Of a DNA stretch of 55,819 nt, positions 1 through 55,819 are shown one piece after another (position 1 is the stretch's first letter; each line of letters begins with the position of its first letter). Source of the stretch: Armatimonadota bacterium (GTDB lineage Bacteria; Armatimonadota; UBA5829). The notes below the pieces were generated by a model that saw only the letters and a list, made by a program, of their open reading frames with translations, was not told the DNA's origin and did no database searches. The DNA lies in assembly GCA_023474015.1 (NCBI GenBank), contig JAMCYN010000066.1:1-55819 (forward strand), given 5' to 3'. The position numbers and the translations under genes are program-made.

Positions 1-1775
1 GTTCCCTTAATCAGCACTCTGCCGATATGCCGCTGGTACTGTCCAGCCCAGTATCCCACTTCCTGGCTTATTTTGGTATAGAGCAGAGAGGCTTTTTCTC
101 TCTTCACTCTGCGCAGCGTATCAGAATCCTTTGACATTCGTTCCGCTTCATCGAAAAGCGCCGTGGCGTCGTCTACAAAATCCTTTGTCCAATATGGCGC
201 ATACGGTGACTTATCCTGAAACGGAGAATCGTTTCCTAATTGCCTTGTCCGAGCGTAGTTGGTCTCCCACAGCTTCCAAATGAGCATATTGTACTTCCAC
301 ATCGGCTCGGCGGCGTTTCCATAGTAGCCGTATATGAAGTCTTTCATCAACTCCAAGGTGTCAAGTGAAGGATCCCACATCTGCTTCGCCCAAACCCAGC
401 AGCGCATACGCGTGTTATCTGAGCCATGACATTCGACGTTCCCTTGGAGCATTATGCCTCTGGCGCCGTTCTTTATGTAGGTACGCATGTTCTCGCTGAC
501 TACCGGCATGTTGGGCATAATGGTCAGGTAGCCGCCGAAGTTGACCGTGTAGTCCCAGATGTGGATCCTGGCGCCTATAGCCGACCAGCCTTTCAGGGCC
601 TCGTATACCTTATCCGGACCGTCGGTGATGAATGTGAAAGGATGCGGCCAGGCATGAGCCTCCGTGCAGAACTGGATTGCCACATTGTGCCTCGGCTTTA
701 TGGTCTTTGGCGGAATAAATGTACCCAAATAGGCAAGGGTCGAGATGGACACATCCGGGAACTCACCCTCAATTGCCTCCGCCACCTTGTTTACGAAGGT
801 GATAAGCGAGCCCGCGTTTGTGCCTTCCCTGTCGTCTATAGCCTTGCAGCTCGGACACTCGCAGTAATTGAGTCCATCGTTTGGAGATACGCTTATCACT
901 CTGGCATTAGGCTTCTCACGAAGACTGCGCCTTACTTCATCAATCACAATGTTAAGCACATCGTTATTGGTCAGGCATAGCTGTCCCGTGTGTTGCCCTC
1001 CGACTCGCTTACCGTTGACCAAGGCATAGTACTCCGGATGGTCTTTGAAGTACTTCTCCCTGGGAAGAAACGCATCGAATGTGTGCACAAACATGGCATA
1101 TTCGAAATTGCCGCCCCACTCGGCAGGAACGGTGTCGTACGAGCTGTTCGCGCGGTTTCGCAGCGACCAGGTCTTGTCAAACGCCTCGAAATAGTATGGG
1201 TCTCGTATCTCAAGCACTGGAATGAAATGCCGGGGCACAGGTCTGAAACGCAGCTCCGGTCGGTTGGGAATGGTGGCCGAATCCTTGTCATACCACCTGC
1301 ATCCCAGGTCTTCCTCAAGAAGAGCATAGACAGCGTTGATGGGACCCCTGGTATTCCCGCCCCATAGATACAGGTTCTCTCCATTCGCCGCTATGGCATA
1401 ACCTTCTTCCTTCAGGTCGATCTTCGCGTCAGGGATGTTTGCATTGAGGAAGAGTTCAGTCTTACCGATGCTGATCAGCGGGTGCGTGGAACGGTAGTAT
1501 CTACCCTCGTGTACAACAGGGAAATCAGCCCCGGTTATCTCCTTAAGCCACTGTGCCAGGTCAGTGGCTGCTTTTTCTTCCTGGGTAGTGGCCTTTTCGG
1601 ACAGAAGGATTATGTAGTTCGCTTTCCCCCCGGATGCCAGCACAAGCTCAGGTCCCGGCTTGCCCTTGGGCTTCAGAGTATTTTTCCAGCCTTTGGCAAA
1701 ACCCGCCGCGTGGCAGTCACAGCCCAGCAATACGATCAAACTTAGAACCATCAAGGTGCGTACGCAATTCATCAT
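1..1775 (-). CDS. DUF4838 family secreted protein, left copy, C-terminus off the edge
   Basis: The reading frame is open from the ATG ATG at 1775 to the window edge and is collinear with the complete paralog at 2245-4773 (offset about 2998 bp). I checked the frame at several divergent spots, including 415-460, where residues differ but no stop or shift appears. The protein begins with a hydrophobic signal sequence, followed by the GH67-N/DUF4838-like domain. Upstream of the start is AAGGAG-ACTA-ATG, a good ribosome-binding site that the right copy has lost. Family members are secreted and occur in polysaccharide loci of Armatimonadota, Planctomycetes and Verrucomicrobia. No catalytic activity can be read from the sequence. 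About 250 C-terminal residues lie outside the window. Confidence 0.85.
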   Translation of the reverse strand, partial: MMNCVRTLMVLSLIVLLGCDCHAAGFAKGWKNTLKPKGKPGPELVLASGGKANYIILLSEKATTQEEKAATDLAQWLKEITGADFPVVHEGRYYRSTHPLISIGKTELFLNANIPDAKIDLKEEGYAIAANGENLYLWGGNTRGPINAVYALLEEDLGCRWYDKDSATIPNRPELRFRPVPRHFIPVLEIRDPYYFEAFDKTWSLRNRANSSYDTVPAEWGGNFEYAMFVHTFDAFLPREKYFKDHPEYYALVNGKRVGGQHTGQLCLTNNDVLNIVIDEVRRSLREKPNARVISVSPNDGLNYCECPSCKAIDDREGTNAGSLITFVNKVAEAIEGEFPDVSISTLAYLGTFIPPKTIKPRHNVAIQFCTEAHAWPHPFTFITDGPDKVYEALKGWSAIGARIHIWDYTVNFGGYLTIMPNMPVVSENMRTYIKNGARGIMLQGNVECHGSDNTRMRCWVWAKQMWDPSLDTLELMKDFIYGYYGNAAEPMWKYNMLIWKLWETNYARTRQLGNDSPFQDKSPYAPYWTKDFVDDATALFDEAERMSKDSDTLRRVKREKASLLYTKISQEVGYWAGQYQRHIGRVLIKG

Positions 1776-1804
1776 TAGTCTCCTTAGTGGCGGCCTCGTA
1801 GTCG

Positions 1805-2246
1805 TCAATTCTCCAGCAAGTAGGTGACTTCGCCGGTATCCGCTGATCTTTCGGCGGCGAAGCACAATTTCATTGTCTCGTAGGCATCCCGCGCCGTTGT
1901 TTTTGGAGGCTCTCCCTCAGCCACGCGCCTCACTATGTCACACGCCTGGCCCACGGTATTATGGAAATAAAGCTGATCCTCGGACGAGTCCCAAGTCAAG
2001 TTTTCTACCCAGTTGCAGTCCAAACCTTCTTCGCCGTCGAAAAAATCCCAACGCTTTATCGTTCGCTCGAAAACGTTTGTAGCCGCCGCGCCTTTCGTTC
2101 CGTAAACCAGATACTCGATCTTCCAGCCGTCCCGAAGTTCGTATCGAGAACCTGTCTCCCAACTCGCGGAGACGTTCCTCACACAAGTCCACAGCCAGTA
2201 TCTCTCTGACCCTCGGGCAACGCAGAAGATGCTTCATCAAATCTTC
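1805..2246 (-). pseudogene. Internally deleted Gfo/Idh/MocA oxidoreductase remnant
   Basis: This is a broken copy of the oxidoreductase at 4810-5877. Positions 1805-2118 match its C-terminal part and 2119-2246 match its N-terminal part. Positions 5118-5713 of the intact copy (596 bp) are missing. Because 596 is not a multiple of three, the two halves lie in different frames: the N-terminal piece (HLLRCPRVREILAVDL...) cannot be joined to the C-terminal piece (YLVYGTKGAAATN...). The start codon and the Rossmann GAGAMG motif are also absent, because homology stops at 2246, where the stop of the next DUF4838 gene begins. No NAD-binding enzyme can be made. It sits directly upstream of the left DUF4838 copy, as the intact gene does with the right copy. 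Confidence 0.85.
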
Positions 2247-4773
2247 ATTGTGTCTTGAGCGTTGTTCGATCTTCCCTGGCCAGAGCATCTATCCAGGTCC
2301 CCGGCTCGATCAAGTTCGCCTGGATAAGCGTCCACAGATTTTCCGCGTCTGTTTGCTCGGTATCACTTGCGACCAGGAATACCGGACCCCATAGTCCTAT
2401 CATCTCGGGTGCCCAGCCTCTGACTATCCTCAGCGATAGCAGGTTCTCTTCCTTTGGATTCAGGAATGGCGCGGCATCACAAGCTAACGGCGCAAGCCAA
2501 TCAGAAGTTGGCTCGAAAGCTTTCTTCCCATTGATGAAGATGGTCATCTTGTCCGCACCAGGTCTTCTAAAGTATATATACAGATGCTTCTTTCCGACAA
2601 GCTCGGCTGGGATCTTGATGCTCTGCCTATACCAACCAATGCCGGTGTAGCCCTGTACGGGTTTGAGCCATCCGGTTTGAGGATAGTCGGACAATCCCCA
2701 GTTCTCCCATCCGCGACCCCAATCGGGCTCGATGTTGGCCCAATCAGCATCGTCGACAGTTGGAAGATACCAGCCGCCGTCTGCGCCTTCATTTCTTGGA
2801 TCGTACTTGAACTTCCAGTGCTTACTCAGCTTGTGCGAGGTGAGAGTTCGTGGAATCTCCATTCGAAGAAGCTCTCGCCACTTGTCGATCATAGTCTGGG
2901 CCGGACCTCCGTAAACCCCAAAAGAGACATTACCCTCAGCTTTGACAATCCGTTCGAACTCATCAATCATGCGCTCGCACTCGTGCTTCTGTTGCTGAGT
3001 TCCCGCAATCAGCACCCTGCCGACGTGCAGCAGCTTTGTTCCATCCCAGTATCCCACTTCCTGGCTTATCTTGGTATAGAGCAGAGAGGCTTTTTCTCTC
3101 TTCACTCTGCGCAGCGTATCAGAATCCTTTGACATTCGTTCCGCTTCATCGAAAAGCGCCGTGGCGTCGTCTACAAAATCCTTTGTCCAATATGGCGCAT
3201 ACGGTGACTTATCCTGAAACGGAGAATCGTTTCCTAATTGCCTTGTCCGAGCGTAGTTGGTCTCCCACAGCTTCCAAATGAGCATATTGTACTTCCACAT
3301 CGGCTCGGCGGCGTTTCCATAGTAGCCGTATATGAAGTCTTTCATCAACTCCAAGGTGTCAAGTGAAGGATCCCACATCTGCTTCGCCCAAACCCAGCAG
3401 CGCATGCGCGCGTTATCTGAGCTGGGAACTACGCTGGTCCCTTCAAGCATTATGCCTCTGGCGCCGTTCTTTATGTAGGTACGCATGTTCTCGCTGACTA
3501 CCGGCATGTTGGGCATAATGGTCAAGTAGCCGCCGAAGTTGACCGTGTAGTCCCAGATGTGGATCCTGGCGCCTATAGCCGACCAGCCTTTCAGGGCCTC
3601 GTATACCCTGTCCGGACCGTCGGTGACGAATGTGAAAGGATGCGGCCAGGCATGAGCCTCCGTGCAGAACTGGATTGCCACATTGTGCCTCGGCTTTATG
3701 GTCTTTGGCGGCACAAACGTACCACAATAGGCAAGGGTCGAGACGGACACGTCCGGGAACTCACTTTCAATTGCCTCCGCTACCTTGTTTACGAAAGCTA
3801 TAAGCGTGCCGGCGTTTGTGCCTTCCCTGTCGTCTATGGCCTTGCAGCTCGGGCACTCGCAGTATTGTATGTTGTCGTTTGGCGATACGCTTATCACTCT
3901 GGCATTAGGCTTCTCACGAAGACTGTGCTTTACTTCGTCAGTCACAATGTTCAGCACATCGTTATTGGTCAGGCACAACTGTCCCGTGTACTGCCCTCCG
4001 ACTCGCTTACCGTTGACCAAGGCATAGTACTCCGGATGGTCTTTGAAGTACTTCTCCCTGGGAAGAAACGCATCGAATGTGTGCACAAACATGGCGTACT
4101 CGAAATTGCCGCCCCACTCAACGGGGACGGTGTCATATGTGCTGTTCGTGCGGTTTCTCAGCGACCATGTCTTGTCAAATGCCTCGAAATAGTAAGGGTC
4201 TCGTATCTCAAGCAATGGAATGAAATGCCGGGGCACAGGTCTGAAACGCAGCTCCGGTCGGCTGGGAATGGTGGCCGAATCCTTGTCATACCACCTACAT
4301 CCCAGGTCTTCCTCAAGAAGAGCATAGACAGCGTTGATGGGTCCCCTGGTATTCCCGCCCCATAGATACAGGTTCTCTCCCTTCGCCGCTATGGCATAAC
4401 CTTCTTCCTTCAGGTCGATCTTCGCGTCAGGGATGTTCGCATTGAGGAAGAGTTCAGTCTTACTGATGCTGATCAGCGGGTGCGTGGAACGGTAGTATCT
4501 ACCCTCGTGTACAACAGGGAAATCAGCCCCGGTTATCTCCTTAAGCCACTGTGCCAGGTCAGTGGCTGCTTTTTCTTCCTGGGTAGTGGCCTTTTCGGAC
4601 AGAAGGATTATGTAGTTCGCTTTCCCCCCGGATGCCAGCACAAGCTCAGGCCCCGGCTTGCCCTTGGGCTTCAGAGCATTTTTCCAGCCTTTGGCAAAAC
4701 CCGCCGCGTGGCAGTCACAGCCCAGCAATACGATCAAACTTAGAACCATCAAGGTGCGTACGCAATTCATCAT
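2245..4773 (-). CDS. DUF4838 family secreted protein (putative carbohydrate-active)
   Basis: The product is 842 aa. Residues 1-24 form a signal peptide containing LLGC, a possible lipobox. Residues ~45-160 resemble the alpha-glucuronidase N-terminal (GH67N-like) fold, with the WGGNTRGPINAVYALLEE segment typical of DUF4838 proteins. The middle (~190-500) holds the barrel-like region with VSPNDNIQYCECPSC. Residues ~690-815 look like a beta-sandwich carbohydrate-binding domain (LYIYFRRPGADKMTIFINGK). The gene follows the Gfo/Idh gene by 36 bp, so the two are probably co-transcribed. The start lacks the AAGGAG site of the left paralog and has AGAGAAAA instead. A role in binding or cleaving a plant sugar polymer is inferred; the substrate is unknown. 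Confidence 0.85.
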   Translation of the reverse strand: MMNCVRTLMVLSLIVLLGCDCHAAGFAKGWKNALKPKGKPGPELVLASGGKANYIILLSEKATTQEEKAATDLAQWLKEITGADFPVVHEGRYYRSTHPLISISKTELFLNANIPDAKIDLKEEGYAIAAKGENLYLWGGNTRGPINAVYALLEEDLGCRWYDKDSATIPSRPELRFRPVPRHFIPLLEIRDPYYFEAFDKTWSLRNRTNSTYDTVPVEWGGNFEYAMFVHTFDAFLPREKYFKDHPEYYALVNGKRVGGQYTGQLCLTNNDVLNIVTDEVKHSLREKPNARVISVSPNDNIQYCECPSCKAIDDREGTNAGTLIAFVNKVAEAIESEFPDVSVSTLAYCGTFVPPKTIKPRHNVAIQFCTEAHAWPHPFTFVTDGPDRVYEALKGWSAIGARIHIWDYTVNFGGYLTIMPNMPVVSENMRTYIKNGARGIMLEGTSVVPSSDNARMRCWVWAKQMWDPSLDTLELMKDFIYGYYGNAAEPMWKYNMLIWKLWETNYARTRQLGNDSPFQDKSPYAPYWTKDFVDDATALFDEAERMSKDSDTLRRVKREKASLLYTKISQEVGYWDGTKLLHVGRVLIAGTQQQKHECERMIDEFERIVKAEGNVSFGVYGGPAQTMIDKWRELLRMEIPRTLTSHKLSKHWKFKYDPRNEGADGGWYLPTVDDADWANIEPDWGRGWENWGLSDYPQTGWLKPVQGYTGIGWYRQSIKIPAELVGKKHLYIYFRRPGADKMTIFINGKKAFEPTSDWLAPLACDAAPFLNPKEENLLSLRIVRGWAPEMIGLWGPVFLVASDTEQTDAENLWTLIQANLIEPGTWIDALAREDRTTLKTQ

Positions 4774-4809
4774 TAGTTTTCTCTAGTGGCGGCCTCGTAG
4801 TCGTCAATT

Positions 4810-5877
4810 CTACAGCAAGTAGGTGACTTCGCCGGTATCCGCTGATCTTTCGGCTGCGAAGCACAATTTCATTGTCTCGTAGGCATCCCGCGCCGTTGTT
4901 TTTGGAGGCTCTCCCTCAGCCACGCGCCTCACTATGTCACACGCCTGGTCCACGGTATTATGGAAATAAAGCTGATCCTCGGACGAGTCCCAAGTCAAGT
5001 TTTCTACCCAGTTGCAGTCCAAACCTTCTTCGCCGTCGGAAAATTCCCAGCGCTTTATCGTTCGCTCGAAAACGTTTGTAGCCGCCGCGCCTTTCGTTCC
5101 ATAAACCAGATACTCGAGATGATGGCCATCTCCCAACTGCTGGTCGACAGCATTTGTTAAAGGGTCGCCCTTAAAGGAGGCCGCCGGCGCCATCGCGAAC
5201 GTAAGGTGACTGACAGCTCCATTTCCGAACTTGTAAGTCGTGTGGTAGTTGTCCCGCACTTCAAAGTATGGCACTACGTTCGGAGCACACACCGAATAAA
5301 CCTCGGTCACCTTGTCCCCTATCCACCAGCGGGGCAAGTCCACGTAATGGCTGAGCTTCTCACCGAACATCCCGCCTCCGGTCGACTTCTTTGTGCGCCA
5401 CGATCCCTTTCTATGAAACTCGCTGCATATGTAGTAGCAATGAGTGTTGACTACCTCTCCGAGCAGACCTGCGTCTATCCACTCTTTCACCTTGGTGTAG
5501 AGCTTGGAATATCGAAGCTCAAAGCCTATCTGCAGGAATGCGTTACGCTCCTCGGCGAACTCGACCATTTCCAGAGCATCTTCCAGACTAGTGGCAATCG
5601 GCTTCTCGCACATCACGGCCTTCCCAGCTTCCAAAGACCGCAGAGTCAGCTCTTTATGTGTATGGTTGGGCGACGTCACGAATACCAGCGGTAAGGTCTT
5701 GTCTGACAGCACGTCTTCCAGCCGTCCCGAAGTTCGTATCGGGAATTTGTCCCCTAACTCGCGGAGACGCTCCTCTCTTAAGTCCACAGCCAGTATCTCT
5801 CTGACCCCCGGGCAATGCAGAAGATGTTTTATCAAATCTTCGCCCATTGCGCCGGCACCTAATACTCCAACTCTCAT
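4810..5877 (-). CDS. Gfo/Idh/MocA family oxidoreductase
   Basis: The product is a 355-aa NAD(P)-dependent sugar or inositol-type dehydrogenase. The N-terminal Rossmann motif is VGVLGAGAMGEDL, and the family's catalytic EKP motif is present as VMCEKPIATSLEDA (residue ~90). The C-terminal alpha/beta domain includes GGMFGEKLSHYVDLPRWWIGD. The ATG at 5877 is preferred because GGGAGG lies upstream; the GTG at 5898 would precede that site. The gene leads into the DUF4838 gene 36 bp downstream. A truncated copy exists at 1805-2246, which makes this the functional copy. Substrate specificity in this family cannot be read from sequence; sugar oxidation is inferred from the neighbouring carbohydrate genes. 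Confidence 0.9.
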   Translation of the reverse strand: MRVGVLGAGAMGEDLIKHLLHCPGVREILAVDLREERLRELGDKFPIRTSGRLEDVLSDKTLPLVFVTSPNHTHKELTLRSLEAGKAVMCEKPIATSLEDALEMVEFAEERNAFLQIGFELRYSKLYTKVKEWIDAGLLGEVVNTHCYYICSEFHRKGSWRTKKSTGGGMFGEKLSHYVDLPRWWIGDKVTEVYSVCAPNVVPYFEVRDNYHTTYKFGNGAVSHLTFAMAPAASFKGDPLTNAVDQQLGDGHHLEYLVYGTKGAAATNVFERTIKRWEFSDGEEGLDCNWVENLTWDSSEDQLYFHNTVDQACDIVRRVAEGEPPKTTARDAYETMKLCFAAERSADTGEVTYLL

Positions 5878-5911
5878 TGCGACGTTGTCCTCCCACAATC
5901 TCTAATCTTGC

Positions 5912-5947
5912 AAAAACAGGGACGAGACATAGTGCTGTCTCGTCCCT
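5912..5947 (-). terminator. Rho-independent terminator after the prepilin-like gene
   Basis: A perfect 12-bp stem (5918-5929 with 5936-5947) has a 6-nt loop. On the minus strand it is followed by GTTTTTG. It lies 80 bp past the stop of the gene at 6027-6686 and just before the Gfo/Idh start, so it separates the two transcription units. Confidence 0.8.
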
Positions 5948-6026
5948 TTGGTATCGATAACCTATACCTCTCGGTCCCCAACCGCCAAACTCGCGGATGG
6001 TCCGAATAAAGCATACACCAGACAAA

Positions 6027-6686
6027 TCAGTTTGGGATATAGCCTAACGGATACCACCACTCTTTTACCATTCCATACCTGGCGTGACCATCGGCGTATA
6101 CGAAGTTTCCACCATCCATATGCGTCAGAAAACGGTAATTATTGCCTGCATAGCTGGCAATCCAGGTGCCTTCATAAAAAGATATCTTAGCAGAAGGCTT
6201 GCGGATTGAGGACACTTTGCGCGGCGGGCCCTTGTAGCTGCCACCACTGTCATATCCGCCCAGTCCCACATCCGTTAGGGAGTTGCTCGGGCCCCCGAAG
6301 TTTTTCATGTTGAAGTCTTGTGCTCGATAGAAGTAGTTGCAATAATACCTCGTAGCATAATCTTTCTGCCAGGGGAGTTGACTCGGGCACTTCCATACAT
6401 TTTGGTTCTTGATATAGCGGGACAGCATGTTCCACATGATCACTTCGTTGAAAAGGCCTCCACCACCCGTGGGCTTGCCAAATTGCGCCTGTATTGGATA
6501 GGTGTCATTGCTGTCGGTGCAGTAACTCATCAGAGCCATTCCTATCTGCTTCTGGTTGGAAAGACACGTAACTTGCCGGGCTTTCTCCTTTGTTTGAGCA
6601 AAGACAGGAAACAGAATTGCCGCAAGGATAGCAATAATTGCGATTACCACGAGCAACTCTATTAGTGTGAAACCATCTCTTCTCAT
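6027..6686 (-). CDS. Prepilin-type N-terminal methylation protein (DUF1559/H-X9-DG-like)
   Basis: The product is 219 aa. It starts with [20 protein letters not shown], a type IV prepilin/pseudopilin leader cut before the F by a prepilin peptidase, followed by a single membrane helix. The next segment ([13 protein letters not shown], then [22 protein letters not shown]) is the classic form of the large Armatimonadota/Planctomycetes pseudopilin families. The C-terminus has the H-x9-DG-type signature ([16 protein letters not shown]). The start at 6686 follows AGGAG-TAGAAGG-ATG; a longer reading frame reaches 6767 but has no comparable site. Such proteins occur in many paralogs per genome. A surface or secretion role is likely, but the exact function is unknown. 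Confidence 0.88.
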
Positions 6687-7192
6687 CCTTCTACTCCTCA
6701 TAAATCCCAAATATGAAACCTGCTTCCACAAACCAATAGAACGATTTCTAATTACCATTGCAGGCAACCTACACGGGGCTTGTTGCGTTATTTCGGAATC
6801 GTCCTACTAGTTGGCTGGTCCGACCTGCGGACTATCCGCAGTACCTCACAATCATTAGTTGAGCGAACTCTCACCTAACGAAAAAATAAGGCTGGCTTAC
6901 TCCTCATTCTTACATGTGAATATTACCCTCGCGGCAGCCATACGTCCATTAGCCATAAGCGGTAATTGCGGTACTACGAAAGTAGTACGCTAAAGAGTGG
7001 TATATCAAGTTGATTATGCCCAGTAACAAGTAAGGGGTCAGTGGGCAAGATCAGCACAAACCACCCTCTTTTCCACCACATGCTGTATAATAATAGGCGG
7101 GAAAGCGATTGGACGGATCGCGACGGAATAGCCGAATGCGACGCCGGACGGGATCAAATGTTCGTGAACTGCGAGGGATAGGAATTAGACAA
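6687..7192. promoter_or_regulatory. Divergent promoter region with two palindromes
   Basis: These 506 bp without a gene separate the prepilin gene (minus) from the sugar importer (plus). Two clean inverted repeats stand out: TGCGGA-CTA-TCCGCA at 6826-6840 and GTACTAC-GAAA-GTAGTAC at 6971-6988. A TGCTGTATAAT motif at 7081-7091 could be the -10 of the importer promoter; no good -35 is visible. The palindromes have the size of operators for a sugar-responsive repressor, but the regulator is not identified. Confidence 0.5.
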
Positions 7193-8542
7193 GTGCAAAG
7201 GAAACACCTGTTTACGTTGTTAGCGCTGGCTTTGGCATTGGCCGCGCTTACGGCTGCTAGGGGTCAACTCGCGCCGCTCGGCTCGTATCTGCGTGCCAGA
7301 ATGACGGGCTTCTCCGACAAGCCTGCTCAAGAGATCGTGCTCTGGCACTGCTGGGGAGGAACTCAGAAAGAGTATCTCGAAAGGGTCGTCTCCAAGTTCG
7401 AAGAGGCTCATCCAGGTATGAATGTGAAGACAGTGTTCATAGGAACGAGTCTTTCCAACAGCCAGAAGTTTTTCACTGCTGTAGCCGCCCGGAAGGCTCC
7501 CGACGTGGTATTTGTGGATGGGCCGCAGGTATCGGAGTTCGCGTGCCAGGGAGCATTGCAGCCGTTAGATGCGCGAGTCAAGACTTCGCGCATTAAGCCG
7601 GGTGACTTCTTCAATCCCTGCTGGAAGCAGTGCAACTACGGTGGGCATACCTGGGCAATGACTTATTGCGTCGATCCGAACTTCTCTTTTGCCTGGAACA
7701 AAGACAGCTTTCGCAAGGCGGGAATCGACCCGAACAAGCCACCCGAGTCGATAGCCGAACTCGATATAATATCCGACAAGTTGACTGTCATGAAAGGGAA
7801 CCGGATCGATGCTATGGGAATAGTCCCCTGGGCGCAGTTTGGGGCTCACAACTCGATGTTCACCTGGGGATGGGTCTTCGGCGGCAGCTTCTATGATGAG
7901 AAGCGCCACAGAATCACGGCAAACGACCCCAATAATGTCAGGGCTCTCGAATGGATGTGCTCCTACGCGAAGCGCTACGGGGCAAACAGGATAGCCGGCC
8001 TCCAGCAGGGCTTCGGCGCTTTGGACAAGTATCCGCTGTACACCGGCCAACTTGCGATGGGTTGCTTTCACATCAGCCAGGTGCAGGATGCCAGGACTTA
8101 TGCCGCCGGACTCGATTATGGCTTGGGCTATATTCCATGTCCCCCGGGCGGGGAGCGCCAGTCGTCTTGGATAGGGGGATGGTGCATGGGCCTGCCCAGC
8201 CGCAGCGCCCACCCGGACCAGGGATGGGAACTGATCCGGTGGCTGTGCGCCGATCCTAAGGGCACTTCGATAGTCGGCGGCACGCAGGACCTTTTTCCCG
8301 GTTATCGCAAATCCCTTTACTTCGAGAAAGTCAAGAATAACCCGCGCTACGGCGTATTCCTCAAGATATTGAAAAGCTGCAAGCATCAGCGCCCGGTCAT
8401 GCCGGCACAGCTCTTTTATATGGGAGCGCTGGAGCGCGCCGTCGATCTCGCGATTTACGGGCAAAAGACCCCCAAGCAGGCTCTTGATGATGCGACTGTC
8501 GAGACTCAGCGCGAGCTCGATCTCAGATTGGCGGGTAGATAA
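7193..8542 (+). CDS. Sugar ABC transporter substrate-binding protein
   Basis: The product is a 449-aa family 1 extracellular solute-binding protein. The GTG at 7193 is chosen because AGGA lies 9 nt upstream and the resulting N-terminus is a signal peptide (QRKHLFTLLALALALAALT). A TTG at 7109 would add 28 arginine-rich residues before it. The mature part opens with EIVLWHCWGGTQKEYLERVV, the typical first strand and helix of this family, and contains VWALNK-like family features such as FAWNKDSFRKAGIDPNKPPE. It captures sugar outside the membrane and delivers it to the two permeases that follow immediately. The ligand is unknown. No ATPase gene is nearby, so a shared ATPase encoded elsewhere is expected. 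Confidence 0.9.
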   Translation: MQRKHLFTLLALALALAALTAARGQLAPLGSYLRARMTGFSDKPAQEIVLWHCWGGTQKEYLERVVSKFEEAHPGMNVKTVFIGTSLSNSQKFFTAVAARKAPDVVFVDGPQVSEFACQGALQPLDARVKTSRIKPGDFFNPCWKQCNYGGHTWAMTYCVDPNFSFAWNKDSFRKAGIDPNKPPESIAELDIISDKLTVMKGNRIDAMGIVPWAQFGAHNSMFTWGWVFGGSFYDEKRHRITANDPNNVRALEWMCSYAKRYGANRIAGLQQGFGALDKYPLYTGQLAMGCFHISQVQDARTYAAGLDYGLGYIPCPPGGERQSSWIGGWCMGLPSRSAHPDQGWELIRWLCADPKGTSIVGGTQDLFPGYRKSLYFEKVKNNPRYGVFLKILKSCKHQRPVMPAQLFYMGALERAVDLAIYGQKTPKQALDDATVETQRELDLRLAGR

Positions 8543-9451
8543 TTGAGAAAGAAAGCATCAATAGCAACCACGCGAGCGAACATGAGAAACGGACTGCTAT
8601 TCACTTCGCCCGCGATTATTTCCCTACTCTTATTGACGCTTTATCCGGTGGGGGCGTCGCTTTACTACAGCTTCTGCGATTTTCCCGGTCTCAAGCCTCC
8701 GCAGTGGATTGGTTTGGCCAACTACAACGCGCTTGCCCACGACCCACTGGTCTGGAAATCTCTCGCCAACACAGCCGTATTCGCCGCCGCGGCGGTGCCT
8801 CTGGGAATAGCCGTCGCGTTCATCCTTGCGCTGCTTCTGAACCAGAAGGTGAAGGGGCTTGCGCTGTTCAGAACGCTGTTCTACTTGCCCAGCATAGTCC
8901 CCACGGTGGCCTCTTCCGTGCTCTGGCTGTGGGTGCTGAACCCTCAGTATGGCATCTTGAACGGCATATTGGCTCTCTTCGGCGTAAACGGCCCTGGGTG
9001 GATGTCAGACCCGAGCTGGTCCAAGCCCGCTCTTATACTGATGAGCACCTGGGGTGTTGGCGGAACGATGATAATCTTTCTCGCCGGCCTGCAGGATGTG
9101 CCCGTTGAGATGTACGAGGCAGCCGAACTTGACGGAGCCTCACCCTTGCATCGGGCCATTCACATCACGCTGCCTTTCATGAGCCCGTATATCTTCTTTT
9201 CGCTGGTGATGGGGCTTATCGGGGCGTCCCAATACTTCACGCAGGCCTATGTTATGACAGGCGGCAACGGCGGGCCCGCGAACTCGACGCTGTTCTTTGC
9301 GATGTATCTGTTCCAGAATGCGTTCCACTTCTTCAAGATGGGCTACGCCTGCTCGATGGCCTGGCTGCTGTTTCTGATGACTCTTTCGGCAACAGTCCTC
9401 ATCTTCAGAAGCTCGGCAAGGTTCGTCTACTACCAAGGAGAGGCAAGATGA
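8543..9451 (+). CDS. Sugar ABC transporter permease (MalF/UgpA type)
   Basis: The 302-aa protein has six predicted membrane helices. The EAA loop that contacts the ATPase is EMYEAAELDGASPLHRAIHI around residue 190. The TTG start directly abuts the stop of the binding protein; an ATG at 8582 is an alternative that would remove 13 residues. The gene overlaps the next permease by 4 bp (ATGA), which shows translational coupling. It is one half of the heterodimeric channel. Confidence 0.9.
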   Translation: MRKKASIATTRANMRNGLLFTSPAIISLLLLTLYPVGASLYYSFCDFPGLKPPQWIGLANYNALAHDPLVWKSLANTAVFAAAAVPLGIAVAFILALLLNQKVKGLALFRTLFYLPSIVPTVASSVLWLWVLNPQYGILNGILALFGVNGPGWMSDPSWSKPALILMSTWGVGGTMIIFLAGLQDVPVEMYEAAELDGASPLHRAIHITLPFMSPYIFFSLVMGLIGASQYFTQAYVMTGGNGGPANSTLFFAMYLFQNAFHFFKMGYACSMAWLLFLMTLSATVLIFRSSARFVYYQGEAR

Positions 9452-10275
9452 AGAAGCGATCCTGGAGAATGCTGCCGTCTTATGTCTGCTTGATTGTGCT
9501 GGGGGCCATGTTCTCGGTCCCGTTCTTCTGGCTGGTCACAACATCGTTCAAGACGAATGACAACATCAACTGCTGGCCGCCCCAGATCATCCCAAGCCCG
9601 TGGACAACGCAGCACTATGTTTATGGAACAAAGGGCATACCTTTCGGTTTATACCTGGCCAACACCCTGCTGATCTGCGCGCTGTGCACCATAGGGACGG
9701 TCATTTCTAGCTCCCTGGTCGCCTACGGCCTATCGAGGATACGCTGGAAGGGCCGGGACGTGCTGTTCTGGGTGGTTCTCTCGACCATGATGCTGCCGTA
9801 CCAAGTGGTGATGGTTCCTCTATTTGCCGTCTTCACGAAACTAGGATGGGTGGACACCTACCTGCCGCTTACTGTCCCGGCGTTTCTGGGCAACGCCTTC
9901 TTCATATTCCTGCTGCGGCAGTTCTTCATGACCGTACCTCCGGCTCTCACCGAGGCCGCCAAGCTCGACGGCTGCAGCGAGTTCCAAATATATCGCATAG
10001 TGATACTGCCTCTGGCGAAGCCCGCGCTGGCAACGGTCGGCCTGTTTACATTCATCAACACTTGGAACGACTTTCTGGGTCCTTTGATCTATCTGTTTGA
10101 CGAGAGCAAATATACGCTATCCCTGGGCTTGCAGATGTTTCTGGGCCAGTACGGCAACTACTTCGGGAGGCTGATGGCGGTCTCGACACTGGTGGTGATC
10201 CCGATCATAGTGCTGTTCTTCTTCGCGCAGAAGACATTCATCCAGGGCATAACCATGACCGGAGTAAAGGAGTAG
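9448..10275 (+). CDS. Sugar ABC transporter permease (MalG/UgpE type)
   Basis: The 275-aa inner-membrane protein has the EAA motif LTEAAKLDGCSEFQIYRIVI near residue 172. AGGAGAGGCAAG precedes the ATG. It pairs with the upstream permease. The transcript probably continues into the multi-hairpin repeat 9 bp after the stop, which could act as a terminator or processing barrier. The C-terminus (KTFIQGITMTGVKE) is typical of the family, so the gene is full length. Confidence 0.92.
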   Translation: MKKRSWRMLPSYVCLIVLGAMFSVPFFWLVTTSFKTNDNINCWPPQIIPSPWTTQHYVYGTKGIPFGLYLANTLLICALCTIGTVISSSLVAYGLSRIRWKGRDVLFWVVLSTMMLPYQVVMVPLFAVFTKLGWVDTYLPLTVPAFLGNAFFIFLLRQFFMTVPPALTEAAKLDGCSEFQIYRIVILPLAKPALATVGLFTFINTWNDFLGPLIYLFDESKYTLSLGLQMFLGQYGNYFGRLMAVSTLVVIPIIVLFFFAQKTFIQGITMTGVKE

Positions 10276-10283
10276 CCGTAAGC

Positions 10284-10532
10284 AAGTTCAGTTCTGCGGG
10301 AATTATCCGAGGGTTTCACCCTCAGACTCCCATAAGGGGCTCCGCCCCTTAACCCCGCAAGGAAACAAGTGTTTCCTTGACCTTCCCACGCTGTCGTTGT
10401 ATGGGGTATCCCTGGATACCCCATACAACGACAGAAGCCGGGGGTCCAGGGGCCACTCGGCTCCTGGCAGAGTCCAGAGACAGAGTCTCTGGTGGGGATT
10501 GGGGCAAAGCCCCAAATAGCTCCCGACTGAAG
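10284..10532 (+). repeat. Multi-hairpin structured element, copy A
   Basis: This 249-bp intergenic element has a second copy at 15569-15816. Terminal arms TTCAGT (10287-10292) and ACTGAA (10526-10531) can close it. Inside are successive hairpins: GAGGG/CCCTC at 10309-10323; AAGGGGC/GCCCCTT at 10334-10350; AAGGAAAC/GTTTCCTT at 10359-10378; a perfect 21-bp palindrome arm pair at 10391-10434; a 9-bp stem with one G-U pair starting CCAGGGG; CCAGAGAC/GTCTCTGG; and TTGGGGC/GCCCCAA. It lies between the permease gene and the PocR/AraC regulator. No protein is encoded in it. Whether it acts as RNA, as a DNA mobile element, or as a compound terminator is open. Confidence 0.85.
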
Positions 10533-10594
10533 TCTTTCCACTACGGGCGAACACTTGCTTCTTGCCCAATCTTCAGCTAGTATTGAATCACGCC

Positions 10595-11800
10595 ATGGTT
10601 ATCGAACACGACAATGACGTGGTCGGCTCTTGCCTGGGACCACCGGACCATATAAAGCCTGCATGCCGGTCTCTTGCTCGGAGATATAACGAGATGTGGG
10701 GGCTTCGTTGTACCCTCACCGACGCGCGGGGGAACACGGTGGCGCGGGACGCCGAGTCCGAGGCTCCGGAGGCCATTCCCGGTCACGTGCCGTCGCGCGG
10801 GAGGGCTATCGAGGAGGCGCTGCGATGGGGGGAGCCTTCCATGCTCCTTTGCCCGAAGGGGTTTGTCGTTTGGGCCGTGCCGGTGATGGAGAACTCAATG
10901 GTGGTCGGCGGGCTGGTGGTGGAGCAGGTGTCCGTCGGGGCGCGCGATGAGGGCAAGTGGACCCTCTCACCCATGGAAATCCGCCACGCCGCCCGAGACC
11001 TTCTGACCCTGGCTGAGGAATACAACCTCACGAACGCCGCCCTCCTGGAACTTCGCAGGGCCGCCGCCGCGCGCGAGTCGGAACGGGCCGAAGTCATCCG
11101 GGAACTCAAAGAGATCAACTACCAGTCCATCCGCGACATCTACCTCAAGGAAGAACCCGGACTCATCTCCGCTATCAAGCGCGGAGACCGTGCCTCCGCC
11201 CGCGAGATCATCAACCGCATCCTGGCCGCGATCTACTTTTTTGGTCGGGAGCGCCCGAAGCTGCTCAAGAGTTTTATTTTGGAACTGGTCGTGAATATGT
11301 CCCGCAGCGCGGTCGAGGCCGGTGGGGACCCAAGTGAACTCCTGGGCGCGAACTACTCCTCATTCGCGGACCTTGCCCGCATCGACACCGAGGAAGAACT
11401 CTGCGCCTGGCTGGTCTCGATGCTCGAGCGCATGATGGACGCGATCAAGTCTAATCGCCAATATCCAAGCACGGTCCTCCTTGGCGAGGCCTTGAAATTC
11501 ATGCAGGAGCACATGCACGAGGAACTATCGCGCGACGTGATCGCCGACGTGGCGTGTCTCTCACCGTCGCACTTCAGCCGCGTGGTCAAGCAGACGTTCG
11601 GCCAGTCCTTCACCGAACTTCTTTCCCGGATGCGCGTAGACAAGGCCCGCGACCTCCTCGCCCGCACCGAAAAAAGCCTCATCCAAATTTGCCTCGACTG
11701 CGGCTTCTCCGATCAGAGCTACTTCACCAAAGTCTTCCAAAGATATACCGGGAGCACTCCGGGCGAGTATAGAAGGACGCACAGAGCCTTGGCGCGCTAA
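10595..11800 (+). CDS. AraC-family regulator with PocR-like sensory domain
   Basis: The 401-aa protein starts at the ATG at 10595; a TTG 33 bp upstream is possible. Residues ~20-130 resemble the PocR ligand-binding domain (CRSLARRYNEMWGLRCTLTD, then WAVPVMENSMVVGGLVVEQV). A helical linker follows. The last ~100 residues are a double helix-turn-helix of the AraC type (VACLSPSHFSRVVKQTFGQS, CGFSDQSYFTKVFQRYTGST, PGEYRR). PocR domains commonly sense small polyols or hydrocarbon-derived ligands. The neighbouring sugar importer upstream is the natural candidate target, but copy A of the structured repeat separates them. Confidence 0.85.
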   Translation: MVIEHDNDVVGSCLGPPDHIKPACRSLARRYNEMWGLRCTLTDARGNTVARDAESEAPEAIPGHVPSRGRAIEEALRWGEPSMLLCPKGFVVWAVPVMENSMVVGGLVVEQVSVGARDEGKWTLSPMEIRHAARDLLTLAEEYNLTNAALLELRRAAAARESERAEVIRELKEINYQSIRDIYLKEEPGLISAIKRGDRASAREIINRILAAIYFFGRERPKLLKSFILELVVNMSRSAVEAGGDPSELLGANYSSFADLARIDTEEELCAWLVSMLERMMDAIKSNRQYPSTVLLGEALKFMQEHMHEELSRDVIADVACLSPSHFSRVVKQTFGQSFTELLSRMRVDKARDLLARTEKSLIQICLDCGFSDQSYFTKVFQRYTGSTPGEYRRTHRALAR

Positions 11801-11816
11801 CCCGCGGTGAATGTGG

Positions 11817-12587
11817 CTAAGCGGCTTCGTTATCCGCCCGGGCAACCAGGATGGCGATACCATTCTCCTCCATCTGCTCCCTGTCGACTGGCGAGAGCTG
11901 AGAGTCGGTTATAAGCGTATGCACCTGATCGACAGTGGCATAACGCGCGAACGCCCTTCGGCCGAACTTGCCGCTCTCGGTGACCACCACTACCTTGTCA
12001 GCTATGCGAATCATTGCCTGTTCCAGGCTGGAGATGTGCAGGTCGTTGGAGTAGAACCCGGTCCGGCTGTCGGCTCCATCGCACCCAATAAAAAGGACAT
12101 CCACGCGGAGGTCGTTGAGCAGCTTTTCTGTCATCGGTCCATAGACACTTGGAAACTCATGGCGCAGAAAGCCCCCCAGAAGCAGAACGTTGACTGAGGA
12201 GTCATACAGGTCCTGCGCGACACATAAGGATGTGGTGGCGACGGTGATTCCCATATCCTGCGGCAGATGGCGGGCCACTTCAAGAGCCGTCGTGCCCGTA
12301 TCGATCATCACGGTCTGTCCCGGAGCCACGAGTCCCGCGGCGAGTTTGCCTATGGCTGCCTTGATCTGTGTTGCCTGGTAGTTAGGCAGGCCCATCTGAA
12401 TGAACCTCAGTCTGCCTGTCGATACCGCTCCACCGTGCGTGCGGAGAGCCAGCCCTTGTTTCTGCAGTTCGTCCAAGTCGCGGCGAACGGTCATCTCCGA
12501 GACGGCAAATCGGATCGCCAATTCCCGCACATTGACCTGCCGGGCCTGCTCCAGAAGTTCCAGTATTGCTGTCTTGCGAGTATCCAT
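11817..12587 (-). CDS. DeoR-family transcriptional regulator
   Basis: The 256-aa protein begins MDTRKTAILELLEQ, with the DeoR helix-turn-helix at residues ~18-45 (VNVRELAIRFAVSEMTVRRD) and the family tag LALRTHGGAV. The C-terminal sugar-phosphate sensor domain contains MIDTGTTALEVARHLP and FIGCDGADSRTGFYSNDL. The start at 12587 has AGAAGG 4 nt upstream; the frame extends to 12614 without a better site. It is transcribed divergently from the aminotransferase, and palindromes lie in between, so it probably represses itself and/or the aminotransferase in response to a phosphorylated sugar. Confidence 0.92.
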   Translation of the reverse strand: MDTRKTAILELLEQARQVNVRELAIRFAVSEMTVRRDLDELQKQGLALRTHGGAVSTGRLRFIQMGLPNYQATQIKAAIGKLAAGLVAPGQTVMIDTGTTALEVARHLPQDMGITVATTSLCVAQDLYDSSVNVLLLGGFLRHEFPSVYGPMTEKLLNDLRVDVLFIGCDGADSRTGFYSNDLHISSLEQAMIRIADKVVVVTESGKFGRRAFARYATVDQVHTLITDSQLSPVDREQMEENGIAILVARADNEAA

Positions 12588-12598
12588 GGCACCTTCTG

Positions 12599-12613
12599 TG
12601 TTAGATTCTAACA
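12599..12613. promoter_or_regulatory. 15-bp palindrome at the DeoR gene start
   Basis: TGTTAGA-T-TCTAACA is a perfect inverted repeat 12 bp upstream of the regulator's start codon. The position fits an autoregulatory operator. Binding by the adjacent DeoR protein is inferred. Confidence 0.5.
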
Positions 12614-12678
12614 TGAATGATATGCCAAGGCCGCTCAGTATGTCAAGCGAATTGCCGGAAAATCACGACTGCGGGGTC

Positions 12679-12735
12679 TTGACAAGCGCTCCGGAGGGGA
12701 TTATCATAAATAACAGAGTCGGTGATATATATCAC
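12679..12735 (+). promoter_or_regulatory. Promoter and palindromic operator of the aminotransferase gene
   Basis: TTGACA at 12679-12684 and TATCAT at 12702-12707 are spaced by 17 bp, a near-consensus sigma-70 promoter. A perfect 14-bp palindrome, GTGATATATATCAC, lies at 12722-12735, just after the expected start of transcription, where a bound repressor would block the polymerase. The divergent DeoR gene makes it the obvious candidate regulator. Confidence 0.65.
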
Positions 12736-12780
12736 ACACTCACACACAGGCTGCGCGTAGAGATCAGAGGAGGACTTAGC

Positions 12781-14178
12781 ATGGCGGTAGAGACTTCTAC
12801 AACACTCAAGATGGGCCGATACGACCCCACACCATACAATCTCGACCTGAGCAAGTGGCCACACCTCGTCACCAGTGAGATTCCCGGCCCAAAAAGCAAG
12901 GAGATGCACGCCAAGGCCAGCGAGTATATCCGGGGACTTTCGGGACAGGTGAAGCTGTTCCCCGTCGTATTCGAAAAGGGCCTGGGCTGCACCATGGAGG
13001 ACGTGGACAGCAACCAGTACATCGACTTTTCCTCCGGCATCTACGTCACTACCCTGGGCCACTGCCATCCCAAGGTTTCCGAGGCTGTGGCGAAAGCCGC
13101 CAACACCCTGATGAACGCGCACGACTTCACGACGCCCGTCAAAGTCAAGCTCCTTGAGAAGATGAGCGAGGTCCTGCCGGGCGATCTCAAGGGCATCCAG
13201 CTATATGACTCAGGGACAACGGCCGTCGAAGCCGGCCTGCGCACGTGCCGGGCCGCCACGGGCAAGTATGAGTTCATCTCCTGCTTCAGGGACTTCCACG
13301 GCAAGAGCGGCCATTCCATGAGCCTTGCCAATATGACCAAGCTCTCAGGGTCGGGCAGGGCGCAGGGCTTCTATATGGTCCCCAGGCCCGACACATACAG
13401 GCCGTGGTGGACCCGCGAAGATGGTTCGCTGGATACCGAGAAGTACCTCGAGTTCTACGCCTCCTTCATCGAAAACGGCACTACTAATCAGGTCGCGGCA
13501 TTCTGCCTCGAGCCGATCCAAGGGTGGGGCGGATCGATTATGCCGCCTGATGACTTCTTCCCGAAGCTCTCGAAGTTTTGCAAGGAGCGCGGCATATTGC
13601 TGATGGCTGATGAAGTATTGACGAGCATGGGCCGCACGGGCAAGTACCTTTGTATGGAGCACTGGGATGTAGTGCCGGATGTCGTAACATTAGGCAAGGG
13701 CTTCGGCAACGGCTTCCCTGTGACTGCCATGGTCGTTCGGGAAGAGTATGCCGACGCGGTAGATAAGATAAGCGCATCCACAAGCTACGGCGGAAACCCG
13801 ATGGCCTGCGCCGCCGCCCTGGCAAGCATTGAAGTCATCGAGGAAGAGGGGCTGCTCGATCATGCGAAGGAGCTTGAGGACCTGTTCAGAGACAAGATGG
13901 CCGATTGGCCCAGCAAGTATGCAATCGTCGGGGACTGCCGGGTCAAGGGCTGCCTGATGGGGGTAGAGTTGGTCAAGGACAAGAAGACCAAGGAGCCGTT
14001 CGACGAAGCCGGCAAACTTGTCTACCAGACCGCCTTCCGAAAGGGCCTGGCTTGGATTCCCGCGGGCCATATCCTGCGCATGAGCCCGCCGATTATTATG
14101 CCCAATGAAGTAGCCGCGAAGGCAATGGATATCATTGAGGAGTCGATCGCCGAAGTTCAGACGAAGCTCGGGTATTAA
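12781..14178 (+). CDS. Class III PLP-dependent aminotransferase
   Basis: The 465-aa enzyme belongs to the 4-aminobutyrate/acetylornithine aminotransferase fold. The PLP lysine is K306 in VTLGKGFGNGFPVT. ADEVLTSMGRTGKYL supplies the cofactor-binding aspartate, and DSGTTAVEAGLR the phosphate-binding region. The frame is open much further upstream (to 12400), but GAGGAGG 8 nt before the ATG at 12781 and the promoter at 12679 fix the start. It moves an amino group from an omega-amino acid, amino alcohol or amino sugar derivative to a 2-oxo acid. The exact substrate is unknown. The DeoR neighbour and the Gfo/Idh gene downstream suggest a sugar-derived compound. Confidence 0.9.
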   Translation: MAVETSTTLKMGRYDPTPYNLDLSKWPHLVTSEIPGPKSKEMHAKASEYIRGLSGQVKLFPVVFEKGLGCTMEDVDSNQYIDFSSGIYVTTLGHCHPKVSEAVAKAANTLMNAHDFTTPVKVKLLEKMSEVLPGDLKGIQLYDSGTTAVEAGLRTCRAATGKYEFISCFRDFHGKSGHSMSLANMTKLSGSGRAQGFYMVPRPDTYRPWWTREDGSLDTEKYLEFYASFIENGTTNQVAAFCLEPIQGWGGSIMPPDDFFPKLSKFCKERGILLMADEVLTSMGRTGKYLCMEHWDVVPDVVTLGKGFGNGFPVTAMVVREEYADAVDKISASTSYGGNPMACAAALASIEVIEEEGLLDHAKELEDLFRDKMADWPSKYAIVGDCRVKGCLMGVELVKDKKTKEPFDEAGKLVYQTAFRKGLAWIPAGHILRMSPPIIMPNEVAAKAMDIIEESIAEVQTKLGY

Positions 14179-14210
14179 AGACTTTTACTTTATGGTGCGA
14201 CGTACCGACC

Positions 14211-14313
14211 CTTGTCATTCTGAGTGTAGCGAAGAATCTGCTTTGCACCGAAGGCTTGGTAGTGATAATGCACTTCGGTTCAAAGCAGATCCTTCGTTCC
14301 TCAGGATGACAAG
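14211..14313. repeat. 103-bp palindromic REP/MITE-like element
   Basis: The ends are inverted: CTTGTCATTCTGAG at 14211 and CTCAGGATGACAAG ending at 14313. The inner arms also pair (GAATCTGCTTTG with CAAAGCAGATCC; CACCGAAG with CTTCGGT). The whole unit can fold into one long imperfect hairpin. Elements with this GTCATTCTGAG...AGGATGAC design recur between genes in many bacteria (from memory). It sits after the aminotransferase stop and may also act as a terminator. Confidence 0.65.
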
Positions 14314-14335
14314 ATTGCGGCGTCCATTGTGTCCT

Positions 14336-14360
14336 ATCAGTAGGTGGGCATCAGTAGGTG
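14336..14360. promoter_or_regulatory. 11-bp direct repeat before the oxidoreductase
   Basis: ATCAGTAGGTG occurs at 14336-14346 and again at 14350-14360, a 14-bp period. It lies about 50 bp upstream of the oxidoreductase start. Direct repeats of this kind can be sites for AraC-type activators, but no binding protein is shown. Confidence 0.3.
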
Positions 14361-14406
14361 TTTGAACCGCTGACACGCTGAATGGAATGAAGTGGGGGAG
14401 TCCAAA

Positions 14407-15570
14407 TTGAGAATCGTACGTTTTGGAATTATAGGCTGCGGCCTGATGGGCCGCGAGTTCGCGTCAGCGGCCGCCAGATGGATGCATTTACTGGAGATGG
14501 ATGCGCGGCCCGAGATCGTCGCCGTCTGCGACACAAGCGAGAAGATGCTCGCCTGGTTCACGGATAACTTTCCCTCCATCAAGCAATCGACCACCGACTA
14601 CAAGGAGCTTTTGTCTAACCCCGAAGTCGATGCTGTCTACTGTGCAGTCCCGCACAATCTCCACCAGCAGTTCTATTGTGATATCATCTCGGCTGGCAAG
14701 CATCTGATGGGCGAGAAGCCGTTCGGGATCAATAAGCCCGCGAATGACGCCATACTCGATTGTATCAAATCCCACCCGAACGTCTTCGTGCGCTGTTCGA
14801 GCGAGTTCCCGTTCATTCCAGCAATGCAGCGACTCTGCGATATGATCGAGCGTGAAGAGTTCGGCGAAATAATCGAGGTCGATACGGGCTTTAAGCACTC
14901 ATCCGATCTCGACACTTCTAAGCCGATCAATTGGAAACGCATGATCGCGTTCAATGGAGAATACGGATGCATGGGCGATCTGGGAATGCATGCGTGCCAC
15001 GTTCCGTTAAGGGCGGGTTGGAGGCCGGTCAACGTGAGGGCGATACTCTCCAATCTGGTCCCCGAGCGGCCCGATGGCAAGGGCGGGACCGCGCTGTGCG
15101 AGACTTGGGACAACGCCACGCTATTCTGCGAGACCATAAACCCCGCCGACGGCCGGCCCTTCCCCTGGACCATCAAGACCCAGAGGATAGCCCCTGGCGA
15201 GAAGGATAGCTGGTATTGCGAGGTCCTGGGAATGAAGCAGTGTGCCCGTTTCTCCTCGAAGGATACCAACACCATCCGGATATTGGATTATACACAGGGC
15301 ATCCTGAGCCCGTCGAAGGAACAGGCATGGCAGGTGATCGACATGGGTCATGAGACCGCCTTCAAGAGCATAACCGGAGGCATATTCGAGTTCGGCTTTT
15401 CTGACTCTATCCTTCAGATGTGGGCCGCGTATCTCTATGAGTTGGTTCACGGCAAGCCCATCAAGAAGTTCGCCGGCTGCGTGACTCCCGAGGAAACCGC
15501 CCTCAGCCACAAACTCTTCACAGCCGCATTGAAATCACAGCAAGACAGGTCCGCAGTGCCTATAGAATAA
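14407..15570 (+). CDS. Gfo/Idh/MocA family oxidoreductase
   Basis: The 387-aa dehydrogenase has the Rossmann motif FGIIGCGLMGREFASAA at the N-terminus and the catalytic-lysine motif GEKPFGINKPAND near residue 105. The substrate domain includes GYGCMGDLGMHACHVPLRAGW-like residues around 185-200. The TTG at 14407 is preferred because GGGGGAG lies 6 nt upstream; a GTG at 14392 is possible. Its stop codon TAA overlaps the first bases of structured repeat copy B. It is not closely similar to the enzyme at 4810. It may act with the aminotransferase to oxidise and aminate a keto-sugar; this is inference. Confidence 0.88.
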   Translation: MRIVRFGIIGCGLMGREFASAAARWMHLLEMDARPEIVAVCDTSEKMLAWFTDNFPSIKQSTTDYKELLSNPEVDAVYCAVPHNLHQQFYCDIISAGKHLMGEKPFGINKPANDAILDCIKSHPNVFVRCSSEFPFIPAMQRLCDMIEREEFGEIIEVDTGFKHSSDLDTSKPINWKRMIAFNGEYGCMGDLGMHACHVPLRAGWRPVNVRAILSNLVPERPDGKGGTALCETWDNATLFCETINPADGRPFPWTIKTQRIAPGEKDSWYCEVLGMKQCARFSSKDTNTIRILDYTQGILSPSKEQAWQVIDMGHETAFKSITGGIFEFGFSDSILQMWAAYLYELVHGKPIKKFAGCVTPEETALSHKLFTAALKSQQDRSAVPIE

Positions 15571-15816
15571 GTTCAGTTCTGCGAGAATTATCTGAGGGTT
15601 CACCCTCAGACTCCCATAAGGGGCTCCGCCCCTTAACCCCGCAAGGAAACAAGTGTTTCCTTGACATTCCTACCTCTGGGATTGTATGGGTATCATTAAG
15701 GATACCCATACAATCCCAGCAGCCGGGGGTCCAGGGAGAACTTCTCCCTGGCAGAGTCCAGAGACAGAGTCTCTGGTGGGGATTGGGGCAAAGCCCCAAA
15801 TACCTCCCGACTGAAG
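15569..15816 (+). repeat. Multi-hairpin structured element, copy B
   Basis: This 248-bp element is the second copy of the one at 10284-10532, in the same orientation. Closing arms are TTCAGT (15572-15577) and ACTGAA (15810-15815). The fixed hairpins are conserved. The long central palindrome (15676-15719, 19-bp arms, 6-nt loop) differs from copy A at several bases, and both arms change together. The CCAGGGAGAA/TTCTCCCTGG stem likewise replaces copy A's different 9-bp stem. It begins on the stop codon of the oxidoreductase and ends 24 bp before gcvT, so it lies in the leader or upstream region of the glycine-cleavage operon. Confidence 0.85.
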
Positions 15817-15840
15817 GAGCTGATTGTCGAGAGGTTGATC

Positions 15841-16923
15841 ATGAGAACCACGATCATACACGAAGTTCATTTGCGAGCAGGCGCGCGGATGGGTGAGTTT
15901 GCAGGCTGGAGCCTGCCCATGGACTACGGCGGCGTGCTGCGCGAAGTCCAAGCCGTGAGAACGGCGGCTGGGCTGTTTGACGTGAGCCACATGGGTCGGC
16001 TGGAGATATTCGGCGCCGATGCCGCCGACACGCTGCAGCGGCTGCTCACGAATGACTTGTCCCGCCTCTCCGACGGCGGCGGACAATATACGCTGATGTG
16101 CAACCCAGACGGCGGCGTGACCGACGACCTGATCGTCTTTCGTATGGCGGCCGACCGGTTCTACCTCGTGGTCAACGCCTCGAACCTCGACAAGGACAAG
16201 GCATGGATAACTAGAAACCTGCCCGGCTCGGCTGTGCTTGAGGACTGCACTCTGGACACAGCCATGTTCGCGCTTCAAGGCCCCAGGGCCGAGGCGATCA
16301 TGGTGGCCGCCGGAATGCCGAACACTCCGAATTTGTCGAGGTTTCACTTCGCCTGGGGAGATATTGCGGACAATAAGGTTCTTGTCCTGCGCACTGGTTA
16401 CACTGGTGAAGACGGGTTCGAAATCGTGTGCCGGAGCGAGTCGGCCGAAGCGGTCTGGAATGCTCTGATCGCTGCTGGCGGTAACCACGGTCTAACGCTA
16501 TGCGGCCTGGCCGCGCGCGATGTGCTGCGGATCGAGGCCGCGCTTCCCTTATACGGCCATGAGATAGACGAGCATATATCCCCCGTCGAAGCAGGGCTTA
16601 TGAGGTGGGTAAAGCTTGAAAAAGGCGACTTTGTGGGTAGGAAGCCCATAGCCGAGTTAGTCGACCGTGGCCCGAGCCGGAAGCTGATCGGGGTGGACAT
16701 GGCAGGCCGGTTCGTGCCGAGGGCGGGGGACACCGTCTCAGGCGAGCAAGGGCAGGGAGTGGTTGCGAGCGGCACATTCTCGCCGACGCTGGGAGTAGGA
16801 ATAGCGATGGCCTATATGCCGCCCGACGCGGAGGCCGGGACGCCCGTCGAAGTGATGATACACGACAAGCCGCGCCACGGTGTCTTGCGCAAGCTGCCAT
16901 TCTGTTCCAGAAAGAGGTTGTGA
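15841..16923 (+). CDS. gcvT: Glycine cleavage system T protein (aminomethyltransferase)
   Basis: The 360-aa protein releases ammonia from the aminomethyl group carried on the H protein and hands the carbon to tetrahydrofolate. It shows GEFAGWSLPMDYGGVLREV, VSHMGRLEIFG and the conserved folate-site region LRTGYTGEDGFEI. The ATG at 15841 follows GAGAGG by 6 nt; the TTG 6 bp earlier is less likely. The first gene of gcvT-H-PA-PB, it overlaps gcvH by one base (TGATG). No glycine riboswitch was recognised upstream, where structured repeat copy B lies instead. Confidence 0.95.
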   Translation: MRTTIIHEVHLRAGARMGEFAGWSLPMDYGGVLREVQAVRTAAGLFDVSHMGRLEIFGADAADTLQRLLTNDLSRLSDGGGQYTLMCNPDGGVTDDLIVFRMAADRFYLVVNASNLDKDKAWITRNLPGSAVLEDCTLDTAMFALQGPRAEAIMVAAGMPNTPNLSRFHFAWGDIADNKVLVLRTGYTGEDGFEIVCRSESAEAVWNALIAAGGNHGLTLCGLAARDVLRIEAALPLYGHEIDEHISPVEAGLMRWVKLEKGDFVGRKPIAELVDRGPSRKLIGVDMAGRFVPRAGDTVSGEQGQGVVASGTFSPTLGVGIAMAYMPPDAEAGTPVEVMIHDKPRHGVLRKLPFCSRKRL

Positions 16924-17294
16924 TGTATCCAAGCGACATCAAATACACTGAAACTCACGAATGGGCGCGGCCCGAGGATGGGACCATTACCATCGGCATC
17001 ACCTATCACGCTGTGAATGAACTCGGCGACATCGTCACGGTAGACCTGCCCAGGGTTGGGGCCACGGTGGTAGCGGGCGAACCCCTCGGAAGCGTCGATT
17101 CGGTCAAGGCGGCCTCGGACGTGATTTCACCGGTCACCGGCGAGGTAGTCGAGGTTAACGACAGCCTCCTCGACGCTCCCGAGTTGATGAACCAGGAGCC
17201 GTATGGTTCAGGTTGGATGGTGAAAGTTAGAATGGACGACCCTTCCGAGATAGACTCGCTGCTGACGAGCGATGAATACCAACAACGACTGTAG
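16923..17294 (+). CDS. gcvH: Glycine cleavage system H protein (lipoyl carrier)
   Basis: The 123-aa carrier swings the aminomethyl group between the P, T and L proteins on a lipoyl arm. The lipoylated lysine is K62 in SVDSVKAASDVISPVTGEVV. N-terminal TETHEWARPEDGTITIGIT is the family hallmark. The ATG overlaps the gcvT stop. Length is normal for the family. Confidence 0.96.
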   Translation: MYPSDIKYTETHEWARPEDGTITIGITYHAVNELGDIVTVDLPRVGATVVAGEPLGSVDSVKAASDVISPVTGEVVEVNDSLLDAPELMNQEPYGSGWMVKVRMDDPSEIDSLLTSDEYQQRL

Positions 17295-17305
17295 ACGGTA
17301 AGACT

Positions 17306-18652
17306 ATGTCAACCCGAAGCAAACTCTCTTATATACCGGCAACCGACGACGACCAGGCGGCCATGTGCGATGCCATCGGCGTGTCAAACATTGATCAGCT
17401 TTTTCAGCAGATACCCGAGGGGGCACGCCTCGAAAGGCCGCTGAAGCTGCCGCCGGGCCTTGCTGAGCAAGATGTGCTGGCTCTCGGCCAGAGCCTGGCT
17501 TCGCGGAACCGCCACATGGGGGACTTGGTCAGCTTCCTCGGCGCGGGGGTGTATGACCGCTATATCCCGGCGCTTGTCGATGCGGTGATCTCGCGCTCCG
17601 AGTTCGCCACGACCTACACGCCATATCAGCCCGAGTCCAGCCAGGGCCTGTTGCAGACTATCTACGAATATCAGAGCATGATCGCCGCGCTCACGGCGAT
17701 GGATGTATCCAACGCCAGCCTTTACGACGCCGCCACCGCCGTCGGAGAGGCCGCGATCATGGCCTTCTCGATAACAGGTCGCGCGAGAGTGCTGGTGTCT
17801 CGGGCGGTCCATCCGCACTATAGGCAGGTGCTGGCGACATACACCTCCGGCATAGGCATAGATGTGAGTGAGATTCCTTACTCCGAAGGCGTCACGGATG
17901 TCGAGGCCATGCGAGCGGCGCTAGACGACGGGGTGGCCTGCGTCATTGTGCAGTATCCCAACTTTTTCGGCGGCGTCGAGCCATTGCGTGACATAGCGCA
18001 GGCCGCCCACGAGGCTGGGGCATTGCTCATCGTTAGCGTCGACCCCATAGCTCTGGGGCTGCTGACACCTCCCGGCGCATACGGGGCCGATATAGTAGTG
18101 GGCGAGGGTCAGCCGTTGGGGATCGCGACAGGCTTCGGCGGGCCGTTCCTCGGCCTGTTCGCGTGTCGCCGGGAGCACTTGCGCAAGATGCCGGGAAGAG
18201 TCGTGGGCGCGACCGTCGACGCCGACGGCCAGGTCGCCTACACACTCACGTTACAGACCCGCGAACAGCACATCCGGCGTGAGAAGGCAACCTCCAACAT
18301 CTGCACGAACCAGGCCCTGATGGCGCTGGCGGCGACGGTTTATCTTTCGGCGCTCGGCAAAAACGGCCTGCGCCAGGTGGCCGAACTTTCGTTCCAAAAA
18401 GCCCACTACGCCCAAAAGCAAATCCTCGCTCGTAAGGGGTATTCATCCACCTGGAGCGTGCCGTTCATAAACGAGTTCGTGATCAAGACCGACGAGCCCG
18501 TCGCGCAAATCAATCGCCGCCTGCTCGAACATGGCGTCCTCGGCGGCCTTGACCTCGGCAAGTATTATTCCGAGCTTGAGAACCACATGCTTCTGTGTGT
18601 GACCGAAAGGCGGTCCAGGGCGCAGATAGATCGATTGGTGGAACTGCTATGA
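17306..18652 (+). CDS. gcvPA: Glycine dehydrogenase (decarboxylating) subunit 1
   Basis: The 448-aa protein is the N-terminal half of the split P protein. It starts with [19 protein letters not shown] and carries [18 protein letters not shown] and [20 protein letters not shown], all diagnostic for GcvPA. It forms a heterotetramer with GcvPB, which holds the PLP. The stop overlaps the gcvPB start (ATGA). A split P protein is usual in Armatimonadota, Firmicutes and Archaea, whereas Proteobacteria have a fused one. Confidence 0.96.
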
Positions 18653-20109
18653 GCACAACGATGAAAGGCGAGCCTTTTATATACGATAAATCGCGCCGCG
18701 GACGCGTGGGGTGCACTCTTCCAAAGGTGGACGTCCAGGAGACGGACCTCGAAACCGCCCTACCGCCGGATGCAATTCGCGCCGATCTGCCGCTTCCCGA
18801 GGTGTCCGAGCCCGAGATCGTACGGCACTTCATGAACCTCTCTCGCCGCCAATTTTCGATAGACACGAACTTCTATCCGCTCGGCTCGTGCACCATGAAA
18901 TACAATCCCAAAATCAACGACCGCATCGCCGCCCTGCCGGGCTTTGCCTCGCTGCACCCGCTGCAGCCGGAGGAGACTGTGCAAGGGGCGCTTGCGCTGA
19001 TCCACGAGCTAGAGGGATACCTGGCCGAGATCGCCGGGATGGACGCGGTGAGCCTCCAGCCCGCCGCCGGCGCTCAGGGTGAACTCGCCGGTACCAAGAT
19101 CATCAGAGCCTATCACAAGTCCAGGGGCAACGACGGCAGGAATGTCGTTATCATTCCCGATTCCGCCCATGGGACCAACCCCGCGACGGCTGCCCGCTGC
19201 GGCTATGAGGTCCGCAAGCTGCCGTCCAACGAGCGCGGCACGGTCGATGTCGCCGCCTTGAAGACCCTGCTCGGGCCGGATGTCGCCGGGATGATGCTCA
19301 CCAATCCGAACACGCTGGGTCGCTTCGAGGCCGATGTCGTGGAAATCTGCCGCCTCGTGCACGAGGCCGGCGCGCTTATGTATTATGATGGAGCGAACAT
19401 GAACGCCATCCTCGGCAGGTCCCGCCCCGGCGACATGGGCTTCGATGTGATGCACTTCAACCTTCACAAGACCTTCTCCACCCCCCACGGAGGCGGTGGA
19501 CCAGGCTCCGGGCCGGTCGCGGTTAGAGAACTGCTTCGCCCATACCTTCCGGTACCCATTGTGGAGAAGAGCGGGGATGCGTACTCGCTGAACTACGACA
19601 AGCCCGACTCTATAGGCCGCATGCACTCGTTTTACGGCAACTTCCTTGTGGCGGTCCGAGCCTATGCCTACATACGGATGCTGGGCGAGGAGGGTCTGCG
19701 GCAGGTGAGCGACAACGCCGTGCTGAACGCGAACTACCTGATGGCCAAGCTCAGAGACAAATATCCCGTGCCTTTCGACCAGTTCTGTATGCACGAGTTC
19801 GTCGCCAGCGCCGCCGAACACAAGAATCGCGGCGTGAAGGCGCTGGATATCGCCAAGCGACTGCTGGACTTCGGCTTCCATGCCCCCACGGTCTACTTCC
19901 CGCTGATCGTGGAAGAGGCGCTGATGATCGAGCCGACCGAGACCGAGAGCAAGGAAACACTGGACGCCTTCGTCGAGGCCATGCTCGAGATCGACCGGGA
20001 GTCAGTGGAGGATGTCGAAGCGGTCACGTCGGCTCCCCACAATACCCCCGTGCGCCGCGTCGATGAAGTATTGGCGGCAAGACAAGCCGATCTCGGCCAC
20101 CACCATTAG
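18649..20109 (+). CDS. gcvPB: Glycine dehydrogenase (decarboxylating) subunit 2
   Basis: The 486-aa PLP-bearing half decarboxylates glycine and loads the residue on GcvH. The Schiff-base lysine is K274 in [20 protein letters not shown]. Also seen are [17 protein letters not shown] and [14 protein letters not shown]. The start at 18649 overlaps the gcvPA stop; the frame continues upstream to 18595 without meaning. It is the last gene of the operon. The L protein (dihydrolipoamide dehydrogenase) is not in this window. Confidence 0.96.
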
Positions 20110-20134
20110 GGGCTTTCGTGGCGAAATTCGCTTC

Positions 20135-20162
20135 TGTTGCCTGTTCCCTATTCCTTGTTCCC
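20135..20162 (+). repeat. Heptanucleotide tandem repeat (TGTTCCC type)
   Basis: Four 7-bp units in register: TGTTGCC, TGTTCCC, TATTCCT, TGTTCCC. It lies between gcvPB and the TPR-protein gene. The same heptamer is repeated inside mnmG at 37311-37338. Confidence 0.7.
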
Positions 20163-20237
20163 TATCCGTGGGCTGGTAAGACATGCGGATTCGTTATATA
20201 CTGGTTGCGACCGCTTGCGATTTACTGGAGGACAAGG

Positions 20238-21725
20238 ATGTATCACCGCCTATTGCGTATCACGCTGATTCTGCTCTGCACTCTCGCCGCGCGGCCATGG
20301 GTTATGGCCGCGGAAAGCACTCTGAAGGAACTCACCGACGGCAAGGTCACAGTTTCCTACCATGCGGGAATGGAGGCGCAGGCGAAACACATACTCGAAA
20401 TCGCCAAGCAGTCCATCGAGCCGTCGCTGGACATCAACCAGCGGATAGTCGATCTGCTCTCCAATGTCGATTCCATATCCAAAGATATCGCCAATCTCCT
20501 CGGCTACGAAGAGAAGCAGGCCGAGGCCAAGGCGAGACTGACGGCATATAAGCAGAAGTCAGAAGCGCTCATTCAATGCTTCAGTCACATTCGCCTGATC
20601 AAAAAGGCGGACGCCGTGGCGACCGGCGGAGTGGACGCGGGTATTCTCCAGGTCCGATATAGCGAGGACAAAGATGAGTTCAACATGACGGTGAACCTCG
20701 AGGAAGTCGACTCGAGCAAGGTTAGCCGGACCTACTTCCCCGTGTTTGTCAACGCCGACGGCACCGTGCGAGCCGAGAAGAAACTGGGGGAGATGGCGGT
20801 GGATTTCCTCGGGTCGAGCAAGGCGATGATTATCGCGCCGGTGCACGACACCGTAGGCTATATCATGACACAGGGACTCAATCTATACCATCCGTTCTCT
20901 CGGTGGTTCAATGAAGGCGTGAGCGGTTGGATCACGCGGCAGGTGGTTACTAAGGTCGATCCGAAGCTGGCGAGGCTGGCGAACGATCTGTTCGCGGTGG
21001 GCGGCCCGTCCAAGGCCCTGCGGGAGAAGGTGAACCTCCTCGCCTGGCCGCAGCCCTCGTTCCAAAACCGACGGTCCGACGATTTCGACCCGGCTATCGA
21101 GAGTGCCCAGACGCAATATTCCATCGAAGCCATCAGCAATCTCCTCGGCAAGAACGGCCTGCGGGACCTGCCCAAGATTATGCGCGAGGTGGATTTCAAT
21201 CCGAACGCCGATACCGATACGATTTGCGTGGCCATAAAGAAAGTGACAGGCAAGGACTTCAAAACCACGCTTATGGGCTACGTGCCGCAGGCGATCAGGG
21301 ACGGCATCCAATCCGGCGAGCCGAAGAAACTTGTCGCGCGGGCCGAGGGGTTGGTCCAGGAGAAGAAGTGGGCCGATGCCGTGTCCAAGCTCAAGCTGGC
21401 GCTGCGCATGACCCCCGACGACGCAAACATGCGCCTCAATCTCGCCTGGCTGGAGCGAGAGGTCGGCGACCGGCTCGATTCGGAGATTCAGGTGTTCCTG
21501 GCAGCGAGGCTGCTAAAGCAGGGAAACCACTCGTTCCACCTCCTGGGAGAGAGCCTGGAGGGGAACTACGTCCTGGGGCGTTTTGCGATTATGATGGGGA
21601 ACCTGGAATACGCGAAGAAGTTCCTCCAGCCAGTGCTGGAAGCCAAGCCGGATCACGCCGACGCTAAACGTGCGATGGAAGAGATAGCGAAGCTGGAGGC
21701 GGCGGCTGGGAGTAGAGGGAATTGA
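20238..21725 (+). CDS. Secreted protein with peptidase-MA-like core and TPR tail
   Basis: The 495-aa protein starts at the ATG at 20238, which follows CTGGAGGACAAGG; residues 1-24 form a signal peptide cut near AMAA. Residues ~190-260 include HPFSRWFNEGVSGWI, which resembles the downstream glutamate motif (WxNEG) of peptidase-MA zinc proteases. The HExxH expected ~20-30 residues earlier is missing: the stretch there reads VGYIMTQGLNLYH. The last ~120 residues form TPR-like helices (ARAEGLVQEKKWADAVSKLK, RLNLAWLEREVGD). It is therefore probably a non-catalytic relative that binds a partner outside the membrane. The substrate and role are unknown. Confidence 0.7.
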   Translation: MYHRLLRITLILLCTLAARPWVMAAESTLKELTDGKVTVSYHAGMEAQAKHILEIAKQSIEPSLDINQRIVDLLSNVDSISKDIANLLGYEEKQAEAKARLTAYKQKSEALIQCFSHIRLIKKADAVATGGVDAGILQVRYSEDKDEFNMTVNLEEVDSSKVSRTYFPVFVNADGTVRAEKKLGEMAVDFLGSSKAMIIAPVHDTVGYIMTQGLNLYHPFSRWFNEGVSGWITRQVVTKVDPKLARLANDLFAVGGPSKALREKVNLLAWPQPSFQNRRSDDFDPAIESAQTQYSIEAISNLLGKNGLRDLPKIMREVDFNPNADTDTICVAIKKVTGKDFKTTLMGYVPQAIRDGIQSGEPKKLVARAEGLVQEKKWADAVSKLKLALRMTPDDANMRLNLAWLEREVGDRLDSEIQVFLAARLLKQGNHSFHLLGESLEGNYVLGRFAIMMGNLEYAKKFLQPVLEAKPDHADAKRAMEEIAKLEAAAGSRGN

Positions 21726-21778
21726 GCGCGCGAGGAGAGCACCCGCGCGATATACGAAAGGACGGTTGAGTTCTACAG

Positions 21779-22129
21779 ATGGCTCGAACAAGAACTGAAC
21801 TGATATCGACCATCATTGGGTATGTTGCTGAACTGGAGCGATTGGGCATTCCGGTAGAAAGGGTCATACTCTATGGCTCGCATCAGCGTGGTCAGGCACA
21901 TGAAGATTCCGATATCGACCTGGCCGTGTTTTCCGAAGCGTTCGGCCCACCCGACTACCTTGAGTTCTCAGGCGTGCTTTCAGAGGCGAAGTGGAATACC
22001 GAGCCGATGATCGAAGTTCGTGGTTATCATCCGTCTGCTCTAGTTAACGTGCCCAAAATATCGTTCCTGAATGAGATAGTCACCACCGGTGAAGTCGTCT
22101 ACCAGAGGGGCGTGAAGAAGGTCGCGTAG
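21779..22129 (+). CDS. Minimal nucleotidyltransferase (MNT-like)
   Basis: The 116-aa protein contains YGSHQRGQAHEDSDIDLAVF, the GS-x(n)-D-x-D signature of pol-beta-type nucleotidyltransferases. Proteins of this size usually pair with an adjacent HEPN toxin, as MNT antitoxins that AMPylate it. No HEPN gene is seen on either side, so it is solitary or its partner has been lost. It starts 54 bp after the TPR-protein gene, possibly on the same transcript. Confidence 0.8.
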   Translation: MARTRTELISTIIGYVAELERLGIPVERVILYGSHQRGQAHEDSDIDLAVFSEAFGPPDYLEFSGVLSEAKWNTEPMIEVRGYHPSALVNVPKISFLNEIVTTGEVVYQRGVKKVA

Positions 22130-22142
22130 GCAGCCCGGGGAC

Positions 22143-23312
22143 TTACGACCCAGCAGGCACTCTGGGGCGAGTCTGGTCGATTACCGACTGATAGAATGCC
22201 TCGAAATCGCTCACCATCCGCTCGATTGAGAAGTTGGCGGAGTTTGCCCTGGCACAGTCGCCCATCGACTTGCACTCGGCCTCATTGGCGATCAGGAAAC
22301 TGATTCGGTCGGCGAACTCGGCGGGATTGTTGCTCGTGAGGAAGCCGTCGATCTCGCATTGGATGTTCTCCGGTATTCCGCCCGCGTTCACCGCCACAAC
22401 CGGCAGCCCCGCGCTCAGCGCCTCGCATATCGCTATGCCCTGGGTCTCGGTGGTTGATGGGAATGCGAATGCGTCGGCGGCGGCGTAGATCGGTTCGATC
22501 TCATGCCTGCGGAGCATACCAGTGAATGTTAGCCTGTCAATGACACCGATATCCGAGGCGTAGCGTTTCGTCTCGGCCAAGGCGGGCCCCCCGCCGACGA
22601 GCACCAGCCGCGCCTGAGGGTGCCGCGCGATCACCAGCTTGAACGCCTCCAGCAGCATTGTCAGGTTCTTCTCGCGCGCGATCCTGCCCACGTACAGCAG
22701 CATGAATCCTCCGTCGGTCCCGTAGCTTCGCCTCACGCTCTCACGCTCCTTGGGGCCGGACTGCGGAATCCCCACGACGCCGGTCTTGATCACCTGAGTG
22801 CGCGTCTTGATGCCGTAGGACCTCAATATCCGCTCCACCGGGCTCGACGGCACAACCACTGCGTCACAGCCGGAGTAGTACCACTTCATCAGCTTCACGA
22901 GAAAGAGCTTAGTAAGCGAACGCGGACGCACGGGCACATAGTGGGCGTATTCGGTGTAGAGCGTGTGATTTGTCGAAACCAGCGGGATGCCGTGCTGCCT
23001 GGCCCATTTCGCGCCGAGCACCCCGAGCAGAAAAGGGGTCTGCGTGTGGACGATGTCCAGCTTCAGCGAGGCAAACCGGCGGCGTATCTCCGGGGCGAAC
23101 GGCACGGGGAACGGGTAGTCGCGCATAATAATCGTGTGGGCCGACGGGAATCTGAACACCTGGTTGGGGCCGTCGTCATGACCCTGGAATGCCGGAGCGA
23201 ATATGACGACCTCATGCCCCCGCCTGGCAAGCTCATCGCGAAGCGTGGTCACGCACACGCTGACGCCGTTGACGATGGGTTCGTAGCTTTCGGTGAATAT
23301 GCCAATGCGCAT
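22143..23312 (-). CDS. Glycosyltransferase family 4 (GT-B fold)
   Basis: The 389-aa enzyme begins MRIGIFTESYEPIVNGV and has HTQTPFLLGVLG, TNHTLYTEYAHYVP and the C-terminal donor-binding block LYVGRIAREKNL ... PSTTETQGIAICEALSAGLP (the EX7E motif). These features match diacylglycerol glucosyltransferases and PimB-like mannosyltransferases that build membrane glycolipids. Acceptor specificity cannot be decided. It converges with the nucleotidyltransferase gene, the two stops being 13 bp apart. Confidence 0.88.
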   Translation of the reverse strand: MRIGIFTESYEPIVNGVSVCVTTLRDELARRGHEVVIFAPAFQGHDDGPNQVFRFPSAHTIIMRDYPFPVPFAPEIRRRFASLKLDIVHTQTPFLLGVLGAKWARQHGIPLVSTNHTLYTEYAHYVPVRPRSLTKLFLVKLMKWYYSGCDAVVVPSSPVERILRSYGIKTRTQVIKTGVVGIPQSGPKERESVRRSYGTDGGFMLLYVGRIAREKNLTMLLEAFKLVIARHPQARLVLVGGGPALAETKRYASDIGVIDRLTFTGMLRRHEIEPIYAAADAFAFPSTTETQGIAICEALSAGLPVVAVNAGGIPENIQCEIDGFLTSNNPAEFADRISFLIANEAECKSMGDCARANSANFSIERMVSDFEAFYQSVIDQTRPRVPAGS

Positions 23313-23320
23313 CTAATTGA

Positions 23321-23397
23321 AGAATGCAGAATGCGGAATGCAGAATGCAGAATGCCTGTCATTCATTCTGCACTCTTCATTCATCATTCTGCATTTC
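23321..23397. repeat. Heptad repeat hairpin (AGAATGC type)
   Basis: Five heptamers in a row (AGAATGC, AGAATGC, GGAATGC, AGAATGC, AGAATGC at 23321-23355) are followed by roughly complementary heptads (ATTCATT, CTGCACT, CTTCATT, CATCATT, CTGCATT). The two arms can pair. It fills the whole gap between the glycosyltransferase and the HTH gene. Confidence 0.75.
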
Positions 23398-24447
23398 TTA
23401 CTCCTCGTCCTGAGCGGCGGCGCTACCCTTGCGGGTGTTGCTCTCCATGAAAACCAGAACGTCCGAGAGTCTGAACCTGCGCTGGTTGCCCGCGGTCCTG
23501 AAGTGCTTGAGGGTTCCCCGGTTGGTGTAACGCCTGACCGTTGTGGGGCAAACGTTCAGAATCCTCGCCGCTTCCTCCAGGCTGATCGGCGGGTCCAGAA
23601 GCCGCTGGATAAGATCGCCTCGGGACTCCCTGAACGCCTTGTATGAGTTCTGCGCAACCTCGTCAGCCGATGCGCCGAACAAGGTCTGGAGGTGGTGCGG
23701 CATACGGTCCCACTTTTCCTGCAGTCCTTGCGGCTGCTCGGTGGGGTCATGGATGACCCGGTCGAACGGGACCTGCTCCTGCTCTACGGGCTGTGGTTCG
23801 ACTGGTCGAGGCTGCACCGGTCGAACAGGTTCCGGACGAATCATCGCCGGATGGGCAGGCGGCGTCTCCTCGACTGGACGGTCTGTCACTATGGGCCGGG
23901 GCTCGCCGGTTCCTTCGCTGAGGTGTCCAAAGCTTAGGGGTACGGGCGCCTCCATTACAGCCGGCGGCTCTTCCATTACGGGCTCTGGATCTTCTGCGGC
24001 GGGCGGGACATACGGCCTCTCGATTTCGCGCGGCTCGGCAGTGTGGCTCAGGAACGAGAAGAAATCCTCCACGCGCGGGATGTCGTTATCATCGAACAAG
24101 ACCGGGGCGGGGCCGGTATCCCGACGTGTGACCTCGGCTGGCCCGGATTCCACGGGTGCGACGGCCCTGGGCTCGGATGTCCCCTCGTCATCGGGTCGAA
24201 TACTTTCCGTCACAAACGTGCGAGTCTCGGTGGCCGTCAAGACCGCCGACGTCTGAACTTCTTCCCTAGGTGATTCGATGGCCGACGGTTCCATTCGGAC
24301 CGGGGGCTGCGGCCTCGGCTGTTCCATGATAGGCGCGAGCTCTTCCCGAATCGGCTCCTCGACCGGGTTCTTTCTGGCCTTTAGCTGCTTCTCTCTTTCC
24401 TCGACTTGCTTAAACCAATCGCTTAGTCTGTTGTCGTAGTTAGCCAT
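23398..24447 (-). CDS. Proline/glutamate-rich protein with C-terminal excisionase-type HTH
   Basis: The 349-aa protein starts at 24447 after GAGGAG. Residues 1-30 are a charged helix (DWFKQVEEREKQLKARKNP). Residues ~35-240 are low-complexity and rich in P, E, V and R, probably disordered. Residues ~285-340 carry a MerR/excisionase-type HTH (ISLEEAARILNVCPTTVRRY, then RFRLSDVLVFME). It lies 10 bp after queA, so it is probably co-transcribed. A DNA-binding protein with a long disordered tether fits a chromosome- or envelope-associated regulator. No target is evident. Confidence 0.75.
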   Translation of the reverse strand: MANYDNRLSDWFKQVEEREKQLKARKNPVEEPIREELAPIMEQPRPQPPVRMEPSAIESPREEVQTSAVLTATETRTFVTESIRPDDEGTSEPRAVAPVESGPAEVTRRDTGPAPVLFDDNDIPRVEDFFSFLSHTAEPREIERPYVPPAAEDPEPVMEEPPAVMEAPVPLSFGHLSEGTGEPRPIVTDRPVEETPPAHPAMIRPEPVRPVQPRPVEPQPVEQEQVPFDRVIHDPTEQPQGLQEKWDRMPHHLQTLFGASADEVAQNSYKAFRESRGDLIQRLLDPPISLEEAARILNVCPTTVRRYTNRGTLKHFRTAGNQRRFRLSDVLVFMESNTRKGSAAAQDEE

Positions 24448-24457
24448 TTTGATCTCC

Positions 24458-25468
24458 TCAGCAAAGGAACATTGCATCGCCGAAGCTAAGGAACCGATAT
24501 CTTTCCCGAATCGCCTCTTCGTATGCTCTTCGTATGAGTTCGGTGCCCTCGAACGCGCTGACCAGAATCAGCAGGGTCGATTTGGGCACATGAAAGTTTG
24601 TCACTAACGCCTCCACTATCTTGAAACTATATGGAGGCCTGATAAACAGGTTCGTCTCCCCGCCGCCTGCAGCCACCCGGCGCTTTCCGGTCGCCGCGCT
24701 TTCGAGGGCTCTCGCGGTGGTTGTGCCGACGCATACTATCCTGCCGGGAGCCGTATTGATCGCCTCGGCGCTTTCCGGGCTGATCTCATAAGACTCCGTA
24801 TGCATCTCGTGATCTTCAATATCCGCCGTGCGCACCGGCCTGAATGTTGCAATGCCGATGTGTAGTGTTACGTAGGCCGTCCGAATATCCCTGGCTTGTA
24901 TACGCTCCAGTAGGTCCGGAGTGAAGTGCAGTCCGGCAGTGGGCGCCGCCGCCGAGCCATCCGCCATGGCGTATACGGTCTGGTAGCGCTCCGGGTCCTC
25001 AAGCCGCTTGTGAATATACGGCGGCAAGGGGACTTGTCCGACGGATGCAATCACTTCGTCGGGATCGGGCCCATCCGTAAAATGCAAAATCCTGCCGCCC
25101 TCGGCGGTCCTGTCCACCACCTCCGCCCGCAGTCCACGTTCGAAGATCAGCAGCGAGCCGACTCCCACGCGCCGCCCGGGCTTGACCATAGCCTCCCAGA
25201 CGCGCGCGGAGTGCCGCTTCATTAGCAGGGCTTCGACCTTGCCCCCAGTCTCCTTCTGCCCAAAGAGCCTGGCGGCGACTACCCGGGTGTCATTGAAGAC
25301 CATCAGGTCATCATCTCTCAGGTAGTCGAGGATATCAAAGAACTTTTTGTGTTCCAGAGTCTGCTTGCGGCGGTCAACCACAAGTAAACGGGATTGGTCG
25401 CGCTCGGCGAGGGGTTCCTGCGCTATCAACTCCTCGGGCAGCGCGTAGTCAAAATCGGTTAAAAGCAT
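24458..25468 (-). CDS. queA: tRNA preQ1(34) S-adenosylmethionine ribosyltransferase-isomerase
   Basis: The 336-aa enzyme transfers the ribosyl part of SAM to preQ1 in the tRNA wobble position on the way to queuosine. [55 protein letters not shown] and VTNFHVPKSTLLILVSAF are family signatures. The gene is complete. Its first ~285 bp and upstream DNA are repeated exactly at 26104-27024, which creates a truncated second copy at 26093-26389. Confidence 0.97.
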   Translation of the reverse strand: MLLTDFDYALPEELIAQEPLAERDQSRLLVVDRRKQTLEHKKFFDILDYLRDDDLMVFNDTRVVAARLFGQKETGGKVEALLMKRHSARVWEAMVKPGRRVGVGSLLIFERGLRAEVVDRTAEGGRILHFTDGPDPDEVIASVGQVPLPPYIHKRLEDPERYQTVYAMADGSAAAPTAGLHFTPDLLERIQARDIRTAYVTLHIGIATFRPVRTADIEDHEMHTESYEISPESAEAINTAPGRIVCVGTTTARALESAATGKRRVAAGGGETNLFIRPPYSFKIVEALVTNFHVPKSTLLILVSAFEGTELIRRAYEEAIRERYRFLSFGDAMFLC

Positions 25469-25750
25469 TATTCAGGACCGAGGGAGATGAGCTCTACGAG
25501 GTGTGCAAGTTCCACAGCCCAAACCTATACGCTCAAGTCACCACCCGGCTATGATTGTATCCCCTGCGGGGTGCAATGTCAAGGTAAATACGGGTAATTC
25601 TCAGCCATAATGCTCTCACGAATTGAGCCAACTCTGGACTATTCGGCAATAACCGGCACACGGACATCCACTATATGACCAATTGCTAGCGAACGATGAC
25701 ATGTCGGGCGGGCGTGCTTTCAATTGGTGAGAAAGGGAGCGAGCGATTGC

Positions 25751-25820
25751 GGAGTTGGGAGTGCGGAGTTCGGAGTGAAGGGACTCTTCCCCATTCCGCA
25801 CTCCGCACTCATCACTCCGC
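25751..25820. repeat. Heptad repeat hairpin (GGAGTKS type), with an identical copy at 26672-26741
   Basis: Left arm heptads GGAGTTG, GGAGTGC, GGAGTTC, GGAGTGA (25751-25778) face right arm heptads ATTCCGC, ACTCCGC, ACTCATC, ACTCCGC (25793-25820). The arms are complementary and form a hairpin just after the glycosidase stop. The second copy arises from the 921-bp duplication. Confidence 0.75.
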
Positions 25821-25824
25821 ACTT

Positions 25825-26103
25825 CTACGATCCTCTGGACTCCGCCTTCGTATATTGCCTTGGCGGGCAGAGGGTGTCGCGGTGCTGTTCGTAGCTGGTG
25901 GGGTCGTCGTAGATGAGGAGACAGTTGGTCATGCCTCGGCCGGGGTTGGTGATGAGTTTGCCTTTGCAGTAGAGCCCGATCGAACTGCCGCCGTCGAGGA
26001 CCGCCGCGTCGGCACACTTGAGTTTCTTCATCACCTTCGCAAGCTGCCTGAGGTAGATGCGCTGCCGGGTGGTGACGAACACGAGCTTGTTATTATAGGT
26101 AAG
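25825..26103 (-). pseudogene. Phosphodiester-glycosidase C-terminal fragment
   Basis: This is the duplicated 3' end (about 92 codons) of the gene at 26746-27579, with the same stop context. It contains the AAVLDGGSS motif but lacks the N-terminal two thirds and the signal peptide. It is joined at 26103 to the middle of the duplicated queA fragment, so no complete protein results. Confidence 0.85.
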
Positions 26104-26389
26104 TGACCATAGCCTCCCAGACGCGCGCGGAGTGCCGCTTCATTAGCAGGGCTTCGACCTTGCCCCCAGTCTCCTTCTGCCCAAAGAGCCTGGCGGCGAC
26201 TACCCGGGTGTCATTGAAGACCATCAGGTCATCATCTCTCAGGTAGTCGAGGATATCAAAGAACTTTTTGTGTTCCAGAGTCTGCTTGCGGCGGTCAACC
26301 ACAAGTAAACGGGATTGGTCGCGCTCGGCGAGGGGTTCCTGCGCTATCAACTCCTCGGGCAGCGCGTAGTCAAAATCGGTTAAAAGCAT
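26093..26389 (-). pseudogene. Truncated queA copy (first 95 codons)
   Basis: The sequence is identical to the first ~95 codons of queA and keeps its start region. At the duplication join the frame reads on for three foreign codons (VWEAMV then TYL) and stops. The SAM-binding and catalytic parts are missing, so the product should be inactive. Its upstream DNA is the same as that of the intact gene, so it could still be transcribed. Confidence 0.85.
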
Positions 26390-26745
26390 TATTCAGGACC
26401 GAGGGAGATGAGCTCTACGAGGTGTGCAAGTTCCACAGCCCAAACCTATACGCTCAAGTCACCACCCGGCTATGATTGTATCCCCTGCGGGGTGCAATGT
26501 CAAGGTAAATACGGGTAATTCTCAGCCATAATGCTCTCACGAATTGAGCCAACTCTGGACTATTCGGCAATAACCGGCACACGGACATCCACTATATGAC
26601 CAATTGCTAGCGAACGATGACATGTCGGGCGGGCGTGCTTTCAATTGGTGAGAAAGGGAGCGAGCGATTGCGGAGTTGGGAGTGCGGAGTTCGGAGTGAA
26701 GGGACTCTTCCCCATTCCGCACTCCGCACTCATCACTCCGCACTT

Positions 26746-27579
26746 CTACGATCCTCTGGACTCCGCCTTCGTATATTGCCTTGGCGGGCAGAGGGTGTCG
26801 CGGTGCTGTTCGTAGCTGGTGGGGTCGTCGTAGATGAGGAGACAGTTGGTCATGCCTCGGCCGGGGTTGGTGATGAGTTTGCCTTTGCAGTAGAGCCCGA
26901 TCGAACTGCCGCCGTCGAGGACCGCCGCGTCGGCACACTTGAGTTTCTTCATCACCTTCGCAAGCTGCCTGAGGTAGATGCGCTGCCGGGTGGTGACGAA
27001 CACGAGCTTGTTATTATAGGTAAGGCCGACGGCGGCGCGCGATCTCCTGGTGAAGTGCACGCCGCTCCTGAAGCCTTCGGTTTTGGGCATTACAACGGTC
27101 CTGCCCTGCCTGATGAGGGTGGGGCCGGCGGCGAGGACCTGATCGTAATCGTACCATCTGTACAGCTCCCTGCTGCGTGAGGGCAGGAACCTCACCTGGT
27201 TATTTCCATTCACGGATATCGCCGTGCCCAAGTAGCCCTTCCATAGCAGTTGTCCGTCTATCACGATGTCCCCGGTGGGCTTGAGGCTCCGCGTGCAGAA
27301 GAACGTGCCGTCGATAGCAGCGGCGGGCCTGGTGCGGCGGATCATCGAACGAAACGACTCGCACGTGCCGATTCCCCACCTGGGAATGGCCGGCGTGACG
27401 CTGACATTGGGGTCATTGAGGTCGGCCGTTACGACGTTGACACTTACTCCCGCAAGCTTGGTCTTGCCGAATGCCACGCTGCGGGCGGCGTGGGCGAAGA
27501 TCGGCAAGGATAGGAGGCAGACAGCCGACAGACAAACCGAAAGGATACGAAGATAGAACTTATTACACCGATCGCGCAC
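26746..27579 (-). CDS. Phosphodiester glycosidase family protein (NAGPA/DUF2233), secreted
   Basis: The 277-aa protein starts at the GTG at 27579, 8 nt after AAAGGA, and begins with a signal peptide ending IFAHAARS. The frame opens 24 bp earlier with a TTG. The NAGPA fold is shown by AAIDGTFFCTRSLKPTGDIV, the LAAGPTLIRQGR strand and the near-C-terminal AAVLDGGSS. Family members remove GlcNAc from phosphodiesters or act on exopolysaccharide. A cell-wall or secreted glycan substrate is likely here. The 3' part is duplicated at 25825-26103. Confidence 0.88.
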   Translation of the reverse strand: MRDRCNKFYLRILSVCLSAVCLLSLPIFAHAARSVAFGKTKLAGVSVNVVTADLNDPNVSVTPAIPRWGIGTCESFRSMIRRTRPAAAIDGTFFCTRSLKPTGDIVIDGQLLWKGYLGTAISVNGNNQVRFLPSRSRELYRWYDYDQVLAAGPTLIRQGRTVVMPKTEGFRSGVHFTRRSRAAVGLTYNNKLVFVTTRQRIYLRQLAKVMKKLKCADAAVLDGGSSIGLYCKGKLITNPGRGMTNCLLIYDDPTSYEQHRDTLCPPRQYTKAESRGS

Positions 27580-27751
27580 TGCGGGAATCCTTTCCGGCGA
27601 CAACCATCAATACTGCTGAGTCTATGCTAGCACCGCCCATACTCAGTGTCAAGGTATTACCCCAAAAACCATGATTATTTAGCGACCGTCCGCTAAGAAA
27701 AGTTGACATGCGAATTGAGTCAATCGGGGATTTCCGATCCCTCCCTTCCCT

Positions 27752-27783
27752 TTTCGCGCTTTCGTTCTTTCGGGCTTTCGCGA
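27752..27783 (+). repeat. Four-unit octanucleotide repeat upstream of the methyltransferase
   Basis: TTTCGCGC, TTTCGTTC, TTTCGGGC, TTTCGCGA follow each other without gaps. The repeat lies 23 bp before the promoter of the methyltransferase gene. It resembles the heptad repeats elsewhere in the window but has an 8-bp period. Confidence 0.6.
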
Positions 27784-27805
27784 TGAAAATTCCCTTCCCG
27801 CGCGT

Positions 27806-27834
27806 TGACGTATGAGCTTGCGGCCTGTTAGAAT
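27806..27834 (+). promoter_or_regulatory. Promoter for a probably leaderless methyltransferase mRNA
   Basis: TTGACG at 27806-27811 and TAGAAT at 27829-27834 are separated by 17 bp. The GTG start at 27841 lies 7 nt after the -10 box, where transcription normally begins. There is no room for a ribosome-binding site. Confidence 0.5.
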
Positions 27835-27840
27835 TGCCTC

Positions 27841-28659
27841 GTGGAAGACAAGAGGAGCAAGCGTAAACTGACTTTTTCGGATATCGACCTCAGCCGCTGG
27901 AAAGAGTATGAGGACGTTATCACGGATTCTTTATGGATTTTGAAGTCCCGGCAGAGCACCAACGGCCATGTCTTCGACTACCACGGTAACTTTATTCCAC
28001 AGATCGCCAACCAGGTATTCACTCGCTATACTAAAGAAGACGAGATTGTGGTCGATTGGTTCCTTGGTTCGGGGACTTCGGCCATCGAGGCCGCGAACCT
28101 CAACCGGCGGCTGATAGGCGTCGAACTCAAGGCCGAACTCATCAAGCACGTCGAAAGCAAGCTCCCCTCCGAGCTCCTCGGCGACCGTATACGGCTGATC
28201 CAGGGTGACAGCGCCTCCCCGGAGACTTATGAGAAGGTCAAGACGACCCTGGTGGATATGGGCGCAGGGTCTTCGCATCTCGCCGTTCTCCATCCCCCCT
28301 ACGCCGACATTATCAAGTTCAGCGACATGCAAACCGACCTCTCCAACTGCCCCTCCACGAATGCCTTCATCGAAAGCTTCAAGCTCGTCGCCTCCAACGC
28401 CTACAACACCCTCGCTCCGGGCCGATTCGCCATCCTCGTGATCGGCGACAAATACTGTGCGGGCGAACTCGATCCGCTCGGTTTTAAGTGCATGCAGGCG
28501 ATGAACGAGGTCGGCTTTAAGACGAAGTCCATAGTCGTGAAGAACATCGAGGGGAACGAGAAAGCCAAGGGCAAGGACAACAACCTCTGGCGCTATCGCG
28601 CGCTGGCGGGCGGGTTCTATATTTTTAAGCACGAGTATGTGATGGTGTTTTTCAAGTAG
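27841..28659 (+). CDS. Orphan DNA methyltransferase-like protein
   Basis: The 272-aa protein has the SAM-binding motif VDWFLGSGTSAIEAANLNRR (residue ~64) followed by LHPPYADI (residue ~152), the catalytic-loop position usually read as DPPY/NPPY in amino-methyltransferases. The order SAM motif then catalytic motif fits a gamma/zeta-like arrangement. The D/N is replaced by H, so activity is uncertain. No restriction endonuclease flanks it. The GTG start agrees with the promoter 7 nt upstream. It could be a regulatory methyltransferase or a modifier of a nucleic acid other than chromosomal DNA. Confidence 0.75.
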   Translation: MEDKRSKRKLTFSDIDLSRWKEYEDVITDSLWILKSRQSTNGHVFDYHGNFIPQIANQVFTRYTKEDEIVVDWFLGSGTSAIEAANLNRRLIGVELKAELIKHVESKLPSELLGDRIRLIQGDSASPETYEKVKTTLVDMGAGSSHLAVLHPPYADIIKFSDMQTDLSNCPSTNAFIESFKLVASNAYNTLAPGRFAILVIGDKYCAGELDPLGFKCMQAMNEVGFKTKSIVVKNIEGNEKAKGKDNNLWRYRALAGGFYIFKHEYVMVFFK

Positions 28660-28730
28660 CGCGCCTCAGTGACGCGACATTCCCGGTGCCGTGGGCATAG
28701 CAACAAATAGCAATCTTCGTTATTCTGTGG

Positions 28731-28736
28731 TATAAT
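28731..28736 (+). promoter_or_regulatory. Extended -10 promoter of the toxin-antitoxin operon
   Basis: TGGTATAAT contains a perfect TATAAT and the TGn extension, which can work without a strong -35. It is 30 bp before the antitoxin start. Confidence 0.55.
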
Positions 28737-28766
28737 CCGAATGTATGACACACAAGGAGTAAAGCC

Positions 28767-29057
28767 ATGAATATATCACTGACGCCCAGACTCGAAGAGC
28801 TGATCAAGAAGAAGGTAGAGAGCGGAATGTATGGCTCCTCAAGCGAGGTTGTGCGCGAGGCCCTGCGGCTGCTCGAGGAGCACGACACGATCACGGAAAT
28901 GCGAAACGCCGACCTTCGACGAGAGATACAGAAGGGCTTGGACCAGCTTGACCGTGGCGAGAAAATCGAGTTCACCGAGGCCGTTAGGGACGACATCAAA
29001 CGCAGGGGGATTGAGAGGCTCCAGCAGCGTCAGGCCACGAATCGGGCAGCCAAATGA
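28767..29057 (+). CDS. parD: ParD/CopG-type antitoxin
   Basis: The 96-aa protein begins NISLTPRLEELIKKKVESGM and has YGSSSEVVREALRLLEEHD, the ribbon-helix-helix DNA-binding fold of ParD antitoxins. The C-terminal half is charged and helical, as expected for toxin wrapping. AAGGAG precedes the ATG. It overlaps the toxin gene by 4 bp (ATGA). It should neutralise the toxin and repress its own promoter. Confidence 0.92.
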   Translation: MNISLTPRLEELIKKKVESGMYGSSSEVVREALRLLEEHDTITEMRNADLRREIQKGLDQLDRGEKIEFTEAVRDDIKRRGIERLQQRQATNRAAK

Positions 29058-29344
29058 AGCAACCTTTCATCAACCCGGAAGCGCTCGGCGATCTGGACGT
29101 AATCTGGGACTATGTGGCTCAGGATAGCATAACGAGGGCTAACCGGCTAATAGACGAGATATATGAGGCCATTTATCAACTCGTCGACAGGCCCGAGATC
29201 GGGCATCTGCGCGAGGACGTGGCCGACCGGTCACTGCGCTTCTGGCGCGTCCACAGCTACCTTATAGTATATCGCCCGGATACGAAGCCGCTGGAAATAG
29301 CGCGCATACTGAGCGGATATCGGAATGTAGGCGCATTGCTCTAG
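29054..29344 (+). CDS. parE: ParE/RelE-superfamily toxin
   Basis: The 96-aa protein has INPEALGDLDVIWDYVAQDS, RANRLIDEIYEAIYQLVDRP, GHLREDVADRSLRFW and YLIVYRPDTKPLEIARILSG, matching ParE toxins that poison DNA gyrase. It follows the antitoxin with overlapping stop/start codons. No mutation in the core is visible, so the pair looks functional. Confidence 0.92.
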   Translation: MKQPFINPEALGDLDVIWDYVAQDSITRANRLIDEIYEAIYQLVDRPEIGHLREDVADRSLRFWRVHSYLIVYRPDTKPLEIARILSGYRNVGALL

Positions 29345-29388
29345 CCGCGCCGCGCCTACCATTCTTTATTCACCCACGCCGGATCGAG

Positions 29389-30093
29389 CTACTTGCGCCT
29401 GAATCTTCCGAATGCCCCAACCGATCCGAGCCCGAGAAATCCGAGCATGACGCTCATCGGTTCAGGGACGCACCTCGACGTCAGGATGACATTGTCAACC
29501 CAAACAATTTCAGCCGGGTCCTGGATAAACTCGATCTCCACGGATACCCAGCGGGGCTGAAAATTCTTAAATAGGGTATTGTCCTGGTTGAACGGATTAA
29601 CCGTAACCCATGATCCCGCCTGGTAGCCGGGAATATCCTTGAAGTAAATTGGGTCCAGCCAGAGGTTCCCGGACACGGGCGCGGTCGGCGGGGTGTTGGA
29701 ACTGTTGAAGCTCTCGTCCCACCAGTCCAAGCCGAACCGGATTCCAGAGTTCAGCGGCAGGGTCCCTTTGAGATTTGTAAGGTTGATATCAGCCGTGAGA
29801 TCGACGATCATCGAGTGAGCGAGCGGGTCCCACAGCCCGCCTGCCGTGACATCCGCAACCTGGCGGAGGTTGAGGTCCAGCTCGTGGCTGATGCAGAACA
29901 CGGCCCAGCCGTGGCCATCCCCCGTACTGGTACGGTCGAATAGCTGCAAGCCATTGCCAATTGTCCAAGGGGTAGCGACCCCAGTCTCGAAATCACCGTT
30001 TACCAGCTTATTGCCCGAGTCAGGAATGGGGGAACCCACGGCCGCCATCGAAAGAGCGAGCATCGCGGCAACAAAAAGCACAAATGTTTTCAT
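29389..30093 (-). CDS. PEP-CTERM sorting domain protein
   Basis: The 234-aa secreted protein has a signal peptide (TFVLFVAAMLALSMAAVG) and ends with VPEPMSVMLGFLGLGSVGAF plus a basic tail, the PEP-CTERM signal handled by exosortase. The middle (NKLVNGDFETGVATPWTIGN ... DNVILTSR) is a carbohydrate-binding-like jelly roll common in such proteins. It is probably displayed with exopolysaccharide at the surface. No exosortase gene is in the window. Confidence 0.9.
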   Translation of the reverse strand: MKTFVLFVAAMLALSMAAVGSPIPDSGNKLVNGDFETGVATPWTIGNGLQLFDRTSTGDGHGWAVFCISHELDLNLRQVADVTAGGLWDPLAHSMIVDLTADINLTNLKGTLPLNSGIRFGLDWWDESFNSSNTPPTAPVSGNLWLDPIYFKDIPGYQAGSWVTVNPFNQDNTLFKNFQPRWVSVEIEFIQDPAEIVWVDNVILTSRCVPEPMSVMLGFLGLGSVGAFGRFRRK

Positions 30094-30226
30094 ACGTCAC
30101 TCTCCTCCTCGCGGGATCGCCGTCTGGAAAATCCCTGGTCCCGCCAAACAGTCTGAAGTATTATACCATGCCTGCTCGCTAGCTAATCCTTTCGCGGAAA
30201 ATCATGCTGAAATTTACGGTGTTAGG

Positions 30227-30272
30227 GTGTTTTTGTTGCTTCGGCTGCGCGCAGCCGAAGCAACAAAAACAC
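30227..30272. other. Perfect 46-bp palindrome between divergent genes
   Basis: Arms of 23 bp meet with no spacer at 30249/30250: the left arm starts GTGTTTTTGTTGCTTCGGCT and the right arm is its exact complement. It could be a bidirectional terminator because the arms end in T and A runs. However, it lies upstream of both flanking genes, whose starts are at 30093 (minus) and 30379 (plus), where a terminator would be unusual. Confidence 0.8.
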
Positions 30273-30378
30273 AGAAGCGACGCGGCACCCGCCGGCAAAC
30301 GATTAGGAGCCGATGCGCGCGGGGAACCATGACTATGGAAAAAGCAACGAGGTATCAGGATTTTCAGGAGGCAAGAAA

Positions 30379-31113
30379 GTGAAATACGCAGCTCCCATAC
30401 TAATGGTTACGCTCATGATTCTGGCGGGGGCGGCAGTCTGGGCTGAGTGTCCTCAACCGTGTCCTCAACCGGTGCAGGTCCAGTCTCCACAGCCTTGTCC
30501 CACACCGGCTCCGCCGGCATGTCCACAGCCGTGTCCTCCGCCACCTGCCGCGGTATGTCCACAGCCGTGTCCTCCGCAACCTGCCGCGGTATGTCCTCAG
30601 CCGTGCCCGCAAGTATGCTGCCCGGCCTCGGTGCCTGCCTCGGTGGGTGCGGGCCCCGCGCTGGCTGGACTCGAGTGTCCTGATTTTGATCCCGCGTATG
30701 CTCGCGGAATCTACAGCCAGTATGCCACGATTATCGCTGTTACCGATTTCGGAATGCAGCGAGTTACCGACAAGAACCTGCGAAACATCTCCGGTGAGAT
30801 TCGCGATCGGCTGACCAGCGCGAACCAGAAGCTGGCGGTAGCCTACAGTTCGTGCGGCTGTCTTACCGCGGACACTACGAGGGCGCAGGCCATCATCGCC
30901 GACCTGTGCAAGGAGACTGCAAGCTGCTTCGACGTAACCTACGCCAAGACACTCTCGGCGCTGATAAAACAGGCCACACCGGCTGATGAACTGGCCGGCA
31001 CGAAATCCTTGAACTCCGCGATGAAGGATCAAGCTCAGTTCATGACCGGTGTCGAATCAGACTGGGCAATGCGTTTGGACAGGTGGGTAACAGACCACGG
31101 CTATACGGCTTGA
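30379..31113 (+). CDS. Secreted Cys/Pro-repeat protein with DUF4142-like helical domain
   Basis: The 244-aa protein starts at the GTG at 30379, 7 nt after AGGAGG; earlier in-frame starts lack a site. Residues 1-22 are a signal peptide. Residues ~23-90 are a CPQPC repeat region (CPQPCPPPPAAV and CPQPCPPQPAAV repeated), encoded by an imperfect 36-bp DNA repeat. The rest is helical (YSQYATIIAVTDFGMQRVTD, ISGEIRDRLTSANQKLAVAY) and may belong to the ferritin-like DUF4142 group. The paired cysteines could bind metal or form disulfides. Function unknown. Confidence 0.75.
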   Translation: MKYAAPILMVTLMILAGAAVWAECPQPCPQPVQVQSPQPCPTPAPPACPQPCPPPPAAVCPQPCPPQPAAVCPQPCPQVCCPASVPASVGAGPALAGLECPDFDPAYARGIYSQYATIIAVTDFGMQRVTDKNLRNISGEIRDRLTSANQKLAVAYSSCGCLTADTTRAQAIIADLCKETASCFDVTYAKTLSALIKQATPADELAGTKSLNSAMKDQAQFMTGVESDWAMRLDRWVTDHGYTA

Positions 31114-31147
31114 GAGCCTCCACATTGCCCAAAAACGACTGCTGACC

Positions 31148-31179
31148 GGGGCGGCGGAAGACGATGCTTCCGCCGCCCC
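31148..31179. terminator. Bidirectional hairpin between convergent genes
   Basis: A perfect 13-bp stem GGGGCGGCGGAAG/CTTCCGCCGCCCC has a 6-nt loop. It sits between the convergent stops at 31113 and 31193. No U-run follows directly, so its efficiency is uncertain. Confidence 0.55.
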
Positions 31180-31192
31180 AAGGCATAAATGG

Positions 31193-31798
31193 TTAGATTC
31201 CCGGCGACACCGGCTTCTCCGCTTCCGCCCCCATGCTGATTGCCTCCACACGGGCGGTCACCGGGACCCTGTTCGTTATTATATCGAATACGGGCGAGCG
31301 CTGTTGAGCGAGCATGCAGAGTTGCTCGATCATCTCCTCGGATGCATCGGCCTTGACTCTGAACGTGACCTGAATCCCCTCGAAGCCGTTTCTTACCTCC
31401 TCCGAAACGCCCAGAAATCCGCGCAGGTCGAGCGAGCCTTCGAGCAACAGTTCCAATTCCTCGACCATTACTCCCTTTGCGGCGGCGTGGTAGATGAATG
31501 TCGTGTTGAGGCACGAGGCAAGGGCGCAGAGCGCAAGCTCGGTGGCGTTTGGTGCTTCATCCGCCCCGAGAAGCGCCTCAGGCTCGCTCGCATCGATCAC
31601 GAACGGCCGGGGTCGAGTGGTATCCTCCTGGCCGCCTGCGTTGAAGTCCTGGATGGTCGTAAAGCAGTGGGCGCCATAGTCCCACCGGTTGCGCGCGCGG
31701 AATGTGAACCTGCCTGCCGTCGGGTTGTCACTCACCAGGCTGATCGCATCGCTTATCCCGCCGACATCGACTCCGTTTAGGTTCATTTGGGCCGCCAT
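31193..31798 (-). CDS. OsmC family protein
   Basis: The 201-aa protein has the OsmC fold, with NATELALCALASCLNTTFIY carrying the family's reactive-cysteine region and VTFRVKADASEEMIEQLCML. OsmC/Ohr proteins reduce organic peroxides with paired cysteines. The ATG at 31798 has GGAGG at 9 nt; the ATG at 31807 touches the GGAGG and is less likely. The gene stands alone and converges with the Cys/Pro-repeat gene. Confidence 0.88.
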   Translation of the reverse strand: MAAQMNLNGVDVGGISDAISLVSDNPTAGRFTFRARNRWDYGAHCFTTIQDFNAGGQEDTTRPRPFVIDASEPEALLGADEAPNATELALCALASCLNTTFIYHAAAKGVMVEELELLLEGSLDLRGFLGVSEEVRNGFEGIQVTFRVKADASEEMIEQLCMLAQQRSPVFDIITNRVPVTARVEAISMGAEAEKPVSPGI

Positions 31799-31945
31799 AG
31801 TAGTCATCCTCCATTCATTGCAATCAGTGTGTCGAATGGTATGTATCCTGGGATGGCGGCGGCGAAACGTGGGGGGAACAGGTGGGGCGAGCGAGCTTAC
31901 CCCTGTGTTTCGGGTTTGAGGAGCGCAGGATTCGGTGCATGTGCG

Positions 31946-31976
31946 ACGCGCCCGGGAAAGGATTGCCCGGGCGCGT
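31946..31976. terminator. GC-rich hairpin after the 39-aa protein gene
   Basis: An 11-bp stem ACGCGCCCGGG/CCCGGGCGCGT with a 9-nt loop lies 18 bp past the small gene's stop. It lacks a U-tract, so termination is only likely. Confidence 0.45.
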
Positions 31977-31993
31977 GTAAAATGCGCGGATGA

Positions 31994-32113
31994 TCAGGAC
32001 TGCGTTATAGAGGCGATACCTTTTGCCGCCTTCTTGTCGTGTTTGTCTTTACGCTTCTCCTTGATGTCTTTCTTCGGTCCCTTCACATCCTTCTTTGGAG
32101 ACTTATCACCCAT
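31994..32113 (-). CDS. Small basic protein, 39 aa, MGDKSPK type
   Basis: The product begins MGDKSPKKDVKGPKKDIKEK and ends AAKGIASITQS. It is very rich in lysine and aspartate with no hydrophobic core. AAGGAGGG lies 8 nt before the ATG, a strong site. Short proteins starting MGDKSPK are widespread in bacteria as uncharacterised proteins (from memory). It may bind nucleic acid or ribosomes; this is unproven. Confidence 0.8.
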   Translation of the reverse strand: MGDKSPKKDVKGPKKDIKEKRKDKHDKKAAKGIASITQS

Positions 32114-32335
32114 GGGGAAGACCCTCCTTCCAGATGCATTGTCCACCATCATCATACCACTCGGGACGAGTCGTGTCCATTAATGCTCGGAATGTCGACG
32201 GGTTTGGGACGGTGTGGGTCCGGCGGTTTTGTGAACAAGCTTCCCGAAATGCCGAAGCAGCCGTTTTCGCGGTATAGCACAAGGGCACCCGATGCAAAGC
32301 ACCGGATGCCCTCGGTTACTAGCTAACGAGAGGTC

Positions 32336-32635
32336 TTACCAGCGACCGCCGCCGCCACCGCGACTACCGCCGCCACCGCCGTAGCCACCGCCGCCGCTGC
32401 GCTCGGTCTTCGGTTTGGCTTCGTTGACTGTCAGCGTTCTCCCGCCGACTTCCTTGCCGTTGGTAGCTTCGATAGCTGAGACCATGTTCGCCTCGGGGAT
32501 CTCCACGAACCCGAAGCCCTTGTCGCCGATGATTCTTACTTCAGCGATCGGGCCGTAAGGCTCAAACAGCGACCGAACGTCGGACTCTGTAGTGTTGTAG
32601 GACATGTTGCCTACGTAAAGTGATTTGTTGGCCAA
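32336..32635 (-). CDS. Glycine-rich RRM RNA-binding protein
   Basis: The 99-aa protein has one RNA-recognition motif with RNP2 LYVGNM at the N-terminus and RNP1 KGFGFVEI around residue 42, followed by a Gly/Arg tail (SGGGGYGGGGGSRGGGGGRW). The TTG at 32635 is preferred because GAAGGGTGG lies 7 nt upstream and the resulting N-terminus (ANKSLYVGNM) matches the family. The frame extends to 32689. A promoter at 32792-32820 gives a ~150-nt leader, as found for cold-induced Rbp proteins in cyanobacteria. Probably an RNA chaperone. Confidence 0.88.
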   Translation of the reverse strand: MANKSLYVGNMSYNTTESDVRSLFEPYGPIAEVRIIGDKGFGFVEIPEANMVSAIEATNGKEVGGRTLTVNEAKPKTERSGGGGYGGGGGSRGGGGGRW

Positions 32636-32791
32636 TTTAGTGCCACCCTTCGAATGTTGATGAGATTTGCAACGGGAAGCACGAGGCACAATTGCCCCTG
32701 GCGGGGAATTCGATCAGGCGCGGAAGATGGTAACGATCCACGGGAGGTGACGAAAGCAAACCGGTGCTGAACGTTGATAATCACTAGCCAT

Positions 32792-32820
32792 AGTATACAC
32801 GCTTTTTGACATATATGCAA
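32792..32820 (-). promoter_or_regulatory. Promoter of the RRM gene
   Basis: On the minus strand TTGCAT (32815-32820) and TATACT (32792-32797) are 17 bp apart. Transcription would start near 32785, giving a leader of about 150 nt before the start codon. Confidence 0.65.
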
Positions 32821-33241
32821 GCCCCTTTGCGGAAACGTTCCGAAAGACGAAATTTGGGAACAGCCAGCGACTGAAATCCCGAAACACCAGCAACCAATAA
32901 TGTGGACCCCGTCAGACCGCCAGCGGTCTAAGCAATATAAATAGAATTCTTTCTCAAAGTACTATACAAGCATGATTCAAAACCCTGATTCTCTCTGTCA
33001 CCGATAAAGAGAAGGGAACTCCGTTCCCTACGGGCCGGAGCAGTAAAATCCCAGAGGGCATATTCAACTACGAACCCCTCTCCCACGCTCAAGCTGAGCA
33101 CGAGTTCGTTCCTTCAAAATGTCGAAATTCGTGTGTGCAAATATGAGGAAAAGAACCGGCACAACAGCCGGGGCGGGTCGGGGACGAGCCGGGGAATAAT
33201 CTTCATGCAGCCCACAAATCATAGCGTGACGGGTGGTCGAT
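32821..33241. other. Gene-poor stretch with small hairpins
   Basis: I see no convincing gene here. It holds AGACCGC-CA-GCGGTCT at 32914-32929 and AGGGAAC-TCC-GTTCCCT at 33013-33029, both short perfect hairpins. A minus-strand frame at 33064-33366 has no ribosome-binding site or recognisable content. Confidence 0.5.
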
Positions 33242-33436
33242 ATGATAGTCAACGACCCGAACCTGTTTCTGTGGGTAAAACAGTGCAATACGCAGGCTAA
33301 TAGAGTGAACGGCGCGCTGGGGCCATCGAAGATCAACCGAGACGGCAAGCCCGGAGGCGGATACAAGCGCGGCGGCTCTCAGGAGCCCAAACGCGACCGC
33401 GAAGAGGTAGGGCGCAACCTGGACGTGTCGGCGTAA
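33242..33436 (+). CDS. Possible small hydrophilic protein, 64 aa
   Basis: The frame from the ATG at 33242 follows GGGTGG by about 5 nt. It encodes MIVNDPNLFLWVKQCNTQAN, then KINRDGKPGGGYKRGGSQEP, and ends NLDVSA. The composition (charged, Gly-rich C-terminus) looks more like a real protein than chance, but I do not recognise a family. It is isolated and converges with the large secreted protein at 33470. Confidence 0.35.
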   Translation: MIVNDPNLFLWVKQCNTQANRVNGALGPSKINRDGKPGGGYKRGGSQEPKRDREEVGRNLDVSA

Positions 33437-33469
33437 TTGGGAGTCCGGCTGTCCGGTCTGCCTGTTTCC

Positions 33470-34825
33470 TCACTTCTTGTCCGTTGGGCCTACCCGGTCG
33501 GTGGGATGGAAGTAGTAGAATTCGTCAAGCGTAAGCGCGCAGCGGCCTCTGGCGCGGAACACAATGTGGAACTTATTGTCGGCGTCCGGCTTGACGGTAA
33601 GCCTTACTGGGAATGACTCGCCCATGCTGGGCGGCAGGCTGACATAGTTTTCGACCGGCGCCCCGGGCCTGCCGCTGCCATCGGCGAAATAGGCCTCCGT
33701 GCCTTCCTCTGCCCAGTACCAGACGTTGAACGCCACTTCGACCACCTTGCTCGGCTGGTCGAGGCTCCCGCTTGTGCCGATGGTGTGAAATCTGTCGTTT
33801 GAAACCTGCCTGCACTTCATCACGTCCACGCCGTACTCGATTCGCACCCACTTGTACTCTATGTCTTTGTTAGGAAATTGGCTGGGATACCACGCGGACT
33901 GGCTGGAACCGGGTCCGAGCGGCGATGAGAGCAGTTTGTCCGGGCGCCGCATCTGCTCGTAGGAAGGCATGCTGGACCCCGGCGCCGGCTTCGCTCTTGG
34001 CTTCGGGATTTCGGAATCGAGCTTCTCGGCGATAACATCTCTCACCGGCTTGAGCATGTCGTGAAGGTCCTGCCTGATGCCTTCGTAGACCCTGTTGGAG
34101 ATGAACTCGAATGGGTCGAGTGCCGGAGTCACACCCTTTATGTCGCCCGCGTCCGGGTTCTTGTAGGCGTAATATGACTCCAGGAAGTGGCCGGCATCCT
34201 TCTGGGCGGAAGTCGAGTCGTACCCCGTGAGAGCAAACTTACCTGCCGAGTGAAGTTGGCTCTCCAGGGCGGACAGCCCGGACCCCCGGTCACCGATGTT
34301 GACGGCGTATTTCTGCACATCCAGGAACGCCTTATCGGGAGCAACCCCCGCCTTTCGTGCCTTGGAGTATATGCTGAACAAGTCCTGATAGTCCTCCCAA
34401 GCCCCGATGGGCGGTATGACACGGCGGAGCTTGTCCAGCCCGTGGGGCGTCGTGATGTTACGGTAGTTAACGGCTGGAAGTGAGCCGTCCTTCCTGTAGA
34501 GGGTCCCAAGTCTTTGCAGGTCGTTCCAGTCCGAGTCCGCTCCGTCCAGGAGCAGCAGAGTGAGCACACCGTTGTTGTTGCGGGCCGCCTTGAGCAGGCG
34601 GTTCGCGGACTCCCCAAAGATGAGGGCGTTCTCGAACTTGGGATCGGCATTCGCGGCGTCGTACATAGCGATGCGGAGGTCCTTCTCCTGGTCCTCAGTG
34701 AGGTGATCCGTCTTGCGCACGCTGGCGCCGACGTGCGTTATGGCATCTGTTGCGAGCGGGTCGAGCGTTCTGGCCTCACCGCAAACCGGCGACAACATGA
34801 GCAGGACTATGAGTGTGAAACGCAT
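33470..34825 (-). CDS. Large secreted protein of unknown function
   Basis: The 451-aa protein starts at 34825, after GGAGG, with a signal peptide (RFTLIVLLMLSPVCGEA). The N-terminal ~200 residues are helical (TEDQEKDLRIAMYDAANADP, ALIFGESANRLLKAARNNNG). A Pro-rich linker (KPRAKPAPGSSMPSYEQMRR) leads to a C-terminal ~130-residue beta-rich domain (EYGVDVMKCRQVSNDRFHTI, FNVWYWAEEGTEAYFADGSG). I do not recognise a family. The gene stands alone between rsmG and the small frame at 33242. Confidence 0.7.
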   Translation of the reverse strand: MRFTLIVLLMLSPVCGEARTLDPLATDAITHVGASVRKTDHLTEDQEKDLRIAMYDAANADPKFENALIFGESANRLLKAARNNNGVLTLLLLDGADSDWNDLQRLGTLYRKDGSLPAVNYRNITTPHGLDKLRRVIPPIGAWEDYQDLFSIYSKARKAGVAPDKAFLDVQKYAVNIGDRGSGLSALESQLHSAGKFALTGYDSTSAQKDAGHFLESYYAYKNPDAGDIKGVTPALDPFEFISNRVYEGIRQDLHDMLKPVRDVIAEKLDSEIPKPRAKPAPGSSMPSYEQMRRPDKLLSSPLGPGSSQSAWYPSQFPNKDIEYKWVRIEYGVDVMKCRQVSNDRFHTIGTSGSLDQPSKVVEVAFNVWYWAEEGTEAYFADGSGRPGAPVENYVSLPPSMGESFPVRLTVKPDADNKFHIVFRARGRCALTLDEFYYFHPTDRVGPTDKK

Positions 34826-34918
34826 GGTTTGACCTCCGGGCAGCCGATCTGCCGTCTGTACCACATGTGTTCCACATGCCGGCGCAAGTCTGGAGTGAAA
34901 TCCTCCGATGCCGCTGTT

Positions 34919-35641
34919 TCATTCTCTCCCCGCCACAATCCTGCCGTATGCCCTCGGAAACCTCTCCGGCGTAGGCTTCACTTTGCCGATTAGCACGAGC
35001 GTGCGGGTGATGTCGGTGCCGGGGATGTGGATGGACGGCATGCGTTCGATCTGGCCGCCGAGTTGGCCTATCATAGGGCGGGCCGCCGCGAGTTCCTGTT
35101 CGATATCCGAGCTTTTCTGCGCCACCACATACCCGCCCACGCGAACCAGTGGCAAGCACAGCTCCACAAGGACCTTCATTCCCGATAGCGCGCGCGCATA
35201 CACGACTCCGAAGCGTTCCCGATAGGCCGTATCATGGCCGATCTCCTCCGCGCGACCGTGCACGGCAATTGCATTTTCCAGCCCGAGGAGATCGATTGCC
35301 TCGTTCATAAAGTCCACCTTCTTACGTGTGGCTTCGAGCAGAGTGAGGTCTATATCGGGCCGGGCGATCTTGATCGGGATACCTGGGAATCCCGCGCCCG
35401 CTCCGACATCCATAATCCGCTCGCCAGGCTTCACGTTTAACGCCGCCAGGCACGTCAGCGAGTCCAGATAGTGAGATGTGACGATGTCTTCCGGATCGGT
35501 GATGCGGGTGAGGTTGAACCTGAGGTTGATCTCGACAAGAAACTCGGCGAACCGGTCGAGTTGATCCAGCTGGTGGCCGGTCAATTCAATGCCAAGTTCG
35601 GACGCGCCGGAACAAAGGCGTTCGAGAGGGAGAAAACTCAT
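34919..35641 (-). CDS. rsmG: 16S rRNA (guanine-527-N7)-methyltransferase
   Basis: The 240-aa SAM-dependent enzyme has NLTRITDPEDIVTSHYLDSL and the SAM loop MDVGAGAGFPGIPIKIARPD, both diagnostic for RsmG (GidB). It modifies G527 in the 530 loop of 16S rRNA. It is downstream of mnmG (gidA), the common gidA-gidB order, but a 150-bp gap with a hairpin separates them, which suggests its own promoter or attenuated read-through. Confidence 0.95.
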   Translation of the reverse strand: MSFLPLERLCSGASELGIELTGHQLDQLDRFAEFLVEINLRFNLTRITDPEDIVTSHYLDSLTCLAALNVKPGERIMDVGAGAGFPGIPIKIARPDIDLTLLEATRKKVDFMNEAIDLLGLENAIAVHGRAEEIGHDTAYRERFGVVYARALSGMKVLVELCLPLVRVGGYVVAQKSSDIEQELAAARPMIGQLGGQIERMPSIHIPGTDITRTLVLIGKVKPTPERFPRAYGRIVAGRE

Positions 35642-35676
35642 TCCGGGGACCTCTGATTTCTTCCCCGTACGCCAAA

Positions 35677-35710
35677 CAAGCCGACTCCCAATGCTACCGG
35701 GAGCGGCTTG
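35677..35710 (-). terminator. Terminator or attenuator between mnmG and rsmG
   Basis: On the minus strand CAAGCCG-CTCCC pairs with GGGAG-CGGCTTG and is followed by TTTGG. It lies 83 bp after the mnmG stop and 36 bp before rsmG. The short U-run suggests partial termination. Confidence 0.55.
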
Positions 35711-35792
35711 CTTTGTGACCTGCCAGCCACATGTTGACGTGCAGTTGCATATTCAATTGTGCGTGTATTTACTTTATCCATATTCCAGACGA

Positions 35793-37721
35793 TTAGCTCC
35801 TGGCAGTTGTTCCATCTTTGATCCGAAATTGTTCTAAATAGATTGCGAGTATGGCAATATCTGCGGGAGTCACCCCCGGCACGCGCGAGGCCTGGCCGAG
35901 CGTCGCTGGCCGGACGCGCGCGAGCTTCTCCTTGGCTTCCCGGGACAGCGACCGCATCCGCGCGTAGTCCACCGATTCGGGAATGGGCCTCTCCTCCAGC
36001 TTTCGCGACTGCGCGACCTGTATCTCCTGCCGGTCGATGTATCCGCTGTATTTGACCGCGACTTCCACCTGCTCCACCACATCCGGCGGAATATGACCGT
36101 TCCCGGCGGCGCGGGCGATGTCGGAGTAACGGATTTCCGGCCTGCGGAGGAGTTCCTCCAGCGAGCACGCGCGGTCAGTAAGCTCGACGCCGAGCGATTC
36201 GAGAATGTGCGTGTCGGATGGCTTTACGAACGTCTCCGCCAGACGGGCGCGCTCATTCTCTATCAGGCGGACATTCTCGTTAAACCGATCCCACCGCTCG
36301 TCCGTGACCAGCCCCACCTCGCGGCCGATGGGGGTAAGGCGGGCGTCGGCGTTGTCGTGGCGCAGGAGGAGCCGGTACTCCGCGCGCGAGGTCAGGAGGC
36401 GGTAGGGATCGGTGACGCCCTTGGTCACGAGGTCATCGATCATCACTCCGATATAGCCCTCATCGCGCCCAATCACCACCGGCGGCTCTCCCTGGAGCTT
36501 GCGGCAGGCGTTGATCGACGCCATCAGCCCCTGCGCGGCAGCCTCCTCGTAGCCCGACGTGCCGTTGATCTGACCGGCGAAGAACAGGCCGTCCACAAGC
36601 TTGGTTTCGAGCGAGTTCTTAAGCTGCGTGGGCGGCGCGAAGTCATATTCGATGGCGTAGCCCGGACGGAACATCCGCACTTCCTCGAGGCCGGGGATGG
36701 TGCGCAGGAACTCGATCTGGACCTCCTCCGGCAGGCTTGTGGACATTCCCTGGACGTAGATTTCGTCGGTGTCCCAGCCCTCCTGTTCGAGGAAGACCTG
36801 GTGGCGGACGCGGTCCGGGAACTTGACGATCTTGTCCTCGATGGACGGGCAGTAACGCGGGCCTACCCCGCTGATCCGCCCGCCATACATCGCCGAGCGC
36901 TCCAGATTGTCTGTTATCACCTGCTTGGTGCGCTCATTCGTGTATGTAAGCCAGCACGGCAGCTGACCCTCGCGCTCGATTGGGCCGGACATATACGAGA
37001 ATGGCCCAACGTCCGGCTCGGACTCCTGCCTCTCGCATTTTGCGAAATCGACGGTCTTCTTGTCGATGCGCGGGGTGGTGCCGGTCTTAAGGCGGCCCAG
37101 CTCGAAGCCGAGACCGCGCAGGCTGTCGGATAGCTTCTCCGCCGAAAACTCCCCCGCGCGCCCCGCCGAAAACTGGGTCTCGCCGATGTGTATGAGTCCC
37201 TTAAGAAACGTGCCTGTGGTGATGATAACGCATTTCGCGCCATACTCGATCCCAGTCTGCGTCCGGATTCCGGCCACGCGGCTGGTGTCTCGGGAATTTA
37301 TTCCCGAAACTGTTCCCTGTTCCCTGTCCCCTGTTCCCTCGACTACGATCTGCTCCACCATCGCCTGCTTGACATCGAGCCGGGGCTGGTTCATAAGCGC
37401 ATGGCGCATGAACGCCTCGTAGCGGCGCTTGTCCACCTGCGCACGCAACGCACGGACGGCGGGCCCCTTGCCGGTGTTGAGCATACGGATGTGAGTGTAG
37501 GTGGCGTCGGTGGCGAGCGCCTGCTGGCCCCCCAGCGCGTCGATCTCGCGCACAAGGTGTCCCTTGGCAGGCCCGCCGACGCTGCAGTTGCATGGCATGT
37601 GGCCGATGGTCTCTATATTGATCGTCGCGAGCAGGGTATTAAGCCCCATCCGAGCCGCGGCCAGCGCCGCCTCGCACCCGGCATGCCCCGCTCCGACGAC
37701 GATGACATCGTAGTTGTTCAT
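35793..37721 (-). CDS. mnmG: tRNA uridine-34 5-carboxymethylaminomethyl enzyme subunit MnmG
   Basis: The 642-aa FAD enzyme works with MnmE to modify wobble uridine. [20 protein letters not shown] binds [23 protein letters not shown] and [15 protein letters not shown] are hallmarks. The ATG at 37721 is chosen; the frame extends to 37787. A block of about 20 extra residues near position 130-155 ([20 protein letters not shown]) is encoded by a TGTTCCC heptad repeat plus a small hairpin. It falls where other MnmG proteins usually have a short loop (from memory). The frame is kept. Confidence 0.96.
37291..37338. repeat. Heptad repeat and hairpin inserted in mnmG
   Basis: Four heptamers TGTTCCC, TGTTCCC, TGTCCCC, TGTTCCC occupy 37311-37338. 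Next to them TCGGGAAT-TT-ATTCCCGA forms a perfect 8-bp hairpin at about 37289-37306. Both lie inside the mnmG coding sequence and encode the extra loop. Confidence 0.75.
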
Positions 37722-37854
37722 TGCATGGATATTATAGCACGGAGGAGGAACGGGTACGGCGGGGGCAGCTCGACAGGGATGCCGCACGCTATAGGAAAGC
37801 GCGGTATTGCTGATTCATCTGCATGCAAGTGCCCAGAAGGATTCCTGAGACGGA

Positions 37855-38838
37855 TCAACCCATTCTTGTCGTGTGCTTACACTCGTCCGCGATCCGAAGC
37901 AGTGATCCGTATACCCATGACGGAATGGCATCTCGGGCGGGAACTGGCAAATTCCTAAGGGTTCTGTTAGCCTGTCTGCCATAGCTGTAGCGAAATTGAT
38001 TTGCTTTGATGCATGTGCAGTAGAAGAACATCTCTTCGAGAGTCATCGGGGTCTTCGGTTTTAGGTAAAACAAGTCGCGTCCCGAATAAAACGGCTCTAT
38101 CTGAACGAATGCTTCCAGAACGGAGCCCCCGGCGGCAACGGTAATGACTGGCGGGGCAACCGGCGCAACATCGGGGAGGCGTTTCACCTTAGCCGAAACT
38201 CCGTTGTTTCGTGACGTTCTCGAAACAAAGTTGATTCCATCACGAGCTCTGTCAAGTCGCACAAGCTCAAGACTATTGCCATACATGACATCAAAGAGAG
38301 CGCCAACCGGCTTCAGTGTGGAACCTATTTTGTCTGCCTTGTTATCACATGCGGAACCGGACAACCGCGCAAGCTGCTCTAGGCCACCTGTCATGCAATC
38401 CGCGACATCAACACAATGCACTCAATCGGGAACAACATCAGGCAGTTCAATAGTCTCCAGCCGCTTGCCTTTCGGCTTGCGCCCGAATGAGAATTTCGGG
38501 CGGTTCAGCGTGATACAGCGGGCGTAGAAAATGCGAGCTTCCAAACTCATATCATTCTTCGGGATGAGCACGGACACGTCGCTATTCGGCACAAACTCAA
38601 AGCGTGACACGTACGCATATGTATGGCTACCTTCTCCATTAGTGGACACGAACAGGCTTCCAGGCGGAAAGACCATCTCCGGTTCTAAATCTGCCTTGCG
38701 AACCCATCCACTTATCGTCCGTTGCTGGGTGCTCGCAGGCCGTACAAAAGGTATCGTGCCTGGCGCGGCCTGGTCGAGAACCTCCACTTGCGAACGCGCA
38801 ATGCCGTTTCTGAGGGTGAACAAATCAGCAAGCATCAT
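37855..38838 (-). pseudogene. BcgI-like restriction specificity subunit with in-frame TGA
   Basis: One frame of 328 codons encodes two repeated target-recognition halves, interrupted by TGA at 38422-38424. The first half ends with FSFGRKPKGKRLETIELPDVVPD, then stop, then VH. The second half has the parallel SYGRQANRTLRNLPVPARDAIPSWVYG. The stop falls exactly where the repeat has W, so a single TGG-to-TGA change explains it. The start (ATG ATG at 38838) overlaps the end of the methyltransferase-nuclease gene. If read as two genes, the products are 138 aa and a GTG-initiated 188 aa. The two halves could also work as separate chains. Length without the stop (~327 aa) fits BcgI-type B subunits (~340 aa, from memory). 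Confidence 0.8.
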
Positions 38839-40723
38839 CGGCACATTCCTCTTCAATGACGGCATTCGCTTGCACATCCAGCATCAGAGTATACAATGCG
38901 AATCTCTTCACTTCTCGCTCGAAGTCAGCCCTATCCAGCAGGGAGTAGTCTGTCTCCATATAGGCTTCCGCCACCCATTCGTCCCGATAGCTAACAGCCC
39001 TCTTGCATGACTTGCCCGGTATGACGCGCTGGTTGAAATATGATTCAAGCCAATCTTTCTTGACCTCGGCCCACAGGCCAGGTTTGCGCTCAATGCGCTT
39101 GTTCTTGCTCATCATAAGGCCGTCGTCGCGCCAATAACCAAACCAAGTCTCCATCCGCGGAAGTTTCTGCTCGAGGCTGTTCGCGTCCTTGATGATACGA
39201 TAGTGGGGCTTGTGCGCTTCAAGCACGACGATTGCAGTCACTGTGCCGATCTTTGGGAAAAGCTGAGGCGGCATTGACATCGCTGCCTTAAGGGTATGCT
39301 TGTCGAGAATTTCCTTTTTTGCCTGACGAGTTTCCTTGCTATCATCAATGAGACACCCGACGGGAACGATTGCGATCGCTGTGCTGTTTGGTTGCAACAG
39401 TTCGAGTGCACGCTGAACGAAGCGAAGTTCTTGTTTGTCCTTGGATTTCTTGCTATAGGGTGGATTGAGCATAGCGACATTTGGTTTAAGTTTCCTGATC
39501 TGGACCTCTGTTTCTATTTCGCGCGGTTTCAGGCAGTCGTCCCAGTACATATTCGCTTTGCCGTCGCCCCGAAAGATCATGTTCGCACAGGCAAGCGTGA
39601 ACATGTGTGGGTCGAGTTCGATGCCCACCAGCCCTTCTTTCCTTATTCGATTAGCAACCCGGGAATCTCCGCCTGCCTTCCCTATCATGTGTGCCATTGC
39701 CGCGATCAGAAATCCAGCTGTTCCGGCGCACACGTCGAGCACGACACTCTCGTGTGGGTTGAGATCCGCCAGGTCAGCAAATAACTCCGTTATATGTCGT
39801 GGCGTCAGAACAATGCCAAGTCCTTGTTGATCCCCTCCAGAATAGCGCAGGAACTCTCCGTAGAAATTGCCGAGCAAATCAAAGCTGCTGTTTGGCTGAA
39901 GTGCAAAGAATAAGTGGCGATAAAGCATGCCGACTGCGGGCTTGAGATACTCCTTAACAGACTTGTTGGTTGTGATGAAGCCGTAGTTAGACACCATTGC
40001 TTCAAACTTGTCGTCCTTCACTTTAGCCTTCTTGAGCGAGCGCCGGATTGCCTCGTATAACGCTGCCGCCAGATCATCCTTGTCCGCGATATCTCTGTAT
40101 TGGCGCTCAAACGCGGCATCTTTCAAGCCCAAGAGGATGCCGCTGACTATTAAAGGTTTGAACGCTTCAGATAGCTCCATGTGGTCACGCAGATATTCGT
40201 GGAGTTCTCGTGCGAAAGTGTTTATCTCTGCCGCATTTTTCTCACCATAGCCTTGTGAGTTACGCAGGATGGCCAAGTAATCATCGCGCGTAAGGACGGT
40301 ATTTGTTTGAAGTCGCTCTATACCGCCGCCTCGCAGTGCTTTGAATGTGGTAATTTGGAGGTCAACTGTACCGGACACAGCTAGCCCAATTACGTTGAAC
40401 TCCTTCCTGAGCCCTATCAAATAGTGCAATACACCGTCTTCGGCATATTTGGTGGGCTTAAGTGCACAGTGCTCGGTGAGGTTAGGTGTCGATGCGTGAT
40501 CGGTCTTGCTTGCCTTACATTCCGTTACGAGGATATCGGCAGCGTCGCCGTTCAACCTGATCAAATGCTCGGGGCGACCCTTGCCAGCAGTCCCGTTCCG
40601 TTTCGATGGCAAACACCTTTGAATCTCGTCGTCCAAAGAACCTTGAAAATGGAAGTCGTTGTCTATGAACCCGCTCTTGCGGAATGCCTGCTCTAGCAGG
40701 TTCTCTGTTTTTCGCTCAGACAT
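38825..40723 (-). CDS. BcgI-like fused nuclease-N6-adenine methyltransferase subunit
   Basis: The 632-aa protein has an N-terminal nuclease-like segment with D63 and E68-C-K70 (AADILVTECKASK), the PD-(D/E)xK pattern. A helical middle and an N6_Mtase domain follow: TPRHITELFADL at ~307, the SAM motif LDVCAGTAGFLIAAM at ~329, and NPPYSKK at 420-423. This order and size match the A subunit of type IIB enzymes such as BcgI (about 637 aa, from memory), which both cut and methylate. GAGGG precedes the ATG. It overlaps the specificity gene. With a damaged partner the system may only methylate weakly or be silent. Confidence 0.85.
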   Translation of the reverse strand: MSERKTENLLEQAFRKSGFIDNDFHFQGSLDDEIQRCLPSKRNGTAGKGRPEHLIRLNGDAADILVTECKASKTDHASTPNLTEHCALKPTKYAEDGVLHYLIGLRKEFNVIGLAVSGTVDLQITTFKALRGGGIERLQTNTVLTRDDYLAILRNSQGYGEKNAAEINTFARELHEYLRDHMELSEAFKPLIVSGILLGLKDAAFERQYRDIADKDDLAAALYEAIRRSLKKAKVKDDKFEAMVSNYGFITTNKSVKEYLKPAVGMLYRHLFFALQPNSSFDLLGNFYGEFLRYSGGDQQGLGIVLTPRHITELFADLADLNPHESVVLDVCAGTAGFLIAAMAHMIGKAGGDSRVANRIRKEGLVGIELDPHMFTLACANMIFRGDGKANMYWDDCLKPREIETEVQIRKLKPNVAMLNPPYSKKSKDKQELRFVQRALELLQPNSTAIAIVPVGCLIDDSKETRQAKKEILDKHTLKAAMSMPPQLFPKIGTVTAIVVLEAHKPHYRIIKDANSLEQKLPRMETWFGYWRDDGLMMSKNKRIERKPGLWAEVKKDWLESYFNQRVIPGKSCKRAVSYRDEWVAEAYMETDYSLLDRADFEREVKRFALYTLMLDVQANAVIEEECADDAC

Positions 40724-40962
40724 TGAACCCTCATTGACCGTCTGGTCTCGTTTCCTTGGCTGTGTTGTAGTTCAACATCTGCGCGATAATAACCTCCTTT
40801 GGCTCGCATGCCGTTTGTATCTTGAGGTTTGAGGAGCGGGCACAGACGTACGTCAATGAGATCAAGTCCTAATCCGCTCCGGAAATCCCGAAACGACCCA
40901 CGCCTACCTCCGAATAGACAAAGCTCGGCGGGAGCCTCGCCCTCCTTACTTGTTTTTCGGCG
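40724..40962. other. Upstream region of the restriction system with a possible 44-aa leader frame
   Basis: A minus-strand frame from TTG at 40865 to a TGA at 40731-40733 would encode a short peptide ending CEPKEVIIAQMLNYNTAKET, 7 bp before the methyltransferase-nuclease gene. It has no clear ribosome-binding site. I see no other gene in the gap. Confidence 0.25.
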
Positions 40963-41949
40963 TTACTGCGCTGCAACCGCCTTGTTGAGGATACGGTTGA
41001 TTACGTCTAGCACCCTCTGATCCATTTCCTGGCGCTGTGCGATTACTAGCGCATCGTGGGCCGCGGCGCAGTTGGGGAATTTCCCCAGGGCCTCGGCAGC
41101 CACCTGTCGCATGATGAATAACGGATCGTTCGTCAGCACATCAACGAGCGCCGGAACCCAGGCTGTGTCTCCGCAGTCGCTGATCACGTAGCAGCACTCC
41201 CAGCGTGCGACGTCGTGGCGGGACTTGTCGTTCATCGCCGTGACAACCAGGGACATGATGGCTCTGCGAGTAACGGGGTCGCTTTCCTTCGCTTTCTGGG
41301 TAAGAGCCCACATCGCGGCGTACTTGTGATACCCAAGCTCAGGCTTCAGCATTCTCTGCAGGAACTCTTCAGCCGATGTGCCCTTTATCTGCGCGGGTGT
41401 ATACCTCGCCTCGCCCTGAAACAGACTGCGATTGATCGACTCGATCACTTTTGCGTCCTTCTCCTGCTTGGATGCCTGTATCAAGCCGTCGCGGGCGTCA
41501 GCGCAGTCCTTGAACTTACCCAGAGCCTCCGCGGCGACCGATCGCATAGTGGTCGAAGGATCGTTAAGCAGCACATGCACGAGCTGGGGCGCCCAGGTTG
41601 CGTCACCGCAGTCGCTGATCACATAACAGCACTGGAAGCGCTGATAGACGGTGCGGGAACTGTCATACATCGCTTTGGTGACCAGCGTGAGTATTTGCCA
41701 CCGGGTCGTAGTGTCGGCTTCCTTGGCTTTCCGGGCAAGGGCCCACAGCGCCGCGAACTTGTGATAATCAGGCTCAGGCTTCGCCATCCTCTCCAGGAAC
41801 ACTTCAGCCGGTGTGCTGTTTATCTGCTCCAGTGTATACTCCTGGTCACTACTTGGGCTTGTCTGTTGGGCCTGGGCCACACAAGTTAGTGAAGCAAGAA
41901 TCGCGGTCAGGCAGATTACAACGACTACAACATAACACGTGCGATACAT
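40963..41949 (-). CDS. Secreted HEAT-like protein made of two tandem repeats
   Basis: The 328-aa protein starts at 41949 after GAGGAGG, with a signal peptide (LTAILASLTCVAQA). Two ~138-residue units follow, each with CCYVISDCGD, a VH/VD-VL-x-NDP strand, and VAAEALGKF near the end. The second half of each unit resembles HEAT/PBS lyase repeats. The two units are about 60% identical by eye, pointing to an internal gene duplication. It probably serves as a protein-binding scaffold outside the cytoplasm. Confidence 0.8.
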   Translation of the reverse strand: MYRTCYVVVVVICLTAILASLTCVAQAQQTSPSSDQEYTLEQINSTPAEVFLERMAKPEPDYHKFAALWALARKAKEADTTTRWQILTLVTKAMYDSSRTVYQRFQCCYVISDCGDATWAPQLVHVLLNDPSTTMRSVAAEALGKFKDCADARDGLIQASKQEKDAKVIESINRSLFQGEARYTPAQIKGTSAEEFLQRMLKPELGYHKYAAMWALTQKAKESDPVTRRAIMSLVVTAMNDKSRHDVARWECCYVISDCGDTAWVPALVDVLTNDPLFIMRQVAAEALGKFPNCAAAHDALVIAQRQEMDQRVLDVINRILNKAVAAQ

Positions 41950-42137
41950 AGTGCCCTCCTCAGCTCCTAACATAGTTTGTACTGCAATCAGGCGTGCATT
42001 TGCAGCAGTATACCATATGTTGGCCCAAAATGATCGCGCGCATTACAAGCTGCGGGAATTTACGTCCGCAATGATTTGGTCACTTCGTGGAAACCGCCAT
42101 TCCCGCAGGATAGCCGGGGTTCGGAAGGTAACGGCAG

Positions 42138-43598
42138 TTACTTAACCTTCTTCGGCTTCTTCGGATTCGAGTGGGGCACTGTCACGGCAGCCTCGGCCAC
42201 TGCGATGTTGCCGGCCACATCCGTACCGGTCAACACGAGGGTGTAGACGCGGCCGTCGAGGTCGTTCTCGTTTCTGGACGCTACGAGCGGGACCATCACC
42301 GTAGTGCCCGGCGCGACATCCATCTCCGGCTGAACCAGGCCGTACTCGTCGATCACCGCCAGGTGCAGATTAGACACGCCGGAGTCGGCGTCCGTGGCGG
42401 TTACATTCACAGGTAATTGCACGGTCGCCCCGGTCGGCGGCCATATCGTGTCGATCAATGGCTCTACAGCCACGCTCGGCGGGACAGTGTCCGCCGGGGC
42501 CGATGTATGCAAGAGCACCACAAGCCCGTTCCACCAGTCGGCGATTGCCAGGTCCGGGTGGCCGTCGGAGTTCAGGTCCCCCACGGCAAGGCCTTGCGGC
42601 TCATAGCTGTTGCAGTAGGGCGCGCCATAGCTGGTCCAGTCGCCCAGCGTGCCGTCGGGTTGCTGATAGAGGGTGGTGGCGGCCTCATAGCCGCCGTGGG
42701 CGGCGACCACATCGCCCCTGCCGTCCCCGTCCAGATCTGCCACAGCAAGCGCTTGAGCGAAATCATACGCCGGATAGAGCGTCGGAGTTCCAAGCCCCCC
42801 GACGTCCTGAGGAATGACTCCAATTGACGCATAGGGCTGGTTGGTGGCAACCGTGAACGCGAGGTCATCGCGGCCGTCGCCCGTGACATCCCCCGCGGTC
42901 AGCGCATAGGCCCATTGCGCTGGAATGTATATCGGGGCATCGAAGCCGCCCGACGCTCCAGACAGGTAGCACGCTTGATTGTCGAGCAGGAGCGCGATGT
43001 CCCGTATGCCGTCGGAGTTGGCGTCCAGGGTGCTGATACAGCGGGCGTTGGAGCCGGTCAGGGAGCAGAATATGGGCAGATTGAACGTGCCGTCGAGTGC
43101 CTGAGGCGACACCATTACCAGCGGGAAACTGGCGGAGGTGTCCGCGACATCCGCCCGGCCGTCGCCGTTCAGATCGTCTATCACGAGCGAGTTCACAAGC
43201 CCGTAGCCGGAACACACTTTCGATAACCCCAACGTGCCGTCGGTCGCCTGGTAATAGAGTAGGATAGCCCCGTTCGCCCCGCCTACGGCCAGGTCCATGC
43301 GCGAGTCATTATCGAGGTCTCCTATCGCAAGGCCGGTAGGCATCGTGGGAGCATAGAGTTGGGTTGGAGGCCCGAGCAAACCATCAGGCTGCTGGCATAG
43401 CACGAACAGTCCGGACGGCCAAGCAGTGACGGCGACATCGTCCAGGCCGTCGCCATTGAGATCACCGACCACAACCGTCTTAGCTTCCTGAGGCAGCGGG
43501 TAAATGGCAGGCGGATGAAAATCCGATTGGGAACAAGCCCTGGGTCCGGCGGACACCACCAGGAGCACAGCGAGGAACCACAGCCCTATACGTGACAT
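42138..43598 (-). CDS. FG-GAP/VCBS seven-bladed propeller protein, secreted
   Basis: The 486-aa protein has a signal peptide (GLWFLAVLLVVSAGPRACSQ) and seven integrin-like repeats, each with a calcium-binding loop such as GDLNGDGLDDVAV, GDLDNDSRMDLAV, DDLNGDGRADVAD, DANSDGIRDIALL, GDVTGDGRDDLAF, ADLDGDGRGDVVA and GDLNSDGHPDLAI. A C-terminal Ig-like domain (PPSVAVEPLIDTIWPPTGAT) and a lysine tail follow. AGGAGG is 8 nt before the ATG. It is likely a surface adhesion or matrix protein. Confidence 0.9.
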   Translation of the reverse strand: MSRIGLWFLAVLLVVSAGPRACSQSDFHPPAIYPLPQEAKTVVVGDLNGDGLDDVAVTAWPSGLFVLCQQPDGLLGPPTQLYAPTMPTGLAIGDLDNDSRMDLAVGGANGAILLYYQATDGTLGLSKVCSGYGLVNSLVIDDLNGDGRADVADTSASFPLVMVSPQALDGTFNLPIFCSLTGSNARCISTLDANSDGIRDIALLLDNQACYLSGASGGFDAPIYIPAQWAYALTAGDVTGDGRDDLAFTVATNQPYASIGVIPQDVGGLGTPTLYPAYDFAQALAVADLDGDGRGDVVAAHGGYEAATTLYQQPDGTLGDWTSYGAPYCNSYEPQGLAVGDLNSDGHPDLAIADWWNGLVVLLHTSAPADTVPPSVAVEPLIDTIWPPTGATVQLPVNVTATDADSGVSNLHLAVIDEYGLVQPEMDVAPGTTVMVPLVASRNENDLDGRVYTLVLTGTDVAGNIAVAEAAVTVPHSNPKKPKKVK

Positions 43599-43921
43599 CG
43601 CAGCAACCTCCTATTCGGGGACGCATAATTCTCAGAGCGTTGACGGGCTGCAGCGATATGGTTACTGATTCAGTACATGCTATCCTTTTGCCACATATCG
43701 CATGCGTTCGGGACCGGCAAGAAGACTGGAAAATCCAGCAGCTTGTGTCCCAAAGCCCACCCAAAGCAGACAAGCAATAATAGCCTAAATGCTGACCTGG
43801 GTCAACGCACAGGAAGGCGCTACAGTGACGTAAGGCTCTGTTTTGCGGGCATGCACTAACCCAGCATCCTGAGCCCTGTCGAAGGATGCGGCCAGTTCGG
43901 TGCTTGAAAAACAGTACAGTG
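43599..43921. other. Intergenic stretch with a short REP-like hairpin
   Basis: No gene is seen. GCATCCT (43864-43870) pairs with AGGATGC (43883-43889) around GAGCCCTGTCGA, a REP-type motif. Confidence 0.4.
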
Positions 43922-43958
43922 CAAAACAAAGACCGCATCGGAATTACCGAAGCGGTCT
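43922..43958 (-). terminator. Terminator of tRNA-Val
   Basis: On the minus strand AGACCGC ... GCGGTCT forms a hairpin with an inner CGGT/ACCG pairing, followed by TTGTTTTG. It lies 24 bp after the tRNA. Confidence 0.8.
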
Positions 43959-43981
43959 ATTCTGAGATCAATTTGGAAGCG

Positions 43982-44056
43982 TGGTGGGCGATACTGGATT
44001 CGAACCAGTGACCCCTTCGGTGTGAACGAAGTGCTCTCCCACTGAGCCAATCGCCC
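43982..44056 (-). tRNA. tRNA-Val (anticodon CAC), CCA encoded
   Basis: The acceptor stem GGGCGAT/ATCGCCC, the D arm (GGCTCAGTGGGAGAGC), the anticodon stem CTTCG/CGAAG with loop TTCACAC, and the T arm with GGTTCGAATCC are all intact. The anticodon is CAC, which reads GUG. The 3' CCA is encoded. Confidence 0.96.
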
Positions 44057-44161
44057 ACGCTGCACTCGCCCGCCAAGGGTTGAGGTCTTACCTCCCAGCA
44101 GGCGGTTAAATTATACTCCCGATCACAAAATCAGTCAATATCGAAATAGGCTCAAGACATG

Positions 44162-44190
44162 TTGACATCGAACCGGGGCAATGTTAACAT
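44162..44190 (+). promoter_or_regulatory. Promoter of tRNA-Gly
   Basis: TTGACA at 44162-44167 and TAACAT at 44185-44190 are separated by exactly 17 bp. The tRNA begins 14 bp later. Confidence 0.75.
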
Positions 44191-44203
44191 AGCTATGTTA
44201 GGT

Positions 44204-44279
44204 GCGGGAGTAGCTCAGTTGGTAGAGCGCTAGCCTTCCAAGCTGGATGTCGCGAGTTCGAGCCTCGTCTCCCGCTCCA
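44204..44279 (+). tRNA. tRNA-Gly (anticodon UCC), CCA encoded
   Basis: GCGGGAG pairs with CTCCCGC at the ends. The D arm GTAGCTCAGTTGGTAGAGC, anticodon stem CTAGC/GCTGG with loop CTTCCAA, and T arm GAGTTCGAGCCTC are intact. The anticodon TCC reads GGA/GGG. It is divergent from tRNA-Val and has its own promoter. Confidence 0.97.
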
Positions 44280-44374
44280 TTTTTATGTACCAGCTTTTGA
44301 TCTCATTTGAACGATGCGACTGGAAACCTACCCGCCCGGTAGGCCGTGCTCTCAGTGTCGAAAACAACCGCCAA

Positions 44375-44689
44375 TTACAAATTACTGTCCGGCCTGAGCC
44401 AGTATTCCGAATCCCATCCGTAGCGCCAACCTGCGGGCAGTTGCCCCGCATAGCAAAACGCTCCGCACTTCGTCCATGGGTCCGTGGCGTAGCAGTTCGT
44501 ATCCGGCCCACGGCCATACCAGTTTCCATAAACACAGGTGGGGGTCCTGTCATAACCCCCCGCCGGGCAGCTTCCGCATATATCAGGGTTCCCCGGCCTG
44601 GCATAGCAGGTCGAGCCCGCATAAACGCTCGCGGCTGCGGCGGTCAGGACGATAAGCGCCAGTAAGGCGACCAAATACACTCTCTTCAT
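44375..44689 (-). CDS. Small Cys-rich secreted protein
   Basis: The 104-aa protein starts at 44689 after GGAGGAG, with a signal peptide (RVYLVALLALIVLTAAAASV). The mature part has eight cysteines (TCYARPGNPDICGSCPAGGY, TPTCVYGNWY, NCYATDPWTKCGAFC), so four disulfides are likely. It ends WLRPDSNL. I do not recognise a family. Its gene runs towards tRNA-Gly from the opposite strand. Confidence 0.72.
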   Translation of the reverse strand: MKRVYLVALLALIVLTAAAASVYAGSTCYARPGNPDICGSCPAGGYDRTPTCVYGNWYGRGPDTNCYATDPWTKCGAFCYAGQLPAGWRYGWDSEYWLRPDSNL

Positions 44690-44787
44690 TTTCGCCGCTC
44701 CTCCCATATAGGTTTTCTTACACATAGGCAGCGGCCTTGCGGCCCTGCCAGCATTACTTTACCCATTATGGAAGGGAGTCAGCAGGC

Positions 44788-44882
44788 TGAACCCTATTGC
44801 ATTGACGGCAGGCCAGCGATCGATAGCAGATGCACCCCGAACTCCTCGTCCATCTCCCGCGAGGCGTCGATTCCCAGGAGTT
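44788..44882 (-). pseudogene. 3' fragment of a PPC/DUF296 gene
   Basis: About 95 bp match the 3' end of the gene at 49184-49639 with only a few differences, covering the codons for LGIDASREMDEEFGVHLLSI and the stop region. Only the last ~30 codons remain. It ends 8 bp from the stop of the GH95-like gene, marking a rearrangement breakpoint. Confidence 0.8.
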
Positions 44883-44889
44883 CACATTC

Positions 44890-47442
44890 TCAAATGCACT
44901 CTTGGAAATTCGGTCTGCCAAGCCACACGTTTTTGCAAAGCAACCTGGGCTGGGCCGGTTCTATTGGCAACAGCGGTTTCTGTTCCGGTGCGTCAACATC
45001 ACGCATTAGTTCGTTCGACCGTAAAAGAACAGCTTCTCCTGCATTCAGCACAACAAGTAGAGTCTCCCCGGTCCGCGGAGACTTGAGCCTTACCTCGATC
45101 CGGGTCGATTGCCGGTTTTGCATACTGACAAACTCGACTTCTCCCCCTACCAGCCTCGACGACACCGCGATGTTTCCTTCGGCAATCAGATTGACGAACT
45201 GCGCATCCTTGTCTTTGGGCCAACCTGGGAAGACCCTGATGATCCCGTTGTGGCTTTGGAGCAAGGCTTCAGTCGTCATTGTGAGATAATCGCTACTGGA
45301 CTCAATGACTGCAACGCTCTTTTCTTTGCACCTGGGGTTTGGACTTGCGCCGCCGCCGTGTCCGCACCAGGCCTCAAACTTCGGCATTTGTTCTCCCACA
45401 TCCATAAGAGATTCATCAGGAATGTTCGCTAGGTTCGACTCGCTTGCATCCGAATGTGCTACAACCGCCGCATCGTGGCTGATGAGACCGTTCGGTTTCG
45501 AATAAGCACGCAGAAACATCGGAATATAGTTGCTCCAGAACTCTTCTACCCGGCCAAGTCTTAGCGCGGTCATGGCTCGGAAGAAACACAGCCATGCGCA
45601 CCCGTAGTGGAAACCGCATTCATCGGCGTAACTTATTATTGCCGTCTTGTCCACTACCGAGTCGAGCGTATCGTTGTACATAGCGAGTACGTTCTGCTCA
45701 GCGAACTCATCAATCTCGCCGCAGGGGTACACCGGATGCAAACAGCCCGCCTGACCGACATGGTGGGTCGCAGGTATTCCTACTCCGTCCACCACAACAC
45801 TTCGCCCCTTGTCGTCTACACCGGTGGGATAGTCGGAAAGGTCGGCGAGAACCTCACGCCAGCGACGGGCAAGTTCTTTGTCAATTTGCAGCAGTTCTGA
45901 AGCCTCAATGGCGGTGGTGAGGCATACTTTCAACATGGAAACGGTTTGGACGGGATCGGCGCAGTCGAGTATGTCGAGTTCGAAGGCCTGCACCGGCCAA
46001 AGATGGTACTTACCGTCAGCACCCTTGTTCATTATATGCAGGTAAAACGCCAGGATTTCCTTCAGGAATGGATATATGCGCGTTCTGAGTCTCTCTTCAT
46101 CCTGCACATACTTCCAGCACAAGCAGTGCATCAACGCAACATACGATCCTGCCGTATAGAACCTGTTGCCACCCAAAACCGTGGCTGAGAGCCCCATGGC
46201 ATTGATGGTGATTCCGAAGTGTGCGCCATCAGCCGACCATACGTCCCGTGCTGCCTTTCGGGCGTTTGGCAGGAATGAGTCATAGGTGTCCATATAAGCA
46301 TCGAAGATCTCGCTGTGGTTCAAAGCGTGAACCGGAAAAAACGGGCACTGTATGTTCAGATCCTGGGTATATTCCCCTTTCCACGGCGACATCTGAAAAG
46401 CGCCCACGCTCGGCCCGTAGAACAACCCTAACAGCCCTGAAATCGGCGCATACCTGTATGAACATCCCAGCGCATATAGTGAGGTGTAAAAGAGTTGCTC
46501 AAGTGGTTTATCGCCCAGTTCAACCCAGCTCTTCTGCCAGAACTCCGACCACCATTGCTCGTGGGTGTGTCTCAACACCTCATAGTCCGTATGAGACAGT
46601 CTTTCAAGCCGAGCGATCACTTCAGTCATAGGATCGTCCGATTCCAGGCTGGTGACCACGGCGATGTACACATCGAAATCGCCATTCACCCTTAGAATAC
46701 CGTGACGTCCCGCTACACTCGATTGAACGCTGCCCACCTCTGGCGGCCTGTACTGCTTCCTGATCCGTGGGATGATGTCGTCTCGATACGCCGTCGATAG
46801 CCTTGGAACTTCGCGAATACCTGCCGCATACCGGCCCGCCTCCGGCATTTGCATCTTCATCAGGACAGTGTCGCCATCGCATTCCATCTCGGGCTGGTCA
46901 AGTTCGACATCCTCCGGTCTGGTGAAATGCAGGCTGGTAGCGGGGGATACAATGGGCGAAACATCGCGCACTCGGATCACCAGCGCGTTCTCATCGGCCA
47001 TCACAAATGACTCCACCCTCGGGTGACACAGATGCTTGTCGAGTTGCGTACTAACGGTCGCGTCATACAATGATAGGCGCGACTTCACCGACGGCAGCGC
47101 GGAGCGCACACTTGAACCCATGGCAAGATCCATCGTAAGTGTGCAACAACTCTTGGGCCCAAGCCCCATCGCGGGAGATGGCCCAAGTTCTTCTCGTTCG
47201 AAGTCCGATGACTTTGCACCCTCGCGCACCATCTTCTCCGCCTCATCGCGCCCGATGATCCGCCGCACTTCGTTTATGCGAGCGTCCAGGACATCGGTTT
47301 TGTTCACAACCCACTCCAAGGCCTCGGGAGCATAGAACACCGCTCCGAGGCTGCCATTACCCATCAGCAGACCATCCTGCCAGCAGCTCGGCGGAGTTTC
47401 ATAAACCACATCGTATTGAGAAATAAAAGCTTTCCAATCCAT
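44890..47442 (-). CDS. GH95-like glycoside hydrolase, (alpha/alpha)6 barrel
   Basis: The 850-aa protein starts MDWKAFISQYDVVYETPP, with LLMGNGSLGAVFYAPEALEW, the N-terminal beta-sandwich mark of GH95 and related families. The barrel region contains HEQWWSEFWQKSWVELGDKP, FQMSPWKGEYTQDLNIQCPF and NGIIRVFPGWPKDKDAQFVN. The DLNIQ stretch aligns by eye with the NIN motif of GH95 fucosidases but has D for the first N, so the activity or linkage may differ. The start at 47442 is chosen; the frame reaches 47562. No signal peptide is seen, so it may act in the cytoplasm. Fucose, galactose or a similar sugar is a plausible target. Confidence 0.82.
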   Translation of the reverse strand: MDWKAFISQYDVVYETPPSCWQDGLLMGNGSLGAVFYAPEALEWVVNKTDVLDARINEVRRIIGRDEAEKMVREGAKSSDFEREELGPSPAMGLGPKSCCTLTMDLAMGSSVRSALPSVKSRLSLYDATVSTQLDKHLCHPRVESFVMADENALVIRVRDVSPIVSPATSLHFTRPEDVELDQPEMECDGDTVLMKMQMPEAGRYAAGIREVPRLSTAYRDDIIPRIRKQYRPPEVGSVQSSVAGRHGILRVNGDFDVYIAVVTSLESDDPMTEVIARLERLSHTDYEVLRHTHEQWWSEFWQKSWVELGDKPLEQLFYTSLYALGCSYRYAPISGLLGLFYGPSVGAFQMSPWKGEYTQDLNIQCPFFPVHALNHSEIFDAYMDTYDSFLPNARKAARDVWSADGAHFGITINAMGLSATVLGGNRFYTAGSYVALMHCLCWKYVQDEERLRTRIYPFLKEILAFYLHIMNKGADGKYHLWPVQAFELDILDCADPVQTVSMLKVCLTTAIEASELLQIDKELARRWREVLADLSDYPTGVDDKGRSVVVDGVGIPATHHVGQAGCLHPVYPCGEIDEFAEQNVLAMYNDTLDSVVDKTAIISYADECGFHYGCAWLCFFRAMTALRLGRVEEFWSNYIPMFLRAYSKPNGLISHDAAVVAHSDASESNLANIPDESLMDVGEQMPKFEAWCGHGGGASPNPRCKEKSVAVIESSSDYLTMTTEALLQSHNGIIRVFPGWPKDKDAQFVNLIAEGNIAVSSRLVGGEVEFVSMQNRQSTRIEVRLKSPRTGETLLVVLNAGEAVLLRSNELMRDVDAPEQKPLLPIEPAQPRLLCKNVWLGRPNFQECI

Positions 47443-47853
47443 AGTGACTCGTATCCTCTTCCGGCCAAAATTCAGTGCGGCGCTTGTTGTGCCTTGGGCT
47501 GTGTACTGTGATGGTGAAAGATACCCCAGTGCCAAGTGTTGCCGACTTCCATTATGGAACAACTTCCGTGTAATTGAAATACATTCCTACCACCTGCGCT
47601 TTATCTTCAGCTAATCCCGTTATTTCTCATCATTCGCGCCCCCTCGGGTATGGACTTCGCGAAGCGAAAGTATACGTTTTGGTTGCTCGATCTTACGGGA
47701 GGGCGACATTTGCTGTATAATCGTTTGAAGAAACACATTCATTCAGAGGTCAAAAATAAGCTGTTGGTTTTCTCCGACGGCAGCTAGGGTCCAATTACCA
47801 ACGAGACAGTTTTGGCAACTAACGCCGACAATTCGATCGTGTGGGGAGACAGT
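47443..47853. promoter_or_regulatory. Divergent promoter region of the GH95-like and amidohydrolase genes
   Basis: About 410 bp hold no gene. TGCTGTATAAT at 47711-47721 is a good -10 for the amidohydrolase and repeats the motif at 7081-7091. A perfect 10-bp palindrome CTTCGCGAAG lies 50-60 bp upstream of it (near 47655) and could be an operator. Confidence 0.45.
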
Positions 47854-49107
47854 ATGACAACTATTCCTGACTCGCAGGCATCAAAAGGGCTGAGGGAACG
47901 CCTCAAGGCCGAAATAGACCGTATCCCAGCCTATGACAGCCACGAACACTTTCCGTCGGAGAGTGAGTATCTGGCGACTCACTTGGACTTCTCCCACGCA
48001 GTGTCTATGCTCGTCTTGGACTTATACGGATGTGGGATGCTCCGCGATCAAATAGCGCGGTTCACGAGTTCTGATATCTCCGAGGAAGAGAAATGGTCGC
48101 TCTTTGAGCCCCACTTGTCGAAGCTCGTCAACACCGGTCTCTATGCTGGAATGCTGAGGGTGATTCGAGATCTTTATGGCATTTCAGACCTTGATTGCAG
48201 TACGTATCGCAAGCTGGGCGATCGAATTCGTGCAGCCCAGCATCTCGGGCGCTACGCAATGATCATGGATGGCGCGACCGTGTCGATAAGCGTGGTAGAT
48301 TCGCACTCAATAACTCCAGCCTCTAATCCGTATGACCCTGCGCGTTTTGGAGCCGTCTACCGGATTGACGGATGGATATTCGGCAGCAAATACAAGGAGT
48401 TGGATATTGCCACTGTGGCTGAAGCCCATCGTGCGGTGGATGATTGCGTGGAGAGTCTTTTCAGAGTGGGTGTAAGCGGAATCAAGATAGCGGCAGCGGC
48501 TGGTGGCCGTTACCTTTCGTTTCGCAGATGGAGTGAGGAGGCGGTGTCCGAATCATTCCGTGCATTGGTTGGGACCGAGACGGATTCTCCACCGCTTTCA
48601 GATGCCGCATATCCGTTCACAGATTCAGTAGTATTTCGATTCGTGGAACGGGCTGCTGAACATGGGATGATTGTCCAGATTCATACAGGGTGGCAGTCAT
48701 ATGCTGCCGGCAATCCTTATTACTTGAAAGATCTGATAGATCAGTGTCCATCTGCGACTTTCGACATATTCCACGCAGCATATCCATTCAGCGGCGAACT
48801 ATCGATGCTGGCCAAGTGCTTCCCAAATGTTTACGCGGACCTCTCCTGGGTAGCATGGCTGTCCAGGCCACTTGCAAAGCAGATTCTGTCCGATTGGCTT
48901 GAACTTGTGCCCAATACCAAGATCATTGCATTCGGTGGTGATTGCGGCTTCATTGATATGCTCTACGGATACAATCGTATATGCAGAGATGTGATTCTGG
49001 ACGTGTTGGAGGATAAAGTTCTGGCTGGTGCATTCGGTGAAGAGGAGTCCGTAATGATTGCACAGAGAATACTGGCAGGAAATCTGAAAGACCTGCTGGA
49101 AAGTTAG
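47854..49107 (+). CDS. Amidohydrolase-superfamily protein, uronate-isomerase-like
   Basis: The 417-aa protein has AYDSHEHFPSE near the N-terminus (metal-binding HxH), GMIVQIHTGWQSYAAGNPYY in the middle, and KIIAFGGDCGFIDMLYGYNR with the late aspartate. This spacing fits metal-dependent hydrolases/isomerases of the amidohydrolase_2 group. The ATG at 47854 has GGGGAGA 5-6 nt upstream; an earlier TTG at 47812 would add 14 residues. It probably processes a sugar acid or lactone derived from the neighbouring glycosidases. The substrate is unknown. Confidence 0.82.
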   Translation: MTTIPDSQASKGLRERLKAEIDRIPAYDSHEHFPSESEYLATHLDFSHAVSMLVLDLYGCGMLRDQIARFTSSDISEEEKWSLFEPHLSKLVNTGLYAGMLRVIRDLYGISDLDCSTYRKLGDRIRAAQHLGRYAMIMDGATVSISVVDSHSITPASNPYDPARFGAVYRIDGWIFGSKYKELDIATVAEAHRAVDDCVESLFRVGVSGIKIAAAAGGRYLSFRRWSEEAVSESFRALVGTETDSPPLSDAAYPFTDSVVFRFVERAAEHGMIVQIHTGWQSYAAGNPYYLKDLIDQCPSATFDIFHAAYPFSGELSMLAKCFPNVYADLSWVAWLSRPLAKQILSDWLELVPNTKIIAFGGDCGFIDMLYGYNRICRDVILDVLEDKVLAGAFGEEESVMIAQRILAGNLKDLLES

Positions 49108-49183
49108 CAAGAATGCGCACAGAGGGGAAGACTGTTGAAGTGAAGAATGCCGCTGAGCTACCACATTGAAGAGTGGAAGGGGG

Positions 49184-49639
49184 TCAGTGCATTGACGGCA
49201 GGCTTGCGATCGATAGCAGATGCACCCCGAACTCTTCGTCCATCTCCCGCGAGGCGTCGATTCCCAGGAGTTCTATAATCACGACCTCCAGCACGAGATA
49301 CACCGACATCCCCGCGCGTGGGCATCCGACTATCGCGCCATTCTCGCGGCCCATCCCGGCGTGGAAGTGGAGCGACGGTTTGCCTTCCTGCGGAAAGAGC
49401 GTACCGACTCCAACCAGCTCGCGGGCGTCATTGAACTCTTCATAGTGCGGAATCACCTTGCCGTTCGGGTTTTCGGGGCCGGTCACGACCTTCCCCTTCC
49501 GTATCCCGCCGACAGCCATTACCGCCGCGCACCTGACGCCCTCACGGCCCGCGATCTCCTCGACCGCCTCATATATCGATTCACCATCTTCCAGCCGCGC
49601 GACGAACACGCGACCGAGTGTGCCTTGGGTATACTTCAT
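49184..49639 (-). CDS. PPC/DUF296 domain protein
   Basis: The 151-aa protein has the PCC fold: FVARLEDGESIYEAVEEIAG, KPSLHFHAGMGRENGAIVGC (conserved histidines that bind metal) and VIIELLGIDASREMDEEFGV. Bacterial members form trimers of unproven function. It is the last gene of the kinase-SIS-SIS-PPC operon (25 bp after the second SIS gene), suggesting a role in the same sugar pathway. A fragment of its 3' end recurs at 44788-44882. Confidence 0.88.
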   Translation of the reverse strand: MKYTQGTLGRVFVARLEDGESIYEAVEEIAGREGVRCAAVMAVGGIRKGKVVTGPENPNGKVIPHYEEFNDARELVGVGTLFPQEGKPSLHFHAGMGRENGAIVGCPRAGMSVYLVLEVVIIELLGIDASREMDEEFGVHLLSIASLPSMH

Positions 49640-49664
49640 ATAATTCCCCTGACGTTTGACTTAC

Positions 49665-50405
49665 TCAATCCATATAATGAATCCGATGCTTATTCTCCTC
49701 AAGCAGCCGGGCATTGTAAGCGTCGCCGTGATCCAGATTGGCGCTGACAAACACCGGCGGATCGATCCCCTTGTCAACCAGCATTTGCACCGCATCAGCC
49801 ACAATCGCGTGCACTATCGCGCAGCCCATCACTGACGACAGCGGCCCCACCTTATGGGGAAATCCCGAGATGCTTACCGCGGCGTCGCCGTGGGGGGCGC
49901 AGTTGTCGATTACTATGTCGCAGAGGTCCATTAGTTTCTTGCCCGAGGGGTGGCGGCTGGTGACGTTCCGCGAGTACTCGACCGATGTTATCGCGACCGT
50001 GGTGATCCCTCGTTCCTGGGCTGCGTTTGCCATGTCGATTACCACCGCGTTTCTCCCGGATGTAGAGGCGATAAAGAGTAGGTCACCTTGCTTTATGGGG
50101 GCGGAGGCGAGGATTTCCTTGCCTAATCCCACCACTCTTTCCATCCGCGAGGTGGCGGTAAGCGGCCGCACGAACAGGTTCATACCGTGCGGATAGATAG
50201 GGTTTACCAGCATGAGACCGCCGGTGCGGTAGGTCATTTCTTCCGCGAGGATGAATGAGTGGCTGGCCCCGAATGCGAATATGCTTTGGCCGTTCTCAAC
50301 TGCATCAGCCATTGCTTCCGCGGCTTTTCGGATGCTTCCTTGCTGGGTGTCAGCTACTTTGGTAAGGGCTTCCACCGCTTTTTGGATATACGAGTTTGCA
50401 GACAC
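49665..50405 (-). CDS. SIS-domain sugar isomerase-like protein (second)
   Basis: The 246-aa protein has a sugar-phosphate isomerase fold with FAFGASHSFILAEEMTYRTG, LLFIASTSGRNAVVIDMANA, RHPSGKKLMDLCDIVIDNCA and PHGDAAV. It is of the UPF0309/sugar-isomerase-domain type. It is a paralog of the gene 1 bp upstream and shares HPSGKK, DIVIDN and GDAAV with it. The pair may form a heteromer acting on a phosphorylated amino sugar or ketose. Confidence 0.88.
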   Translation of the reverse strand: MSANSYIQKAVEALTKVADTQQGSIRKAAEAMADAVENGQSIFAFGASHSFILAEEMTYRTGGLMLVNPIYPHGMNLFVRPLTATSRMERVVGLGKEILASAPIKQGDLLFIASTSGRNAVVIDMANAAQERGITTVAITSVEYSRNVTSRHPSGKKLMDLCDIVIDNCAPHGDAAVSISGFPHKVGPLSSVMGCAIVHAIVADAVQMLVDKGIDPPVFVSANLDHGDAYNARLLEENKHRIHYMD

Positions 50406-50406
50406 C

Positions 50407-51147
50407 TTAGTACCCTCGCCGGTTGTACTCGGACTTCGTCTTTTCGTAGTATTCCTGACCGCCCTCTCGATTAATGCTCATGTAGACGCTGGGCGGATTG
50501 CCTGCCTCGGCCATATTTTCCATTACGCGGCCCCAGAGCATCCAGCCGACTATTATAGCGGAAGTGCCGGAGACAGGCAGGAGATTGAAATCGTAACCTG
50601 GAATCTCGACCGCCGCATCGCCGTAGGGCGCGCCGTTATCGATCACCACATCGCAGACTTCGAAGAGCTTTTTGCCCGATGGATGTGTTGAAATAACGCG
50701 GGATGTGTATTCCATCGAGGTGATGCCGATCACTCTTACCCCCATTTCCCGGCATGCTATCGCCAGTTCAATCGGGCCGCGATTTCTTCCTGAGACGGAT
50801 CCCACAACCACGACATCGCCGGCCCTGATCTCACTTGCCCGCACGGCAAAGCGAACCGATTCGAGGTCCATCTCGAACGGCTCCGGCCTGGGCCTGTTTG
50901 TGAGGCAATCTGCCACGGGAGCATCGATGTTGACATTGTAAGTGAACCGCTGCAAGGCGGCAAGCCCGCCCGCGCGGCCCAGAAAATCGTCCTGATTGTT
51001 GTGCCCGATTCCAGCACAGAAGACGGCGCCGCCGTTTGCCAGTGATTCCGCGACTATATTCGCGGCTTCCTCTATCCGCGGGAGCTGAGTGCTCTCCAAA
51101 TGCGACAGTATCGCGCGCACTGCTTCGAGATATTTCAATGGGACCAT
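50407..51147 (-). CDS. SIS-domain sugar isomerase-like protein (first)
   Basis: The 246-aa protein has VFCAGIGHNNQDDFLGRAGG, VVVGSVSGRNRGPIELAIAC, STHPSGKKLFEVCDVVIDNG and GDAAVEIPGYDF. It has the same length as the next protein and is weakly similar throughout. In this copy the phosphate loop reads SVSGRNR, versus STSGRNA in the paralog. It is 21 bp after the kinase gene and 1 bp before the second SIS gene, a tight operon. Confidence 0.87.
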   Translation of the reverse strand: MVPLKYLEAVRAILSHLESTQLPRIEEAANIVAESLANGGAVFCAGIGHNNQDDFLGRAGGLAALQRFTYNVNIDAPVADCLTNRPRPEPFEMDLESVRFAVRASEIRAGDVVVVGSVSGRNRGPIELAIACREMGVRVIGITSMEYTSRVISTHPSGKKLFEVCDVVIDNGAPYGDAAVEIPGYDFNLLPVSGTSAIIVGWMLWGRVMENMAEAGNPPSVYMSINREGGQEYYEKTKSEYNRRGY

Positions 51148-51168
51148 TCGATAAGCTCCTTTGATAGG

Positions 51169-52173
51169 TCAGCTGGACGTTGGATCAGCGCCTTTCTGTT
51201 CTGCTTGGAACATTTCTCTGGCGCAGCGGATTAACTCGGCCTTTGCTTCTCCCGCGACGATAGCCGGCATCTTGCTCATCAAAGCCAGCATTGTTCCGAC
51301 CACGTGCGGCAGATCCGTCCGCACACTTATCAGGTCTGGGGCAAAATCATACACATGCTCGCGCAGATGGGCCCAATAGATATCTGATTTCTCGATCACG
51401 CTCCCCGTGCCTACAAGATAGTAACCCTGGTCTTTCACGCGCAGGCTGTCATAGGCATCATATACAGTCTGAGCAAGTGCCGCCGCGGCTTTATCGAGGA
51501 TGGTGTTCGCGACTTTGTCGGACCGCCTTGCTTCCGCGTCCACCAAATGAGCCAGGTGCGCTACCACCGCTCGATCCTGATTGGTGTTCAAAGCGCCCAG
51601 CAGTGACAACCCGCGTGGCTCGATCTCGGTGATGCCCAGGGCCTTGTAGACGACGCTTGTGAGAGATGTTTGGCGCCGTGGGTGCCAATCGGACATTGCC
51701 ACGGCTTGCACGGCCAGTGCTCCTATGTAATACCCACTGCCGTAGTCGCCCAGCAAGGGGCCGAGTCCATCCAGATGGAGTTCTTCTCCATCTCGGGTAA
51801 TGGCATGGACAAACGAGCCGGTTCCCGCGGAGGCAACTATTCCGTATCTCTGCCCGGTGAGCTCAAGTGGGCCATCGTACTCACGAACGAGATGGTGGAC
51901 CACGTTGCCGGGGAAGTCTTTTTCCAGCGCCCCATTCAGAATCCGGGGATTGTAGTTGGCTACATGAAGCTCGTTGTAGTCGACGCCTTTCAGCGCCTGG
52001 GCTATTGCCTTTCTAATGGACACCGCGCTGCGGCCGCTGCCAAAAGATACGTCGCTTCCACTGTCGGGATCCAAAAAGCCGCAGCGTCCTCGGCCCAAGA
52101 TAGTCCCGTCTTCCCCTGCCGCAATAGTCTCGCATTTTGTGCCGCCAAAGTCAACGGCAAGTAAGCAACGCAT
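51169..52173 (-). CDS. BadF/BadG/BcrA/BcrD-type ATPase, N-acetylglucosamine-kinase-like
   Basis: The 334-aa protein starts MRCLLAVDFGGTKCETIAAG, the ASKHA phosphate-1 loop, and has IVASAGTGSFVHAITRDGEE (adenosine/phosphate-2 region) and GLGPLLGDYGSGYYIGALAV, as in GlcNAc kinases. It should phosphorylate a sugar inside the cell. It leads the kinase-SIS-SIS-PPC operon. A long structured leader lies upstream. Confidence 0.85.
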   Translation of the reverse strand: MRCLLAVDFGGTKCETIAAGEDGTILGRGRCGFLDPDSGSDVSFGSGRSAVSIRKAIAQALKGVDYNELHVANYNPRILNGALEKDFPGNVVHHLVREYDGPLELTGQRYGIVASAGTGSFVHAITRDGEELHLDGLGPLLGDYGSGYYIGALAVQAVAMSDWHPRRQTSLTSVVYKALGITEIEPRGLSLLGALNTNQDRAVVAHLAHLVDAEARRSDKVANTILDKAAAALAQTVYDAYDSLRVKDQGYYLVGTGSVIEKSDIYWAHLREHVYDFAPDLISVRTDLPHVVGTMLALMSKMPAIVAGEAKAELIRCAREMFQAEQKGADPTSS

Positions 52174-52263
52174 GATTCACACCAATTCCTGTGCAGCGGA
52201 CTGGACAATCTCTTTGTATCGAGCATCCGTGATCTGATCGGTTGGCGGATCGACTCAGAATCC

Positions 52264-52323
52264 GATGGCGAAACGGTCCCGCACGAAGCGATGGACCGTT
52301 TCACGCGCGTGCGCTGCGCCATC
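52264..52323 (-). ncRNA. Structured leader element of the kinase-SIS operon (candidate)
   Basis: GAAACGGTCC (52270-52279) pairs with GGACCGTTTC (52293-52302), and GATGGC (52264-52269) pairs with GCCATC (52318-52323). Together they give a 16-bp stem with one 15-nt side bulge (containing GCGCGTGCGC). It lies about 90-150 nt upstream of the kinase start, inside the predicted leader from the promoter at 52407-52437. It may be a cis-acting RNA or a DNA operator. Confidence 0.45.
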
Positions 52324-52406
52324 CAAGCAATCACGTTTGCATCTCGCCGAGTGTCACTACTTTTTCCGACTGTGTGCTTCCGGCCTTGCGGTGATTAGAT
52401 GTGCAT

Positions 52407-52437
52407 ATTATATGCTCCCCGCCGGGCCATTTGTCAA
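52407..52437 (-). promoter_or_regulatory. Promoter of the kinase-SIS-SIS-PPC operon
   Basis: On the minus strand TTGACA (52432-52437) and TATAAT (52407-52412) are perfect boxes with a long 19-bp spacer. The -10 lies inside the palindrome GCATAT-T-ATATGC (52403-52415). Transcription from here gives a leader of about 225 nt. Confidence 0.55.
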
Positions 52438-52521
52438 TGCGTACCTTGGAAGAAGTCGATGCGGTCGGTTCCTATGGCTAGAGAGCACCGGTGAATGTCT
52501 AACTTATCAATAGTAAACAGA

Positions 52522-52740
52522 TGTCGGGCAAGCTCGGACTTGACTCCGAATTGGCATGTGATCTACAATCCGAACTGGGCTGCGACCGGGCGTTCTACTA
52601 CCCCGGTATAAGGACGACCCTATTGGATGAACGGCGGAGACGATCCCCTCAGATTCGATCTGGACAAGACCCCGGAGTTAAACAAGCTGCTCCTCAACGC
52701 GGAAAAGAAGCTGGCCGAGAATGCGGCGCGAAAGGATTAA
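52522..52740 (+). pseudogene. Decayed 3' end of an unidentified gene
   Basis: The frame starting TGT CGG GCA reads SSDLTPNWHVIYNPNWAATG, then TAA at 52609-52611, then GRPYWMNGGDDPLRFDLDKT and a helical end KLLLNAEKKLAENAARKD before TAA at 52738-52740. It looks like protein sequence with a nonsense mutation. I do not recognise the family. Its final stop overlaps the rhamnosidase ATG (TAATG). Confidence 0.45.
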
Positions 52741-55535
52741 TGGCTGGAATGGACTGGAAAGCAAAATGGATATGGCAAGCGGATGACGCGTCTCCGCGCA
52801 ATATGCGATGGTGCGCGAGAAAGGAGTTCGTGCTCCCGGCGGCCTGCTCCGATGTACGAGTCGATATCACGGCGGACTCGAGATACAGCCTGTGGGTAAA
52901 CGGCCGGTATGTTGGACACGGGCCGGTCCGTGCGTTTACGAATGGCTGGCGCTATGATACCTATGACGCGACGCCTTATCTGAACGAGGGGCCCAATGCC
53001 ATCGCGGTGCTTGTTGAACACTTCGGGCATTCTACTTTTCAGTGTCTAGAGGCTCGGAGCGGCTTGCTCGCCCAGATAGAATGTGATGGAAACGTGGTGG
53101 CGGCCACGGATGCGACATGGAAAAGTCTGGTGCACCCGTCATATTCAAGGCGCACCCCCAGAATATCCTGCCAGCAGGGATGGGTCGAGCACTTTGATGC
53201 GCGTGTCGAGCCTGTTGGATGGACCATCCCCGGCTTCGACGACAGCGCATGGGACTCGCCGGTTGTAGTCGGCGAGGCGGGCTGTGAGCCTTGGTCGAAA
53301 CTGCTTCCAAGGGACATTCCGCACCTCACCCAAGAGCCGATATACGCCGACAGACTCATGGCGTCTCGCGTCGTGCGCCCACCCAAGCAGGTCCGGAGCA
53401 TGGACCTCAAGCCGAACCTCATTCCCGGGGACTTGTCGGCCAACCCAGCGGAGTTGCCTGGGATTGCAGCGACCATACTCAAATGCATGGAGCCGGTACG
53501 TGTCTCGATAACGACGTTTCACAACAACTTCAAGGCTGTTCGAATCGATGGCGAAGAAGTATCTTGGGACAGCGCGAAGTCGGGAATCGATCTCGGCAAA
53601 GGAGAGCATCTCCTGCTGATCGACTTATCGGGCCGCGCGTATCACGAGTGGTTCGCGACCCTCATTTTCGAGTGCGCCGGAGATGGGTTGGAACTCGCAT
53701 CCCCGCTCGGAAAAGGCGCTCCATATCAGTTCGTCACGGTGGGTCCATTCGCGGTCGATGAACGCTCGGGGCTTGAGGCTGTCTTGAGGTCAAGGGAGGC
53801 CGGGCAGATCGCCGGGCATCCGCTTGTGAAACCGATCCTCCTGGAGCACACTGTTCCGGACCACGTCGCCGCCCTGACAGCCCTTGCTCACCAATGCGAA
53901 GACGGCGCTCAGATCTTGGAACCGAACGCGATGCTCTCGGCCACGGATGATGTCACCACCATCACCCCCTCGCCCGGGGGAGATACGGAGCTTCTGATCG
54001 ACTTCGGGAGGATGCTTGTGGGCCATGTTGAAATGGACCTTTGGGCGCCTGAGGGAGCGATTATCGACTTCAACGGCATAGAGAACATAACGGATGGACA
54101 CATACAATGGCCCGGCTCAGGGCTGAACAATACTAACCGCTACACTGCTCGTCGAGGTTGGCAGAGGTGGCGCTCCGTTGTCCGCCGGGGCTTTCGATAC
54201 GTGAGCCTTTCAATTCGTTTTCCCGACGGATGCGTGGAGCCGGTAAGACTTAAGAGTATTCGCTGTAATCTGAGCACATATCCGTATGCAAACCGAGGTG
54301 CGTTCAATTGCAGCGACGAACTATTGAACAGGGCCTGGGAAATCTCCCGATGGACCGTCAGGCTGTGCAGCGAGGATACGTTCGTGGATTGTCCGACCTA
54401 CGAGCAGGCATTCTGGGTGGGAGATGCTCGCAACGAGGGACTCTTCAGCTATACGGCCTTTGGTGATTACAAGCTCGCGCGGCGGAGCCTGTTGTTGGCC
54501 GGGGAGTCGCTGCGGCGGTCGCCATTGGTCGAGAGCCAGGTCCCCAGTGGGTGGCAAAATATACTGACCGCGTGGAGCCTGCTTTGGACCGTCGCCTGCG
54601 AGGAGTACTATCGGTTCTCGGGGGACCATGCGTTTCTCGAAGAAATCTATCCGGCGGTGCGCAAGCAGAACTCCAACATTCACGACTTGTTCATGAACCC
54701 CCAGGGACTGTTTGAGATACAAGCATGGAACATGCTGGACTGGGCCCAGATGGACACGCCGGAACGGGGAGTGATTACCCATCAGAACATGTGGCTTGTG
54801 GAGGCGCTGCGCCGGAGCGCGGCAATGGCCCTGGCGTTAGGCAAGCGAGATGACGCATCGTCGGCGACACAGGCGGCTGATGCGCTGCGTGACACCATCA
54901 ATCGGCATCTTTGGAATGACGACAAGCAAGCCTACGTTGACTGCATTCATGAGGACGGCACTCCGAGCAAAATATTCAGCCAGCAGACCCAGACGATAGC
55001 CCATCTCTGCGGTATAGTGCCGCCCGAGAGACGGGAGCTTTTCGAGCGTTATCTGACGAGTGTGCCGGATGACTGGGTGAAGATCGGCAGCCCATTCATG
55101 ATGGCGTTCACGCTAGAGTCTCTGGAGAAAGCGGGCGATATCGACAGTATCGTGAAGCAGATCCGGCAGTGGTGGGGGATGATGATCCAAGACGGCGCCA
55201 CCGCCTGCTGGGAGACGTTCCAGAGCGCATTAGGCGACTCCTGGCCGACGAGGAGTTACTGTCACGCGTGGAGCGCGGCGCCTGCTTTCGCCCTGCCGGC
55301 GTATGTCTTGGGGGTCCAACCAATCGAGCCGGGGTTTGCGAAGTTCTCGCTTCGTCCTTATCTGGGCGATCTCGCATTCGCCGGAGGCATTGTGCCGACA
55401 CCATCCGGTGAGGTTCATGTTGAGATACGAAGGGATGACGGAGTCATAATCATTACATTTTCGGTCCCGCCGGGCACAGTCGCGGTATTGCAGGGGACTG
55501 AATACGGAACGGGAATACACGAGGTGCGTTATTGA
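52740..55535 (+). CDS. GH78-like alpha-L-rhamnosidase
   Basis: The 931-aa protein starts MAGMDWKAKWIWQADDASPR, as many rhamnosidases do. The N-terminal beta-sandwich domains contain DITADSRYSLWVNGRYVGHG. The barrel begins around residue 530, with TFVDCPTYEQAFWVGDARNE matching the DCP...GDA acid/base region of GH78. The C-terminal beta-domain follows ACWETFQSALGDSWPTRSYC HAWSAAPAFALP-type residues. The ATG at 52740 is chosen; the long upstream frame belongs to decayed DNA. No signal peptide is seen. It probably releases rhamnose or a similar deoxy sugar, upstream of the amidohydrolase/kinase steps. Confidence 0.88.
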   Translation: MAGMDWKAKWIWQADDASPRNMRWCARKEFVLPAACSDVRVDITADSRYSLWVNGRYVGHGPVRAFTNGWRYDTYDATPYLNEGPNAIAVLVEHFGHSTFQCLEARSGLLAQIECDGNVVAATDATWKSLVHPSYSRRTPRISCQQGWVEHFDARVEPVGWTIPGFDDSAWDSPVVVGEAGCEPWSKLLPRDIPHLTQEPIYADRLMASRVVRPPKQVRSMDLKPNLIPGDLSANPAELPGIAATILKCMEPVRVSITTFHNNFKAVRIDGEEVSWDSAKSGIDLGKGEHLLLIDLSGRAYHEWFATLIFECAGDGLELASPLGKGAPYQFVTVGPFAVDERSGLEAVLRSREAGQIAGHPLVKPILLEHTVPDHVAALTALAHQCEDGAQILEPNAMLSATDDVTTITPSPGGDTELLIDFGRMLVGHVEMDLWAPEGAIIDFNGIENITDGHIQWPGSGLNNTNRYTARRGWQRWRSVVRRGFRYVSLSIRFPDGCVEPVRLKSIRCNLSTYPYANRGAFNCSDELLNRAWEISRWTVRLCSEDTFVDCPTYEQAFWVGDARNEGLFSYTAFGDYKLARRSLLLAGESLRRSPLVESQVPSGWQNILTAWSLLWTVACEEYYRFSGDHAFLEEIYPAVRKQNSNIHDLFMNPQGLFEIQAWNMLDWAQMDTPERGVITHQNMWLVEALRRSAAMALALGKRDDASSATQAADALRDTINRHLWNDDKQAYVDCIHEDGTPSKIFSQQTQTIAHLCGIVPPERRELFERYLTSVPDDWVKIGSPFMMAFTLESLEKAGDIDSIVKQIRQWWGMMIQDGATACWETFQSALGDSWPTRSYCHAWSAAPAFALPAYVLGVQPIEPGFAKFSLRPYLGDLAFAGGIVPTPSGEVHVEIRRDDGVIIITFSVPPGTVAVLQGTEYGTGIHEVRY

Positions 55536-55580
55536 GTTTCAGCATGTTATGAAACACGCATCATTTGAATGCAGACAGAG

Positions 55581-55670
55581 GTTTCAGGCAAGGACAACGC
55601 CGGCAACCTGAGCGCGAGGAGCACTTCGAGCGATGGAATCGTGGTCGTCGATCTCGACAGTCAAGTATAG
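55581..55670 (+). pseudogene. Fragment of an Ig-like/FN3 extracellular domain
   Basis: The frame from 55581 reads VSGKDNAGNLSARSTSSDGI followed by VVVDLDSQV and TAG. It resembles the last strand of a bacterial Ig-like or fibronectin III repeat. There is no start codon or upstream part. It lies against the insertion-sequence tip. Confidence 0.5.
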
Positions 55671-55692
55671 GCCGCAGTCAAGTATAGGCCGC
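55659..55692. repeat. 17-bp tandem repeat at the insertion-sequence tip
   Basis: AGTCAAGTATAGGCCGC occurs twice in a row (55659-55675, 55676-55692). The second copy directly abuts TGTTATTGCC, the presumed element tip. Confidence 0.75.
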
Positions 55693-55819
55693 TGTTATTG
55701 CCGAGCGATTCTGTCCCCTCTATTGCTGAGCGAAAATGTCCCCTTGATGTGCTTTCATGCGATCTTTGTTGCTCCAATCACGCCTCCGGGTTTTGCCCTT
55801 CTGGATGATCCTTTGGCAG
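55693..55819. mobile_element. Left end of an insertion sequence (IS21-like?), cut by the window edge
   Basis: The segment starts TGTTATTGCCGAGCGATTCT and contains two 25-bp terminal repeats, TATTGCCGAGCGATTCTGTC at 55696 and TATTGCTGAGCGAAAATGTC at 55721. Multiple end repeats with a TG tip are typical of IS21-family elements (from memory). A short minus-strand frame ends LPKDHPEGQNPEA, as a transposase-operon C-terminus might. The rest is outside the window, so the family call is weak. Confidence 0.45.

Follow-up and report, generated by a model that had tools for sequence, protein, structure and literature searches.

Two copies of a palindromic intergenic sequence, found in a 55,819-nt stretch of an Armatimonadota genome (in the following called the window), probably arose by insertion of a mobile, non-autonomous extragenic element composed of inverted triple-hairpin modules and a central palindrome. 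Direct support comes from the inverted architecture and the covariation of the stems and, in other phyla, from copy number, sharp copy edges and sites that are occupied in one genome and empty in others. From these relatives we infer that the window copies themselves may have been mobile.

Trimmed to the common ends TTCAGT...ACTGAAG, copy A spans positions 10287 to 10532 and copy B positions 15572 to 15816, both read on the plus strand and both present where the first-pass annotation of this DNA had placed them. Their alignment comprises 251 columns, of which 223 are identical, 17 are mismatches and 11 contain gaps. Both copies are predicted to fold as RNA far more stably than dinucleotide-shuffled sequences: copy A reaches -139.2 kcal/mol against a shuffle mean of -87.9 (z = -9.73) and copy B -135.5 kcal/mol against -79.7 (z = -10.81), values equaled by 0 of 200 shuffles in either case. 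Each fold is a row of seven hairpins, H1 to H7. Hairpins H2, H3, H6 and H7 are unchanged between A and B, in line with the at least four identical hairpins reported before. A search of the whole window against Rfam returned two tRNAs only, with nothing reaching the gathering score at A or B; the below-threshold matches there looked like chance, and we rejected the assignment to a known RNA family.

Sequence, fold, the alignment of A with B and the comparison of their halves revealed that each copy consists of two triple-hairpin modules in inverted orientation with a long palindrome between them, a relationship that was missing from the first-pass annotation. In copy A, the left module (H3-H2-H1) lies on the minus strand at 10303 to 10387 and the right module (H5-H6-H7) on the plus strand at 10442 to 10516, flanking the central palindrome H4 at 10391 to 10434 (plus strand, 20 pairs, 4-nt loop). 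The arrangement in copy B is the same, with the left module at 15588 to 15671 (minus), H4 at 15676 to 15719 (plus, 19 pairs, 6-nt loop) and the right module, again H5-H6-H7, at 15727 to 15800 (plus). Fold and stem comparison delimited H4 in both copies. The two right modules conform to the triple-module pattern and were both training sequences for and matches to R1, a covariance model of the first two hairpins. The left halves did not belong to the training set of R1 and were matched by it on the minus strand, at 10330-10386 in copy A (E = 2.1e-9) and at 15614-15670 in copy B (E = 3.9e-8). Furthermore, the reverse-complemented left half resembled the right half more closely than 1000 of 1000 null sequences preserving the right-half hairpins, in each copy. 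Both halves can be read as hp1, linker, hp2, linker, hp3, TCCCG and an outer-end ACTGAA, with TCTCG replacing TCCCG in the left half of copy B. The alignment of the halves, together with the R1 matches on the left halves, thus defines the element as an inverted pair of modules around a long central palindrome.

Nine stem pairs differ between A and B, and pairing is kept in eight of them. Six were altered on both sides and are still paired, one pair was deleted from both arms, and one is G-T in one copy and G-C in the other. The ninth, in H1, is a broken C.A in copy A and T-A in copy B. The earlier statement that stems had changed on both arms together therefore applies to the six two-sided pairs and to the pair lost from both arms, but it had not listed the broken pair in H1 of copy A. 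The first-pass annotation had further taken the paired changes as a sign of selection, not just repeat drift. This interpretation is supported in part: its dismissal of mere drift was right, whereas a folded RNA as the target of selection is no more than a possibility. The paired changes between A and B alone are insufficient to argue for such selection, because they form two blocks of three adjacent pairs in which four of the six double changes are purine-pyrimidine flips, for which there is no route through G-U, and this is the pattern expected from DNA template switching or from exchange within the repeat family.

The module has relatives in the intergenic regions of some unrelated bacteria, where they lie scattered; their distribution is broad yet patchy. 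Searching the genome collection with an exact pattern yielded 22 stretches, 15 of them from Candidatus Faecivivens stercoravium, 4 from another uncultured Clostridia bacterium, 1 from an Oscillospiraceae bacterium and 2 from Candidatus Magnetaquicoccus inordinatus, which belongs to the Magnetococcia. The hairpin located 3′ of the part fixed by the pattern was itself unconstrained, and in 16 of the 20 Clostridia stretches its 19 bases equal those of the window. R1, trained on 17 of 19 distinct sequences (those of L018 and L021 were excluded), matched 38 of 398 Pseudomonadota genomes, 36 of them in the class of Magnetaquicoccus and 2 outside, as well as 3 of 398 Bacillota genomes. In a fuller search of the class, 40 of 48 Magnetococcia genomes had matches; the positive genomes include the seed genomes G002 and G004. 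The number of matches per Magnetococcia genome reached a maximum of at least 117, with only 1 to 6 in several genomes; high copy number was thus seen in this class, and the window holds two copies in 55.8 kb. Plasmid and phage collections gave only partial matches, in 6 and 5 records, none of which spans most of the element. The best of these is an unverified 7.9-kb contig from human feces, deposited as phage, in which the triple module is present.

These additional copies covary, in line with the prediction of the first-pass annotation for further copies. In alignment A2 (17 sequences), 7 of 17 pairs show two-sided change and 99.3% of the cells are paired. For A3, with 47 distinct modules from 32 loci, the values are 15 of 17 pairs and 99.0%, although this alignment was fitted to the model and therefore leans towards it. 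The triple modules in A5 show two-sided change in 12 of 23 pairs, with 97.8% paired; A5 combines 20 of the 44 triple modules found by pattern with both left halves from the window, and the row L054, misaligned in hp1, was retained. In each of these three alignments, neither the observed covariation score nor the percentage paired was reached by any of 500 shuffles, and structures slid along the alignment were at most 66% paired. Another measure in A5, the number of further pair types, was matched by 64 of 500 shuffles. Covariation would likewise arise if the palindromes were maintained at the DNA level or if a DNA single strand were recognized in its folded form, and it does not separate these cases from selection on an RNA.

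The kinds of substitutions bear on this distinction. Transitions predominate among the double changes in hp2 (49, against 11 flips), the outcome expected if pairs pass through G-U, and flips predominate in hp1 (69, against 33). Here and in the mismatch tallies, sequences rather than events were counted. On the module strand, G.T mismatches outnumber A.C mismatches by 21 to 4 in A3 and by 8 to 3 in A4; for the 24 distinct hp1 types the ratio is 13 to 1. This excess hints at a constraint on the folded strand beyond mobility, and to that extent counts against a purely mobile element. However, 11 of the 13 G.T mismatches in hp1 fall on one recurring position, and with this position set aside A2 contains no G.T and two A.C.

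The strong covariation, the transitions in hp2, the G.T excess and the bias towards gene 3′ ends described below would all suit a functional structured RNA, such as a small RNA or an element of the 3′ UTR acting in processing or stability, in which the fold is selected and dispersal is secondary. We regard this reading, which was that of the first-pass annotation, as unlikely. Besides the concentration of G.T at a single position and the prevalence of flips in hp1, it has to accommodate the occurrence of both module orientations within one element, the location of the window copies in unrelated gene rows, the lack of an Rfam family, the three-pair blocks of mostly flipped pairs between A and B, and the fact that in other genomes the module is an inserted repeat of high copy number.

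Alternatively, A and B could be old repeat copies in which template switching or gene conversion, acting between arms or between family members, maintains the palindromes at the DNA level, with no selection on the fold. Template switching has been reported to produce multibase compensatory changes (PMC8794818), which agrees with the blocks of neighboring pairs between A and B and with hp1 tips that change chiefly by flips. Still, the Clostridia copies and copy A retain the G.T wobble that recurs at position 6 of hp1, and copying between arms alone does not explain the conservation of linkers and hairpin feet from phylum to phylum. We therefore consider this explanation quite improbable.

Comparisons of homologous sites favor the reading as a mobile element. 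At the tmk locus, a module is present in the Magnetococcia genome G093, whereas five of six other genomes have an empty or compact site and the sixth, G089, gave no match. The spacing of the flanks is 13, 34, 35, 41 and 89 nt in the five genomes and 154 to 206 nt in G093, and the GGGTCCAG module is absent from the tmk gap in the five genomes with aligned flanks. At a second locus, 26 nt in G145 correspond to 727 nt in G093, which there carries two inverted modules; the stretch seen of G069 contains no module, and the gaps of G002 and G109 hold modules of their own kind. Both loci are more simply explained by insertion in G093 than by loss elsewhere. Two further searches for empty sites were uninformative: for L105, only short pieces of one flank were matched elsewhere, and for L083 no other genome had both flanks on one contig. 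The copies also have sharp edges, as conservation among the Magnetococcia rows drops to near zero roughly 8 nt ahead of the two-hairpin core and roughly 21 nt beyond it, and copies within G093 are up to 99% identical. Another dispersed repeat, about 150 bp long (L083:4122-4271), is present at many places in G093 with 94-99% identity. We take it to resemble the CGTC-type or dRS3 palindromes, so that G093 seems to hold two kinds of repeats.

Modules frequently occur as inverted pairs. Among 31 module pairs lying at most 700 bp apart, 25 are inverted, including the two pairs in the window. In 21 of these 25 pairs hp3 points inward, whereas hp1 points inward in the window pairs, a point against the reading as a mobile element. 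Both copies in the window end in the terminal inverted repeats TTCAGT / ACTGAA. The trinucleotide AAG flanks both ends in A and B, but a duplication and a conserved end would look alike here, and the lack of a clear target-site duplication is another point against mobility.

Within the genomes, modules are mostly situated at gene 3′ ends. In 40 stretches from the Magnetococcia class plus the window, gaps of at least 60 nt with a match made up 14 of 23 convergent, 23 of 76 same-direction and 7 of 25 divergent gaps, and the gene upstream of the 73 matches ran with the module in 43 cases and against it in 22, with no upstream gene in view in 1 case and 7 matches within predicted ORFs; all these counts are rough, because the stretches were picked around matches, gene calling relied on simple ORFs and the two members of an inverted pair are not independent. 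The preference for convergent gaps, together with T-runs adjoining some Magnetococcia copies, might suggest transcription terminators or attenuators that resemble each other by convergence. This we consider very improbable, since linkers outside the stems are common to several phyla and the copies in the window lack terminator-like sites. Two such sites were detected within 10000-16100, both elsewhere, and an intrinsic terminator, a GC-rich hairpin followed by a T-run, was accordingly rejected for A and B.

Copy A has a sugar ABC permease gene on one side and a gene for an AraC-type regulator on the other. The neighbors of copy B are gcvT and the gene of a Gfo/Idh/MocA oxidoreductase, the stop codon of the latter lying a single base ahead of the element. 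Among 120 listed homologs of this oxidoreductase, seven carry the name of an organism, which is Armatimonadota or Armatimonadetes in six cases and just 'bacterium' in one. The oxidoreductase ends where the five homologs inspected end, hence its gene was not cut by copy B. The gene rows around A and B are unrelated to each other. As stated in the first-pass annotation, no transposase is attached: a Pfam analysis of the 15 proteins encoded between 4810 and 22129 found none.

We compared the element with known families of extragenic palindromes. According to PMC3116915, REPINs and BIMEs are likewise extragenic, palindromic and non-autonomous, form inverted doublets with a spacer and hairpins in single-stranded DNA or mRNA, and occur in high copy number, which for our element applies to the relatives only. 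The left and right halves in the window form such an inverted doublet of palindromic units. However, each module has three hairpins and a core of about 75 nt in place of one short REP, the window copies contain a long central palindrome, and an association with a Y1 transposase is lacking. A Y1_Tnp (RAYT) domain was found in 20 of 26 element-rich and in 15 of 20 match-free genomes, drafts that are possibly incomplete, and in 0 of the 3 module-bearing Clostridia. The presence of the module thus does not track Y1_Tnp, and we rejected a link to Y1/RAYT enzymes for the genomes compared; that this comparison yielded no candidate mobilizing enzyme is a further point against the mobile-element reading.

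The GTAG and CGTC super-families of REPs share with our element the occurrence in several phyla, dimers in opposite orientation and a location mostly in convergent and same-direction gaps near gene 3′ ends, and CGTC REPs are said to have no dedicated transposase (PMC3733652). They differ in their conserved tag, absent from the window copies, and in unit structure, ours being a triple hairpin whose linkers are of the type YRGRGT / TGGGGN. GTAG, CGTC and GACG are all absent within A and B, and CTAC occurs once, in B only. The terms Magnetococcus, Armatimonadetes and Clostridi do not appear in the main text of PMC3733652. A G-quadruplex in the linkers was also considered and rejected, as the window linker CAGAGT contains no G-run. 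MITEs are short, non-coding elements with inverted ends. Our element, at about 246 bp, non-coding and bounded by TTCAGT/ACTGAA, is similar to them, but it is not known to have a parent transposon and shows no clear target-site duplication. It is best read as acting like a REPIN, BIME or MITE, without the GTAG/CGTC tags and without association to a Y1 (RAYT-type) transposase. In open full-text papers in PubMed Central, the sequence ggggcaaagcccc had no match and a search combining magnetococc and palindrom gave no title on this repeat; as far as this literature shows, the repeat has apparently not been described previously.

For the element read as mobile, we suggest that a trans-supplied enzyme recognizes the module in its folded, single-stranded form. 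Such recognition would account for hairpin feet and linkers that are conserved despite freely varying stem tips. What moves would be the inverted pair, as has been proposed for REPINs (PMC3116915). Copies would accumulate at gene 3′ ends because insertions there are presumably the least harmful and survive; at these places they would probably be transcribed together with the gene and fold, and any influence on the ends or the stability of the RNA would be secondary. More tentatively, and as a conjecture that may well fail, the module could stand for a class of mobile hairpin clusters in at least three phyla, moved by a trans-acting non-Y1 enzyme that reads feet and linkers on one folded strand, the stem tips being rewritten blockwise on both arms. 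The element adds a distinct repeat to the extragenic palindromes, one that is abundant in certain lineages and has no link to the transposase to which the spread of the known ones is ascribed. Moreover, two-sided stem changes, commonly accepted as proof of a functional RNA, may here have arisen from events at the DNA level. The Magnetococcia genomes with many copies make both the question of the mobility enzyme and that of RNA versus DNA testable.

A looser pattern detected seven stretches in viral contigs, six of which contain hp1-hp2 pairs; two tight patterns had zero matches there. The seventh, L170, lacks the hairpin stems and was discarded as a probable chance match. In L166, L167, L169, L171 and L172, a GGCCCCTC.. 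motif precedes the hp1-hp2 modules by at most about 60 nt and CCTT follows them; CGCCgAAGGCG accompanies the motif in four of the five, and some modules lie close to the contig end. Judged from these sequences, the viral form appears to be another lineage-specific form of the module. In the Sulfolobus tengchongensis plasmid pTC (L055:1501-1525), 25 bp are identical to the H2 region of copy A (E = 2e-2), which may be due to chance.

The window also contains several other repeats. Long direct repeats within positions 1-5841 (1-300/2999-3298, 95%; 1785-2084/4784-5083, 98%; 2119-2246/5714-5841, 90%) look like the duplication of a stretch of about 3 kb. The segments 25183-25482 and 26104-26403 are identical over at least 300 nt at a spacing of 921 bp, and 44798-44883 and 49188-49273 form an 86-nt direct repeat of 97% identity with 4.4 kb between its copies.
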